Source: Rhodospirillaceae bacterium (lineage in GTDB: Bacteria; Pseudomonadota; Alphaproteobacteria; Rhodospirillales; JABHCV01). Taken from it: a stretch of 49,976 nt of DNA. The translations under genes and the position numbers were made by a program. The notes under the pieces were generated by a model, which was not told where the DNA came from, ran no database searches, and worked only from the letters and a program-made list of their open reading frames with translations. Positions 1 to 49,976 of the stretch are shown here, one piece after another (positions within the stretch are counted from its first letter, which is position 1; each line of letters begins with the position of its first letter). The stretch lies in the NCBI GenBank assembly GCA_018671895.1, contig JABHGV010000082.1, positions 1 through 49,976 on the forward strand. The letters are read 5' to 3'.

Positions 1-1
1 C

Positions 2-883
2 CCGGATTTTTTCGCTAAACTGAAAGAACAGTACGGGCTGGAAATCGAAGCGCCACCCGGCACCGACGTCAGCCGTCTGCTGGCCGAAACCTGCACCGCA
101 CTGGCCGCAGCCGGCATCACCGAACTGGACGAAAACTACATGCTGCTCGACGACAATGCAGACGAGTATCCGTCTTTCGGATTTCTGCCGGCGCTGGATC
201 ACCTGCAAGTCCTTGGCGAAGTCCTGAAAACCCACGCCATCAACAAGAAACGGCTTTATGTGCTGGGCACGTCTTATGGCGGCTACATCGGGTTGCTGAT
301 GGGCAAGCTGGCGCCGAATACATTCCGCATGATTGTCGACAATTCCGGCTTTACCAAAATCACCGGCTCGGTCTATGGCATCAACGACATGAGCCGCCCG
401 GCGCGCCTGAACGTATTGGGCGTCAGTATTCAGGTGCTGGAAAAAGGCATGTGGAGCACGGATCCTGAATCACCGCATTTTCTGAACAGCCATCACGCCA
501 TGATCCGCGATCTCGCCACCCCCGGTCACATGCAGGCCAGCAACACGCACTATTACTGCTATCACCCGATTGGCGATACGGTCGCGCCGACCGAAGAAAA
601 AATCCAGTTTCAAAATCTTGCCGACGGCCTGATGACTGTCAGCCTGACGTTAATCGACGAGGCCGCCCTGGACGGGCGCATTTTCAAGACCCTGGACCAC
701 GGCATGAATGCATCCATGCGCGGGCTGTTCGATATGGCTTATGGGGCGTACATGGAATCAACGCCTGCCCCCGACGCCACGACGGACTTCGACCTTGAAT
801 CGTCGTTGCGATTTGATTGTGGTGAAAAGGCCTATAGCGTCGAATATTCTGCGGGTGGAGACATCACCGCGCGTCTTATCTAG
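2..883 (+). CDS. DUF2920-like alpha/beta hydrolase, 5'-truncated
   Basis: The reading frame is open from base 2, so the N-terminus lies outside the window; 293 codons are visible. The protein has an alpha/beta-hydrolase nucleophile elbow, GTSYGG (GxSxG), preceded by a predicted strand (LYVLG). A downstream GDTVAP may carry the acid residue and LDHGMN the histidine. The segment around DEYPSFGF and the pattern SYGGYIGLLMGKLAPN, followed by IVDNSG, resembles DUF2920, a hydrolase-like family known from flagellin-glycosylation loci of Campylobacter and relatives. The substrate is unknown. The gene ends 8 bp inside the 3' end of convergent prmA. The hydrolase fold is well supported; the DUF2920 assignment comes from memory of the family. 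Confidence 0.7.
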   Translation, partial: PDFFAKLKEQYGLEIEAPPGTDVSRLLAETCTALAAAGITELDENYMLLDDNADEYPSFGFLPALDHLQVLGEVLKTHAINKKRLYVLGTSYGGYIGLLMGKLAPNTFRMIVDNSGFTKITGSVYGINDMSRPARLNVLGVSIQVLEKGMWSTDPESPHFLNSHHAMIRDLATPGHMQASNTHYYCYHPIGDTVAPTEEKIQFQNLADGLMTVSLTLIDEAALDGRIFKTLDHGMNASMRGLFDMAYGAYMESTPAPDATTDFDLESSLRFDCGEKAYSVEYSAGGDITARLI

Positions 884-1775
884 GGCGTCGTTCCAGCACC
901 AGCGTCCGCCATTTCCCAATGTCATAGCTGCGCACCAGCCGCAGCCCCTGACGCCGATAGGCAGCATATACCCGGCCTGCATCTTTCTGATAAAAGCCAG
1001 AAAGAACCACAAAGCCACCGCCATCCTTTGCACCGCGCAAGTGCCGTGCGACGTCGACGGCCATCCGACACAGCGGATTGGCAAGGATGTTCGAGACAAT
1101 CAGATCGTACGGGCCGGACGCCGCAACCCGGCGCGCCCGAAAACCATTGCCGCGAAGGGGTCTGACGAAACGGGCGACCCGGTTGCGCCGGACATTCTCC
1201 CTGGCCACCACCACCGCCTTGATATCAATATCGGCGGCGACGACGCGTCGCATCCATGTGCGCGCCATGGCAATGGCCAGAATGCCGGACCCGCAGCCCA
1301 TGTCCAGCGGGGTCTTAAAGGTATGCGACCGCGCCAGTTCATCGAGCGCCAACAAGCATCCCCGGGTCGTCGCATGATCGCCGGACCCAAAGGCGCGGCC
1401 GGGATTCAGGCAAATATCGATGCGTCCCGGCGGCGGCGAAGTCTCATAGTGAGTGCCGTGAATAAAGTATCGTCCGGCTTCGGTTGGCGGAAACAGCGCC
1501 AGACTTTCAGCCACCCAGTCTCGCGGCTTCACCGGGATCACGGTGACTTCCGGAACGGTAATGGAAAAACTTGTCGCAACGGCGGTCATGGCGTCGGCCA
1601 GATCGGCACCGTCGGGACATTGTTCGGTAAAACCTTCGATGCGCCACTCGCCTTCGCTGTCGGTGGCGAACCACGATACCGCCTCGCAAAAAGGCGCCAA
1701 TGCATCTTCAAAGGCATTAACGCTGTCGGCGGTGGCCGCGACTTCGACCCGCCATAAACCGGTTTGGTTTTTCAT
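876..1775 (-). CDS. prmA: Ribosomal protein L11 methyltransferase PrmA
   Basis: This 299-residue cytoplasmic enzyme methylates ribosomal protein L11 using S-adenosylmethionine. The N-terminal part is the substrate-recognition region. The Rossmann methyltransferase domain starts near residue 120. It carries AFGSGDHATT (residues 128-137), which is characteristic of PrmA, the SAM loop DMGCGSG (158-164) and the motif IV stretch NILANPL (229-235). The length is normal for alphaproteobacterial PrmA. The ATG at 1775 has only a weak ribosome binding site. The gene overlaps the convergent hydrolase by 8 bp and lies 17 bp downstream of a small membrane protein gene on the same strand. prmA beside a UvrD/PcrA helicase is an arrangement known from alphaproteobacteria. 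Confidence 0.93.
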   Translation of the reverse strand: MKNQTGLWRVEVAATADSVNAFEDALAPFCEAVSWFATDSEGEWRIEGFTEQCPDGADLADAMTAVATSFSITVPEVTVIPVKPRDWVAESLALFPPTEAGRYFIHGTHYETSPPPGRIDICLNPGRAFGSGDHATTRGCLLALDELARSHTFKTPLDMGCGSGILAIAMARTWMRRVVAADIDIKAVVVARENVRRNRVARFVRPLRGNGFRARRVAASGPYDLIVSNILANPLCRMAVDVARHLRGAKDGGGFVVLSGFYQKDAGRVYAAYRRQGLRLVRSYDIGKWRTLVLERRPR

Positions 1776-1792
1776 GGACCCAGATTACCCGT

Positions 1793-2146
1793 TCAGGCGA
1801 CGCGACGTTTGCCTTTTTTTCCGGTGCTCGGCGCAAAGGCCGCTGCTTCGGGATCGACGGGTGGGCTGATCTGGGCATCTTCGGCGGCCTTGCGGCGACG
1901 CATATTGTTTTCTTCAAGGGCACGCAGGGTGTCACTGTTTTGCAGGCGGCCACGGCGGATCGCCTGCACTTCTTGTATCAGGGTGCTGATCTGTTCGTCT
2001 TTTTTCAGCAGATCCTCGCGAATCTGCAGGACGTAGGATTTCATGAATTCCTCGTTCTGGCCGTTGATACGACGCAGTGCCGCGGCACCAATAATTATGG
2101 CGGTCACCGACAGCAAAAACGACATCATCGACAGAAACAATGGCAC
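1793..2146 (-). CDS. Small membrane-anchored coiled-coil protein, unknown function
   Basis: I do not recognise the family. The product has 117 residues. It begins with one hydrophobic segment (about residues 2-24: LFLSMMSFLLSV, then AIIIGAAAL). A charged helical region follows that could form a coiled coil (about residues 28-70, including REDLLKKDEQISTLIQEV), and then a basic C-terminal tail ending GKKGKRRVA. The start is a GTG at 2146, supported by AAGGAGA at 2155-2161, eight bases upstream. The layout suggests a bitopic inner-membrane protein. It sits between pcrA and prmA on the same strand and may be cotranscribed with prmA. Confidence 0.65.
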   Translation of the reverse strand: MPLFLSMMSFLLSVTAIIIGAAALRRINGQNEEFMKSYVLQIREDLLKKDEQISTLIQEVQAIRRGRLQNSDTLRALEENNMRRRKAAEDAQISPPVDPEAAAFAPSTGKKGKRRVA

Positions 2147-2235
2147 GAGTAATCTCTCCTTAGTTATGTGAAGAGATTAAGAATGTTTCGTAAAAGAAGT
2201 GTTAATCTGTTGGACTCAAAGGATGAATCAAGACT

Positions 2236-4431
2236 CTAGGTTTCCTCGACGAAGCCCGCCATGACCTTCTTGGTGCCGGCTTTCTCGAACGCGATTTCCA
2301 GCTTGTCGCCGTCGATTTCGCGGATCGCGCCATAGCCGAATTTCTGATGGAATATCCGCTGACCTATTTCGAAATCGCCGGATCCGCTGCTCGTCGTCGT
2401 CGCCCATGTAGGTTCTGTTCGATGGCTGCGCCCCGATGAACGAAATCTGGGCTTCTCGTTGTCAAAGCCGCCGCCATAAACGCCGCGCTCGGCACTGACA
2501 TCAACATGGTCTGCGGGCAGTTCCTCAACGAAGCGCGACGGGATCGCCGATTGCCAGTTGCCATAGATACGCCGGTTGGCGGCGAAGCTCACATGTGCCG
2601 CCTTGCGCGCCCGGGTCAGTCCGACATAGGCGAGACGGCGTTCTTCTTCCAACGCCTTGCCATGGCCTTCATCAAGCGCACGCTGGTGCGGGAACAGGCC
2701 TTCTTCCCAGCCAGGCAGAAAGACGGTGTCGAATTCCAACCCCTTGGCCCCGTGCAGGGTCATCAGGGTGACCTTGTCATCGCTGCTCGATGATTCATTT
2801 TCCATGACCAGGCTGATGTGTTCCAGGAACCCGGCCAGGTCGTCGAACTCTTCCAGCGCGGTTTGCAGTTCTTTCAGGTTTTCCAGCCGTCCGGGGGCTT
2901 CCGGCGTTTTGTCAGCGCGCCACATATCTTCATATCCGGACTCGCCCAAGACCCGCGCCATCAGCTCCGTGTGGTCGACCTCTTTGGCCAGCCCACGCCA
3001 TCGATCCAGATCGCCAAGCAGCCCGGCCAGCGCCTTGCGTGCCTGTGGGCGCAGGTCGTCGGTCTCAATCAACTGGCGGGATGCCTGCAACAACGGAATG
3101 TTAGCACCTCGCGCATATTGATGCAGGGCCTGCATGGTGCTCTTGCCAAGGCCGCGCTTCGGCGTGTTGACGATGCGCTCGAACGCCAGATCGTCATCGG
3201 GCTGGGCAATGATACGCAAGTAAGCGATGGCATCGCGAATTTCCATGCGCTCATAGAACCGCGCCCCGCCAAGCACCCGATAAGGAACGCCCAGCGTGAT
3301 CAGCCGTTCTTCGAACTCGCGGGTCTGAAACCCGGCCCGGACCAGCACCGCCATCTCGTTCAGTTTTTCACCGCGTCGATGGATGGCCTCGATCTCGTCG
3401 CCGACGACGCGCGCTTCCTCGATGCCATCCCAGACACCGCGCACACGCACCTTGTCGCCATCGTTCAGGTCCGTCCACAGGGTCTTGCCGAGGCGTCCCT
3501 CGTTATGGGAGATCAGGCCCGATGCGGCGGCCAGAATATGCGGGGTCGAACGATAATTACGCTCCAGCCGCACCACTTTGGCCCCGGGAAAATCCTTTTC
3601 GAACCTGAGAATGTTACCTACTTCGGCCCCGCGCCATGAATAGATCGACTGGTCATCATCGCCGACACAGCAAATGTTGCCATGGACCCGCGCCAGCAGG
3701 CGCAGCCACAGGTACTGTGCGACATTGGTATCCTGATATTCGTCGACCAGAATGTAGCGGAACTTGTTGCGATACTGCTCCAGAACCTCTGGCTGGCGGG
3801 TAAACAATTCCACCGGCAACAACAAAAGATCCCCGAAGTCGGCGGCGTTCAGGGTTTGCAGGCGTTCCTGATAGGCTCCATAAAGCGCCATCATCTTGCC
3901 GTCCGCGGCCTCTGATTCCTCGGTGTCAGATACCTTGTCCGGCATCAGGCCCCGGTCTTTCCAGCGCTGGATGATGGCCATTAATGACCGCGCCGGGGCG
4001 CGTTTTTCATCAATACCGCTTTCCGCCATCAACTGTTTCAGCAGCCTGATCTGATCATCGGAATCAAGAATGGTGAAATTTGATTTCAGGCCGACGGCCT
4101 CGGCATGGCGGCGCAGGATACGAGCACCCAACGCATGAAAGGTGCCGACCCACCAACCGTCCGTTTCCCTGCCCAGCAGCCCCGATACCCGGTTCTGCAT
4201 TTCGCGCGCCGCCTTGTTGGTAAAGGTAACGGCAAGGATTTCCCAAGGACTGGCCTTGCCCTGCATCAGGATATGACCCAGCCGCGTCGTCAACACCCGG
4301 GTCTTGCCGGTACCGGCCCCGGCAAGCACCAAAACCGGCCCGTCAACGGCCTCGACCGCATGACGCTGGTCTTCGTTCAGGCTGTCGAGATACACCGGTT
4401 GGGCTGTCGTGGGTTGTGAAGGCGCGGACAT
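2236..4431 (-). CDS. UvrD/PcrA-type ATP-dependent DNA helicase
   Basis: This is a superfamily 1A 3'-5' DNA helicase of 731 residues, acting in repair and replication restart. The motifs occur in order: Q motif LNEDQRHAV, Walker A GAGTGKT (38-44), VDEYQDT (229-235, motif II), VGDDDQSIYSWRGA (256-269, motif III), LERNYRST (motif IV), TLHGAKGLEFD (motif V) and AYVGLTRARK (motif VI). The C-terminus from about residue 685 (GQRIFHQKFGYG) matches the Tudor-like domain of PcrA that contacts RNA polymerase. The size is normal. PcrA and UvrD cannot be told apart confidently here, so I give no symbol. It is divergent from the PDZ lipoprotein gene, with only about 30 bp between the start codons. Confidence 0.95.
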   Translation of the reverse strand: MSAPSQPTTAQPVYLDSLNEDQRHAVEAVDGPVLVLAGAGTGKTRVLTTRLGHILMQGKASPWEILAVTFTNKAAREMQNRVSGLLGRETDGWWVGTFHALGARILRRHAEAVGLKSNFTILDSDDQIRLLKQLMAESGIDEKRAPARSLMAIIQRWKDRGLMPDKVSDTEESEAADGKMMALYGAYQERLQTLNAADFGDLLLLPVELFTRQPEVLEQYRNKFRYILVDEYQDTNVAQYLWLRLLARVHGNICCVGDDDQSIYSWRGAEVGNILRFEKDFPGAKVVRLERNYRSTPHILAAASGLISHNEGRLGKTLWTDLNDGDKVRVRGVWDGIEEARVVGDEIEAIHRRGEKLNEMAVLVRAGFQTREFEERLITLGVPYRVLGGARFYERMEIRDAIAYLRIIAQPDDDLAFERIVNTPKRGLGKSTMQALHQYARGANIPLLQASRQLIETDDLRPQARKALAGLLGDLDRWRGLAKEVDHTELMARVLGESGYEDMWRADKTPEAPGRLENLKELQTALEEFDDLAGFLEHISLVMENESSSSDDKVTLMTLHGAKGLEFDTVFLPGWEEGLFPHQRALDEGHGKALEEERRLAYVGLTRARKAAHVSFAANRRIYGNWQSAIPSRFVEELPADHVDVSAERGVYGGGFDNEKPRFRSSGRSHRTEPTWATTTSSGSGDFEIGQRIFHQKFGYGAIREIDGDKLEIAFEKAGTKKVMAGFVEET

Positions 4432-4453
4432 ACGCGTCTTATACCCCTATAAT
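4425..4453 (+). promoter_or_regulatory. Candidate promoter for the PDZ lipoprotein gene
   Basis: A perfect -10 hexamer TATAAT (4448-4453) lies 17 bp after CGGACA (4425-4430), a 4/6 match to the -35 consensus. Transcription would begin near 4460-4461, at the ATG preferred for the downstream gene. The mRNA may therefore be leaderless, which agrees with the lack of a ribosome binding site. The promoter overlaps the 5' end of the divergent helicase gene. Confidence 0.45.
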
Positions 4454-4460
4454 GATTTTC

Positions 4461-5495
4461 ATGGAACAGAGCCCTTTACAGCGGCTTGCATTTGCGGCGT
4501 CCTTAAGCGGGATCCTGTTCGTTGCCGCCTGTGCGGGACCCATAAAAAACACCGCCGAGGCCGAGGTAGCTCCTATTGAGCAGGCCATCAATGCCATTGT
4601 CGGTATTTATGCCGACATCCCCGGCGATGCCCACTCGGCCCGTTCACTTGGCACCCGCAGGCAAGGCAGCGGTGTGCTGATTGACGATGACGGACTGATA
4701 CTGACCGTCGGCTACCTGATTCTGGAGGCCGAACGGGCCGGTATCGTCAGCATCAATGGTGAAAGCCTGCCCGCCGATATCGTCGCCTATGACCATGACA
4801 GCGGTTTCGGCCTGTTGCGCGCCAAAGGCCCGATCAACGCCAAACCGATCGGCTTTGGCTCATCGGCGCAATTACTGCCCGGCAGTCCGGTGCTGGCCGT
4901 CAGCTTTGAAGGCCCCGAACCGGTAATCCCGGCCCGGGTGATTTCGCGACGCCCATTTGTCGGATACTGGGAATACCTTCTGGAAAAGGCCATTTTCACG
5001 GCCCCGCCGTTATCGGAATACGGCGGCGCGGCGCTGATCGACAACGACGGACGACTGCTCGGCATCGGCTCGTTGATGGTCAATGACGCCCTTGACGACA
5101 CCACCCCGATGTTCGGCAACGTCTTCGTTCCCATAGATTTGCTAAAACCGATCCTCGACGACCTGATTGCCAAAGGGCGGCCATCTGTACCGGCGGCACC
5201 CTGGCTAGGACTTTTCAGCGATGAAGCCGAAGGGCGGGTCATCGTCACCCGGCTGTCAACTGGCGGGCCAGCGGAAAAATCAGGTGTCGAAGAAGGGGAT
5301 ATTATCATCGGTGTCGGCGGTCACAGAGTTCGCAATCAGGTCGACATGTACCGGAAAATCCGCAAACAGGGCCGCGCAGGGGATTCCGTGGCGCTGGACG
5401 TGCTGGCCCATGACAGTTACGACCTGAAAATCCGACGCATCCTTATAGAATCTCTCGACCGGCGCGACTGGATCAAAGTGCCAGACCCGCTTTAG
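4461..5495 (+). CDS. HtrA-like PDZ lipoprotein with lost catalytic triad
   Basis: The product has 344 residues. A lipoprotein signal peptide ends in the lipobox VAAC, so lipidation is expected at Cys24. A trypsin-like (S1C/DegP-type) domain follows (about 65-235), then a PDZ domain (about 245-330, with APWLGLF, GPAEKSGVEEGD and IIIGVGG). All three protease positions are substituted. TNNHV becomes T82-V-G-Y85, the Asp of DPxTDxAVL becomes Gly115, and GNSGGPL becomes S185-E-Y187-GGAAL. I infer a non-proteolytic periplasmic or envelope scaffold or chaperone. In-frame starts exist at 4416 (GTG) and 4452. ATG 4461 gives the best signal peptide and fits the promoter. Confidence 0.85.
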   Translation: MEQSPLQRLAFAASLSGILFVAACAGPIKNTAEAEVAPIEQAINAIVGIYADIPGDAHSARSLGTRRQGSGVLIDDDGLILTVGYLILEAERAGIVSINGESLPADIVAYDHDSGFGLLRAKGPINAKPIGFGSSAQLLPGSPVLAVSFEGPEPVIPARVISRRPFVGYWEYLLEKAIFTAPPLSEYGGAALIDNDGRLLGIGSLMVNDALDDTTPMFGNVFVPIDLLKPILDDLIAKGRPSVPAAPWLGLFSDEAEGRVIVTRLSTGGPAEKSGVEEGDIIIGVGGHRVRNQVDMYRKIRKQGRAGDSVALDVLAHDSYDLKIRRILIESLDRRDWIKVPDPL

Positions 5496-5503
5496 ATCGG
5501 ATC

Positions 5504-5542
5504 AGGATTGATTGAGCCCACCAAGGAGGCTCTATCAATCCT
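5504..5542 (+). terminator. Hairpin after the PDZ lipoprotein gene
   Basis: A 15-bp stem with one mismatch is formed by 5504-5518 (AGGATTGATTGAGCC) and 5528-5542 (GGCTCTATCAATCCT) around a 9-base loop. It begins 8 bases after the stop codon of the lipoprotein gene. No T-run follows directly on the plus strand, so it may be an mRNA 3'-end stabiliser or a weak terminator. Confidence 0.55.
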
Positions 5543-5562
5543 GTGAATCCGCTCGACATATA

Positions 5563-5628
5563 AAAAAGTCGGGCAGTTTTTCCGGGTAAATGAACCACCG
5601 AAGGTGATTCATTTACCCGGAACTGCCC
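5563..5628 (-). terminator. Rho-independent-like terminator after the ClC gene
   Basis: Arms 5571-5578/5621-5628 (GGGCAGTT/AACTGCCC) and 5582-5594/5608-5620 (13 perfect pairs) form a 21-bp stem with a 3-base bulge and a 13-base loop. The stem starts at the stop codon of the minus-strand ClC gene. Read on the minus strand, it is followed after two to three bases by a six-T run (5563-5568), as expected of an intrinsic terminator. Confidence 0.7.
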
Positions 5629-7364
5629 TAGCCCCGTTCGTCACGCCGATAATCCAGCAAGGCTTTGTTATAGGCGGCCATCACCCGGCCCTCGCGAACG
5701 CAGCCAAGGAATTTCATTTCCTCGCGATCATCGACAACGGCAATGGTGTCCTCGTCACTTTCCCGCATGACCTGCAAGGCCACATCCAGATCGTCGTCTC
5801 CGGCCAGCATCGGCGGCTGGCGACGCGCCACATCACACGCCGCGACCAGATGATCCAGTTCCGGATCAAACGCGAACTCGCTCATGTCGGCCAGGGTAAT
5901 GGTGCCAAACAGGCGTCCCTCATTATCGACAACGAACAACTCACCGACTTTCGATGTTTGCAATCTGTTTCTGATTTCAGGCAAGTCGACGCCTAAGCCA
6001 ATGGTCTCGATGGCATCGGACAGAACGCTGGAAACCGAAATTTTCTTCAGCAACGCCATCTCGTAGCCATCGCGCAAGTCATGGCCCCGACGCTCAAGCT
6101 GCCAGGTAAAGAATGAGCCGCCATGGAACTGCTTGGTAATCATCGACGAAATAACGACGCAGACCATCAACGCCAGCGTCAGAGCGTAATCGCTGGTCAT
6201 CTCGAAAACAATCAGCGCCGTTGAAATCGGCGCGCCAAGAACCGCAGCGGCAACCGCCCCCATACCCAGAATGGTGTAGGCCCCGGTCCCCGTCGACATG
6301 TCTGGAAACATTTGGGTGAAAATGGTGCCATAGGCCCCGCCCAGCATCGCCCCAATCACCAGCGATGGCGAAAATACGCCGCCGCCGAAGCCAAAGCCGA
6401 TACTGATGGCGGTGGCGCAGATCTTGGCAACGAACACTGCCAATAACATTGACAGGGGAATGGCCGTCATCACTGCGGCCTCGGTAACGCCATACCCGAC
6501 ACCCAGCACCTGGGGGAACCACAGCGCCATGATGCCGACGATCAGGCCGCCGACAGCCGGACGCATCCAGCCCGGAATGGGCATCTTCTGTGCGCCGTCA
6601 TTGGCCGTCATGATCGCCTGCATGAATACCATGGCGGTCAGCCCGGCAATCACACCGAGCACAACGAAGGCCGGGAATTCCCACATGGATTCGATTATGT
6701 GTTCCGGAATCGCAAAGGCCGGATAGTCACCAAAGTAATACCGCGATATGACCGTCCCGGTGACACTGGCAATAACGATAGGGGCAAAGGCGCTCAGTGC
6801 ATAATGTCCGATCACCACTTCGCTGGCGAACAGGGCACCGGCAATCGGTGCATTGAACGATGCCGCGACTGCCGCCGCCGCGCCACACCCCAGCAGGGTT
6901 CTAGACACGCTTTGGGTAAGGTGCAGATATTTCGACATCGACGAGGCCAGGGCGGCACCAAAATGCACCGCCGGTGCTTCACGTCCAACCGAGGCACCGA
7001 AACCGATGGATGCGGCATTGATCACTGCCGCCTTAAACCCGACCCGGCCCAACATGTGTCCCCCGCGCAAGGCCGAACTTTCAATAACATCGGCCAGACC
7101 TTGCGGACGTTCGTCAGGCAACAGATATTTAATGGCAATCCCGATCAACAGTCCGCCCAGGGTTGGTGCCAGGACAACCTGCCACCAGGGAATACTTTCA
7201 ATGTGGGCGAACAGCCGTTCACTGCTGGTGCCATAGGCGACGTTCTGAATCATGGCGATGGATTCACGGAATATAATGATCGCGACCGCCGTTACCGCGC
7301 CGACGACAAACGCCAGTATCGATACAGCTATCTGACCATTCTTGGAAAAACGGGGCGGCTTCAT
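5628..7364 (-). CDS. ClC-type chloride channel/antiporter with CBS domains
   Basis: This is a multispanning ClC anion transporter of 578 residues. It has a ClC core (about 20-430) and two C-terminal CBS domains (about 445-565), which in this family sense adenine nucleotides or regulate transport. Recognisable ClC signatures are GREAP, with the gating glutamate retained, FNAPIAGALFASE, and the GGGVFSP filter segment. The first filter motif (GSGIP in E. coli ClC) is replaced by RPQGLADV, so the anion preference may differ from chloride. The gene lies 2 bases downstream of a diguanylate cyclase gene on the same strand, which implies one operon. A long terminator hairpin starts at its stop codon. 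Confidence 0.92.
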   Translation of the reverse strand: MKPPRFSKNGQIAVSILAFVVGAVTAVAIIIFRESIAMIQNVAYGTSSERLFAHIESIPWWQVVLAPTLGGLLIGIAIKYLLPDERPQGLADVIESSALRGGHMLGRVGFKAAVINAASIGFGASVGREAPAVHFGAALASSMSKYLHLTQSVSRTLLGCGAAAAVAASFNAPIAGALFASEVVIGHYALSAFAPIVIASVTGTVISRYYFGDYPAFAIPEHIIESMWEFPAFVVLGVIAGLTAMVFMQAIMTANDGAQKMPIPGWMRPAVGGLIVGIMALWFPQVLGVGYGVTEAAVMTAIPLSMLLAVFVAKICATAISIGFGFGGGVFSPSLVIGAMLGGAYGTIFTQMFPDMSTGTGAYTILGMGAVAAAVLGAPISTALIVFEMTSDYALTLALMVCVVISSMITKQFHGGSFFTWQLERRGHDLRDGYEMALLKKISVSSVLSDAIETIGLGVDLPEIRNRLQTSKVGELFVVDNEGRLFGTITLADMSEFAFDPELDHLVAACDVARRQPPMLAGDDDLDVALQVMRESDEDTIAVVDDREEMKFLGCVREGRVMAAYNKALLDYRRDERG

Positions 7365-7366
7365 TA

Positions 7367-8425
7367 TTAACTGTCAAAAGCCAATTGCGACGTCGCCACC
7401 ATTGACTCTGTCACAACACAGTTACGGCCATTGCTCTTTGCCGCATACAGCGCTTCATCGGCCCGCGAGATCAATTGCGACAGAGGTTCGCCAAACTTGA
7501 ATTCCGCCGCCCCGGTGGAAATTGTAATCTGCCCCATGGTCTCGCCTGTGGTGCGGTTCTTGATTTCTTTCTTACCGATACTGTTGCGAATAATTTCCGC
7601 GACCTTGGCCGCACCATCAAGGCTTGTCCCCGGCAATATGACGCAAAATTCCTCGCCGCCAAAACGGGCAGCCGTATCCTGACCTTTAATGCTGGAGGTC
7701 AATGTGACAGCCAACAATTTCAACACCTGATCGCCGACCTGATGACCATAGTTGTCGTTGAACTTCTTGAAGAAATCGATATCGAGGATCAACAGGCACA
7801 TGGAGGTGCCTCCTTCCATCGCTTCCATCGCTTCCCTGCGCAGTTCCGAATCAAACTGTTTACGATTGGCAATCCCGGTCAACCCGTCGGTCATCGCCTC
7901 ATGACGCATGGTCTCCAAATCTTCGCGCAGACGGTTTATTTCTTCGGAAGACGCATTGAATTTTTCTTCCAGATCTTGGTTCTGCTGCTCCATGGCCCGG
8001 GTTGCGTTCAGCGCGCTGGTCAAGGCTGACCGAAGGTGATCGGGCGTCGGGTTATCGGTAATTTCACCAGAGAACATTTCCAGTGCCTTGCCGTATTCAG
8101 CCGTTCCATCCCCCGCCAAACCAAGGTGCTCGAGAATGCGTGTCAGTTCAGCTTCCGCCCTATGCGCGGCTTCGCTGATATCGGTACTTTCCTGCTCGTA
8201 GGTAAAGAACCGGCTGTAGATTTCGTCGTTGCGTTCGGTGGTAAATTCCTGATCGTTGCCGATCAGAATGTCGATGGCCCGCTTGAGGTCTGGAATATTA
8301 TCGGAAAAATAGCTGAACCAGACCATGAAATTGGTCGGATTCGAAGGGATACCCATCTCCTTCATCTTGGCCAGCGCCGAGTTCGCATACTCGGCTGCCT
8401 GATCAACAGATTCTGTGTAGTCCAA
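7367..8425 (-). CDS. GGDEF diguanylate cyclase
   Basis: The product of 352 residues makes the second messenger c-di-GMP from two GTP. An N-terminal helical region (about 1-145), without an obvious membrane span, is followed by a short coiled coil (about 146-175) and the GGDEF domain (about 178-340). The GGEEF signature is at 256-260 and the metal-binding LDIDFFKKFND at 214-224, so activity is expected. The allosteric inhibitory site has KGQD (247-250) where RxxD is usual, so product inhibition may be weakened. It is the first gene of a two-gene operon with the ClC transporter. Its start is divergent from the glycosyltransferase operon across a 157-bp spacer. Confidence 0.93.
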   Translation of the reverse strand: MDYTESVDQAAEYANSALAKMKEMGIPSNPTNFMVWFSYFSDNIPDLKRAIDILIGNDQEFTTERNDEIYSRFFTYEQESTDISEAAHRAEAELTRILEHLGLAGDGTAEYGKALEMFSGEITDNPTPDHLRSALTSALNATRAMEQQNQDLEEKFNASSEEINRLREDLETMRHEAMTDGLTGIANRKQFDSELRREAMEAMEGGTSMCLLILDIDFFKKFNDNYGHQVGDQVLKLLAVTLTSSIKGQDTAARFGGEEFCVILPGTSLDGAAKVAEIIRNSIGKKEIKNRTTGETMGQITISTGAAEFKFGEPLSQLISRADEALYAAKSNGRNCVVTESMVATSQLAFDS

Positions 8426-8582
8426 AACCGCCTCCGATAATGCCCCAGTTGGCTATATAACCGAGCATAGACGCCCGGACCCTGCTCGCGAAAGGAAAAA
8501 TCCGGCGAATGCCTTGTCCTGCGCCACACAGGGAAACCGAAAGACCTTTGCCTAACGCCTGATAGCGGTGTAGAAAACCGGA

Positions 8583-9350
8583 ATGAACCTCCAGCAGAAC
8601 AGCCCCCCGGTACCGCGCCTTGCGGTTGTCGTTCCCGTCCACAACGAGACCGGAAACATCGCCCCGTTGATCGCCGAGATCAGGGCCGCCCTGCAGGGTA
8701 ATATCACCTTTGAAATTATCTATGTCGATGACGCCAGTACCGACGATACGCCAGACGCCCTGAACAAGGTCGCGGCAGATTGCCCGGAGTTGCGAATCCT
8801 GCGCCATCAGACCTGTTCAGGACAAAGCGCCGCCATCGCCACCGGTGTTCGCGCCGCTCGGGGTTCGGCAATCGCCACCCTTGACGGCGACGGACAAAAC
8901 GACCCGGCCGACATTCCGGCCCTGCTTGCCGCCTTCGATGGCGGCGACAATCCAGATGGCCTGCTGATTGCCGGGCTCAGGGCAAAACGCCGAGACAGCT
9001 GGGTCAAGCGCCTGTCATCCAGAATAGCCAATGGTGTTCGCGGCAGATTGCTGGGCGACGACACCACCGACACCGGATGCGGCTTGAAAGTATTCTCGCG
9101 GGATGCTTTCTTGCGTCTGCCCCATTTCAATCACATGCACCGTTTCCTGCCAGCCCTGATAATACGCGCCGGTGGCAAGGTCGTGCAGGTTCCGGTCAAT
9201 CACCGGCCACGTGAAAGTGGGGCGTCGAAATACGGCACCCTGGACCGTCTCGCCGTCGGCATTGTCGACCTGTTCGGCGTCATCTGGCTGCAACGGCGCG
9301 GGCTGAACCCCGATGCCCAGGACGTCACCCCGGACAGAGACGCTCCATGA
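8583..9350 (+). CDS. Family 2 polyprenyl-phosphate glycosyltransferase (DPM1/ArnC-like)
   Basis: A GT2 enzyme of 255 residues that should move a sugar from a nucleotide donor to a polyprenyl phosphate at the cytoplasmic face. It has the family start VVVPVHNETGNI (15-26), VDDASTDDT (48-56) and the DxD-type DGDGQNDP (101-108). A late RESGASKYG resembles the RxxGxSKY motif of dolichol-phosphate mannose synthases. It lacks clear C-terminal membrane helices, so it resembles soluble DPM1 more than ArnC. It is the first gene of an operon with a VTT-domain protein and an ArnT-like transferase. The sugar cannot be read from the sequence. Confidence 0.88.
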   Translation: MNLQQNSPPVPRLAVVVPVHNETGNIAPLIAEIRAALQGNITFEIIYVDDASTDDTPDALNKVAADCPELRILRHQTCSGQSAAIATGVRAARGSAIATLDGDGQNDPADIPALLAAFDGGDNPDGLLIAGLRAKRRDSWVKRLSSRIANGVRGRLLGDDTTDTGCGLKVFSRDAFLRLPHFNHMHRFLPALIIRAGGKVVQVPVNHRPRESGASKYGTLDRLAVGIVDLFGVIWLQRRGLNPDAQDVTPDRDAP

Positions 9351-9360
9351 GCTTGAAACC

Positions 9361-10053
9361 ATGAATCTGAAAATCCTGTTTAGGGGACTGCTGGTGATCG
9401 CCTCACTGGTCGCCCTTGGCTATGCGCTGCAAGCCAGTGGATTGGGGTCGTCCATCGACAAGACATGGATCGATTCAGACATTCGCGGCAAAGGCCTTAC
9501 CGGGGACCTGCTGTTTTTGGCCGTCGGGGCCATCGCTACGGCCATCGGTATGCCCAGACAGGTCATCGCCTTTCTCGGCGGTTATGCCTTCGGTTTTGCC
9601 GAAGGCTCGGCCCTGGCGCTGACGGCGACGGTCTTCGGTTGCATCGCGGCCTTCACCTATGCCCGGCTGTTGGGCCGTGGCTTCGTGGTTTCCCGGTTCC
9701 CGAACCGGGTGCGTAAAATCGACGACTTTCTGAAAGACAATCCGTTTTCCATGACCCTGCTGATCCGCCTGCTGCCTGCGGGCTCCAATCTGGTGACCAA
9801 TCTTGCCGCTGGTGTCTCGGGCGTTGGGGCTGTCGCCTTCGTCAGTGGTTCTGCCATCGGCTACATCCCGCAAACCGTTATCTTTGCCCTGATCGGCAGT
9901 GGCATTACCATTGATACAACACTGCGCATCGGCATCAGTGTCGTGTTGTTCGTTATTTCCGGCATCCTTGGCGTCCACCTGTATCGCAAGCACCGTCACG
10001 GCAAGAGTTTCGATGAAACCGTCGAACGGCAAATTGATGGGGCAGACGCATAA
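9361..10053 (+). CDS. TVP38/TMEM64 (VTT-domain, DedA superfamily) membrane protein
   Basis: A polytopic inner-membrane protein of 230 residues. The VTT core has GMPRQVIAFLGGYAFG at about residues 63-78, then a re-entrant-like segment with LIRLLPAGSNLVTNLAAG and GSAIGYIPQ, all typical of the TVP38 family. Members of the wider DedA superfamily are implicated in flipping undecaprenyl phosphate or other lipids. An earlier in-frame ATG (9313) would lie inside the upstream gene. ATG 9361, 10 bases after the upstream stop, is preferred. Its last base overlaps the ATG of the ArnT-like gene. Its place between a lipid-P-sugar maker and a lipid-P-sugar user suggests that it handles the lipid carrier. 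Confidence 0.88.
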   Translation: MNLKILFRGLLVIASLVALGYALQASGLGSSIDKTWIDSDIRGKGLTGDLLFLAVGAIATAIGMPRQVIAFLGGYAFGFAEGSALALTATVFGCIAAFTYARLLGRGFVVSRFPNRVRKIDDFLKDNPFSMTLLIRLLPAGSNLVTNLAAGVSGVGAVAFVSGSAIGYIPQTVIFALIGSGITIDTTLRIGISVVLFVISGILGVHLYRKHRHGKSFDETVERQIDGADA

Positions 10054-11687
10054 TGCGCGGCGGCTCACTTACCGCGAGCGCGCTATGGCTGTTGGTCATG
10101 GCGGCAGCAATCGCCACCCGCCCGTTTCTGCCCGTTGATGAAACCCGCTATCTGGCCGTCGCTTGGGAAATGTGGCATGGCGGCAACTATCTGGTGCCGC
10201 ACCTGAATGGCGAGACCTATAGCCACAAGCCGCCGCTGTTGTTCTGGCTGATCAATGCCGGATGGGCGGTATTCGGGCTCAATGACTGGTGGCCGCGATT
10301 GGTCGCGCCGCTGTTCGGACTGACCAGTTTGTGGCTGACGGCGGGACTGGCCCGCAGGTTATGGCCAGATGCCCCTGCTGCTGCCAATGCCGCCCCGTTG
10401 ATCGCCTTTGGCAGTATCTTCTGGGCGCTTTTCACGACCCTGACCATGTTCGACATGATGCTGACCTTTTGCGCGCTCGTCGGCATGCACGGCATTGTCC
10501 GCGCCCGACAGACGAACAGTCCGAACGGCTTATGGTTGCTGAGCCTCGCTATTGGCATCGGGGCATTGACCAAGGGACCGGCGATCCTGCTAACCACCCT
10601 GCCTGTTGCCTTGCTGGCCCCGTTTTGGGCACCCGTCCTCGCCGGAGACATCTGGGATCGCGGCTGGAAACGCTGGTACGCCGAGATCAGCTGGGCACTA
10701 CTGCTTGGCATCGTCATCGGCCTTATCTGGGCGATCCCGGCAGCAATCAACGGCGGTGATGACTATCGCGACGCCATCTTCTGGGGACAGTCGGCGGGCC
10801 GAATGGTCAATTCCTTCGCCCATGGCCGCCCCTGGTGGTGGTTCGCAGCCACCCTGCCGGTGCTGCTTATGCCTTGGACCATCTGGCCCGCATTGTGGCG
10901 TTCCCTTGGCGGCCTGTTTGCCAAAGCAGACGGCGGCATGCGCTTCTGTCTGGCGTGGTTGCTGCCCGCGCTGCTGGTTTTCTCAGTCATCAGCGGCAAA
11001 CAGTTTCATTATCTGTTGCCGGTTTTCCCGGCCATCGCCCTGATCATCGCACGGCTGCTGACGACGGCATCGGTATCACCCCATGCAGACGCATGGCATC
11101 GCACCGGCCTGTTACTCCCGGCACTGATGTTTTTCCTTCCCGGACTGGCGTTGTTTGGACTTGGCATCGCCGATCTTCTGGTTGACCTGCCAGCCTGGGC
11201 CGGACGGCTGAACACTCTGTGGGGGCTGGCACTGGCAATCGCCGCTGCCGGGGCCTTTCATTTTGGCCGGGGACTCGATTTACAGGCCCGACTGGTAACG
11301 CTCGCCTCCCTCGCGGCTGCGTTGGTTGTCACCATTCATCTGGCGGCCCGACCGCTGCTCAGCGAAACATTTGATCTGCAGCCGATTTCCATGAAGATCG
11401 GCGATTGGCAGCGCCAGGACATCCCGCTTGCCTTCATCGGCAAGTATCATGGCCAGTTCCAGTACCTCGGGCGACTTGAAAAGCCGATCTCCATTGTCGG
11501 ACTGCAACGTCCTGACATGCAGAACTGGATAGCCGCCCACCCGGACGGGTACGTCATCGCCGTAAGGAAACGCTGGCCAGAAGGGCTGGAACCGCTGGTG
11601 CAGGTGCCGTTCAGGGGTCGCAATATCGCTGTATTTGATATCCCTCAGGTCCTTGCCCACCCGGACTTTTTCGACATCCGCCAATAA
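10053..11687 (+). CDS. ArnT/PMT-like GT-C glycosyltransferase
   Basis: An integral membrane glycosyltransferase of 544 residues in the GT39/GT83 class, with about a dozen hydrophobic helices. The first periplasmic loop carries DETRY (29-33), the acidic catalytic motif of ArnT-type enzymes, followed by YSHKPPLLFW, also typical. Such enzymes transfer a sugar from polyprenyl phosphate-sugar to lipid A, a glycan or a protein on the periplasmic side. The start overlaps the stop of the VTT gene by one base (TAATG), showing tight coupling. No gene for aminoarabinose synthesis is in the window, so the transferred sugar is unknown. Confidence 0.88.
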   Translation: MRGGSLTASALWLLVMAAAIATRPFLPVDETRYLAVAWEMWHGGNYLVPHLNGETYSHKPPLLFWLINAGWAVFGLNDWWPRLVAPLFGLTSLWLTAGLARRLWPDAPAAANAAPLIAFGSIFWALFTTLTMFDMMLTFCALVGMHGIVRARQTNSPNGLWLLSLAIGIGALTKGPAILLTTLPVALLAPFWAPVLAGDIWDRGWKRWYAEISWALLLGIVIGLIWAIPAAINGGDDYRDAIFWGQSAGRMVNSFAHGRPWWWFAATLPVLLMPWTIWPALWRSLGGLFAKADGGMRFCLAWLLPALLVFSVISGKQFHYLLPVFPAIALIIARLLTTASVSPHADAWHRTGLLLPALMFFLPGLALFGLGIADLLVDLPAWAGRLNTLWGLALAIAAAGAFHFGRGLDLQARLVTLASLAAALVVTIHLAARPLLSETFDLQPISMKIGDWQRQDIPLAFIGKYHGQFQYLGRLEKPISIVGLQRPDMQNWIAAHPDGYVIAVRKRWPEGLEPLVQVPFRGRNIAVFDIPQVLAHPDFFDIRQ

Positions 11688-11704
11688 TTCTCTTCCGGGA
11701 ATCC

Positions 11705-11761
11705 TTGACAGGACCCCCTAACCCCCTTAGATCGTTAGCACTCGAATGATCAGAGTGCTAA
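11705..11761 (+). promoter_or_regulatory. groESL promoter with perfect CIRCE (HrcA) operator
   Basis: A consensus -35 TTGACA (11705-11710) is followed by a -10-like TTAGAT (11727-11732, 16-bp spacer). A perfect CIRCE element comes directly after: TTAGCACTC (11735-11743), nine bases, GAGTGCTAA (11753-11761). HrcA bound here would cover the expected transcription start. This implies an HrcA-regulated heat-shock operon; hrcA itself is not in the window. Confidence 0.95.
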
Positions 11762-11810
11762 CAGACTCTGATTTATTGTTACACCACAATACGTTCACGG
11801 AGTATGTACG

Positions 11811-12122
11811 ATGAAATTCAGGCCTCTGCATGACCGCGTCGTTGTTCGACGCATTGAGCAGGATACCAAGACCGCTGGCGGCATCATTATCCCCGACACC
11901 GCCCAGGAAAAACCCAGTGAAGGTGAAGTTGTTGCCGTCGGTTCCGGCGTTCGCAACGAAGCTGGCGCACTGCAACCGCTCGACGTCAAGGCTGGCGACA
12001 GCGTGTTGTTCGGCAAGTGGTCCGGCACCGAAGTCAAGATCGACGGCGAAGACCTGTTGATCATGAAGGAAAGCGATCTTCTCGGCATCATCGAAGCGCC
12101 GAAGAAGAAGAAAAAGAAATAA
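11811..12122 (+). CDS. groES: Co-chaperonin GroES
   Basis: The 103-residue heptameric lid of the GroEL chaperonin. It begins [14 protein letters not shown], contains the mobile-loop region [20 protein letters not shown] and the central GEVVAVGSG, and ends in a run of six lysines. The lysine-rich tail extends the usual 95-97-residue form by a few residues, as in other alphaproteobacterial GroES. The ribosome binding site is ACGGAG near 11796-11801. It is the first gene after the CIRCE promoter and lies 29 bp ahead of groEL. Confidence 0.98.
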
Positions 12123-12139
12123 CGTTCGCCCAATTTTAA

Positions 12140-13828
<1,689 letters not shown>

Positions 13829-13868
13829 GCCTCTGACCATTCAGGCACATCTGCCTGGCTATAAAATC

Positions 13869-13904
13869 GGGGTCGCGCCTTCACTGGTGCGGCCCCTTTT
13901 TTTT
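13869..13904 (+). terminator. Intrinsic terminator of groESL
   Basis: An 11-bp stem (13869-13879 with 13886-13896, including two G-T pairs) with loop TTCACT is followed by eight T residues (13897-13904). It lies 40 bases after the groEL stop codon. Confidence 0.9.
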
Positions 13905-13906
13905 GG

Positions 13907-14056
13907 GCGCGCTGCGCGGCGATGCCTCTGGAAGTCTGACTTTAATTTCTAAGGGAGTCAGGTTTTCGAGGATTTAGCTCCTGTTGAAAGTTTAACCTGA
14001 TTTCCAGAGACCTAAAAAGCCAAGGGGCGAGTAGCCCCGCCCGGCGATTGAGGGGC
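13907..14056. repeat. Bipartite structured intergenic repeat, copy A
   Basis: A 28-base left block (13907-13934) and a 39-base right block (14018-14056) recur at 36755-36782 and 36854-36893. The left blocks match at 24 of 28 positions. The right blocks differ by one inserted A and one C/T change. The interior is not conserved but is self-complementary: CTCTGGAA (13926-13933) with TTCCAGAG (14002-14009), and TCAGGTT (13958-13964) with AACCTGA (13994-14000). The right block holds GGGGC/GCCCC (14024-14028/14034-14038). It ends 3 bases before the stop codon of the minus-strand flippase gene. Confidence 0.75.
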
Positions 14057-14059
14057 GCC

Positions 14060-15391
14060 CTACCTGAGTGGCATCCAGCGGGTTCCTGCGAACAGCACTC
14101 CGCCCCGGTATCCCATCCATTGCCATGTCGCAGCATTGACCAGCAGACTGGCTGTAACAAAGGCAATGGCCGTTGCCGCCGCGGCCCCATACAGACCGAA
14201 CACCGGAATCAACGTCAAATTCAGAATCACGTTGAGCGCGACATTCACCGTCATCAGCAGGCTCTGGCGTCCCGGCTGTCCTGCCTGCAGCAGAATGTGA
14301 TCAAGTGGAATCATGATCGAATAGACTGCCAGTCCGGCGGCCAGAACCATCAGCAACGGATGACTGAGCGCCACCAGATCGTCCGGGAAATACGGCCCCA
14401 GATAGGGATAAACAAGCAGCACCACGGCGGCGACGGCAACGAATATCGCGCCGCTCATCCCCGCCACACGGCGGCAGAAGCGAGTCGTCTCCAACTTGTC
14501 GCCGGACCCCAGCAATCGCACCAGCACCGGATTGGCGATGGTGCGTACGACGACCGGCAACTGGTACAGACCTTCGACGAACAGGGCGGCGAAACTGTAT
14601 ATACCAACGTGCTGATCGCTCATGAAGATGCCCAACATGACGATATCTATACGGATGTAAGACTCGGCCAGGAAACCGTTGATCAGCGCCCGACTGCCGA
14701 AATTGAAATGCGTCTTCAGCCAGTGCTTGAATTCCTCACCGTTGGCGAAATGCTCCGCCTTTGGTCGAACCATCATCAACAGCATCGGCAGCAACAGAAC
14801 CTCGGCGATGGTGAAACTGATCCCCAGCATATAGCCGGGCTTGTCCATCACCCCAATGGCGAGGCACACAACAAGGATCGCCGTTACCCGGAAGGCCTGT
14901 GCCACCGCGAACGCGCGCATCCGGCGAATACCGTTCAGGACCCCCATCAGCACCTTGTTGACGGCGAAAAACATCAATCCCGGTGACGCCAGCGCCAGCC
15001 CCATCCCCACCGGCTGACTGTCAAACAGGCGTCCTATCGGACCGCTTAAGACATAAAGCACCAATGCCGCCAGAAACCCGAAGGCAACCGCCAACGCCAC
15101 CGCGGCGGCCGAGACCACATCGCGACGGTCCGTATCGTCATCCAGTTCGGCGGTGTGTTTTTGTGCCGAGTCATGAAACCCCATAACCGCGAACTGGGCG
15201 CTGATGACATAGACGGCATAAATCTGGTTGAAGACGCCCAGCGTCTCGACGCCGAAGCTGACCGCGATAAAGAAATTCAGAATAACGCCACTGGCCGCCA
15301 TTACCGCGAAGGCGCCATAATTCCAAGCGGTGTCGGTCAGGAATTTCGATTCAAGCCGAAATTTGCCGTCCGGCATTTCCCCCATCCCCAC
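14060..15391 (-). CDS. Polysaccharide flippase (Wzx/MATE-like)
   Basis: A multispanning protein of up to 443 residues with the hydrophobic pattern of the MOP superfamily (oligosaccharide flippases), about 12-14 helices. Segments such as FGVETLGVFNQIYAVYVI near the N-terminus and TIANPVLVRLLGSGDK in the middle fit lipid-linked glycan flippases. Its role would be to move a lipid-linked sugar unit across the inner membrane. The reading frame can start at GTG 15391, one base after the upstream stop codon, or at ATG 15385 or 15376. It follows the amidotransferase gene with no gap, so the two are probably translationally coupled. Confidence 0.85.
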   Translation of the reverse strand: MGMGEMPDGKFRLESKFLTDTAWNYGAFAVMAASGVILNFFIAVSFGVETLGVFNQIYAVYVISAQFAVMGFHDSAQKHTAELDDDTDRRDVVSAAAVALAVAFGFLAALVLYVLSGPIGRLFDSQPVGMGLALASPGLMFFAVNKVLMGVLNGIRRMRAFAVAQAFRVTAILVVCLAIGVMDKPGYMLGISFTIAEVLLLPMLLMMVRPKAEHFANGEEFKHWLKTHFNFGSRALINGFLAESYIRIDIVMLGIFMSDQHVGIYSFAALFVEGLYQLPVVVRTIANPVLVRLLGSGDKLETTRFCRRVAGMSGAIFVAVAAVVLLVYPYLGPYFPDDLVALSHPLLMVLAAGLAVYSIMIPLDHILLQAGQPGRQSLLMTVNVALNVILNLTLIPVFGLYGAAAATAIAFVTASLLVNAATWQWMGYRGGVLFAGTRWMPLR

Positions 15392-17326
15392 TTAGTATAG
15401 TTTTTCGATGGAATTAATCCGGGTCAGGACCTCTTCCAGATTGAACCCCGTATGCTTGGCGAAATCGTATAGCACATCCATCTTCGGTTCATTGTCTTTC
15501 GCCACTAGCGCCAGCGCCTCGTCGCGACTGACCAGCCCCTCCCTGACCTGACATGATCGAAAGGTGTCGTATTCCGAGAATCCAGCAACTGTGTAATAGA
15601 TATAATTGATAAACGACGTATATCCATCGCCAATACGCCACGTATTATCGCTGTCCTTGGCCGTTTCCCAGTCGTAGGTTCCGATCAGGGTCTTGTTGAT
15701 ATCATGTTCATCCCACGGCAGGTAGTGATACAGATAGGTGAAGTCGTCCTTGGCGATGAAGGTCGAGAAATAGGCCCACATGGTATCGATGAACGATTCA
15801 TTGAAATATCGCGGGTTCAGTACGTACTGCCATGCATACCACGCGAACAGCCCGACCTTGTTGGCCAGCGACAGCCCGAACAGGCGATTGCCGTGGGCAT
15901 TTTCCTTCACCCCGGCGAATCCGGCCTTGAAATCGGTTCTCTCAAACTCGTTGCCGGCACAGAACAGCACCAGATCAATGCCGGTTTCCTTGCGCAGTTC
16001 ACGCAGATAGTGAAAGAACATTTTATCACCGGCCATGAACAGCGGAATCATTCCCAGTTTCGGACGCGCCAGCCAAGCCTGGATGTTCTTGCGAATATAG
16101 CGGCGCTTGGCCGGAATATCGGCGGCGCGCAGGATGTGCTCGACACCCAGTTGTCCGCACATGCGTGCCGTGTTGCGGCGCGCGATATCTGTAACCATGC
16201 CCCAATCGTAGGTAAAGGCGATGGGGTTCATACCCAATTCGGTTTTAATCTTGTGCAGCCCATAAGAGCTATCGCGGCCACCTGAAAAGGCGACAATGCA
16301 ATCAGGCGAGCCATCCGTGCTGCGATGCTTTTCCAGAATTTGTTTCAGTGACTCCTGCCCCTCAGGCTTCTGTGGTTCATAGTCATGGCAAAAATTACAG
16401 ACGCCATCGTCGTCGAACTCAATGTACGGATAGCTTTCCGGCAGAATACATTTCGTACAACGCTGCATATCGGCCAGATGGTCAGTCAAATCCCGAATGG
16501 TGAGACTGTCAGGTAACACGGGTGTTTCCACATTGGGCGCATCAAAAGAAAAAACTTCTGGAATTGCGTCATCAAAGCCAACAATCATCCCGGTTCCAGC
16601 AGTCAATCGCTGGACACTCCCCGTGGCGGCAGCACCCCCAAGCGGGCTGCGCTTGATGAACTGCTCAAGAATGTATCCTTCGGACGCAAAAACAAAGATG
16701 CCCATGTCAGGTAGATGCAGCGTATAAAGCGACCCGGTATTGGTCGCCACAGTCATGGCGCGGGTGTCGTTACGGAAAAATCCGATGGATGCGGCTCCCG
16801 TCATCTCTCCGAAGGCCTGTCCAACCGCCTTCGACAAATCGCCGCTATCGGCCATATGTTTGTCGATCAATCGATAGACAATTTCAGAATCCGTATCCAA
16901 AGATCGCGCCAACTCCGAATTGGCGGCCCACAATTCTTCATCGTTGGTGATAATGCCGTTGTGTACGCCAACACAATGTTCCGATATCACTGGCTGATTG
17001 TTGCCGACCACGGTTTCCGTTCCATTGGTGACCAGTCGGCAGTGGCCGATGGCGGCAAAAGGTTCCGTCACCTTGCCTTCCGCATCGGTTTCATAGGCGG
17101 CCTCGCTGGATTTGACGAACGCCTTGAAATCAGGGGATGCCAACATTTTTGACGGTGCGATCGGACGCTTGAACACTTGCGCCTCGCCACCGGCGGCGAT
17201 GACCAGACCGCTGGCCTCGCGGCCACGTGGTTCCGATAACCGAAACAGTTCTGTCAACGAACCATGAAAGGCCGTCTTGTTACAGGTTGCACCCTTGGCG
17301 GCGATAAGGCCGAAAATTCCACACAT
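15392..17326 (-). CDS. Class II glutaminase fused to N-acetyl sugar amidotransferase (WbpG-like)
   Basis: A fusion of 644 residues. The N-terminus (1-260) is an Ntn glutamine amidotransferase: Cys2 directly after Met, GHCRLVTNG (94-102) and VHNGIITND (121-129). The second part (about 285-640) is an ATP-pyrophosphatase-type N-acetyl sugar amidotransferase: CTKC (290-293) and CNFC (310-313), probably binding zinc, then the PP-loop SGGRDSS (348-354). WbpG/PseA-type enzymes convert an N-acetyl group of a nucleotide or nonulosonic sugar to acetamidino. Pseudomonas WbpG takes ammonia from separate HisH/HisF-like partners; here a different glutaminase type is built in. The start is fixed by the need for Cys2, and AAGAGA precedes it. 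It is cotranscribed with the flippase gene. Confidence 0.85.
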   Translation of the reverse strand: MCGIFGLIAAKGATCNKTAFHGSLTELFRLSEPRGREASGLVIAAGGEAQVFKRPIAPSKMLASPDFKAFVKSSEAAYETDAEGKVTEPFAAIGHCRLVTNGTETVVGNNQPVISEHCVGVHNGIITNDEELWAANSELARSLDTDSEIVYRLIDKHMADSGDLSKAVGQAFGEMTGAASIGFFRNDTRAMTVATNTGSLYTLHLPDMGIFVFASEGYILEQFIKRSPLGGAAATGSVQRLTAGTGMIVGFDDAIPEVFSFDAPNVETPVLPDSLTIRDLTDHLADMQRCTKCILPESYPYIEFDDDGVCNFCHDYEPQKPEGQESLKQILEKHRSTDGSPDCIVAFSGGRDSSYGLHKIKTELGMNPIAFTYDWGMVTDIARRNTARMCGQLGVEHILRAADIPAKRRYIRKNIQAWLARPKLGMIPLFMAGDKMFFHYLRELRKETGIDLVLFCAGNEFERTDFKAGFAGVKENAHGNRLFGLSLANKVGLFAWYAWQYVLNPRYFNESFIDTMWAYFSTFIAKDDFTYLYHYLPWDEHDINKTLIGTYDWETAKDSDNTWRIGDGYTSFINYIYYTVAGFSEYDTFRSCQVREGLVSRDEALALVAKDNEPKMDVLYDFAKHTGFNLEEVLTRINSIEKLY

Positions 17327-17455
17327 ATCTCTTTGTCGACTTCCAGTTAATTCTGCACCCGTCAGGCTGGCCGGACGCTACCAGAGGAGCATTATTCGAT
17401 CAATATAATCCATTGAATATAGCTTTGATGCACGGAACCTTTTAAAAGAACCCAC

Positions 17456-19303
17456 ATGAACCGTTATTTCGAAAATTTCATCCAGCATTCGGGCCAAATC
17501 GACTCTTTTCTGGCGGCAACCACCGTGTGGATCGCGTTCGCCGCTATCGGCAGCCTGTTTCTGGGACGCGATAAAATTATCGAGGCCGTCCCCTTGTATG
17601 GCTGGGCGGTGGTCAGTTTCGCCCTGACCGCCCTGGGTGTACTGAAGTTTATTCCGTTTTCCACCCTTGGGGCCGCCGCCGGGCTGGCTGCCGTCGCCAG
17701 CGGCGTCATCGCCTACAGGCGCCAACAGCCTATCCTGCCAACAGGCACCCTGCGCATGGTCTTGATGGCCGCCCCACTGCTGTTGCTGGTATCGGCAATG
17801 GTTGGCTCGCAATGGGACGAGTTCTCCGACTGGCTGATGACGCCCCGGCAATTGCTGAATACCGATGCGTTCCCCAACGCCGACACGGTCCACTTGAGCG
17901 GCGTGCTCGCCGCCTATCCCTTCGGCTGGCATTACGTCACCTTCCTTAGCAGTCTGCTCGCCGGACGACTGGTGGAAAACGCGGGTGCGATAACCAACCT
18001 GTTTATCCTGCTGACCTTCGGCTTGCTGGCAGTGCGCCTGATCCGCACCGGACTGGGCCGAGGTGATTACGCCAGCCCCCCCGGATGGCAACTGGTGGCA
18101 CTCGGCGGATTGCTGGCAACCTTGCTCAACACCACATTCGCACAAAAAGTCGCGTTGACATCTTATGCCGACATCGCCACCGCCGCCGCCGCCGCCATGG
18201 GTGCCGTGATCGGCTGGTATATGCTGGATGCGCTGGCCAAGAAAAAACGCGACGAAGTCCGCCATCTGGCCCTGCAATTCGGTCTGCTGATGATGTTGCT
18301 GGTCAATCTGAAGCAATCGACGGTGGCGCTGGCAGCTATCGTCATCGGGGCGGTGATGCTGGCTGGCCTCGTCGATCCTAAAATTCGGTTCCGGCAGTTG
18401 ATCGCCACCCTGCCCCGGATCGTCATTCCGTCGATCATCATTTTTGCGTTATGGCGTTATTACATTCTGATGGAGCTTCCCTCGCGTGAAATCTCCATCC
18501 GTCCCGTTTCAGAATGGTTGATCACTGATATTCCGCAGATCCTCTGGAACATGTTGGTGGTGCTATCGAAAAAGGGTGCCTATCTGGTCCTGATGGTCAT
18601 CGCATCCGGATTTGCCATCCGGGGGCTGTTCCGAATGCGCACCTCCTTTGACCGGTTGGCGGTGATCGTCGGTTCGGCATTTCTGGTTCACAACGCTTTT
18701 TTGCTGTTCGTCTACGTTTCCACATTCGGCAAGGCCGATGCACTCAGGGTGGCGTCCCTGTGGCGCTACAACATGCAGCTCGGCCTGCTCGGTGTTGTAT
18801 TCACCGCCTATGGGTTGAGTATCGCCTGGAAAAAATACGGTCGGGACAGGTTCGAGATTCGCAAAGTCGCCTGGTTGCCAATCGTCCTGATGCTGGCCGC
18901 CCCCTTCATATTTGCCAACAAGCTGCGCTTCGACAGGCACCCGCCGCTGCCCCATTACCGAGCCGTCGCCGCTTCCATGAATGACCTACTGAGTGACGGC
19001 GATCGCCTGACCGTGGCCGACCCGTTGGGTAGCGGTGAATCAGGCGAGATCGCCCGTTTCGAGATGGGTGGTATCGGTATTTACCGGAGCTATCATGCCT
19101 TTTATCAAAAGATGACCCCGGAAGGCTGGCGCAAGATTTTCTCAGGCGATGTCTATAGCCACGCCCTCATTCATTCAACATCGCCTGACCTTGAACAAGC
19201 CGTGGGAATGAAGCTTCAACAAAGCCGTTCCTATCTGGTGAAGGGCGACGGTCACGGTGGCTGGCAGATCATTCAGGAGTGGCCGTTCGCCGATCAGGAT
19301 TGA
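17456..19303 (+). CDS. Multispanning membrane protein, probable GT-C-like glycosyltransferase
   Basis: The product has 615 residues, with about 10-12 hydrophobic helices up to residue 500 and a soluble C-terminal part of about 115. A periplasmic-loop-like segment after the fourth helix has QWDEFSDWLMTPRQLL, which recalls the acidic DE motif of GT-C transferases. A later stretch AYPFGWHYVTF also fits this class. No family is recognised with certainty. It is divergent from the amidotransferase-flippase operon across 129 bp. A consensus TATAAT occurs at 17404-17409 in that spacer. It overlaps the convergent radical SAM gene by 10 bp. Context suggests surface glycan assembly. Confidence 0.65.
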   Translation: MNRYFENFIQHSGQIDSFLAATTVWIAFAAIGSLFLGRDKIIEAVPLYGWAVVSFALTALGVLKFIPFSTLGAAAGLAAVASGVIAYRRQQPILPTGTLRMVLMAAPLLLLVSAMVGSQWDEFSDWLMTPRQLLNTDAFPNADTVHLSGVLAAYPFGWHYVTFLSSLLAGRLVENAGAITNLFILLTFGLLAVRLIRTGLGRGDYASPPGWQLVALGGLLATLLNTTFAQKVALTSYADIATAAAAAMGAVIGWYMLDALAKKKRDEVRHLALQFGLLMMLLVNLKQSTVALAAIVIGAVMLAGLVDPKIRFRQLIATLPRIVIPSIIIFALWRYYILMELPSREISIRPVSEWLITDIPQILWNMLVVLSKKGAYLVLMVIASGFAIRGLFRMRTSFDRLAVIVGSAFLVHNAFLLFVYVSTFGKADALRVASLWRYNMQLGLLGVVFTAYGLSIAWKKYGRDRFEIRKVAWLPIVLMLAAPFIFANKLRFDRHPPLPHYRAVAASMNDLLSDGDRLTVADPLGSGESGEIARFEMGGIGIYRSYHAFYQKMTPEGWRKIFSGDVYSHALIHSTSPDLEQAVGMKLQQSRSYLVKGDGHGGWQIIQEWPFADQD

Positions 19304-20817
19304 TCCAGACGTTTGCGCCGAAGCATGTTGGCAAGCGCCATTTCCGATCGGGATTCCTGGGTGCCCCGATAAATATTGATCAACATCCGGAACGGGCGCG
19401 TCGGACGACGCAACCATGCTGACCCATAGAACAGAGCAACGCCGAACCAGCGTAATTTTTTCAACAAACCATCACTAAAATTTTCACTGTAGGAAATTGT
19501 CCGCGAAGCATCGGCATACGATCTGAGACTGTCGTAATAGGCATCATCCATGGCAAAGCCGCGTTGCTTGTGAATTTGCTCGAATAGTTCCGATCCCGGA
19601 TAGGGTGAAAACGCCCAGACGCTGATGTCATAAGCCCCGGCAAACCCCATACGGATAATAAAACGATAACTCTCGAACACCTCTTTCAGGGTTTCACCAG
19701 GAAAGCCAAAGATAATGTTGCATTTGACGTTCATGCCTTGTGAAAAACTGCTGGTGATCGACTCGATGACCGAGTCCGTCGTAATTTTTTTCTTAATTCG
19801 CGCAAGCACGCCGGGCGAACCACTTTCCGGCGAATAAGACAAATTGCGGCAGCCCGACTTGAACAACAGCCCCGCGACTTCATCGTCGATGGCTTCCGAG
19901 CGTGTGCCGCTTGGCAACTGCCATGTGAAAGTCAGCCCCCGTTCTTCAATCTTGTGACAAAAATCGACGATCCACTTTTTCTTGACGATGGCCGTCAGGT
20001 CATAAAAATCGAAATTGGTTGCCTGATAGGTTTTCTGATAATGCTCGATCTCGTCAAGCAGCAGATCCGGGTCGCGGGCAAGCCAACGGGTTGTCCACAT
20101 GGATGGGTTCGAACAGAAGGTACATTGGTACGGGCAACCTCGCGACGCCATCAACGGCATCGAACGGCCGCGGTCAACGCCGAATCCAAAGCCGCGCTGA
20201 AGATAGTTTTCAATCGGCGTTACATCCCAGGCTGGCACCGGAATGGAATTCAGGTCTCGCTTGCGAGCACGACGAGGATTAATAATCGCCTCTCCATTAT
20301 CGCCTGCATAGGCAATGCCTTCGATAGTTGATGCATCCACTTGCCCCTTCCCAAAGGCATCGACGACAGCAAGTGCCGTTTCCTCTCCCTCGCCAAGTAC
20401 GCAGACATCCAGTTCACTGTCCGTAATGCTTTGTTCTGGCATCGCCGTGACGTGTTCGCCGCCGCCGATCATCAGGGCGTCAGGGAATTTTTCCCTGATC
20501 CCGGCAATCAAATCGCGACAGGTCGGCCATTCGAAGGAAAAACCGCACGCGACGCCTATGACCTGGGCGTCGGCAGGAATACGGGCAATGGTCTCTTCCG
20601 GTGTCAAGCCATACAAAAAGCAGTCATTGGCTGCTTCGGTGCGCTGATCCAGTGCCTCACCAACAGCATCGATGAAGCTGACACCATGACCTGCATCGCG
20701 CAGAGTCCCTGCAACATAGGCGAGGCCCAACGGTGGTGTGAACATGGATGTCTGGTTGTTGGCCGGAACGACAATCGGCGAACGGATCAGACAAACTTTA
20801 ACGGACGTATCGGTCAC
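19294..20817 (-). CDS. B12-binding domain radical SAM protein
   Basis: From GTG 20817 the product has 507 residues. The N-terminal cobalamin-binding fold (about 5-155) shows TPPLGLAYVAGTLRDAGH, IGGGEHVTAMPE and LGEGEETA, typical of radical SAM enzymes of the BchE/PhpK type. It lacks DxHxxG, which is usual in this class. The radical SAM domain (about 220-430) has C228-PYQ-C232-TF-C235 for the 4Fe-4S cluster and ends in IIFGFPGET. These enzymes often methylate unactivated carbons or rearrange carbon skeletons; the substrate is unknown. GGGAGAAG at 20824-20831 supports the GTG start over the upstream in-frame codon at 20871. The glycan neighbours suggest a sugar or lipid substrate. Confidence 0.88.
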   Translation of the reverse strand: MTDTSVKVCLIRSPIVVPANNQTSMFTPPLGLAYVAGTLRDAGHGVSFIDAVGEALDQRTEAANDCFLYGLTPEETIARIPADAQVIGVACGFSFEWPTCRDLIAGIREKFPDALMIGGGEHVTAMPEQSITDSELDVCVLGEGEETALAVVDAFGKGQVDASTIEGIAYAGDNGEAIINPRRARKRDLNSIPVPAWDVTPIENYLQRGFGFGVDRGRSMPLMASRGCPYQCTFCSNPSMWTTRWLARDPDLLLDEIEHYQKTYQATNFDFYDLTAIVKKKWIVDFCHKIEERGLTFTWQLPSGTRSEAIDDEVAGLLFKSGCRNLSYSPESGSPGVLARIKKKITTDSVIESITSSFSQGMNVKCNIIFGFPGETLKEVFESYRFIIRMGFAGAYDISVWAFSPYPGSELFEQIHKQRGFAMDDAYYDSLRSYADASRTISYSENFSDGLLKKLRWFGVALFYGSAWLRRPTRPFRMLINIYRGTQESRSEMALANMLRRKRLDQS

Positions 20818-20871
20818 AAATAACTTCTCCCAGATGGCAAGATGCCACCATAAAAGAGGGGACTCCCACAA

Positions 20872-21777
20872 TCAATTACCGTCTTGGCCCTCGCCCGGAT
20901 AATCCGCATCCAGCGCCTTGATCAGGGCGGCGTGGTCCAGGTCGCCACCGCCCATGTCGATCAGCCGGTCATACAAATCCCGCGACAATGCCGTAGCTGG
21001 CATCTCGATGCCTAACTCAGAGGCCAGATTCAACGCCTGATCCAGATCCTTGCGCTGGGTCGTCACCTTGCCGCCGGGTGCGAAAGTATTATCGATCATC
21101 CGCTGGCCGTGGACTTCCAGAATTCTTGAATCGGCGAAGCCGCCTTGCAATGCGTCACGCACCTTTGCCGGGTCGGCCCCGGCATGACGGGCCAGCATCA
21201 GCGCCTCGGCGACGGCCCCGATGTTTAGGCCGACAATAACCTGATTGGCGGCCTTGGCGACCTGTCCGGTGCCTGTCGGCCCGACATGGGTCAGGCTTTT
21301 GCCAAGAACCTCCAATACCGGTCGAGCGCGCTCAATATCACCGTCTGCGCCGCCAGCCATGATCGTCAATTCCCCGGCTTCGGCCCCCAGGGTGCCGCCG
21401 GATACCGGCGCGTCCACATAAGCGCCACCGGCTTGCGTAACGTCTGCTTCAAAACCGCGGGTCGCCATCACCGCCGTTGTTCCCATATCGATGATCAGGC
21501 TATCGGGCCGGATCGCCGTGATCACACCATCGTCGCCATTCAGCACCGCGCCGACGGCATCGGTATCGGCGACCATAATAACGACCACATCGGCATCACG
21601 CGCCACATCGCCAGGACTGCCCGCGGCGATCGCTCCGTCGGCCACTGCCATCGCCAGGGGGTCAGGCGAGCGGTTCCAGGCAACGACGCCAGCTCCGGCC
21701 TCCACTAAATTACGGCACATGTGACGTCCCATCAGCCCCAGGCCGATAAACCCGATTGTCTGTCCCTTGAGTGTCAT
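20872..21777 (-). CDS. 3-hydroxyisobutyrate dehydrogenase-family oxidoreductase
   Basis: A beta-hydroxyacid dehydrogenase of 301 residues using NAD(P). The N-terminal Rossmann fold has GFIGLGLMGRHM (9-20), the substrate motif DAPVSGG is at 122-128, and the catalytic lysine lies in GTGQVAKAANQ (Lys175). The C-terminal helical domain is complete. The substrate could be 3-hydroxyisobutyrate, tartronate semialdehyde or a similar acid; sequence reading alone does not decide. ATG 21777 lies one base past the stop of the DinG-type helicase gene and fits the family N-terminus. The upstream in-frame ATG at 21828 would lie in the helicase gene and adds 17 atypical residues. Confidence 0.92.
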   Translation of the reverse strand: MTLKGQTIGFIGLGLMGRHMCRNLVEAGAGVVAWNRSPDPLAMAVADGAIAAGSPGDVARDADVVVIMVADTDAVGAVLNGDDGVITAIRPDSLIIDMGTTAVMATRGFEADVTQAGGAYVDAPVSGGTLGAEAGELTIMAGGADGDIERARPVLEVLGKSLTHVGPTGTGQVAKAANQVIVGLNIGAVAEALMLARHAGADPAKVRDALQGGFADSRILEVHGQRMIDNTFAPGGKVTTQRKDLDQALNLASELGIEMPATALSRDLYDRLIDMGGGDLDHAALIKALDADYPGEGQDGN

Positions 21778-21778
21778 T

Positions 21779-24562
21779 TCAATCGTCCTCTTCATCCGGC
21801 AAAAACGCCCGCACTTCCGCGATGGCATCTTTCAGTCCCATGCGTTCGGCCCTGACGCCATCAGGAAACCCGCCCAACAAGCGGGTCGGCAGTGCCCTGT
21901 CGAGCATGACGAAGATGCCCTTGTCCGTTTTCCGGCGCAAAAGCCGACCATAGGCCTGCTTCAGTTTAAGCCGTGTCAGCATTTCATCATAGTGACGTCC
22001 GCCGAAAGCCTCACGTCGGGCCCTGTGCAGGATATCGGGGCGTGGCCACGGCACCCGGTCGAAGACGATCATGCGCAACGAGCGCCCCGGAACATCGATG
22101 CCGTCGCGCACCGCATCGGTTCCCAGCAGACAGGCATTTTCCTCGGCCCGGAAGATATCAATCAGGGTGCCGGTATCCAGGTCGTCCATGTGCTGAGCCA
22201 GCACCTGCACCCCGGCTTCATCAAGCGGGGCGGCGATACGGTCATAGACGCCGCGCAATCGCGAAATCGCCGTAAACAAGCCCAGCCCGCCGCCGCCGGA
22301 CGCCATGAACAGTTCACGATAGGCCGCCGCCACCTGTTCGGTATTGCTTTTATCGACATCGCCAACGACCAGCACCCGGGTCCGGGCGGCATAATCAAAG
22401 GGCGAGGATACCGTCGACAGCACCGCCGGCGACATTAGATGCGAAGCACCGGTGCGTGCCTTGGCATCGCCCCATTGGTCAGAGATATCGTCGCTGGTCG
22501 GGTCCGCCGGATCACTCTCCGGCAGGCTGTCGAGCAATGTCGCCGATGTTATCAGTGCGCCATGGGCTGGTTCCAGCACGGCCTCGGCAAAGGGTTCCGT
22601 CGGGTCGACCCAGTGACGATGCAGGCCAACATCCATTTCATGACCGTCGCGGCGCTCGACACTAAACCAGTCGACGACCTTTTCCGGGGTTTCGTCATGC
22701 AGGGATTTCAACATCGCCGTCCATGCCGACAATTGCTGCACACCCCGCCTTTCCAGACTCTTGGCGATGCCTTCAATCCGGTTGCGGGTGGCGCTGTCGA
22801 GCGTATCGGCCTCGACATCAAGCAGCCGCATCAATGCCTGAACAAGGTCTTTCAGTGGGCGGGCCAAACGTGACAACGCCGCCTGAAAGGCCCCGGCGGC
22901 ATCAATCAGGCCGGGGACAGGTTCCTCGGTTCCGGCTTCCAGGCTGTATGACGAACCCGGCCCCTTGTCGCGGGCATAGACCTGTTGGCGAACGGCGGTG
23001 AAAAAATTTTCCGCAGGGCCGATGGGCTCGCCGCCGCCGATGCGCTGTCGCCATCCAGCGCCCGGCAGGGCACGCGCCGCCCGCATTGCCTCATCGAGCG
23101 CCAGCATGGCATCGTCGTCTCCGGCAATCAGGTCGCCAACACGCGCTTTCAGCCCACGCGAACGCGAACGCTTGTTGTCTTCGGCACCGACCAGCCAACG
23201 CCTCAGGTCCGAACATTCGTATCCCGTCAGGTCGGCGGAAAAGGCGCTGTCGGCGGCACCGAACACATGGTGACCTTCGTCGAAAACATAGCGTGTCGGC
23301 AGGTCGCCGCTGTCACCGCCCAGCGCCGCCTGAATCATCACCAGCGCATGATTGGCGACGACGATTTTCGCCAACTTGGCACGTCGAATCGTGCGTTCGA
23401 TAAAGCATCGGCCATAATGAGTACAGGCTGAATACGTACATTCGCCGCGCTTGTCGGTCAGTTCGACCGTCACCGCCCGGCCCAGTAAATCAATTAGCCA
23501 TGACGGAAAATCACCGCCGACCATATCGCCGTCCCTGGACGCCATCGCCCACCGCGCCATCAGGCCCAGCGCGACGGCATCCTGGCCGGACCCGGTCGCG
23601 AGTCGTCCAACCGCTTCCTGATAATTCAGCAGACAGAAATAATTTTCCCGGCCCTTGCGTATAACCACCTTGGCCGCCTTTTCTTCCGGGTCCGGGTACA
23701 GGCGGTCCAGTTCACCATCCAGCTGACGTTGCAGGTTGCGGGTGAAAGTGCTGACCCAGACCGCGCCGTCGTTCTTTTCAGCCCAGACACTGGCAGGCGC
23801 AATATAACCCAGCGTCTTGCCGACGCCGGTTCCGGCATCGGCCAGCACGATATTCGGCTCGCCAGCCCGGTGCCGGGCCAGAAAAGCCGCCGAGACATCG
23901 CCGCTATAGGTCATTTGCTCCGGTCTTTCCTCGGCACCCGGCCCCAACAGTTTCATCAGTTGTGCCCGTGCCTCGACCGCTTCCACCGGCAGGTCCCGCG
24001 GCGGTGTCGGCTCGGCCCTGTCCTGCCATTCCGGCATCCTCTCCCACACGGCAAGCCCGGCTGAAACGTTGCCCGAATGGGGTTCGTCAGCTCCGCCAAG
24101 GGCCGCCAGCACCGCCTGGGCCCATGGCCAACCGCCCCGCTGCATCGCCCAGGCAATAGCCGTGGTTTTTCTATCGGATGGCAGGGCCGCCAGTTCCCCC
24201 AGCAAGGCCCGGGCGGCGAGCGACAAGCACTCGGCCTCTTTCTCGTGACTGCCGGGCATCGCCAAATCAAGTTCGGCGGCAAGACCGCGCGGCATCGGCA
24301 AGGCAAAACGGGCCGGACGCACAAAGGCGAACAGTTCAAGCAGGTCATAGACCTGAAACGGTTTCGCCCGCAGGCGTTTGAAAAAACTGCCACCGTGGCA
24401 GACCATCGGCGGGCTGCCCGGGTGCAGACGCCCGGCCGTTTCTTTCAGACTCAGGCTTTCGACCTCGCCGTCCGACGTCAGCCAGACCGCACCCCGCACC
24501 CCGACGACAACCGCAGGCGCGTCGGGAACCAAAACTTCGTTGATGGACGGGGAATCGGACAT
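21779..24562 (-). CDS. DinG/XPD-type iron-sulfur ATP-dependent DNA helicase
   Basis: A superfamily 2 5'-3' DNA helicase of 927 residues. A 220-residue N-terminal extension without an evident nuclease motif precedes the helicase core. The core has a Q motif near RPEQMTYS, Walker A GTGVGKT (244-250), four cluster cysteines (C310, C375, C380, C386), a DEGH box (428-431, the form also seen in E. coli DinG), ITSATLL, and the late motifs LLGTDAVRDGIDVPG and QAYGRLLRR. It probably resolves R-loops or G-rich structures. The N-terminal extension is typical of longer alphaproteobacterial homologues as far as I recall. It is first in a probable operon with the dehydrogenase gene, one base apart. Confidence 0.92.
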   Translation of the reverse strand: MSDSPSINEVLVPDAPAVVVGVRGAVWLTSDGEVESLSLKETAGRLHPGSPPMVCHGGSFFKRLRAKPFQVYDLLELFAFVRPARFALPMPRGLAAELDLAMPGSHEKEAECLSLAARALLGELAALPSDRKTTAIAWAMQRGGWPWAQAVLAALGGADEPHSGNVSAGLAVWERMPEWQDRAEPTPPRDLPVEAVEARAQLMKLLGPGAEERPEQMTYSGDVSAAFLARHRAGEPNIVLADAGTGVGKTLGYIAPASVWAEKNDGAVWVSTFTRNLQRQLDGELDRLYPDPEEKAAKVVIRKGRENYFCLLNYQEAVGRLATGSGQDAVALGLMARWAMASRDGDMVGGDFPSWLIDLLGRAVTVELTDKRGECTYSACTHYGRCFIERTIRRAKLAKIVVANHALVMIQAALGGDSGDLPTRYVFDEGHHVFGAADSAFSADLTGYECSDLRRWLVGAEDNKRSRSRGLKARVGDLIAGDDDAMLALDEAMRAARALPGAGWRQRIGGGEPIGPAENFFTAVRQQVYARDKGPGSSYSLEAGTEEPVPGLIDAAGAFQAALSRLARPLKDLVQALMRLLDVEADTLDSATRNRIEGIAKSLERRGVQQLSAWTAMLKSLHDETPEKVVDWFSVERRDGHEMDVGLHRHWVDPTEPFAEAVLEPAHGALITSATLLDSLPESDPADPTSDDISDQWGDAKARTGASHLMSPAVLSTVSSPFDYAARTRVLVVGDVDKSNTEQVAAAYRELFMASGGGGLGLFTAISRLRGVYDRIAAPLDEAGVQVLAQHMDDLDTGTLIDIFRAEENACLLGTDAVRDGIDVPGRSLRMIVFDRVPWPRPDILHRARREAFGGRHYDEMLTRLKLKQAYGRLLRRKTDKGIFVMLDRALPTRLLGGFPDGVRAERMGLKDAIAEVRAFLPDEEDD

Positions 24563-24691
24563 GGAAGCGAATTATAGGGACGCCACAGCCGACAGACCAT
24601 CATCGATAATTTTTTGCGACGCCACCATCCAAGACGAGCTATTATATTCATGCCTATTGAACATACTGTGGGGGGGCGACACGAAAACTTG

Positions 24692-25921
24692 ATGGCTAAC
24701 GACAGACCAAAACCCGTCGTAATTGACCCCAAAGGGGGCCCATGGTGGGAATTTCCGGATGCCTTGTGGAAAAAGGTTACTGCCTTGCAGCGCATCCGAC
24801 TGCGCCGGACGGTGTCAGAACAGGTGCTACCGTTACTCAGGCAAATAGAAGCCCTGGTGCCTCGACCTAAAGAATCCCGTCTGCCCCACCTGAAAGGGCG
24901 CTCGCTTGATGATATCGAAAACGATATCCCGTTGACCGTATTCTCCCTGCAATTGCTCGACATCGCACTGGCCAAGAAACTGCTGACCTTTGCAGGCTCG
25001 AAAGGCAAAGGCCCGGTCGGCAGTTGTGGCATGAGTTTGAAACAGGCGCGCAGTTTTTTCCTGCGCGGGGCGGCAGAACGTATCATGGAGAATGCCGGTC
25101 ACGACCCCAAGAAACTGGATAAGCTTCTTGGGATGCAAGAATTTGAAGACCCGTCAATGCTGCACAAGCTGGAAATGATGGTGCGCTTCGACCCTGCCAC
25201 CCTGTCGGCGTTGCAAAACGGGCTGGGCAACAATATTGGCAAGCTGTTCGACTGCGATGAGCAGTTCTTCGTCGTGCTTCGCGACAGCAAACCGCAGAAT
25301 TTTGTCCATCCCCTGGCCAAGGTGCTGGGCAAGGATTTCAAGAAAATCCTCGATTGGGACGGGGCGTTCTTCGCCGCCATTTCCGAAGGCCTTGACCACA
25401 GCGCCAAAATCGTCGCGCTGGGAAGGAACATTCTGGATATCGAAGATGCCGAAATCATCCGCGCCCTTGGCCGCTGGCCGATTAAGGAAACGATGGTCAA
25501 CGACAAAAAAACCGGGAAAAGAAAAACCTATGTCACCCGCATCGGCACGGTGCGCGAGGCCCTTGGTAGCGAATTCCGCATTCTTCTTAACAGCGGACCC
25601 GATATTATCGACCAAGCGGAAGACTGGACCGCAGACGAGATCGAGCGGATCAAGTTTCACGTCGCCTATATCAATGGCGAGGTCATCACCACCCTATCGG
25701 AATTGCCCTTCGCTTACACGGTCAACATCATGGATGGCCTGTGGGCGCTGTTGGGTCGCGAATTCATGGAAACCCAACTTACCACCCCCGAATGTATTGC
25801 CGCCCTGAAGAGCATGGCCGCAAAAATTATCGAAATGGGGATCGAAACAACGACGGCGGAAAAAATCAAAAGCATGATCGAGAAGAATTTTTTCGACGAT
25901 CAACTGGCGCAATTCCAATAG
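24692..25921 (+). CDS. Unrecognised mostly helical cytoplasmic protein
   Basis: I do not recognise this 409-residue product. It has no signal peptide or membrane span. It is predicted mostly helical, with a basic patch (ALQRIRLRRTVSEQ), a glycine/lysine stretch (AGSKGKGPVG) and a charged linker (MVNDKKTGKRKT). A near-C-terminal segment VNIMDGLWALLGREFMETQL may be an amphipathic pair of helices. The frame extends upstream to 24614 with alternative starts at 24650 and 24614. ATG 24692 is preferred because the upstream residues look non-coding in style, but no strong ribosome binding site decides it. It lies 13 bp upstream of fetA on the same strand. Confidence 0.72.
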   Translation: MANDRPKPVVIDPKGGPWWEFPDALWKKVTALQRIRLRRTVSEQVLPLLRQIEALVPRPKESRLPHLKGRSLDDIENDIPLTVFSLQLLDIALAKKLLTFAGSKGKGPVGSCGMSLKQARSFFLRGAAERIMENAGHDPKKLDKLLGMQEFEDPSMLHKLEMMVRFDPATLSALQNGLGNNIGKLFDCDEQFFVVLRDSKPQNFVHPLAKVLGKDFKKILDWDGAFFAAISEGLDHSAKIVALGRNILDIEDAEIIRALGRWPIKETMVNDKKTGKRKTYVTRIGTVREALGSEFRILLNSGPDIIDQAEDWTADEIERIKFHVAYINGEVITTLSELPFAYTVNIMDGLWALLGREFMETQLTTPECIAALKSMAAKIIEMGIETTTAEKIKSMIEKNFFDDQLAQFQ

Positions 25922-25934
25922 AATTATCCCTATC

Positions 25935-26552
25935 ATGTTAAGCATTCGCGCCCTGTCCCGAGTTGGCCTTACGTCCCCCGGATTAGGCCCCATCGACCTG
26001 CAATTGGCGGGCGGTTCTGTAGCCGCCGTCACCGGGGCGTCCGGTGCGGGCAAGTCAATGCTGCTGCGCGCCATTGCCGATCTGGATGAATGTTCCGGCG
26101 AGGTGCTGCTTGATGGCGTCAACCGCGATACCATGAGCGCGCCCCAATGGCGCAGGCGCGTGACCTATCTGGCTGCCGAGTCCGGCTGGTGGGCCGACGG
26201 CGTCGGCGGGCATTTCAGCGAAACACAAGCCGCGTCCCGCCTGTTGGGGCGCCTGGGCCTGAACGACGACGCGCTGGGCTGGCCGGTTTCCCGCCTGTCG
26301 ACCGGCGAGAAACAGCGGCTGGCGCTGATCCGCGCACTGATCCAGAATCCGCAAGTGCTGTTGCTGGACGAGCCAACATCGGCGCTTGATCCGGATTCAA
26401 GGACAATGGTCGAAGACTTACTGGCCGAACGCATCGCCGCAGGTTTATCGGTGCTGATCGTCAGTCACGACGCGGCCCAGACAAAACGTCTGGGGGCGCG
26501 CATCTATCTTATCGATGGTGGACGCCTTGTTGATAACGGAGGGACGACATGA
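25935..26552 (+). CDS. fetA: ABC exporter ATPase, FetA/YbbL-like
   Basis: An ABC ATPase of 205 residues with Walker A GASGAGKS (34-41), the signature LSTGEKQ (121-127), Walker B VLLLDEP (141-147) and the H-loop His178. Its pairing with a FetB/UPF0014 permease identifies it as the ATPase of the FetAB exporter, which in E. coli exports iron and protects against oxidative stress. Its last four bases overlap the start of fetB (ATGA), the usual sign of translational coupling. The size matches small FetA-type ATPases. Confidence 0.87.
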   Translation: MLSIRALSRVGLTSPGLGPIDLQLAGGSVAAVTGASGAGKSMLLRAIADLDECSGEVLLDGVNRDTMSAPQWRRRVTYLAAESGWWADGVGGHFSETQAASRLLGRLGLNDDALGWPVSRLSTGEKQRLALIRALIQNPQVLLLDEPTSALDPDSRTMVEDLLAERIAAGLSVLIVSHDAAQTKRLGARIYLIDGGRLVDNGGTT

Positions 26553-27358
26553 ACTTCATCGCCCTTGGTTATGAAGACCTGACACTGGCCTCGCTGCTGT
26601 TGCTGTTCAGCGGCTTGCTGTCAATGCGCCTGAAGCTGAACATGGAACGCCAGATCGGCGTCGCCGCCCTGCGTATGGTCATTCAGTTGATGCTGATTGG
26701 CATGGTCTTGAAAATCCTTTTCGCCATGGTCTCGCCCCTGTGGACGGGATTGGCCGCGGCCATCATGATCGCCATCGCCGGGCGCGAAGCGGCGGCGCGG
26801 CAAACCCGAAAATTCACCGGCTGGTGGACCTATGGGCTTGGCACATCCAGCCTGATGCTGGCCGGGTCCCTGGTCACGGTGCTTGCCCTGACCACCCAGA
26901 TCAGGCCCGAACCATGGTTCGACCCGCGCTTCGCGCTGCCTATTCTGGGGATGATTCTGGGCAACACCATGAGCGGCGTTTCAATTGGTCTGGATCGTTT
27001 GTTGGGCGAGGCGGTGCGCGAAAAAGTCGCCGTTGAGGCCCGTCTGGCCCTTGGTCACGACCGTGCCAGCGCCTTTCGCCCACTGGTCCGCAACGCCGTT
27101 CGGGCCGGGCTGATGAACATCATCAATGCCATGTCTGTGGCCGGAGTCGTATCTATTCCCGGCATGATGACCGGTCAGATTCTGGCCGGTGTCGATCCGA
27201 CCGAGGCAGTCAAATACCAAATTTTGATCATGTTCCTGATCGCCGGTTCGACCGCACTAGGCACCTTGGCCGCCGTCGTCTTCGCCACCCGCCGCCTCAG
27301 CGACAACCGTCACCGCCTCAGGCTCGACCATTTACGTAGCGATATAAAAGAGTCGTGA
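26549..27358 (+). CDS. fetB: Iron export permease FetB (UPF0014/YbbM)
   Basis: An inner-membrane permease of 269 residues with about seven hydrophobic helices. Family landmarks are RQIGVAALRMVIQLMLIG, GMILGNTMSGVSIGLDRL and the cytoplasmic coupling region NIINAMSVAGVVSIPGMMTGQ. With FetA it would export ferrous iron or a related metal from the cytoplasm. The ATG overlaps the fetA stop codon. The stop codon lies within a downstream terminator hairpin. Confidence 0.93.
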   Translation: MNFIALGYEDLTLASLLLLFSGLLSMRLKLNMERQIGVAALRMVIQLMLIGMVLKILFAMVSPLWTGLAAAIMIAIAGREAAARQTRKFTGWWTYGLGTSSLMLAGSLVTVLALTTQIRPEPWFDPRFALPILGMILGNTMSGVSIGLDRLLGEAVREKVAVEARLALGHDRASAFRPLVRNAVRAGLMNIINAMSVAGVVSIPGMMTGQILAGVDPTEAVKYQILIMFLIAGSTALGTLAAVVFATRRLSDNRHRLRLDHLRSDIKES

Positions 27359-27384
27359 AATTGACTCTAAATCGACTCTTTTTT
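27346..27384 (+). terminator. Intrinsic terminator at the end of fetAB, overlapping the stop codon
   Basis: AAAAGAGTCG (27346-27355) pairs with CGACTCTTTT (27373-27382), and a six-T run ends at 27384. The loop holds another GACTCT (27363-27368) that can pair with AGAGTC (27349-27354), so two hairpins compete for the same 5' arm. The A-tract on the other side would make it work on both strands. Confidence 0.75.
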
Positions 27385-27401
27385 CGGTTAGTGTGGATTC
27401 T

Positions 27402-28241
27402 ATGAGCAACGGACAGCCCTTCACATCATCGATCAAAATACCTCGCAAAGAGGATCTGGCGGACCATTTTGTCGCCTGTTCCAAGCTAGGCCGGTATCTG
27501 ACCGTGTTCGATGAAAGCCGGTTCGTGATTACCGATGATTTCAACAGCGGCGGCCCCAGCAAGCTCAACCGCACAGCGGCTGCCGTTGCCTCCATATTTT
27601 CGAAAGACCCACTGGTCGCGCAAGCGGCGTTGCTGCCGCTGGGAAAGGCCGCCGGGTCAAAAAACAAGGCGCGTGAATCATACGAAGAATTGTTCACCCT
27701 GATCGAAGCCCAGACACTGGATACCGAGGTCCGGACCTCGGCCCGGGAGATGATGGAATCCGGCTTCCGCGAGGCCCGCATCCGCGAGATCGAGGCGACG
27801 CTGGAAGGCAAGATAAATCCGGCACGCACCCGTTATCGCGCCTTTCTGGAAATCGTTCGCCATTTGATTGACCGCAAGATCACACCGCAACTGTTCCGCG
27901 ACGAATTTCTGGAATTCACCTATGCGGTGGCCGGACGCCTCGATTTCGGCATTTACAGTTTTTGCCTGGACCGCATTTTCGGCAACGAGAATATCCCGAT
28001 GCGAGCGAAGGGCTTCCTGGTTTCCGAACTGCTCGGGTTTCCCGCGACCATCCGCCGCGAACTGCTGACCGACATCCTGACCGGATCTGCCAACGCCCAA
28101 CGCCTGAAAGATTTCGTCCGCGAGGCCATTTCCCAGAAACTCGGCGGAGTCGTGGCCACGGAAGTCGATCTGTTGGCGGCCCTGAAAACGTCGCAAATGT
28201 CCGTTGACGACATCAACGACATGATCACCGGAGCCGCCTGA
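27402..28241 (+). CDS. Unrecognised helical protein
   Basis: I do not recognise this 279-residue product (MSNGQPF start). It has no signal peptide or membrane span and seems almost wholly helical. A basic N-terminal third (SIKIPRKEDLADHF) is followed by a charged middle (EVRTSAREMMESGFREARIR) and a C-terminal helical bundle ending DINDMITGAA. An in-frame GTG at 27393 is an alternative start. It follows the fetAB terminator and ends 3 bp from the convergent glycosyltransferase gene, so it is probably transcribed alone. Confidence 0.7.
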   Translation: MSNGQPFTSSIKIPRKEDLADHFVACSKLGRYLTVFDESRFVITDDFNSGGPSKLNRTAAAVASIFSKDPLVAQAALLPLGKAAGSKNKARESYEELFTLIEAQTLDTEVRTSAREMMESGFREARIREIEATLEGKINPARTRYRAFLEIVRHLIDRKITPQLFRDEFLEFTYAVAGRLDFGIYSFCLDRIFGNENIPMRAKGFLVSELLGFPATIRRELLTDILTGSANAQRLKDFVREAISQKLGGVVATEVDLLAALKTSQMSVDDINDMITGAA

Positions 28242-28244
28242 GCG

Positions 28245-29336
28245 TCAGCTTAACAAGTCTTTGTTGTTGCTGAGAAAATCCCGACCCATACGGCTCGCCA
28301 CCCCGTAACTCTCAAATTCATCTGACAAGCCGGTGATGATTGCCTGCAAAGTCTCGTCTTCGTCTGAATAAGCCACCGTGCCGTCCAGGCGGCCCAGCAT
28401 TTCCCGTGTTACCGCCAGAATTTCCTCCGCCGTATTGTCAACAACGGTGGTCGGCGGCGGCTCTTCGTATGACAGGTGCGGTGGGCGCATCAAATCATCG
28501 AAACGGATCGGCTGACCGTCCGCATCAAGGTGCCGCTTGCAGATATACAAATCACGCGACGTCACCGGGCGCTCAAAAAACGGCACCCCGTTTGTCATGA
28601 TCACCGGCACCCCAAAGGCTGGTGATACCGCCGCCGGGCCGGATGTGGTGCCTATCATGAACCGCGCCGCGCCCATCAGGTATACGTCCATCCATTCATT
28701 GCGCAGCGGTTGATGGGCGTAATCGACAACGCCATCCATGTTCATGTCTGCTGACAGCGGCGTCATTTTCTCGTCGCCCAACCGGATCACCCAGCCGCCG
28801 GCATCGACAATCGCCTTGGCTGCGTCCCGATAGGTTTCGATATCGGCGTTGCGGGAATCGTTGTGATCGTCGGCCATGTGGCCTTGCGCCTCGACATATC
28901 CCTGTTCGCGCACATGCAAAACGACAAACCACGCGCCGGTTGGCAGGCCCAACCTCAGCAAGGCGTTTTCGCCAGCCTCTCTGTGCTCGTCGTGCAATTG
29001 CAACAACGGGCCGCGGCCCTGTTCTTCCCAGACCTTCGAAATGGCAACATTGGCGCGGTCGTGCGGCACGACAAGGCCATTGGGCAAGGTGATGCGGGTC
29101 GCATCATAGGGCGGATAACGGTCGGAACAGTCGTTGCGCTCGACGGTGACCCAGCGGGCGAAATAATCCAACAGATAGGAATTGGCGACATGTTGGACCG
29201 GGGCCAGCACGACGCCGGTCATCGGCTCCATCCAGCCCATCTGCTGCATGCGCACGAAATTGCCCAACTGGATCGCCATCTCGCCGATCCGGGTAATCAG
29301 AAAATGGGGATCAAAAACGCGGACGTTTTCCGTCAT
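28245..29336 (-). CDS. TIGR04372-like family glycosyltransferase
   Basis: A probable glycosyltransferase of 363 residues. The N-terminus (LITRIGEMAIQLGNFVRM) and the C-terminal ARFMIGTTSGPAAVSPAFG, followed by PVIMTN, resemble the nucleotide-binding end of GT-B enzymes, and the whole resembles the TIGR04372 surface-carbohydrate family. The segment VVLHVREQGY is also typical. The gene lies 16 bp downstream of metH on the same strand and is probably cotranscribed with the methionine genes, an unexpected partner. The exact sugar role is unknown. Family assignment is from memory of the pattern. Confidence 0.7.
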   Translation of the reverse strand: MTENVRVFDPHFLITRIGEMAIQLGNFVRMQQMGWMEPMTGVVLAPVQHVANSYLLDYFARWVTVERNDCSDRYPPYDATRITLPNGLVVPHDRANVAISKVWEEQGRGPLLQLHDEHREAGENALLRLGLPTGAWFVVLHVREQGYVEAQGHMADDHNDSRNADIETYRDAAKAIVDAGGWVIRLGDEKMTPLSADMNMDGVVDYAHQPLRNEWMDVYLMGAARFMIGTTSGPAAVSPAFGVPVIMTNGVPFFERPVTSRDLYICKRHLDADGQPIRFDDLMRPPHLSYEEPPPTTVVDNTAEEILAVTREMLGRLDGTVAYSDEDETLQAIITGLSDEFESYGVASRMGRDFLSNNKDLLS

Positions 29337-29352
29337 TTAAGCCCCCCGCCCC

Positions 29353-32300
29353 TCAGTAATCCAAACTTGGGCGCAGCCAGCGTTCGGCCTCAGCCAGCGA
29401 GACGCCCTTGCGACGCGCATAATCTTCGATCTGGTCTTTCGAGATTTTGCCAATGCCGAAGTACTGGGATTCAAGGTGCGAGAAATAGAACCCCGAGACC
29501 GATGCCGCCGGTAGCATGGCAAAGCTTTCCGTCAAGCTGATGCCGGTCTGGTTTTCCACATCCAGCAACTTGAACAGGGTCGATTTTTCGGTGTGGTCCG
29601 GGCATGCCGGATAGCCCGGTGCCGGGCGGATTCCCTGATACTCTTCCTTGATCAGGTCGTGGTTTTCCAGATCTTCGTGTTCCGAATAGGACCAGAATTC
29701 CCGGCGCACCCGCTCGTGCATGTGCTCGGCAAAGGCTTCGGCCAACCGGTCGGCCAGCGCCTCCAACAGGATGGCGTTGTAATCGTCGCCCGCATCCTTG
29801 AATGCCTGCACCCGTTCCGCCATGCCTAGCCCTGTCGTCACCGCGAAGCCACCGACGTAATCGTGGACGCCGAATTTTTTCGGGGCGACGAAATCGGCGA
29901 GCGAGAAATTGGCCCGACCCGAATTCTTCAACATCTGCTGGCGCAGGAAGTGCAGCTTTGTGCTAACCGTCTTGCGGGTGTCGTCAGAATAGACTTCCAG
30001 ATCATCATGATCGACGGAGTTGGCCGGGAAGAAGCCAATGACGGCCCGCGCCGTCAGCCATTTGCCCGAGATGATATCACCCAGCATGGCTTGCGCATCG
30101 TTGAACAGATTGCGTGCCGCCTCGCCGGTTTTCTCATCTTCCAGAATGGCTGGATAAACGCCCTTCATTTCCCAGGTGCGGAAGAACGGCGTCCAGTCAA
30201 TGTAATCGACCAGTTCGGAAATGTCGTAATCATCGAAGGCTTTGGTGCCGGTGAAGGTCGGCTTCGGCGGGGCTGCTGCTTCCCAGTCGATACTGAACTT
30301 TGCCGCTCGCGCCGCTTCCAGCGACTGCGCCTTGCCCTTGCCGGTGCGTCCGGCATGGTCGTGACGAATCTTTTCATAATCGCTGGCGACCGAATGAACA
30401 TAATCTTCGCGCGCCGTATCGCTGGTCAGGTTGGTAACGACACCGACGGCGCGCGACGCATCGGTAACGTAAACCGTCGGGGCGTCGTAATTGGGCGCGA
30501 TCTTGACCGCCGTGTGGACGGCCGATGTGGTCGCCCCGCCAATCAACAACGGTATGTCGAAGCCTTCGCGCTGCAGTTCTGACGCAACCGTGCACATTTC
30601 ATCCAGCGACGGCGTAATCAGGCCCGACAGGCCGATCAGGTCGACATTTTCTGCCTTCGCCGTTTCCAGAATTTTTGTGTACGGCACCATAACCCCTAAG
30701 TCGATGACCTCGAAGCCATTGCATTGCAGAACCACGCCGACGATGTTCTTGCCAATGTCATGCACGTCACCCTTGACCGTCGCCATCAGCACCCGGCCCT
30801 TGGCAAAGCTGACGCCGGCTTTTTCTTTTTCCGCTTCGATGAAGGGCAGCAGATGGGCGACCGCCTGTTTCATGACGCGGGCTGATTTAACCACCTGGGG
30901 CAGGAACATCTGGCCTGACCCGAACAGATCGCCAACGACGTTCATGCCGTCCATCAGCGGGCCTTCAATAACCTCGATGGCGCGCCCGGATGCTTGCCGG
31001 GCTTCTTCCGTATCGTCGACGATAAACTCGGTGATGCCCTTGACCAGTGCGTGTTCCAGACGCTTTGCGACGCTCGTTTCACGCCAGGTCAGGTCAGGTG
31101 CCGTGTCTTTCGAGCCCAGTCCCTTTGCCTCGTCGGCGACTTCGAGCAGCCGTTCGGTGGCGTCATTACGCCGGTTCAGAACCACGTCTTCGACCCGTTC
31201 GCGCAAGTCTTCAGGAATATCAGCATAGACCGCCAATTGGCCCGCGTTGACAATGCCCATGGTCATGCCAGCCTCGACGGCATAATACAAAAACACCGAA
31301 TGCATGGCCTCGCGCACCGGATTGTTGCCGCGGAACGAGAACGACATGTTCGACACACCGCCCGACACCATGGCACCCGGCAGGGTCTCCTTGATCGTCT
31401 TCGTCGCCTTGATGTAATCGACGGAGAAATTGCGATGTTCTTCGATGCCGGTGGCAATCGGGAAGATATTCGGATCGAAGATAATATCCGTCGCCGGGAA
31501 ACCGACCTCTTCGGTCAGGATCTTGTACGACCGGGTGCAGATTTCGATCATGCGTTCGTATGAATCCGCCTGGCCCTTGTCATCAAACGCCATGACCACG
31601 ACGGCGGCCCCGAAGCGCAGGACTTCCCGTGCATGGGCCTTGAATTCATCTTCGCCTTCTTTCAGGCTGATGGAATTAACGACGCCCTTGCCCTGAATGC
31701 ATTTCAACCCGGCGATGACGACCGGCCACTTCGATGAATCGATCATCACCGGCACACGGCTGATATCCGGTTCCGACGCCACCAGCTTCAGAAACGTGCT
31801 CATTTCCGCCTCGGCATCGAGCATCGCATCGTCGACATTGATGTCGATAATCTGGGCACCGTTTTCGACCTGATTGCGCGCGATATCCAGCGCCTCTTCA
31901 TAACTGCCCTCGCGGATCAGGCGGGCGAACTTGGCCGAGCCTGCGACGTTGGTGCGTTCGCCGACATTGACGAACCCGGTAACATCGTCGATGGCCAGCG
32001 GTTCCAGCCCACTGAGCTTGCAATGCGCCGGAGCGACGGGAACGACGCGCGGGGCAATGCCCTCGACGGCCTTGGCGATGGCGGCGATGTGTTCCGGCTG
32101 TGAGCCACAACACCCGCCGACAATATTAATCAGACCGCTGGTCGCGAATTCTGCCAATACCTCGCCCATGTACTCAGGCGTGTCGTCGTATTCACCAAAT
32201 TCATTGGGCATCCCGGCATTAGGGTGAACGCTGATGCGAACCGGGGCGACGTTCGAGACGGCCTGCACATGCTGACGCAGGTCCTTGGCGCCCAGCGCAC

Positions 32301-33024
32301 AGTTGAAACCAACGCTGACCGGATTCACATGGGCGATGGAATACCAGAAGGCTTCCGCCGTTTGCCCCGACAGGGTGCGGCCGGATGCGTCTGTAATGGT
32401 GCCCGACATCATCACTGGCAGGCGGGTGCCGGTGTCGTCGAAATAATCCAGAACCGCATGGATAGCGGCCTTGCAGTTAAGCGTATCGAAAACGGTTTCG
32501 ATCAGCAGGATATCGACACCCCCTTCAACCAGCCCTTCTGCTGCCTCGCGATAGGCTGTGACCAGATCATCAAAGGTGACGTTGCGGAAACCGGGATCGT
32601 TGACGTCGGGCGAGATCGATGCCGTGCGATTGGTCGGCCCCAACACGCCTGCGACGTAGCGCGGTTTTTCCGGGGTCGCCACGGCATCGGCGGCAGCGCG
32701 CGCCAATCTGGCCGATTCGACATTCAGCTCACGGACAATGCCCTCAAGCCCATAGTCAGCTTGGGAAATGGCCGTCCCATTGAACGTATTGGTCTCGACA
32801 ATATCGGACCCGGCGTTCAGGTACGCCGTGTGAATATCGTTAATGATATCGGGACGGGTCAGGGTCAACAGGTCATTGTTGCCCTTCACGTCGATGCTGT
32901 GATCGGCAAAACGCTCACCGCGGTAATCTTCCTCGGTCAGGTTGTACCCTTGAATCATCGTGCCCATGGCCCCGTCGAGAATGAGGATGCGGTCCTGTAA
33001 CTGTTTTTCAAAATCGCTGGTCAT
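29353..33024 (-). CDS. metH: Cobalamin-dependent methionine synthase MetH
   Basis: MetH moves a methyl group from methyltetrahydrofolate through cobalamin to homocysteine. The 1223-residue protein has all four modules. The homocysteine domain starts [11 protein letters not shown] and has the zinc cysteines VGFNC and GGCCG. The pterin domain has [11 protein letters not shown]. The cobalamin domain has the cap plus DVHDIGKNI, the DxHxxG lower ligand. The reactivation domain has [15 protein letters not shown] 33024, 19 bp after metF and preceded by GAGAAAG, gives the usual N-terminus. A TTG-initiated extension to 33054 would overlap metF. Length is full. Confidence 0.97.
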
Positions 33025-33043
33025 TGTCTTTCTCAATTCTTGT

Positions 33044-33937
33044 TTATTTAGCAACCGGTCGGACGCCTAGAATATGGCAAATGGCATAGGCCAGGTCGGC
33101 CCGGTTGATGGTGTAAAAATGAAAGTCGCGGACGCCGTTTTCGTGCAGCACCCGGCACTGCTCGGCAGCGATGGACGCCGACACCAGCTTGCGGGTTTCT
33201 GCATCGTCATCAAGCCCTTCGAATAAATCGGCAAGCCAATCGGGCACCGAAGTTCCGCACAGGCCTGAGAATTTTTTCACCTGTGCAAAATTGGTCACCG
33301 GCAGGATTCCCGGCACGATCGGCACATCGATACCGGCAGCACGGACGCGGTCCATAAAGCGCAGATAAATTTCAGGGTCGAAGAAATATTGGGTGATGGC
33401 GCGGCTGGCACCGGCATCGATCTTGCGTTTCAGATTATCCAGATCGGCCTCTGCATTGGCGGCATCGGGGTGGACTTCCGGATAGGCGGCGACGCTGATT
33501 TCAAAATCGGCGATTTTCTTCAGTCCCGCGACCAGATCAGACGCATATGCATAACCGCCCGGATAGGGCTGGTACGGACCTTCGCCTTCGGGCGCATCGC
33601 CGCGCAGCGCGACGATATGGCGAATACCGGCCTCCCAATAACGCTCGGCAATAGAATTGATTTCTGCCCTGTCGGCCCCGACACAGGTCAGATGGGCCGC
33701 TGGTTCCATGTCGGTGTCGCGGGCAATCTTGACGACCGTGTCGTGGGTGCGTTCACGCGTCGTGCCGCCAGCCCCGTAGGTGACGGAAACAAACGACGGC
33801 GCGACCGGGGCCAGACGCTCGATAGCCGCCCACAAAGACGCCTCTGCCTTCTCCGTCGCCGGGGGAAAGAACTCGAACGAAACCCGGACCTCGTGGGGTC
33901 GCGGCGCAGGACTTTCCAGTATTCCTCTTGGTGTCAT
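33044..33937 (-). CDS. metF: Methylenetetrahydrofolate reductase MetF
   Basis: A flavoprotein of 297 residues that reduces methylenetetrahydrofolate to the methyl donor used by MetH. The hallmark SFEFFPPAT near residue 20 includes the catalytic glutamate, and [15 protein letters not shown] follows. Later HLTCVGADR and ALRGD, the FAD-binding stretch, are present, and [12 protein letters not shown] marks the folate site. It lies 9 bp downstream of the ArsR-methyltransferase gene and 19 bp upstream of metH, so the three form one operon. Confidence 0.97.
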
Positions 33938-33946
33938 TGATCCAAC

Positions 33947-34912
33947 CTATCTCAAATTTTCTGTATTATTATCGTTCTTGTTTGCCAGCCAGATGGTGAC
34001 CGTCAGCGGTGTGCCGCCAAGGTGTTCGACGGCCGTGCATTGAAGACCACAATCGTCCAGCCACCTGGTGATCTCGTCATCATCGAAACCAAGCCGCCGG
34101 TGAGCGTGTTCGTCGCGCAATGTATCCAATGTGTGAGGAGCAAAATCAACCAGCAACATCCAGCCCCCGGGTTTCAACACGCGCGCCGCCTCGGCAATGG
34201 CCTGGGACGGACGGTCCAGAAAGTGCAGCACCTGATGGGCGGTTATGGCATCGAACTGTCCGGATGGGAACGGCAGCTGATAAATGTCGGCCTGCCGGAC
34301 GGCGCAATTGCCTAGATTCACACGTTGCAAATTGGCCCGGGCCACAGCCAGCATGTCGAGGGATGCGTCAATGCCTTCGGCAGTTCCGACGCGCGAGCTG
34401 AACACTTCCAGCATGCGCCCGGTGCCGGTGCCAATATCGAGCAGGCGCTGCGCCCCATGCTGTGGCATCAGGTTGATCATCACCTGTTCGACCTCGGCAT
34501 CATCCACATGCAACGAGCGCACCTTGTCCCAGGCCTCGGCGTTGGCGCTGAAATAATCCGCCGCCGCCTGTTCGCGCTGCCGTTTGACCTCGGCCAGCCG
34601 GTCCAGATCGCCGCTGATGATGGCATCATGTTCAGGTATCAGCCCAAGCAGGCTGGCCGCGACGGGAACACCGAATCCGTCACTGACGAGTCGGTAAAAC
34701 ACCCAATTTCCTTCCCGAACCCGCTCCAACAAACCGGCATCGGTCAACACCTTCAGGTGACGTGAGACGCGGGGCTGGCTCTGGGCAAGGATGTGAACCA
34801 GTTCACTGACCGATAAATCGCTCTCGGCACACAGCGCCAACAGGCGCAGTCGGCTTGGTTCTGCCGCCGCACGCAGGGCTCCTAGAAGCGGGTCAATGCT
34901 ATCCATACTCAT
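33947..34912 (-). CDS. ArsR-family regulator fused to SAM-dependent methyltransferase domain
   Basis: The 321-residue product joins an ArsR winged helix (about 10-80, with PSRLRLLALC, the recognition helix QPRVSRHLKVLTDAG and the wing EGNWVFYRL) to a class I methyltransferase-like domain (about 110-310, with the SAM loop DIGTGTG at 159-165). It heads the metF-metH operon. ArsR proteins of the SahR group repress methionine-cycle genes in response to S-adenosylhomocysteine. I infer that this protein senses SAM or SAH through its methyltransferase domain and controls its own operon. ATG 34912 with AGGGAAA upstream is preferred over the TTG at 34933. Whether the domain still methylates is unknown. 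Confidence 0.88.
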   Translation of the reverse strand: MSMDSIDPLLGALRAAAEPSRLRLLALCAESDLSVSELVHILAQSQPRVSRHLKVLTDAGLLERVREGNWVFYRLVSDGFGVPVAASLLGLIPEHDAIISGDLDRLAEVKRQREQAAADYFSANAEAWDKVRSLHVDDAEVEQVMINLMPQHGAQRLLDIGTGTGRMLEVFSSRVGTAEGIDASLDMLAVARANLQRVNLGNCAVRQADIYQLPFPSGQFDAITAHQVLHFLDRPSQAIAEAARVLKPGGWMLLVDFAPHTLDTLRDEHAHRRLGFDDDEITRWLDDCGLQCTAVEHLGGTPLTVTIWLANKNDNNTENLR

Positions 34913-34919
34913 AAGGTAT

Positions 34920-34938
34920 TTCCCTGAAAACAAGGGAA
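34920..34938 (-). promoter_or_regulatory. Hairpin holding the ribosome binding site of the ArsR-methyltransferase gene
   Basis: TTCCCT (34920-34925) and AGGGAA (34933-34938) are complementary around a 7-base loop. In the minus-strand mRNA the 3' arm AGGGAA is the ribosome binding site, about eight bases before ATG 34912. Folding would hide it. Confidence 0.4.
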
Positions 34939-34955
34939 TTCCAACAGATAATTAC

Positions 34956-34997
34956 AATATAAAGATATATTTATATTATAGATCGGATGGCTGTCCA
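34956..34997 (-). promoter_or_regulatory. Promoter and near-palindromic operator of the methionine operon
   Basis: On the minus strand, TGGACA (34997-34992, -35, 5/6) and TATAAA (34975-34970, -10, 5/6) are 16 bp apart. A 22-bp near palindrome covers 34956-34977: AATATAAA, six bases GATATA, TTTATATT. It overlaps the -10 box and the expected start of transcription. Its centre AAGATAT resembles the core of the operator I recall for SahR. This fits repression by the ArsR-type protein encoded just downstream. Confidence 0.6.
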
Positions 34998-35047
34998 GTG
35001 TTTTGTCCACAGGCATCGCCAATAATCCAACAGACCAAACACCCCGA

Positions 35048-35095
35048 GTGTTGTAAATCTGCAACACGCAACGGGACGTGGTACAAATAGACCAC
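35048..35095. promoter_or_regulatory. Two tandem inverted repeats upstream of mlaA
   Basis: The 331-bp spacer 34913-35243 separates the divergent met and mla operons. Beyond the met promoter it holds two inverted repeats with equal 8-base spacers: GTGTTG/CAACAC (35048-35053/35062-35067) and GTGGT/ACCAC (35078-35082/35091-35095). Their centres are about 29 bp apart. They could be operator half-sites for one dimeric regulator, or small hairpins. I see no tRNA and no clear mlaA promoter in the rest of the spacer. Confidence 0.35.
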
Positions 35096-35243
35096 AACGT
35101 CACTGGTTTTTCCGTATCGCCTGTGTTACTTGATTTCATGCGTTCACGCCGTGTTTCTGGCGGCCGTGAGTGTTGTGCGAAGCGGACAGGGAAACGGGAG
35201 GCCCGCGGCAGTCGCGGGGTCGGTTTGGGACAGACGATCACAG

Positions 35244-36095
35244 ATGAACGTTAACGCCTTAACAAACAAGTTTTACAGCATGCCCCGAGCGGGTCTTGTT
35301 GTGTTGTTGCTGAGCGTCATGACGCTCAGCGGATGCGCCACCGCGCCCGACGCATCGGACCCGGAAGCCGTCGCCGAACACAACGAAATCAACGACCCGA
35401 TTGAACCGACCAACCGCGCCATCTTCTCGGTCAACCAGGGGCTCGACAGGGCGCTGCTGAAACCAGTCGCCAGAACCTACAAGGATATGGCCCCGGAAAA
35501 GCTTCGCCTCGGCATTCACAACGTCATCAACAACCTGCGCACGCCGGTGATCTTCTTCAACGATGTGCTGCAAGGCGACCTTGATCACGCCCTGATCACG
35601 CTGATCCGGTTCCTGATCAATTCGACGGCCGGTATTTTCGGCATCAACGATACCGCCGCCGATCTGGGTATTGAATTCCGTAACGAAGACTTCGGCCAAA
35701 CCCTTGCCGCCTGGAACATTCCCGAAGGCCCCTACATCATGCTGCCCGTATTCGGGCCGTCCAATCCGCGCGATGCGGTCGGACGCGTCGTCGACTTCCT
35801 GATTGATCCGCTGAACATGTGGGCGGCGAACAGCGGCAACGACTGGGTGCCGCCGTCTGAAACGGCCGCCGACGCTGTCGACTTCCGGGCCCGTCATTAT
35901 GACACCATCGAAGACCTGGAACGCTCGTCGCTGGACTTCTATGCAGCCGTGCGCAGCCTGTATCGCCAGCGCCGCACCGATGAAATCAATAACGGCACGG
36001 TTGAACCCGGCACATCGGTTCCCAGCATCGGCCAGTTCTTCGACGATGAAGAACATACCGACGACGACACTGACGAGGTATCACAGGCCAACTGA
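35244..36095 (+). CDS. mlaA: Outer-membrane lipid asymmetry lipoprotein MlaA (VacJ)
   Basis: A lipoprotein of 283 residues with a signal peptide ending in the lipobox LSGC. MlaA sits in the outer membrane and removes misplaced phospholipids from the outer leaflet. The family core is visible: NDPIEPTNRAIFSVNQG, NVINNLRTPVIFFNDVLQG, FLINSTAGIFGI and GPYIMLPVFGPSNPRDAVG. A later in-frame ATG (35280) would give a shorter signal peptide. An acidic C-terminal tail (DDEEHTDDDTDE) is added beyond the core. The stop codon overlaps the mlaC start by one base. The MlaFEDB components are not in the window. Confidence 0.95.
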   Translation: MNVNALTNKFYSMPRAGLVVLLLSVMTLSGCATAPDASDPEAVAEHNEINDPIEPTNRAIFSVNQGLDRALLKPVARTYKDMAPEKLRLGIHNVINNLRTPVIFFNDVLQGDLDHALITLIRFLINSTAGIFGINDTAADLGIEFRNEDFGQTLAAWNIPEGPYIMLPVFGPSNPRDAVGRVVDFLIDPLNMWAANSGNDWVPPSETAADAVDFRARHYDTIEDLERSSLDFYAAVRSLYRQRRTDEINNGTVEPGTSVPSIGQFFDDEEHTDDDTDEVSQAN

Positions 36096-36751
36096 TGACC
36101 CTGTTTTCCAGCACCGGGCGACGCCGTTTTCTTCTAGGGCTGTCCGGTATTGCCGTCTTCCTGACCCTGACCTTCCAGATACCCCCCGCACAAGCTTCGA
36201 CATTCGAAGATGAAGCCCGCGATTTTGTCAGCAAATTGGCCGACAAGGCCATTCGCGACCTGACCGACAAGACTGTCCCAAGATCGAAACGGATCATGCG
36301 CTTCCGTGAATTTTTCAACACCCATTTCGCGGTTAGCGGCATCGGCAAGTGGATCCTCGGTCGCCATTGGCGCAAGGCGAGCGAGGTTGAGCGCGAAGAG
36401 TACCTGTCCCTGTTCGAAGACCTGATGGTGGTGTCTTACGTTGACCGCTTCGCGGCCTATGCCGGCGAGCCGTTAAAGATCATCAAGACCCTGGCCGTGG
36501 ACGATACCAACGCCACTGTGTTTTCTGAAATTCACCAGAACGAGGGCGCACCACCGGTACGCGTCAACTGGCGGGTGGCGCGCAAGGACGCCATGTACAA
36601 GATCGTCGATGTCGTCGTCGAAGGAACATCCATGAGCAACACGCTCAGGTCCGACTTCGGCTCAATCATCCGTCAACGCGGCAACAAGGTATCGGGCCTG
36701 ATCGAGGCCTTGCGCGAAAAAACCGCCACCCTGCGTGCCAAGGGCTCATAA
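36095..36751 (+). CDS. mlaC: Periplasmic phospholipid-binding protein MlaC
   Basis: A secreted protein of 218 residues that shuttles phospholipids between MlaA and the inner-membrane Mla transporter. The N-terminus has a Tat-like RRRFLLGL followed by a hydrophobic stretch, with cleavage likely near AQA-S. The core has FREFFNTHFAVSGIGKWILG, REEYLSLFEDLMVVSYVDRF and the later VVVEGTSMSNTLRSDFGS, all typical of the MlaC/Ttg2D family. ATG overlaps the mlaA stop codon by one base. After its stop comes the structured repeat, copy B. Confidence 0.94.
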   Translation: MTLFSSTGRRRFLLGLSGIAVFLTLTFQIPPAQASTFEDEARDFVSKLADKAIRDLTDKTVPRSKRIMRFREFFNTHFAVSGIGKWILGRHWRKASEVEREEYLSLFEDLMVVSYVDRFAAYAGEPLKIIKTLAVDDTNATVFSEIHQNEGAPPVRVNWRVARKDAMYKIVDVVVEGTSMSNTLRSDFGSIIRQRGNKVSGLIEALREKTATLRAKGS

Positions 36752-36754
36752 ATG

Positions 36755-36893
36755 GCGCACTGCGTGGCGCGGCCTCTGGAAGCCAAGCTTAAGCTTTGAC
36801 AGGAATTAGCTTCTTACAAGCCCGCGACTGCGGGCCGCCGATCGTTCGGCGTGAGCCAAAGGGGCGAGTAGCCCCGCCCGGCGACTGAGGGGC
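36755..36893. repeat. Bipartite structured intergenic repeat, copy B
   Basis: The left block 36755-36782 and the right block 36854-36893 match those of the copy at 13907-14056. The interior differs in sequence but again folds: GCCCGC/GCGGGC (36820-36825/36830-36835) and CGCCGA/TCGGCG (36836-36841/36846-36851), with the palindromic AAGCTTAAGCTT at 36785-36796. The right block carries GGGGC/GCCCC (36861-36865/36871-36875). The element fills the spacer between convergent mlaC and ettA and ends 5 bases before the ettA stop codon. Confidence 0.75.
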
Positions 36894-36898
36894 AGAAA

Positions 36899-38578
36899 CT
36901 ACCTCTTAAGAGGCTTGTATTTGATCCGGTGCGGCTGGTCGGCGTCGGTGCCGAGACGGCGGTGACGGTCGGCTTCATAGTCTTCGTAATTGCCTTCGAA
37001 CCAGACCACCTGACTGTCGCCTTCAAACGCCAGCATATGAGTCGCCAGCCGATCCAGGAACCAGCGATCATGGCTGATGACAATGGCGCAACCGGCGAAT
37101 TCGGCGAGCGCATCTTCCAGCGCGCTGAGCGTTTCCAGATCAAGGTCGTTGGTCGGTTCATCAAGCAGCAGAACATTGCCGCCGGACTTCAGCATGTTGG
37201 CCAGATGCACCCGGTTGCGTTCACCACCCGATAACTGGCCGACCTTTTTTTGCTGATCTGCGCCCTTGAAATTAAAGCGCGAGACATAGGCCCGGCTGGC
37301 AATCGATCGTTTGCCGAGTTCAATTTCATCGTCGCCGTCGCTGATTTCTTCCCATACAGTCTTTTTATCATCCAGGCTGTCGCGCGATTGATCGACATAG
37401 CCCAACTGCACCGTGTCGCCGACGCGCAGGCTGCCCGAGTCGGCCTCTTCGCCACCGGTAATCATCTTGAACAGGGTCGTCTTACCGGCACCGTTGGGGC
37501 CGATAACGCCGACGATGCCGCCCGGCGGCAACTTGAAGTTCAAATCTTCGATCAGCAGCTTGTCGCCGAACGCCTTTTGCAGGTCCTTGGCCTCGACCAC
37601 CAAATCGCCAAGGCGCGGCCCCGGCGGAATAACGATCTGTGACTGGTCCATTTTTCTGTCACCGGCCTCGGCCAACAGGTTGTCGTAAGCCGTAATACGG
37701 GCCTTGCTTTTCGCCTGCCGGGCACGCGGCGACGACCGGATCCAGTCGAGTTCGTGCTTGAGGGTCTTCTGGCGCGCCGATTCTTCTTTTTCTTCCTGTT
37801 CCAGGCGCTTGGATTTCTGTTCCAGCCAGGCCGAATAATTTCCCTCGTAGGGAATGCCGCGCCCACGGTCAATTTCCAGAATCCAGCCGGTCACGTTATC
37901 CAGGAAATACCGGTCATGGGTAACGATCATGACGGTGCCTTCATAATCCGACAGGAACCGTTCCAGCCAAGCCACCGACTCGGCATCCAGATGGTTGGTC
38001 GGTTCATCGAGCATCAGAATGTCGGGTCTTTCCAGAAGCAACCGACATAGCGCGACACGGCGGCGTTCACCGCCCGATAGCGTGGTGACGTCGGAATCCC
38101 CCGGCGGACACCTGAGTGCATCCATGGCGATTTCCAGTGTGCGTTCGATCTCCCAACCATCGACGGCATCGATTTTTTCTTGCAGGTCGCCTTGTTCCGC
38201 CAGCAGCGCATTCATTTCGTCGTCGTCCATGGGTTCGGCGAACTTGGCGCTGATCTCGTTGAATTTCTCTAACAAGTCGCGGGTATCGCCCATGGCTTCC
38301 ATGATGTTGCCTTCAACATCTTTCGACGCATCCAGTTCCGGCTCCTGCGCCAGATAGCCAATGCGTACACCATCAGCCGCCCATGCCTCGCCGCCGAAGT
38401 CGGTATCCATACCGGCAATAATCTTCATCAGCGTTGATTTGCCGGCGCCGTTCGGCCCCAACACGCCGATCTTGGCGCCGGGCAGGAATGACAGGGTGAT
38501 GCCTTTCAGAATTTCCTTGCCGCCGGGGAAAGTCTTGGTCAGGTTTTTCATCACATAGGAATACTGGTACGACGCCAT
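36899..38578 (-). CDS. ettA: Energy-dependent translational throttle EttA (ABC-F)
   Basis: An ABC-F ATPase of 559 residues with two nucleotide-binding domains and no membrane part. It binds the ribosomal E site and tunes translation to the energy state. Domain 1 has GPNGAGKST (41-49), LSGGERRR and [11 protein letters not shown]. Domain 2 has [17 protein letters not shown] and [11 protein letters not shown]. The linker between them and the start [15 protein letters not shown] match EttA, whose E. coli form has 555 residues. ATG 38578 has GGAGAG upstream. The frame is open to 38722, but those residues do not belong to the family. Confidence 0.95.
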
Positions 38579-38707
38579 CTGGCTCTCCGCTGGACAATGA
38601 GAAAATGTTGGGGCGCTTTGTACCCCATCCCATCGATTTATCCAAACCGCTTCGCGGTGATTATCCAAGACACTGGAATTGACCGGTGTGCGTGCTAACA
38701 TTCCCCA

Positions 38708-39595
38708 ATGATCAACCATCACGCCACCAGCATGCGCACCATCATCGCCGCTGTATTTGCAGGCCTGATCGCCTTGACTCTGGCCGTTGCCGGTTTTTCG
38801 TGGTCCATGTTCGGTGCCAGCGCCGCCTATGGGGCCTTGATCGCCAGCGGGTTATTGGTGGTTGGCTGGATCGTTCTCGACCAGATTACCGCTTCTCGCC
38901 AACACGACCACCGCGCTCTGCCCGAACGGCCCGAGTTCTATGACCATGACCTACTTAATCAACCGATGCATCTTGAAGAACTGGGCGGGCGTTCACTGCA
39001 GTCGCTGACCTATGTGGTTTTCGATACGGAGACCACCGGGCTGCGTCCGTCCTTTGGCGACGAAATCATCTCTATCGCCGGGGTCCGCATTCGCGACGGC
39101 AAGATGGACCGCGGCGATGTTTTTACATCACTGGTCAATCCGGGGCGCGAGATCCCCAAAGCGTCGATCCGCTTCCACGGCATTACCGATGACATGGTCT
39201 CGGGCGAACGCGACATTCTCGCGGTGCTGCCGGATTTCAAAACTTTCGTTGGCGATTCCGTACTGGTCGCCCACAACGCCGCCTTCGATATGAAATTTCT
39301 GAAATTAAAGGAAGATGCTGCGCGCGTTTTCTTCGACCAGATCGTGCTCGACAGCTTGCTGTTGTCGGTGTTTCTCGACGAACACACATCGAAGCACACG
39401 CTGGATGCCATCGCCGAGAGAATGGGAGTCGAGATCGAAGGCCGCCACACGGCGCTGGGCGACTCGTTCGTGACTGCCGGTGTGTTCCTGCGCATGCTCG
39501 ACATGATGAATGCACGCGGCATCCGCACCCTGCGCCAAGCCATTGATGCTTCTAATCAAATGGTCGAAGTCCGCAAACAGCAGGAACAGTTCTAG
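38708..39595 (+). CDS. Membrane-anchored DEDDh 3'-5' exonuclease (DnaQ-like)
   Basis: The 295-residue product has two N-terminal hydrophobic helices (about 11-32 and 40-58), then a DnaQ-type exonuclease domain (about 100-270). Catalytic signatures are FDTET (105-109), HNAAFD (189-194) and RHTALGD (246-252), which make a complete DEDDh set. The membrane anchor suggests action on DNA or RNA near the inner membrane. Later starts (for example the ATG at 38732) would keep the anchor. It is convergent with, and 10 bp from, a CBS/DUF294 gene; this pair is often found beside sodium:solute symporters. The substrate is not known. Confidence 0.88.
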
Positions 39596-39605
39596 AAAAT
39601 ACTCA

Positions 39606-41078
39606 TTAGAAAATATCCGCCGTAAATTCCATATTCACCCGCTTGCGCAATGAGTCGACGGCCTGTAGGGACCGGGTCAGTTGTTTCTGGCGGTGTTTGC
39701 TTAAACGTTCCGGATCCACATAGTAATTGATCGGCTTGCCATGCTCGAAGGCCGTCACCTGACCATTGAGCAGAATGTCGGTCAGCAGTTCGAAAGCCAC
39801 CGTCAACTCTTCGACTTCGTCATCGCTGAGAATACCCTTGCGGTGCAGCGCCTGAATGCGAGCCAGCGTCGCCGCCTCAATAATACCTTCGCGCAGGGAC
39901 AACAGACGGATGGCTTCGACCATCGGCAGGGTGCCTGTGTGCTTTAAGTTGACGAAGCCCTTGTAATCCGGGTCTTCCGTTTCCGTCACAAAGCCGCCGA
40001 AGAAGCCACCAAACGCCCCCAACGCGACGTTGTGATCGGCGATTTCGTGGAACATGGCGGACAGGTAAAAATGATTTCCGGCGATCATCGTCGCAACCCT
40101 TTTGCGCAGGTCTGTCGCCAGCGCAATGTCGCCATAGACCGGCATAAAGTCGAAAAAGATATCGGACAGGCGAATGGCGACAAAATTGTGTTTGCGGCTC
40201 CACAAACCGATCTGGTCAATCCATTGCGACAGGGTTTTGCGCCACAACGGATTGGTCGCCATGCAATAGCCTTTGCACAAGGGCAAGCCAACGGCATCCA
40301 GATCAAGGGTCATCCGTTCCGCAAGTTCACGGAAAAAGCCATCGATGCGGTTATGGTCTTCGTCTGGATAATCGGCGATGATGAAGCCGTTATCCTGATC
40401 CGGGAACAGGTAATTCTCGCCGCGCCCGCCGGAACCAAAGACAATAGCGGCGAACGGGACCGGCGGGGAACCCAGGCCATCGGCCTTCATGTCAGTCAAG
40501 GCCGACGAAATAACCCGCCGATAGATGTCTTTGTTAATATCCGTCAGCAGCGCCTGAACGTCGGGGGCCGGCAGAGTGTCGTCCAGCAGTTCGCGGGCCA
40601 GCTGCACCTGGGCGTCCTTAACCCCCTTCAGGCCCTCAATTGAACCCTCATGGGTCAGACGATCGATTTGCGCCATCATCGCATTGCTGGCAACTGCCAT
40701 GGTGTCGATCAGGTCGAGCATACCAGCGACCTTGCCGGTGCCATCGACGACCGGCATGTGCTTCAGTTCGTGACGGCGCATGCGGGCGATGGCGTGATAC
40801 AGGTAATCATCTCCATCAATACTCATCACCGGACTGGTCATAAGTTCTGACACTGGCGTTTCGGCGTCCACCTGAAAGGCAACCCGCCGCGTCATATCCT
40901 GATCGGTGATGATGCCTTGCAGACGATCCTTGGCATCGACGATCAGGGCGCTGGAAACATCCGTTGACGCCATCTTCCCGGCGACTTCCACAAGCGGCAT
41001 CTCGCCACTCACGGTCAACGGCAAGGGACGCATGAAGTCCCTGACCAGTTTGCTGAAGATCGCTGTTTGTGAACGCAC
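39606..41078 (-). CDS. CBS-domain protein with DUF294 nucleotidyltransferase-like region
   Basis: The 490-residue product has two CBS domains (about 15-70 and 78-130), which sense adenine nucleotides. A DUF294-type nucleotidyltransferase-like domain follows, with FGSGGRGENYLFPDQDN (214-230), the GSxGR...DxD pattern of protein nucleotidyltransferases such as GlnD, and then the DUF294 C-terminal substrate-binding-like helices. No cyclic-nucleotide-binding domain is present, unlike some relatives. GTG 41078 is preceded by GGAGG. It is divergent from the symporter and may modify or regulate it or its neighbours; this is inferred from context. Confidence 0.88.
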   Translation of the reverse strand: MRSQTAIFSKLVRDFMRPLPLTVSGEMPLVEVAGKMASTDVSSALIVDAKDRLQGIITDQDMTRRVAFQVDAETPVSELMTSPVMSIDGDDYLYHAIARMRRHELKHMPVVDGTGKVAGMLDLIDTMAVASNAMMAQIDRLTHEGSIEGLKGVKDAQVQLARELLDDTLPAPDVQALLTDINKDIYRRVISSALTDMKADGLGSPPVPFAAIVFGSGGRGENYLFPDQDNGFIIADYPDEDHNRIDGFFRELAERMTLDLDAVGLPLCKGYCMATNPLWRKTLSQWIDQIGLWSRKHNFVAIRLSDIFFDFMPVYGDIALATDLRKRVATMIAGNHFYLSAMFHEIADHNVALGAFGGFFGGFVTETEDPDYKGFVNLKHTGTLPMVEAIRLLSLREGIIEAATLARIQALHRKGILSDDEVEELTVAFELLTDILLNGQVTAFEHGKPINYYVDPERLSKHRQKQLTRSLQAVDSLRKRVNMEFTADIF

Positions 41079-41529
41079 TTACCGTCGCCTCCGATTCGGT
41101 GATACCCACTCGTCCTTAAAATATAACTATAATCTAATATAATAAAAACCAAATATAACCCAAATGGCTTTTTTCCGCCAAACCCTGCGAATCTCCCGTA
41201 ATTATGCGGCCCAAAAAATCATAAATCAAACAATATCAATAAGATAGATGGCTTTGTGTCGCTAAAACTCCAAGGCCGCCAACTCAATTTGTCAAGTATT
41301 TTTCAACAGCAAAAGAATGGTTATTTCACAGCAAAAAATAAATGAATACTTCATTGTGAACAGCAACGGGAAATGTTATGCGTTATCCCACGTTTCGGCT
41401 CGGAAATCCGTTCATTGGGTTTTCCGGGTTGTATTTTATTTTGAAACGATCCTGATGTGAACGTTGGAAAATTGAGTTTCCGGTAATCACGTCTTTCGAC
41501 AGGGATCATGAGACAAGGGGAGAAGTACC
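41079..41529. promoter_or_regulatory. 451-bp AT-rich regulatory spacer between DUF294 and symporter genes
   Basis: This is the longest gene-free stretch of the window. It is AT-rich, most so at 41117-41160. It holds the inverted repeat TTCACA/TGTGAA (41325-41330/41355-41360), three AACAGCAA/CACAGCAA-like words (near 41304, 41328 and 41359), a GGAAA/TTTCC hairpin (41466-41470/41477-41481), and the symporter ribosome binding site GGGGAGAAG (41517-41525). I see no clear sigma70 or sigma54 promoter and no RNA gene. Its length suggests complex control of the symporter. Confidence 0.45.
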
Positions 41530-43500
41530 GTGGATAAAGTCACATGGCTTTACACCTTCGTGGCGCTTTACTGGGCTTACTGTATTTTCTGGGGAATCAA
41601 GAGTTCTCAGCAAGCCAAGACGGCAACTGATTATTTCATCGCCGGGCGTCAGATTTCTATGTGGGTGTTCGTTCTTGCAGCCACTGCAACATCCTTTTCA
41701 GGCTGGACCTTCATGGGCCATCCGGGACTGGTTTATCGCGATGGCTTCCAGTATGCCTACGCATCGTTCTACACCATTACCATTCCGTTCACCGGCGTGT
41801 TGTTCCTTAAGCGCCAATGGATGCTGGGCAAACGCTTCGGCTATGTGACGCCGGGCGAAATGTTAGCCGATTACTTCCAGGGCGATGCCATTCGCATCCT
41901 GGTCGTCGCCGTGGCGCTGTTGTTCTCGATCCCGTACCTGGGCGTTCAGCTTGGTGCTTCGGGCTTCCTGTTCAACGTCCTCACTGACGGCGCCATTTCG
42001 GCCAACGTTGGTATGTGGGTTCTGTCAGCAGTTGTGCTGATCTATGTGGCAACCGGCGGTCTTCGTGCTGTTGCTTATGTGGACACACTACAATGTATCC
42101 TTCTGGCACTTGGTATCGTCGTCACGGGCTTCATCGCCCTGAACGCAGCCGGTGGCTGGGATAACCTGCAACAGGGCCTCGCCGCACTTGGCAAAACCGA
42201 TATCGGTAAATGGGGTTCGACAAAAGGTTATGGCGGTGGCGATTATAACGCCTATCTGGCCATTCCTGGTGTCATCCAGTGGACTGCTGGTTTGGGCAAG
42301 GAAACACCGGTCGGCGGTCTGTGGACCGGCGTCATGTGCCTGACTTACATGTTTGCCCTGATGGGTATTCAGTCGGCTCCTGCGTTCACCATGTGGTCGT
42401 TCGCCAACAACAGCCCGAAACCCTTCGCGCCGCAACAGGTCTGGGCCTCTTCCGTCGGAATTGGCTTCATCCTGTTCTTCTTCACGGCGTTCCAGGGCAT
42501 GGGTGCCCATCTTTTGGGTGGCAACGGTGCCGTGACCGAAGCAGGTCTGGCGTTGAACAACATTCTGCCTGACCTGACTGCGAACAAGCAGGGTGGTCTT
42601 GTGCCGCATTACTTCAACTCCATCGGAGATGAGTATCCGTGGCTGGTTGGTCTGTTGGCCGTGTGTGCGCTTGCCGCCATGCAGTCGACGGGTGCCGCCT
42701 ACATGTCAACCGCTGGCGGTATGCTGACGCGCGATCTGTACAAGCGCTACCTGAACCCAGGTGCCTCGCACACCACGCAGAAGCTGTTCGGTCGTATGGG
42801 CGTTGCCTTCATCGTCATTTCGGCGCTGTTGGTGGCTACCTACTCCAAGGATGCTCTTGTCCTTCTTGGTGGTCTGGCCGTCGCCTTCGGCTTCCAGATG
42901 TGGCCTTCGCTAGCATCGGTGACATGGTTCCCGTGGATTACCCGTCAGGGTGCCACGGCTGGCCTGTTCTTCGGTCTTCTGGCGGTTATCTTCACCGAAT
43001 CCTTCGGCATCTCGATTGCCAAGTTCTTCGGTGGTGAACTGCCTTGGGGTCGCTGGCCGCTGACCATGCACTCAGCCTTCTGGGGCATGTTCGTTAACCT
43101 TGCTTTCTGTCTGCCGATTTCTGCAATGACGCAGAACGACTCAGACATGGCTCATCGTATGAAGTATCACAACTTCCTGCGTGACCATGCTTCTCTTCCG
43201 GCCGCCAAACAGGGCCTGAAGCCGATCGCCTGGGGCATCACGCTTGCGTGGATGTTCTTTGGAATCGGACCTGGAGCGGTTATCGGTAACGACATCTTCG
43301 GTGCACCGAACGCCGGCGTCGAGGGCTGGACCTTCGGCATGCCGTCGATCTGGGCCTGGCAGATCCTGTTCTGGATCCTGGGTTGCGGAATGATGTGGTT
43401 CCTAGCCTACAAGATGGAAATGTCTACCGTGCCTGATACTGAGGTTCAGGCTCTGGTTGAAGACATCGGTGATACGACTATGGAAACACCGAGTAACTAG
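41530..43500 (+). CDS. Sodium:solute symporter (SSS family)
   Basis: An inner-membrane transporter of 656 residues with 13 or more hydrophobic helices, of the sodium/solute symporter family. Landmarks are TDYFIAGRQISMWVFVLAA and ATSFSGWTFMGHPG at the N-terminus, the helix VLIYVATGGLRAVAYVDTLQ, and the late MQSTGAAYMSTAGGMLTRDL, all family-typical. The substrate (carboxylate, amino acid or other) cannot be read out. The start is GTG with GGGGAGAAG upstream. Codons are rich in GGT, CGT and GTT compared with most neighbours, resembling groEL, which suggests high expression. A strong terminator follows. Confidence 0.92.
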   Translation: MDKVTWLYTFVALYWAYCIFWGIKSSQQAKTATDYFIAGRQISMWVFVLAATATSFSGWTFMGHPGLVYRDGFQYAYASFYTITIPFTGVLFLKRQWMLGKRFGYVTPGEMLADYFQGDAIRILVVAVALLFSIPYLGVQLGASGFLFNVLTDGAISANVGMWVLSAVVLIYVATGGLRAVAYVDTLQCILLALGIVVTGFIALNAAGGWDNLQQGLAALGKTDIGKWGSTKGYGGGDYNAYLAIPGVIQWTAGLGKETPVGGLWTGVMCLTYMFALMGIQSAPAFTMWSFANNSPKPFAPQQVWASSVGIGFILFFFTAFQGMGAHLLGGNGAVTEAGLALNNILPDLTANKQGGLVPHYFNSIGDEYPWLVGLLAVCALAAMQSTGAAYMSTAGGMLTRDLYKRYLNPGASHTTQKLFGRMGVAFIVISALLVATYSKDALVLLGGLAVAFGFQMWPSLASVTWFPWITRQGATAGLFFGLLAVIFTESFGISIAKFFGGELPWGRWPLTMHSAFWGMFVNLAFCLPISAMTQNDSDMAHRMKYHNFLRDHASLPAAKQGLKPIAWGITLAWMFFGIGPGAVIGNDIFGAPNAGVEGWTFGMPSIWAWQILFWILGCGMMWFLAYKMEMSTVPDTEVQALVEDIGDTTMETPSN

Positions 43501-43525
43501 ACACTTCTATCAAGACACGATCTAG

Positions 43526-43557
43526 GGGGAAGGGCCTAAACGCCCTTCCCCTTTTTT
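43526..43557 (+). terminator. Intrinsic terminator of the symporter gene
   Basis: A perfect 10-bp stem GGGGAAGGGC/GCCCTTCCCC (43526-43535/43542-43551) with a six-base loop is followed by six T residues (43552-43557). Confidence 0.95.
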
Positions 43558-43597
43558 CTTCTGGTTTTCTGCACAAAAATTAAATAAACAGACACCC

Positions 43598-43837
43598 ATG
43601 CAAGCACTCTTCACATCTGAATATCAATGGCTCTGGACGCTGGGTCTGGGGTTGTCCCTGTTCTGGCCCATGCGCCAGTTGATCTGGGTGCTGTCTATCA
43701 GGCGTTTCGAAACCAAGAACGGGCAGGCCGACGATGCCACCCGTCTGGCCCTGAAGCGCAAAGCCGGGATTACGGCGGGGCTGTTGAGCTTCCTCTTCTC
43801 CGTCATTTATGTGAACAACCTATTTCAAGGCTCTTAG
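43598..43837 (+). CDS. Small two-helix membrane protein, unknown function
   Basis: A 79-residue protein with two hydrophobic segments (about 9-33 and 55-74) around a basic, charged cytoplasmic loop (RRFETKNGQADDATRLALKRKAG). I do not recognise the family; it does not look like the DUF4212 small symporter subunit. It lies between the symporter terminator and a TPR gene whose ATG follows its stop codon directly, so the two are cotranscribed. No strong ribosome binding site precedes it. Confidence 0.65.
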   Translation: MQALFTSEYQWLWTLGLGLSLFWPMRQLIWVLSIRRFETKNGQADDATRLALKRKAGITAGLLSFLFSVIYVNNLFQGS

Positions 43838-44461
43838 ATGAATCCCTTTTCCGACCCCAAGGTAACCCGGCGTTTCGTCATCCTGATGGCCATTGCCACC
43901 TTCGTCATGTTCAGCATCTGGGCCGTCGTGCGGTCCTATTCCCTGACCCCGGACGGCGATTATGAAGTGCGCCAGGGCGACATCTTCATCGGCGATGGAA
44001 AGTTTGACAAAGCGCTAGAGCGATTCGACGAGGCGCTCAAGGTTCAGCCCAATCATCGAGGTGCCCTGATGGGCCGTGCCCTGGCGTTTATGATGTCGGA
44101 TCGCCCGGTTGAGGCCGAAGCCGAATTTACCTACCTGATCAATTACCTTACCAAAAATGTCGAGCCGGATGATCGTACCGGCATCGGCACCCTGGCCGCC
44201 GCCTATAATAACCGTGGCATCCTGTATGACCGCCAGTGTCGTCACAAGATGGCCTTCGATGACTATATTCAGGCGATCAAGATAGACGAAGGGGCGGTCG
44301 ATGGGCCGGGCATCGTCGACAAGATCATCTATGGCACGCCAGATCCGTCCACGGCACGTTTGCGCGCGCGGTTCCTGCACGAAAATATGGCTAACCTGAA
44401 AGATGGTGAATGTTTGAAGCATCCCGAAATGGATGCCGAACAGCGCATGTACAAGCCGTAA
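43838..44461 (+). CDS. Membrane-anchored TPR protein
   Basis: The 207-residue product begins with one transmembrane segment (about 12-32), followed by tetratricopeptide-like helices: YEVRQGDIFIGDGKFDKAL, then ERFDEALKVQPNHRGALMGR, and further on NNRGILYDRQCRHKMAFDDY. The soluble part would lie in the periplasm and may bind a partner protein. The specific role is unknown. The ATG follows the stop codon of the two-helix protein without a gap. It is convergent with a small membrane gene, two bases from that stop codon. Confidence 0.75.
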   Translation: MNPFSDPKVTRRFVILMAIATFVMFSIWAVVRSYSLTPDGDYEVRQGDIFIGDGKFDKALERFDEALKVQPNHRGALMGRALAFMMSDRPVEAEAEFTYLINYLTKNVEPDDRTGIGTLAAAYNNRGILYDRQCRHKMAFDDYIQAIKIDEGAVDGPGIVDKIIYGTPDPSTARLRARFLHENMANLKDGECLKHPEMDAEQRMYKP

Positions 44462-44463
44462 AG

Positions 44464-44664
44464 CTAAAAGCTGACGATTCCAAGCACGTCCTGGAACAGC
44501 ACCATAAAGAAGAACACGCCGGCGATTGATCCGAACAACAGACGGACAAAATCCATCTTGCCTTCTTCGTCACGGAATCGAATGCCGTGATAGGCGATGA
44601 AGCCCGTTGCCGTCAGGAAAATATAGTTGAGCAGCTGCTCATTATCGCCAGCGAAATCAAACAT
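44464..44664 (-). CDS. Small two-helix membrane protein, unknown function
   Basis: The product has 66 residues with two hydrophobic segments (about 10-27 and 42-63) around a short charged loop (HGIRFRDEEGKMDF). I do not recognise it. It is on the same strand as the next gene upstream (44674-45213), nine bases away, so the two probably form an operon. It is similar in build to the plus-strand small protein at 43598, but I see no clear sequence identity. Confidence 0.6.
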   Translation of the reverse strand: MFDFAGDNEQLLNYIFLTATGFIAYHGIRFRDEEGKMDFVRLLFGSIAGVFFFMVLFQDVLGIVSF

Positions 44665-44673
44665 GGTGGGACA

Positions 44674-45213
44674 CTAACGGGTCTTTGAGGGCTGTTCAAT
44701 GCCCGAATCGGCGCGCCCGAAAGATGGCCTTTGATCGGGCTGTTTCAGATCCGTGGTTTCCAGATAAGGTGGGAATTGAGTCGCCGGGCTGGATATGGAC
44801 AGATCGGCCAGCGCCAAGGCACCGCCGATACCCAACGTCAACATCACTACCGCCGACCAGAAATTCCGCGTGCCGTTTTGTGCACCCGGCTGATATTCGC
44901 TGTCATAGACGTGATACGAGGGTTTGGAATCATCAATCTGGCCGCGGCTGTCTTGAAATAAAATCTTGCGAGCGTAATGCCTAGCCCAGTGCGGGACGTC
45001 GTTTCTCAGCATATAGCTACGAAAAAGGTTCATTTCCATAGGGTCCGGCATCTGGTAGCCGTACCAATCCTGATAGGCCAGTTGCAATATCTGGAACTCG
45101 CCAACTTGCAATATGTTGGCGGCCTTGGCAACAAGCGCTCGCTCGCCCAGTTCTTTCTCTTCCTGGTCAGGATGCAAAAGGGTTTCAAAAAGGTTCATCT
45201 CATTATTATACAT
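44674..45213 (-). CDS. Unrecognised protein with C-terminal membrane segment
   Basis: From ATG 45213 the product has 179 residues. The N-terminal part is helical and charged (HPDQEEKELGERALVAKAAN), and a middle segment is rich in aromatic residues (QLAYQDWYGYQMPDPM). One hydrophobic span follows (about 115-135, VVMLTLGIGGALALADL), then a Pro/Ser-rich tail. Alternative starts are ATG 45198 (MNLFETLL) and GTG 45264; none has a clear ribosome binding site. It is divergent from the mscS-like gene. The function is unknown; its neighbours suggest a membrane complex with the small protein at 44464. Confidence 0.6.
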   Translation of the reverse strand: MYNNEMNLFETLLHPDQEEKELGERALVAKAANILQVGEFQILQLAYQDWYGYQMPDPMEMNLFRSYMLRNDVPHWARHYARKILFQDSRGQIDDSKPSYHVYDSEYQPGAQNGTRNFWSAVVMLTLGIGGALALADLSISSPATQFPPYLETTDLKQPDQRPSFGRADSGIEQPSKTR

Positions 45214-45313
45214 AGGCAGGTAAAGGGGGCCGTTCACGTTTCGGTTAGAATATTTCCGCACCAAAGCCTAAAATCACACCAATATGGATCGACAATGACA
45301 GGGACAAATCACC

Positions 45314-46144
45314 ATGGACGACAAAACGCTGGAATTGCTTGAAGGCCTGAGGGAGGTCGCCATCGGCTATGGCCTCGATATCATAGGCGCCATCGTTATC
45401 CTGATCATCGGCTGGACCATCGCTGGTTGGGCCCGGCGCGTCACGGCGCGCGGCCTTGGACGGATGGAACGCATGGACGCCACCATCAAGCCAATCCTGG
45501 CGAACATGGTGCGTTATGTGGTGCTGCTGTTTGTCGCCATCGCCGTGCTCGCCCGCTTCGGGGTCGAAACAACCAGTATCATCGCCGTATTCGGCGCGGC
45601 CGGTCTGGCCATCGGTCTGGCATTACAGGGCACCCTGTCGAATATCGCCGCTGGTGTGATGCTGTTGATCCTGCGTCCGTTCAGCGTCGGCGAAGCCATT
45701 GATGCCGGCGGCATTGCCGGCACCGTCGAAGAAGTCAGCCTGTTCACGACGACGCTGAAGACCGTCGACGGGCTGTATATATCGGCTCCCAATTCGACGT
45801 TGTGGGGGGCGACGATCACCAACTTCTCGCGCAATCCGCTGCGTCGTATTCAGCTGGTCGTTGGCATTTCCTATGACGACGATCTGGAAGCGGGTGTCTC
45901 GCTGATGAAATCCCTGATGATGGATGACGACCGGGTTTTGAAGGACCCTGAACCGCAAGTCATAGTCAGCGAATTGGGGGCCAGTTCCGTCAATCTGACG
46001 CTTCGCTGCTGGGCCACGACCGATGACTATTGGTCGACCCTGTTCGATCTGACCAAAACGGCGAAGCTGAAAATCGATGAAAAAGGCTTTTCCCTGCCCT
46101 ATCCGCAAATGGACGTGCACGTTCGCGACAACAAGGCGACTTAA
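45314..46144 (+). CDS. MscS-family mechanosensitive channel
   Basis: An inner-membrane channel of 276 residues that opens under membrane tension to release solutes. Three hydrophobic helices lie in the first third. The pore helix has the small-residue pattern FGAAGLAIGLALQGTLSNIAAG, followed by RPFSVGEAI and the beta domain with NSTLWGATITNFSRNP. The C-terminal part is the usual cytoplasmic vestibule, ending PQMDVHV. The length equals the short MscS of E. coli (286). It overlaps the convergent methyltransferase gene by 4 bp. Confidence 0.93.
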   Translation: MDDKTLELLEGLREVAIGYGLDIIGAIVILIIGWTIAGWARRVTARGLGRMERMDATIKPILANMVRYVVLLFVAIAVLARFGVETTSIIAVFGAAGLAIGLALQGTLSNIAAGVMLLILRPFSVGEAIDAGGIAGTVEEVSLFTTTLKTVDGLYISAPNSTLWGATITNFSRNPLRRIQLVVGISYDDDLEAGVSLMKSLMMDDDRVLKDPEPQVIVSELGASSVNLTLRCWATTDDYWSTLFDLTKTAKLKIDEKGFSLPYPQMDVHVRDNKAT

Positions 46145-46881
46145 GACTCCGCGAGACGGACCTTATAGAGCACACAGTTGGCCAAACGCTGGCTTTGGGT
46201 CACATTGGGCGTCACCATGCGGATCAGCGCCAACACGGCGCGGCTGATCAAGCGTTTGACCGGGTTGGGATGGGCCTCCTTAAGGTCCACTGGCGCGACG
46301 AAGAATTTTTCCTCCATCACCAACCCCGCCTTTTTCAGATGTTGTTCGAACAACCATCCGGGCAACACGGTCTGGTGCCCGGTTTCCCAATACTGCTGCA
46401 CGTTCCATGAAATAAAACTGGTGTCGGCCAGAAATTTCCAGGTGCTTAAATACAGGTGCAGGTTGGGGAACGACAGCCACAACCGGGTATCGGATGACAT
46501 CATCGACGCCACCTGACGCAAAAAATGGTGCGGATTTTCCAGATGCTCCAACAATTCAACTGCGACGATCAGGTCATATTCCCTCTCGCCCAGTGTTTCT
46601 GAAAAATTCGTGTTCAAATCCATGGCTAGGGATTCCGCTTGCGGCTGGAAGCCATCCAGGGTCAGGTCGACGGCACGCACCTGAAAATCATTATCTGACA
46701 GGCGCAGGGTCAGGGCTCCGGACCCACAGCCCAGTTCCAGCACTTTTTTTCCGGACACATCAGAGGCATTGATTTTTTCGATCACGGATTCATGCAATCC
46801 CGGCGCAGCATGGACCGGCACCCCTTTATAGGTCCTGCCGGACGATGCGCGATGAATCTGGTTCGGTGTTGAATCGGTCAT
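46141..46881 (-). CDS. Class I SAM-dependent methyltransferase
   Basis: The 246-residue product has the SAM loop LELGCGSG (48-55), an acidic residue after the second strand (AVDLT), and the motif IV region IVAVELLEHLENP. It is of the UbiG/MT11 class. A C-terminal hydrophobic region (SRAVLALIRMV) may touch membrane. The substrate is unknown. ATG 46881 overlaps the stop codon of the rhodanese gene by four bases (ATGA), so the two are translationally coupled. The in-frame extension to 46932 lies within the rhodanese gene. Confidence 0.85.
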   Translation of the reverse strand: MTDSTPNQIHRASSGRTYKGVPVHAAPGLHESVIEKINASDVSGKKVLELGCGSGALTLRLSDNDFQVRAVDLTLDGFQPQAESLAMDLNTNFSETLGEREYDLIVAVELLEHLENPHHFLRQVASMMSSDTRLWLSFPNLHLYLSTWKFLADTSFISWNVQQYWETGHQTVLPGWLFEQHLKKAGLVMEEKFFVAPVDLKEAHPNPVKRLISRAVLALIRMVTPNVTQSQRLANCVLYKVRLAES

Positions 46882-47285
46882 TTCGGGCTTTTCTTTTTCT
46901 TTTCCTGAACGGTACCGCCCAATTGTTTCCACATCTTAATGCCGCCTGCCATATGCTTGACGTTGGCAACGCCCATTTCCATCAGGCTTTTCGCCGCCAG
47001 TGCCGAACGCCAGCCCAACGAGCAGTACAAGACAAGGTTCTTGCCGCTTGTCAGTTCTTCCTTGTAATAGGAACAATCGGGATCGACCCAGAATTCCAAC
47101 AGTCCGCGCGGCGCATGAAAGGCGTCGGGCACCATGCCCTCGCGTTGCAGTTCCTGAATTTCCCTGATATCGACAAAAACGACATCGTCACGGCCAAGCA
47201 TTTCCATCGCGTCATTGACGTCGACGGCCTCAACGACCTTCTCTGCTTCTTCAAGCAGCTTCTGATATCCTTTTTGAAGCTTCAT
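46878..47285 (-). CDS. Rhodanese-domain sulfurtransferase
   Basis: A single rhodanese domain of 135 residues with catalytic Cys88 in the loop YCSLGWRS, typical of active sulfurtransferases, and the strand VVFVDIRE at 35-42. The tail is very lysine-rich (EKKKKSPK). It would transfer sulfur or handle persulfides in the cytoplasm. It is the first gene of a two-gene unit with the methyltransferase; the link between them is not known. Confidence 0.92.
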   Translation of the reverse strand: MKLQKGYQKLLEEAEKVVEAVDVNDAMEMLGRDDVVFVDIREIQELQREGMVPDAFHAPRGLLEFWVDPDCSYYKEELTSGKNLVLYCSLGWRSALAAKSLMEMGVANVKHMAGGIKMWKQLGGTVQEKKKKSPK

Positions 47286-47389
47286 GTATTGCCTCTAAAC
47301 CCTGTCACCATGACAACGGGCAACGCACTTCCATGCGCCCCGTCCGTCACAATACAACATTGTCGGCAAGAACCTGAACGCGAAAAGCC

Positions 47390-48709
47390 TCAGGCGGCGC
47401 GAGAATTTCCACGTCTCTGGCCGTGGCGATGACCCTTCTGCCCACCGGGCTTGAAGCGCTTGCCACCTTTTGATGCCCGGGGTGGGCGTCCGCCACCACC
47501 ATTGCGTCCTCCGCCGTTTCGGGACTTCCTGGCAGCCTTGCTGCCAGACGGTTCCGCATTGGCGATTTCAGGCGCATGAAAGGGATGATCGGCGTCGACC
47601 TCGACCGTATTGCGGGTCACCTTTTCAATGTCGAACAGGAAATCACGCTCGGTCAGATCACAGAACGAAATGGCCTGACCATCGGCACCGGCACGCGCCG
47701 TGCGACCGATGCGATGGACATAGGTTTCAGGGTCCTGGGGCAGGTCGAAATTAATAACATGGGTGACGCCGTCGACATCGATGCCGCGCGCCGCAATGTC
47801 GGTGGCGACGAGGACCCGCAAGTTACCATTCTTGAAGCCCTTCAGGGCCTTTTGGCGCGCATTCTGGCTTTTGTTGCCATGAATAACGCCAGCACTGACA
47901 TTGCCCTTTTCCAGATACCGGGCAACCTTGTCGGCACCGTGCTTGGTGCGCGAAAAAACCAGTGCGCGCGATATGGTGTCGTCCTTCAAAATGGCGCTCA
48001 AAAGGCCTCGCTTCTGCTGCTTTTCAACAAACAGGACACGCTGTTGAACCCTTTCTGCCGTCGTCGACTGGGGTGCAACCTCGATGCGGACCGGGTCACT
48101 GAGCATGCCAGCGGCCAGTTTCTCCACGGCGTTCGGCATGGTCGCCGAAAACAGCAGGGTCTGACGGTTCGATCCGACAAGATCGGAAATTTTGCGAACA
48201 TCGTTGATGAAGCCCATGTCGAGCATGCGGTCGGCTTCGTCGAGGACAAACACTTCGACCTCGCTCAAACGCAGCTTTTTCTGATTGAGCAGGTCAACCA
48301 GGCGACCCGGCGTCGCAACAACAATATCAACACCCCGGTTCAGGGTGCTGATCTGTTTGCCAATGGGTGCACCGCCAAAAATATTGACGTACTTTAGTCC
48401 CATGAATTTTCCATAGGCCCGAACGCTGTCGCCGATCTGCACCGCCAGCTCGCGGGTCGGTGCCAGAACAAGGGCGCGCGGACGGCCCGAAGCGGGACTG
48501 CCATTTGCGGAAGCCTCAAGTCTCTGCAGCATCGGCAGAACGAAGGCGGCAGTTTTTCCGGTACCTGTCTGCGCTACACCAAGAAGATCACGGCCCGCCA
48601 GCAAATGCGGTATGGATTGGGCCTGAATCGGCGTTGGCGCCGCGTAGCCCTCGGCGTCAATTGCACGCCGCAAGGGCTTGACCAAGTCAAGCCCGGAAAA
48701 ATTATTCAT
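47390..48709 (-). CDS. rhlE: DEAD-box RNA helicase, RhlE-type
   Basis: An RNA helicase of 439 residues. Motifs occur in order: Q motif with PTPIQAQSIP (26-35), Walker A AQTGTGKT (46-53), APTRELAVQ, DEAD (157-160), SATMP, RGIDVDGVTHVINFD and HRIGRTARAG. The C-terminal tail is rich in Gly, Arg and Lys, as in RhlE proteins. RhlE-type helicases remodel RNA in the cold and in degradosome assembly. It lies 192 bp downstream of a cold-shock protein gene on the same strand. The leader contains a GC-rich hairpin, and no strong ribosome binding site precedes the ATG. Confidence 0.9.
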   Translation of the reverse strand: MNNFSGLDLVKPLRRAIDAEGYAAPTPIQAQSIPHLLAGRDLLGVAQTGTGKTAAFVLPMLQRLEASANGSPASGRPRALVLAPTRELAVQIGDSVRAYGKFMGLKYVNIFGGAPIGKQISTLNRGVDIVVATPGRLVDLLNQKKLRLSEVEVFVLDEADRMLDMGFINDVRKISDLVGSNRQTLLFSATMPNAVEKLAAGMLSDPVRIEVAPQSTTAERVQQRVLFVEKQQKRGLLSAILKDDTISRALVFSRTKHGADKVARYLEKGNVSAGVIHGNKSQNARQKALKGFKNGNLRVLVATDIAARGIDVDGVTHVINFDLPQDPETYVHRIGRTARAGADGQAISFCDLTERDFLFDIEKVTRNTVEVDADHPFHAPEIANAEPSGSKAARKSRNGGGRNGGGGRPPRASKGGKRFKPGGQKGHRHGQRRGNSRAA

Positions 48710-48761
48710 AAAGTTTATGTCTCTTTGTTTAAGCCAAATGAATGGCGATATAGGTGGGGGT

Positions 48762-48794
48762 GGTACCGGGGGGCCATTTAAGACCCCCCGAACC
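48762..48794 (-). promoter_or_regulatory. GC-rich hairpin in the rhlE leader region
   Basis: CGGGGGG (48767-48773) pairs with CCCCCCG (48784-48790) around a 10-base loop. GGT (48762-48764) and ACC (48791-48793) nearly extend the stem. It lies about 55 bp upstream of the rhlE start, with no T-run on either side. It could be a structured 5' leader or a weak pause site between csp and rhlE. Confidence 0.45.
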
Positions 48795-48864
48795 TAAATT
48801 CTTCTGCATGGAACAACCCACCTTTTATTCAAGGGCGGCAAAATTGCTCCAACTTTTCAGAGTC

Positions 48865-48902
48865 GATCAAATTATCAGCCATCGTTAGATGGCCGTTTGA
48901 TC
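48865..48902 (-). terminator. Hairpin at the 3' end of the cold-shock gene
   Basis: An outer stem GATCAAA/TTTGATC (48865-48871/48896-48902) and an inner stem GCCATC/GATGGC (48878-48883/48888-48893) form a two-tier hairpin that starts at the last base of the csp stop codon. No clean T-run follows, so it may stabilise the mRNA or stop transcription weakly. Confidence 0.55.
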
Positions 48903-49111
48903 TAGTCGCGCAGTTGAACGTTTTCGGCGGCTTCCTTGCCGTCGCGTCCGGGGACCAGGTCATAGCTGACCTTCTGTCCGTCATTCAGCGATGCAATGCC
49001 AGATTGTTCCAGAGCAGAGATATGGATGAAAGCATCCTTGCCGCCGTCTTCCGGTTCAATAAAACCATAACCCTTGGTGGCGTTGAACCACTTCACGGTA
49101 CCGTTAACCAT
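48902..49111 (-). CDS. Cold-shock protein, CspA family
   Basis: A nucleic-acid-binding OB-fold protein of 69 residues. It has KGYGFIEP (RNP1-like, 13-20) and DAFIHIS (RNP2, 26-32), and acts as an RNA chaperone in the cold or in stationary phase. ATG 49111 has AAGGAAG upstream. An in-frame extension to 49132 lacks family sequence. It is preceded by a candidate long leader and followed by a two-tier hairpin. The specific csp paralogue cannot be named from sequence alone. Confidence 0.95.
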   Translation of the reverse strand: MVNGTVKWFNATKGYGFIEPEDGGKDAFIHISALEQSGIASLNDGQKVSYDLVPGRDGKEAAENVQLRD

Positions 49112-49438
49112 AGTATTTACTTCCTTTAACAAACAAAAATACGCGGCCTGACAACATGCCAGAACCCCGGTTTAACGCCCACAATGTCAGGAAAGTAACT
49201 TGGTCGACCGCTTAATCACGGATTCAATCAGGACACACAACAAGACGACTGTGCAACGTAGCAACGCAGTTCATGTAAACCTTTGGGCTGTAAAGTCAAG
49301 AACATTCCACGAACCCAACTCCTGCAACATATTTAAATATAAGCGAAGTTTCAGCGTTAGTTCTTTTTAAGAGCACTAATAGTTAATGCCATCGGAGGTG
49401 ATGCACGTTAAAATCCGTATCCGTTCAAGGGAGGGGAA
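49112..49438. promoter_or_regulatory. Divergent spacer with csp leader and promoter
   Basis: On the minus strand a -35 TTGACT (49299-49294) and a weak -10 TACATG (49277-49272, 16 bp apart) would give a csp leader of about 150 bases, long as in cspA mRNAs. The leader can form a stem CCTGACA/TGTCAGG (49147-49153/49185-49191). The palindrome ATATTTAAATAT lies at 49329-49340. The ribosome binding site of the response regulator gene, GGGAGGGG, is at 49429-49436. I see no tRNA or other RNA gene. Confidence 0.5.
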
Positions 49439-49976
49439 ATGCCGGACCACGACGAATGCATTCTGATTGTCGAAGATTCTGAGTTTAATGCTCAGGTTCT
49501 GGCCAAGACCGTTTCCCAATTGGCCCCTGTCATCGTCGCGGCGTCGGGGAACGAGGCCCTGGACCTGATGCGCACACGCGTCTTCGATGTCGTCTTGCTG
49601 GACATTACCCTGCCTGACATCGATGGATTCGAAGTTTGCCGAAAAATTGTCGAGGCCCAAGGCCCGGACGCTCCATCGATCATTTTCGTGACATCCAAGG
49701 ATAATGTCGAAGACGAGGAAAAGGGCCTTTCCCTTGGTGCCGTCGACTATCTGTATAAACCCGTTGTCGGTTCAATCGTTCAGGCAAAGGTTAAAAACTA
49801 CCTTTCACACAGCCGGGCACGGCGCGACTTAATCGATAAAAATGCCGAATTGAATGAATTGGCGACCATCGACTCCCTGACCGAAACCTATAATCGTCGG
49901 CATTTTTATGAACTCGTGGACAAGGAAATTTCCCGCGCCACACGGTACGATCAGGATTACGCCGTCATCGCCCTCG
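49439..49976 (+). CDS. Response regulator with receiver and GGDEF domains, 3'-truncated
   Basis: The frame starts at ATG 49439 after GGGAGGGG and is open to the end of the window (179 codons). The receiver domain (about 6-125) has the acidic pair in VEDSE, the phospho-acceptor aspartate in LLDITLPDIDGFE, Thr/Ser in FVTSKD and the conserved lysine in LYKPV. A linker helix (about 128-145) leads into the start of a GGDEF domain: DSLTETYNRRHFYE and then RATRYDQDYAVIAL. The GGDEF signature itself lies beyond the window. The whole is probably a phosphorylation-controlled diguanylate cyclase like PleD or WspR. Confidence 0.88.
   Translation, partial: MPDHDECILIVEDSEFNAQVLAKTVSQLAPVIVAASGNEALDLMRTRVFDVVLLDITLPDIDGFEVCRKIVEAQGPDAPSIIFVTSKDNVEDEEKGLSLGAVDYLYKPVVGSIVQAKVKNYLSHSRARRDLIDKNAELNELATIDSLTETYNRRHFYELVDKEISRATRYDQDYAVIAL

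Follow-up and report, generated by a model that had tools for sequence, protein, structure and literature searches.

A VTT-domain membrane protein and an unrelated LAB_N protein exchange beside a predicted polyprenyl-phosphate-sugar synthase in a lipid-linked sugar operon

Three-component glycosylation systems and the layout of the operon

Proteins that carry polyprenyl-phosphate lipids with a single sugar across membranes have mostly been assigned from gene context. Three-component glycosylation systems require a flippase for the lipid-linked donor, and the known or proposed flippases belong to differing families according to the available text of PMC11127046. The GtrA-GtrB-Gtr*, CsbB-GtcA-YfhO and C. 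youngae ORF12/14/15 systems each pair a polyprenyl-phosphate-sugar synthase with a GT-C transferase and place a membrane protein in the flippase position (accessible portions of PMC11127046 and PMC7961091); the operon considered here likewise encodes these three together. The flippase slot of the described systems holds GtrA or an EmrE/ArnE-like protein, whereas here it holds a VTT-domain protein, or a LAB_N protein in relatives.

The window, a 49,976-nucleotide stretch of contig JABHGV010000082.1 from a Rhodospirillaceae bacterium, carries the operon at 8583-11687. The first gene (8583..9350, + strand) encodes a 255 aa GT2 glycosyltransferase (PF00535, E 2.8e-25) predicted to be a polyprenyl-phosphate-sugar synthase of the ArnC/DPM1 type; the second (9361..10053, + strand) encodes a 230 aa VTT-domain membrane protein of the DedA superfamily (PF09335, E 2e-18), of COG0398 type by motif and a candidate mover of the loaded carrier; the third (10053..11687, + strand) encodes a 544 aa ArnT-like GT-C glycosyltransferase (PMT_2; PF13231, E 2.1e-11), a predicted periplasmic transferase. 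The VTT start is taken as the ATG at 9361, the mechanical open reading frame beginning at 9313; GT2 and VTT are then spaced by 10 bp, and VTT and GT-C overlap by 1 bp (TAATG). An earlier sequence-only reading had described three genes of these families with the same spacings, and the coordinates and Pfam matches agree with it. The GT2 and VTT frames are kept in all 40 fetched relative regions and that of GT-C in 30, at identities of about 44-72%; because they are conserved among relatives, the three frames are not chance open reading frames, and the operon is real and conserved. Downstream lies groES (11811..12122, + strand), a frequent neighbor that serves as a synteny marker outside the system; a groES match falls inside the fetched region, within 5 kb of the cassette, at 27 of 41 order loci, and many order members retain the ClC-GGDEF-cassette-groESL surroundings.

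The glycosyltransferases and the VTT protein

Compared with solved structures, the GT2 profile (alignment A2, 28 of 41 rows) matches ArnC 9hwj best (6.3e-38), followed by sll0501 and then a Dol-P-Man synthase. The protein displays DDxS at 49 and DGDGQ at 101, and has a single weak hydrophobic stretch (218-236) with no paired C-terminal TM helices. Homology thus predicts the polyprenyl-phosphate-sugar synthase of a three-component system. The GT-C profile (alignment A3, 23 of 31 rows) matches solved ArnT (5ezm/5f15) at 2.9e-26; residues D29, K59 and D134 are invariant in this alignment and line up with D55, K85 and D158 of ArnT. The GT-C is likewise predicted, by homology, to be a transferase using a lipid-linked donor. 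Within the Arn pathway (ArnC-ArnE/F-ArnT), ArnC and ArnT are the best NCBIfam and solved-structure matches of the window GT2 and GT-C, the ArnT model being the only NCBIfam match of the latter; however, the scores lie far under the equivalog cut-offs (100.8 against 529 bits for ArnC, 104.7 against 567 for ArnT) and no ArnE/F lies between the two genes. The ArnC/ArnT-like label given previously therefore holds for the families and lapses at the equivalog level.

The VTT orthologues form their own clade (support 100/99), with deeper forks that lack resolution and long branches that meet there. Their alignment (A1, 38 of 41 rows) shows invariant P65-R66-Q67, R136, P139, G141 and N143. When aligned with YqjA and YabI, the first re-entrant tip contains no acid pair and has P-R-Q in that place; at the second tip, R136-L-L-P-A-G-S-N, R136 alone is left of the two COG0586 arginines. 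The UptA-type DedA proteins (COG0586, UndP flippases) have the superfamily and the PF09335 core in common with the window VTT, but their acid pair and second arginine are missing from it and it belongs to a separate clade; by motif, the protein does not appear to be of the COG0586/UptA type. It seems instead to fit COG0398, for which the available text of PMC10127716 names absent acids and the absence of one or both second-tip arginines; YdjX, YdjZ and the eukaryotic TMEM41B, VMP1 and TMEM64 belong to this group. The window VTT differs from these proteins by its own clade, its invariant P-R-Q and its coupling to GT2. In the accessible part of PMC10127716, Todor et al. judge COG0398-type proteins improbable UndP flippases and propose them as phospholipid scramblases; the eukaryotic relatives are scramblases, and the bacterial function is left open by these authors. 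The window genome has three VTT genes, none of COG0586 type by motif; C97, the other COG0398-like copy in it, matches YdjX best and shows no GT2 coupling. The AlphaFold model of the VTT has a pLDDT of 81.1; with this model as query, no PDB structure was matched by fold at E ≤ 0.001 (best E 1.0), nor did a profile search yield any solved relative.

Linkage to GT2 and exchange with LAB_N

In the order sample, 45 VTT orthologues occur among 60 genomes and GT2 is nearby in all 45; it lies directly upstream on the same strand at 41 of 41 order loci, and within the fetched flank of the last four orthologues (G023, G014, G038, G042). Among the best 80 of 489 relatives, 77 of 80 named loci have GT2 within 700 bp of VTT: 70 have a GT2 of the same type upstream, and 7 loci with betaproteobacterial titles pair VTT with a divergent GT2 downstream. 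The 141 PF09335 genes of 36 order genomes served as a control, in which none of 109 non-orthologous VTT genes had that GT2 nearby (a profile match at E ≤ 1e-3 no farther than some 1.5 kb away; contig ends shorten 8 of the 109 flanks); chance adjacency is thereby rejected. A generic link between VTT and GT2 genes is also rejected, as the other VTT genes in these genomes are without it; a divergent VTT follows GT2 at 5 of 85 class places. VTT stands without an adjoining GT2 at 3 of the 80 named loci from the best 80 of 489, and at L207, L208 and L209; the genomes concerned do carry GT2 matches elsewhere. The GT2 matches for L096, L127 and L135 score 207-214 bits, which does not exceed the scores in G027 and G047, two genomes that lack a VTT orthologue.

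GT-C adjoins the GT2-VTT pair at 31 of 41 order loci and is therefore an optional member. For the 10 loci without it, 8 genomes hold only weak GT-C matches (29-59 bits); one of the 10, L053, stops about 400 bp past VTT, and a strong GT-C is absent from its genome too. As the GT2-VTT link persists without GT-C, it tracks the maker of the lipid-linked sugar rather than the enzyme that frees the carrier. The sequence-only reading had expected a conserved triplet; linkage of VTT to a transferase holds up (45/45 and 77/80), but the triplet as conserved unit is rejected in favor of GT2 plus VTT. These data support the VTT gene being tied to a lipid-linked-sugar system.

GT2 is present and VTT absent in 3 of the 60 order genomes (G028, G032, G044), and all three have a LAB_N gene (PF07578) right after GT2; LAB_N is absent from the other 57 genomes and from all 45 that bear VTT. 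The LAB_N gene at L211 was matched by the PF07578 genome search at 1.5e-31. The class sample comprises 241 genomes from the larger group with completeness of at least 90%; here the gene after GT2 at 85 further places is LAB_N at 48, this VTT at 3, a divergent VTT at 5 and neither at 29. LAB_N occurs in 58 of 83 class genomes with GT2 and in none of 7 with VTT; 19 of the 83 lack LAB_N as well as the VTT orthologue, and 5 of these 19 carry a divergent VTT. Five further genomes, none holding LAB_N, have a divergent VTT after this GT2. Among the 29 places with neither, L264 is cut off by the contig edge, LAB_N lies at a greater distance in L266 and L288, and G112 has two GT2s with LAB_N after the second; from these 29 places and 19 genomes it follows that some GT2s manage without LAB_N or VTT. 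LAB_N and this VTT were found together in none of the 60 order or 241 class genomes, although the genomes within each count are related rather than independent, and kinship inflates the significance of this exclusion. A GT2 tree of 127 rows (leaving out duplicates, L264 and the GT2 matches L216-L222) implies a minimum of 10 changes between VTT and LAB_N with most forks weak; counting the strongly supported branches alone, just 1 change in the VTT group and 5 in the LAB_N group are forced.

LAB_N and the window VTT occupy the same place after GT2; no sequence relation is seen between them, and they differ in length (about 105 against 230 aa). A sequence search with LAB_N for a solved relative gave none (best E 1.4). 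The VTT position is thus interchangeable with an unrelated small membrane protein. This exchange points to a shared role without telling which. A link of LAB_N to the PQ-loop family that includes MPDU1 is presumed; the available text of PMC3281891 lists this domain with the labels that PQ-loop proteins carry in InterPro.

Candidate function of the VTT protein

The reading preferred here, and considered somewhat better than even, is a three-component extracytoplasmic glycosylation system in which VTT or LAB_N takes the flippase position and the VTT moves the loaded carrier outward. From family knowledge, GT2 would transfer a sugar from a nucleotide sugar onto polyprenyl phosphate at the cytoplasmic leaflet; VTT, judging by its position and the exchange, would deliver the loaded carrier to the periplasmic leaflet, most probably by scramblase or flippase activity; and the ArnT-like GT-C, or some other GT-C at loci lacking it, would place the sugar onto an envelope acceptor, again by family knowledge. 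Gene position, GT2 coupling and LAB_N exchange point toward this candidate flippase role; the cargo may be the loaded carrier, the empty carrier or both, among which the sequence does not decide. GtrA (PF04138), a proposed flippase, has no matches in the window genome (G000) and occurs in 12 of 36 order genomes; among the genomes tested it was found in 9 of 32 that bear VTT and in 3 of 4 that lack VTT, a small sample for a test of substitution. Weighing against the preferred reading are the GT2s with neither VTT nor LAB_N beside them, the VTT genes without an adjoining GT2, the phospholipid-scramblase proposal for COG0398 proteins and the finding of GtrA in VTT-bearing genomes.

VTT could instead return empty polyprenyl phosphate to the cytoplasmic leaflet after GT-C has used the carrier, as UptA of COG0586 does. 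UndP recycling by the DedA family is well supported in the available text of PMC12826051, in B. subtilis the DedA gene yngC lies in one operon with a GtrA gene (accessible part of PMC7961091) and a Burkholderia DedA mutant has reduced Ara4N lipid A (accessible part of PMC6849406); furthermore, DUF368/PopT was not found in the window genome, whose recycler is thus unaccounted for given that none of its VTT genes is COG0586 by motif. The sequence-only reading had drawn its recycling argument from COG0586 DedA proteins, and this does not carry over to a VTT that lacks the acid pair and is one arginine short; recycling by this analogy is rejected as the main reading and retained as an unlikely rival. 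The coupling is moreover to GT2 and is retained where GT-C is gone, and G035 and G051, among other relatives, lack both this VTT and PopT, so this VTT is not the general recycler of the order. Passive two-way scrambling of polyprenyl-phosphate lipids, loaded out and empty back, would account for a closed cycle with one membrane protein only; it is in keeping with the missing acid pair for proton coupling and with the lipid scrambling of eukaryotic COG0398 relatives, but no sequence feature sets it apart from one-way transport and it is held to be quite unlikely.

DPM2/DPM3 may anchor a GT2 or hand on its product. By this comparison, VTT and LAB_N could be non-transporting proteins that anchor GT2 or present its product to GT-C, for which the GT2 without a C-terminal TM pair and the link of VTT to GT2 would speak; MPDU1, a PQ-loop protein, is similarly required for all known mammalian Dol-P-monosaccharide reactions while its transport is unproven (available text of PMC3281891). 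This is thought improbable: lipid transport characterizes the DedA superfamily, and the divergent GT2 open frames of the betaproteobacterial-titled loci are 330-336 aa (L081, L087 and L121, 3 of 7), which leaves room for an extra GtrB-like C-terminal part, although a hydrophobic tail of this kind was seen only in L216, L217 and L219, GT2 matches of similar score from genomes without the VTT linkage. It is very improbable that VTT is present merely through inherited synteny by groESL while performing a separate lipid-scrambling job; the gene order is widely kept among order members, but the linkage holds at 14 of 41 loci whose fetched region, in some cases cut off by the contig end, shows no groES, and also, among the best 80 of 489, in records whose titles name other proteobacterial groups; a swap for LAB_N at this position would be unexpected.

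The main new observation is the swap of VTT and LAB_N at the flippase position beside GT2; a literature search found no paper describing the link of GT2 with VTT or LAB_N, most subscription papers and all bioRxiv preprints being outside its reach. As a tentative extension of the outward-transport reading, somewhat short of even, the COG0398 VTT clade, together with one or more other VTT groups beside the same GT2, may be polyprenyl-phosphate-monosaccharide scramblases that exchange with LAB_N (presumed to be linked to the MPDU1 PQ-loop family), two unrelated folds serving one step. As the exchange occurs in a conserved operon and no searched genome holds both proteins, a direct swap experiment is feasible, and the operon offers a candidate substrate for COG0398 VTT proteins; if true, two unrelated folds would serve a step whose protein is still unproven, as much in bacteria as in the Dol-P-Man/Dol-P-Glc pathway of eukaryotes.

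Genes of the cassette and their surroundings

The sequence-only reading described a three-gene operon for lipid-linked sugars, and all three genes are present at the positions and spacing claimed: a GT2 glycosyltransferase (8583-9350, + strand; Pfam Glycos_transf_2), a VTT membrane protein of the DedA superfamily (9361-10053, + strand; VTT_dom, PF09335), and an ArnT-like GT-C enzyme (10053-11687, + strand; PMT_2). ArnC for the GT2 and ArnT for the GT-C are the top matches both in NCBIfam and among solved structures, each with a score well under the equivalog level. With its DDxS and DGDGQ motifs and a single weak hydrophobic stretch, the GT2 appears from its sequence closer to a soluble synthase than to the membrane-embedded ArnC. 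D29, K59, and D134 are invariant in the GT-C profile and align to ArnT positions that are presumably D55, K85, and D158. The cassette is preceded by a ClC-like (chloride-channel-like) gene and a GGDEF gene (5628-8425, − strand), a neighbourhood kept in many relatives. GroES (11811-12122, + strand) ends in six lysines (APKKKKKK); among 27 GroES sequences, short lysine-rich tails extend past the usual end in many order relatives and are lacking in some.

Linkage of GT2 and VTT

Among 60 genomes of the order (the window genome and 59 relatives) a VTT orthologue occurs in 45 and is absent from 15; orthologues score >210 bits versus <60 bits for the next best matches, a clear gap. GT2 lies directly upstream of VTT on the same strand in 41/41 loci (the window and 40 fetched regions), and in 19 of the 41 there is a 4-base overlap between the predicted VTT start, picked by our own rule, and the stop of GT2. 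GT2 is also found in the fetched flank of the other four orthologues (G023, G014, G038, G042), giving 45/45 order genomes. Within the GT2-VTT-GT-C triplet the third gene is the less constant one: GT-C comes next in 31 of the 41 loci. Of the ten genomes without an adjacent GT-C, two have a strong orthologue elsewhere and eight have weak matches only. The 80 best of 489 relatives from GTDB genomes extend this picture: GT2 lies ≤700 bp from VTT in 77, upstream and of the same type in 70, downstream and of a divergent type in seven (L081, L087, L088, L091, L121, L129, L137; records titled Thiobacillus, Parasulfuritortus, Gallionellaceae, Hydrogenophilus, and Hydrogenophilales). At L087 the VTT orthologue is followed by the divergent GT2 and then a PMT_2 gene; given the downstream GT2 in these seven loci, the GT2-VTT pair has been kept although the operon was rearranged. 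Of the best 80, 43 have a strong GT-C match downstream, and LAB_N, an unrelated small membrane protein (PF07578), lies near none of them.

As a control, the 141 PF09335 genes of 36 order genomes were divided into 32 orthologues and 109 others; 0/109 non-orthologous genes (8 with incomplete flanks) have a GT2-profile, GT-C-profile, or LAB_N match within ~1.5 kb, and GT2 is present at all 9/9 orthologue loci of the control run. VTT stands without an adjacent GT2 at three of the best loci (L096, at a contig edge; L127; L135) and in three genomes of a 241-genome alphaproteobacterial class sample (G111, G080, G190). All six have a GT2 match elsewhere (207 to 367 bits); only those of the class genomes (244-367 bits) are telling, since the GT2 search also reaches 209-213 bits in G027 and G047, both without a VTT orthologue. 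At two of the loci without an adjacent GT2 (L208, L209, from genomes of one family) the VTT is a diverged one of the window clade and lies beside a CtaA-like and a GST-like gene, both recognised by eye; another site on the same contig matches GT2.

Exchange of VTT with LAB_N

The 15 order genomes lacking the VTT orthologue were searched for GT2 at a cut-off of 1e-25 (14 genomes) or 1e-75 (G046); three (G028, G032, G044) keep GT2 at 387-404 bits, and the other 12 have no match >213 bits. In 3/3 of the former a small LAB_N protein (106.7-111.7 bits in the genome search) comes right after GT2; none was found in the remaining 57/60 order genomes. Downstream lies an ArnT-like gene in G032 and G044, or groES and groEL (recognised by eye) in G028, so LAB_N occupies the same genomic place as VTT.

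In the class sample GT2 is found in 83 genomes, LAB_N in 64, and a VTT orthologue in 7; LAB_N and GT2 occur together in 58 of the 241, LAB_N and a VTT orthologue in 0 (in G154 LAB_N reaches 21 bits, below the threshold). The next gene (same strand, within 500 bp) after 85 class GT2s outside the window is LAB_N at 48 places; at 3 it is a VTT orthologue, at 5 a divergent VTT, and at 29 neither LAB_N nor VTT. The Fisher and hypergeometric values for these class counts ignore relatedness and are a rough guide only. In all but one case the divergent VTTs (five: L225, L238, L239, L249, L254) form one group in the tree, the remaining one being a long branch elsewhere; as their genomes span three other alphaproteobacterial family codes and all five lack LAB_N, they look like separate recruitments beside the same GT2.

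VTT type and proposed role

In an alignment with the E. coli proteins YqjA and YabI (COG0586), YdjX and YdjZ (COG0398), and YqaA (COG1238), the window VTT shows no acid pair; its first tip bears an invariant P-R-Q, and its second tip a single remaining arginine. By the motif criteria of Todor et al. (PMC10127716), its sequence assigns it to the COG0398 type. In that paper COG0398 proteins are judged unlikely to flip undecaprenyl phosphate (UndP), being possibly phospholipid scramblases, and essential COG0398 genes are reported in Caulobacter and Dinoroseobacter. The earlier proposal that VTT moves the carrier or loaded carrier is right in outline and is strengthened by the LAB_N exchange, but its supporting analogy with UndP recycling by DedA proteins was wrong for a COG0398-type protein without the acid pair. 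Precedents exist: a DedA gene lies near lipid-linked-sugar genes in B. subtilis yngABC (PMC7961091), and a Burkholderia DedA mutant has an Ara4N defect, for which carrier transport or recycling was invoked together with membrane energetics (PMC6849406). Among the papers listed in searches of an open-access library, none was found that places VTT or LAB_N at the position of the flippase.

VTT might instead recycle the carrier, or move it both ways. The window genome (98.5% complete) has three VTT genes (C60, C97, C42), none of COG0586 type by motif; the two outside the cassette are COG0398-like (best E. coli match YdjX) and COG1238-like by motif. DUF368 was found neither there nor in any of 36 genomes (0/36), the same model being positive in three control genomes. 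Since neither type of UndP recycler was found in this genome, recycling or two-way movement by the cassette VTT may still apply. The VTT link follows GT2 and not GT-C, which argues that a donor transporter fits VTT better than a recycler. In known three-component systems, as described in PMC11127046, a sugar is loaded on polyprenyl phosphate, flipped, and transferred outside by a GT-C. Here GT2 would carry out the loading as the first step and GT-C the transfer outside as the last; in the middle position, gene order and exchange suggest that the simplest role shared by VTT and LAB_N would be to supply the far leaflet with the lipid-linked sugar.
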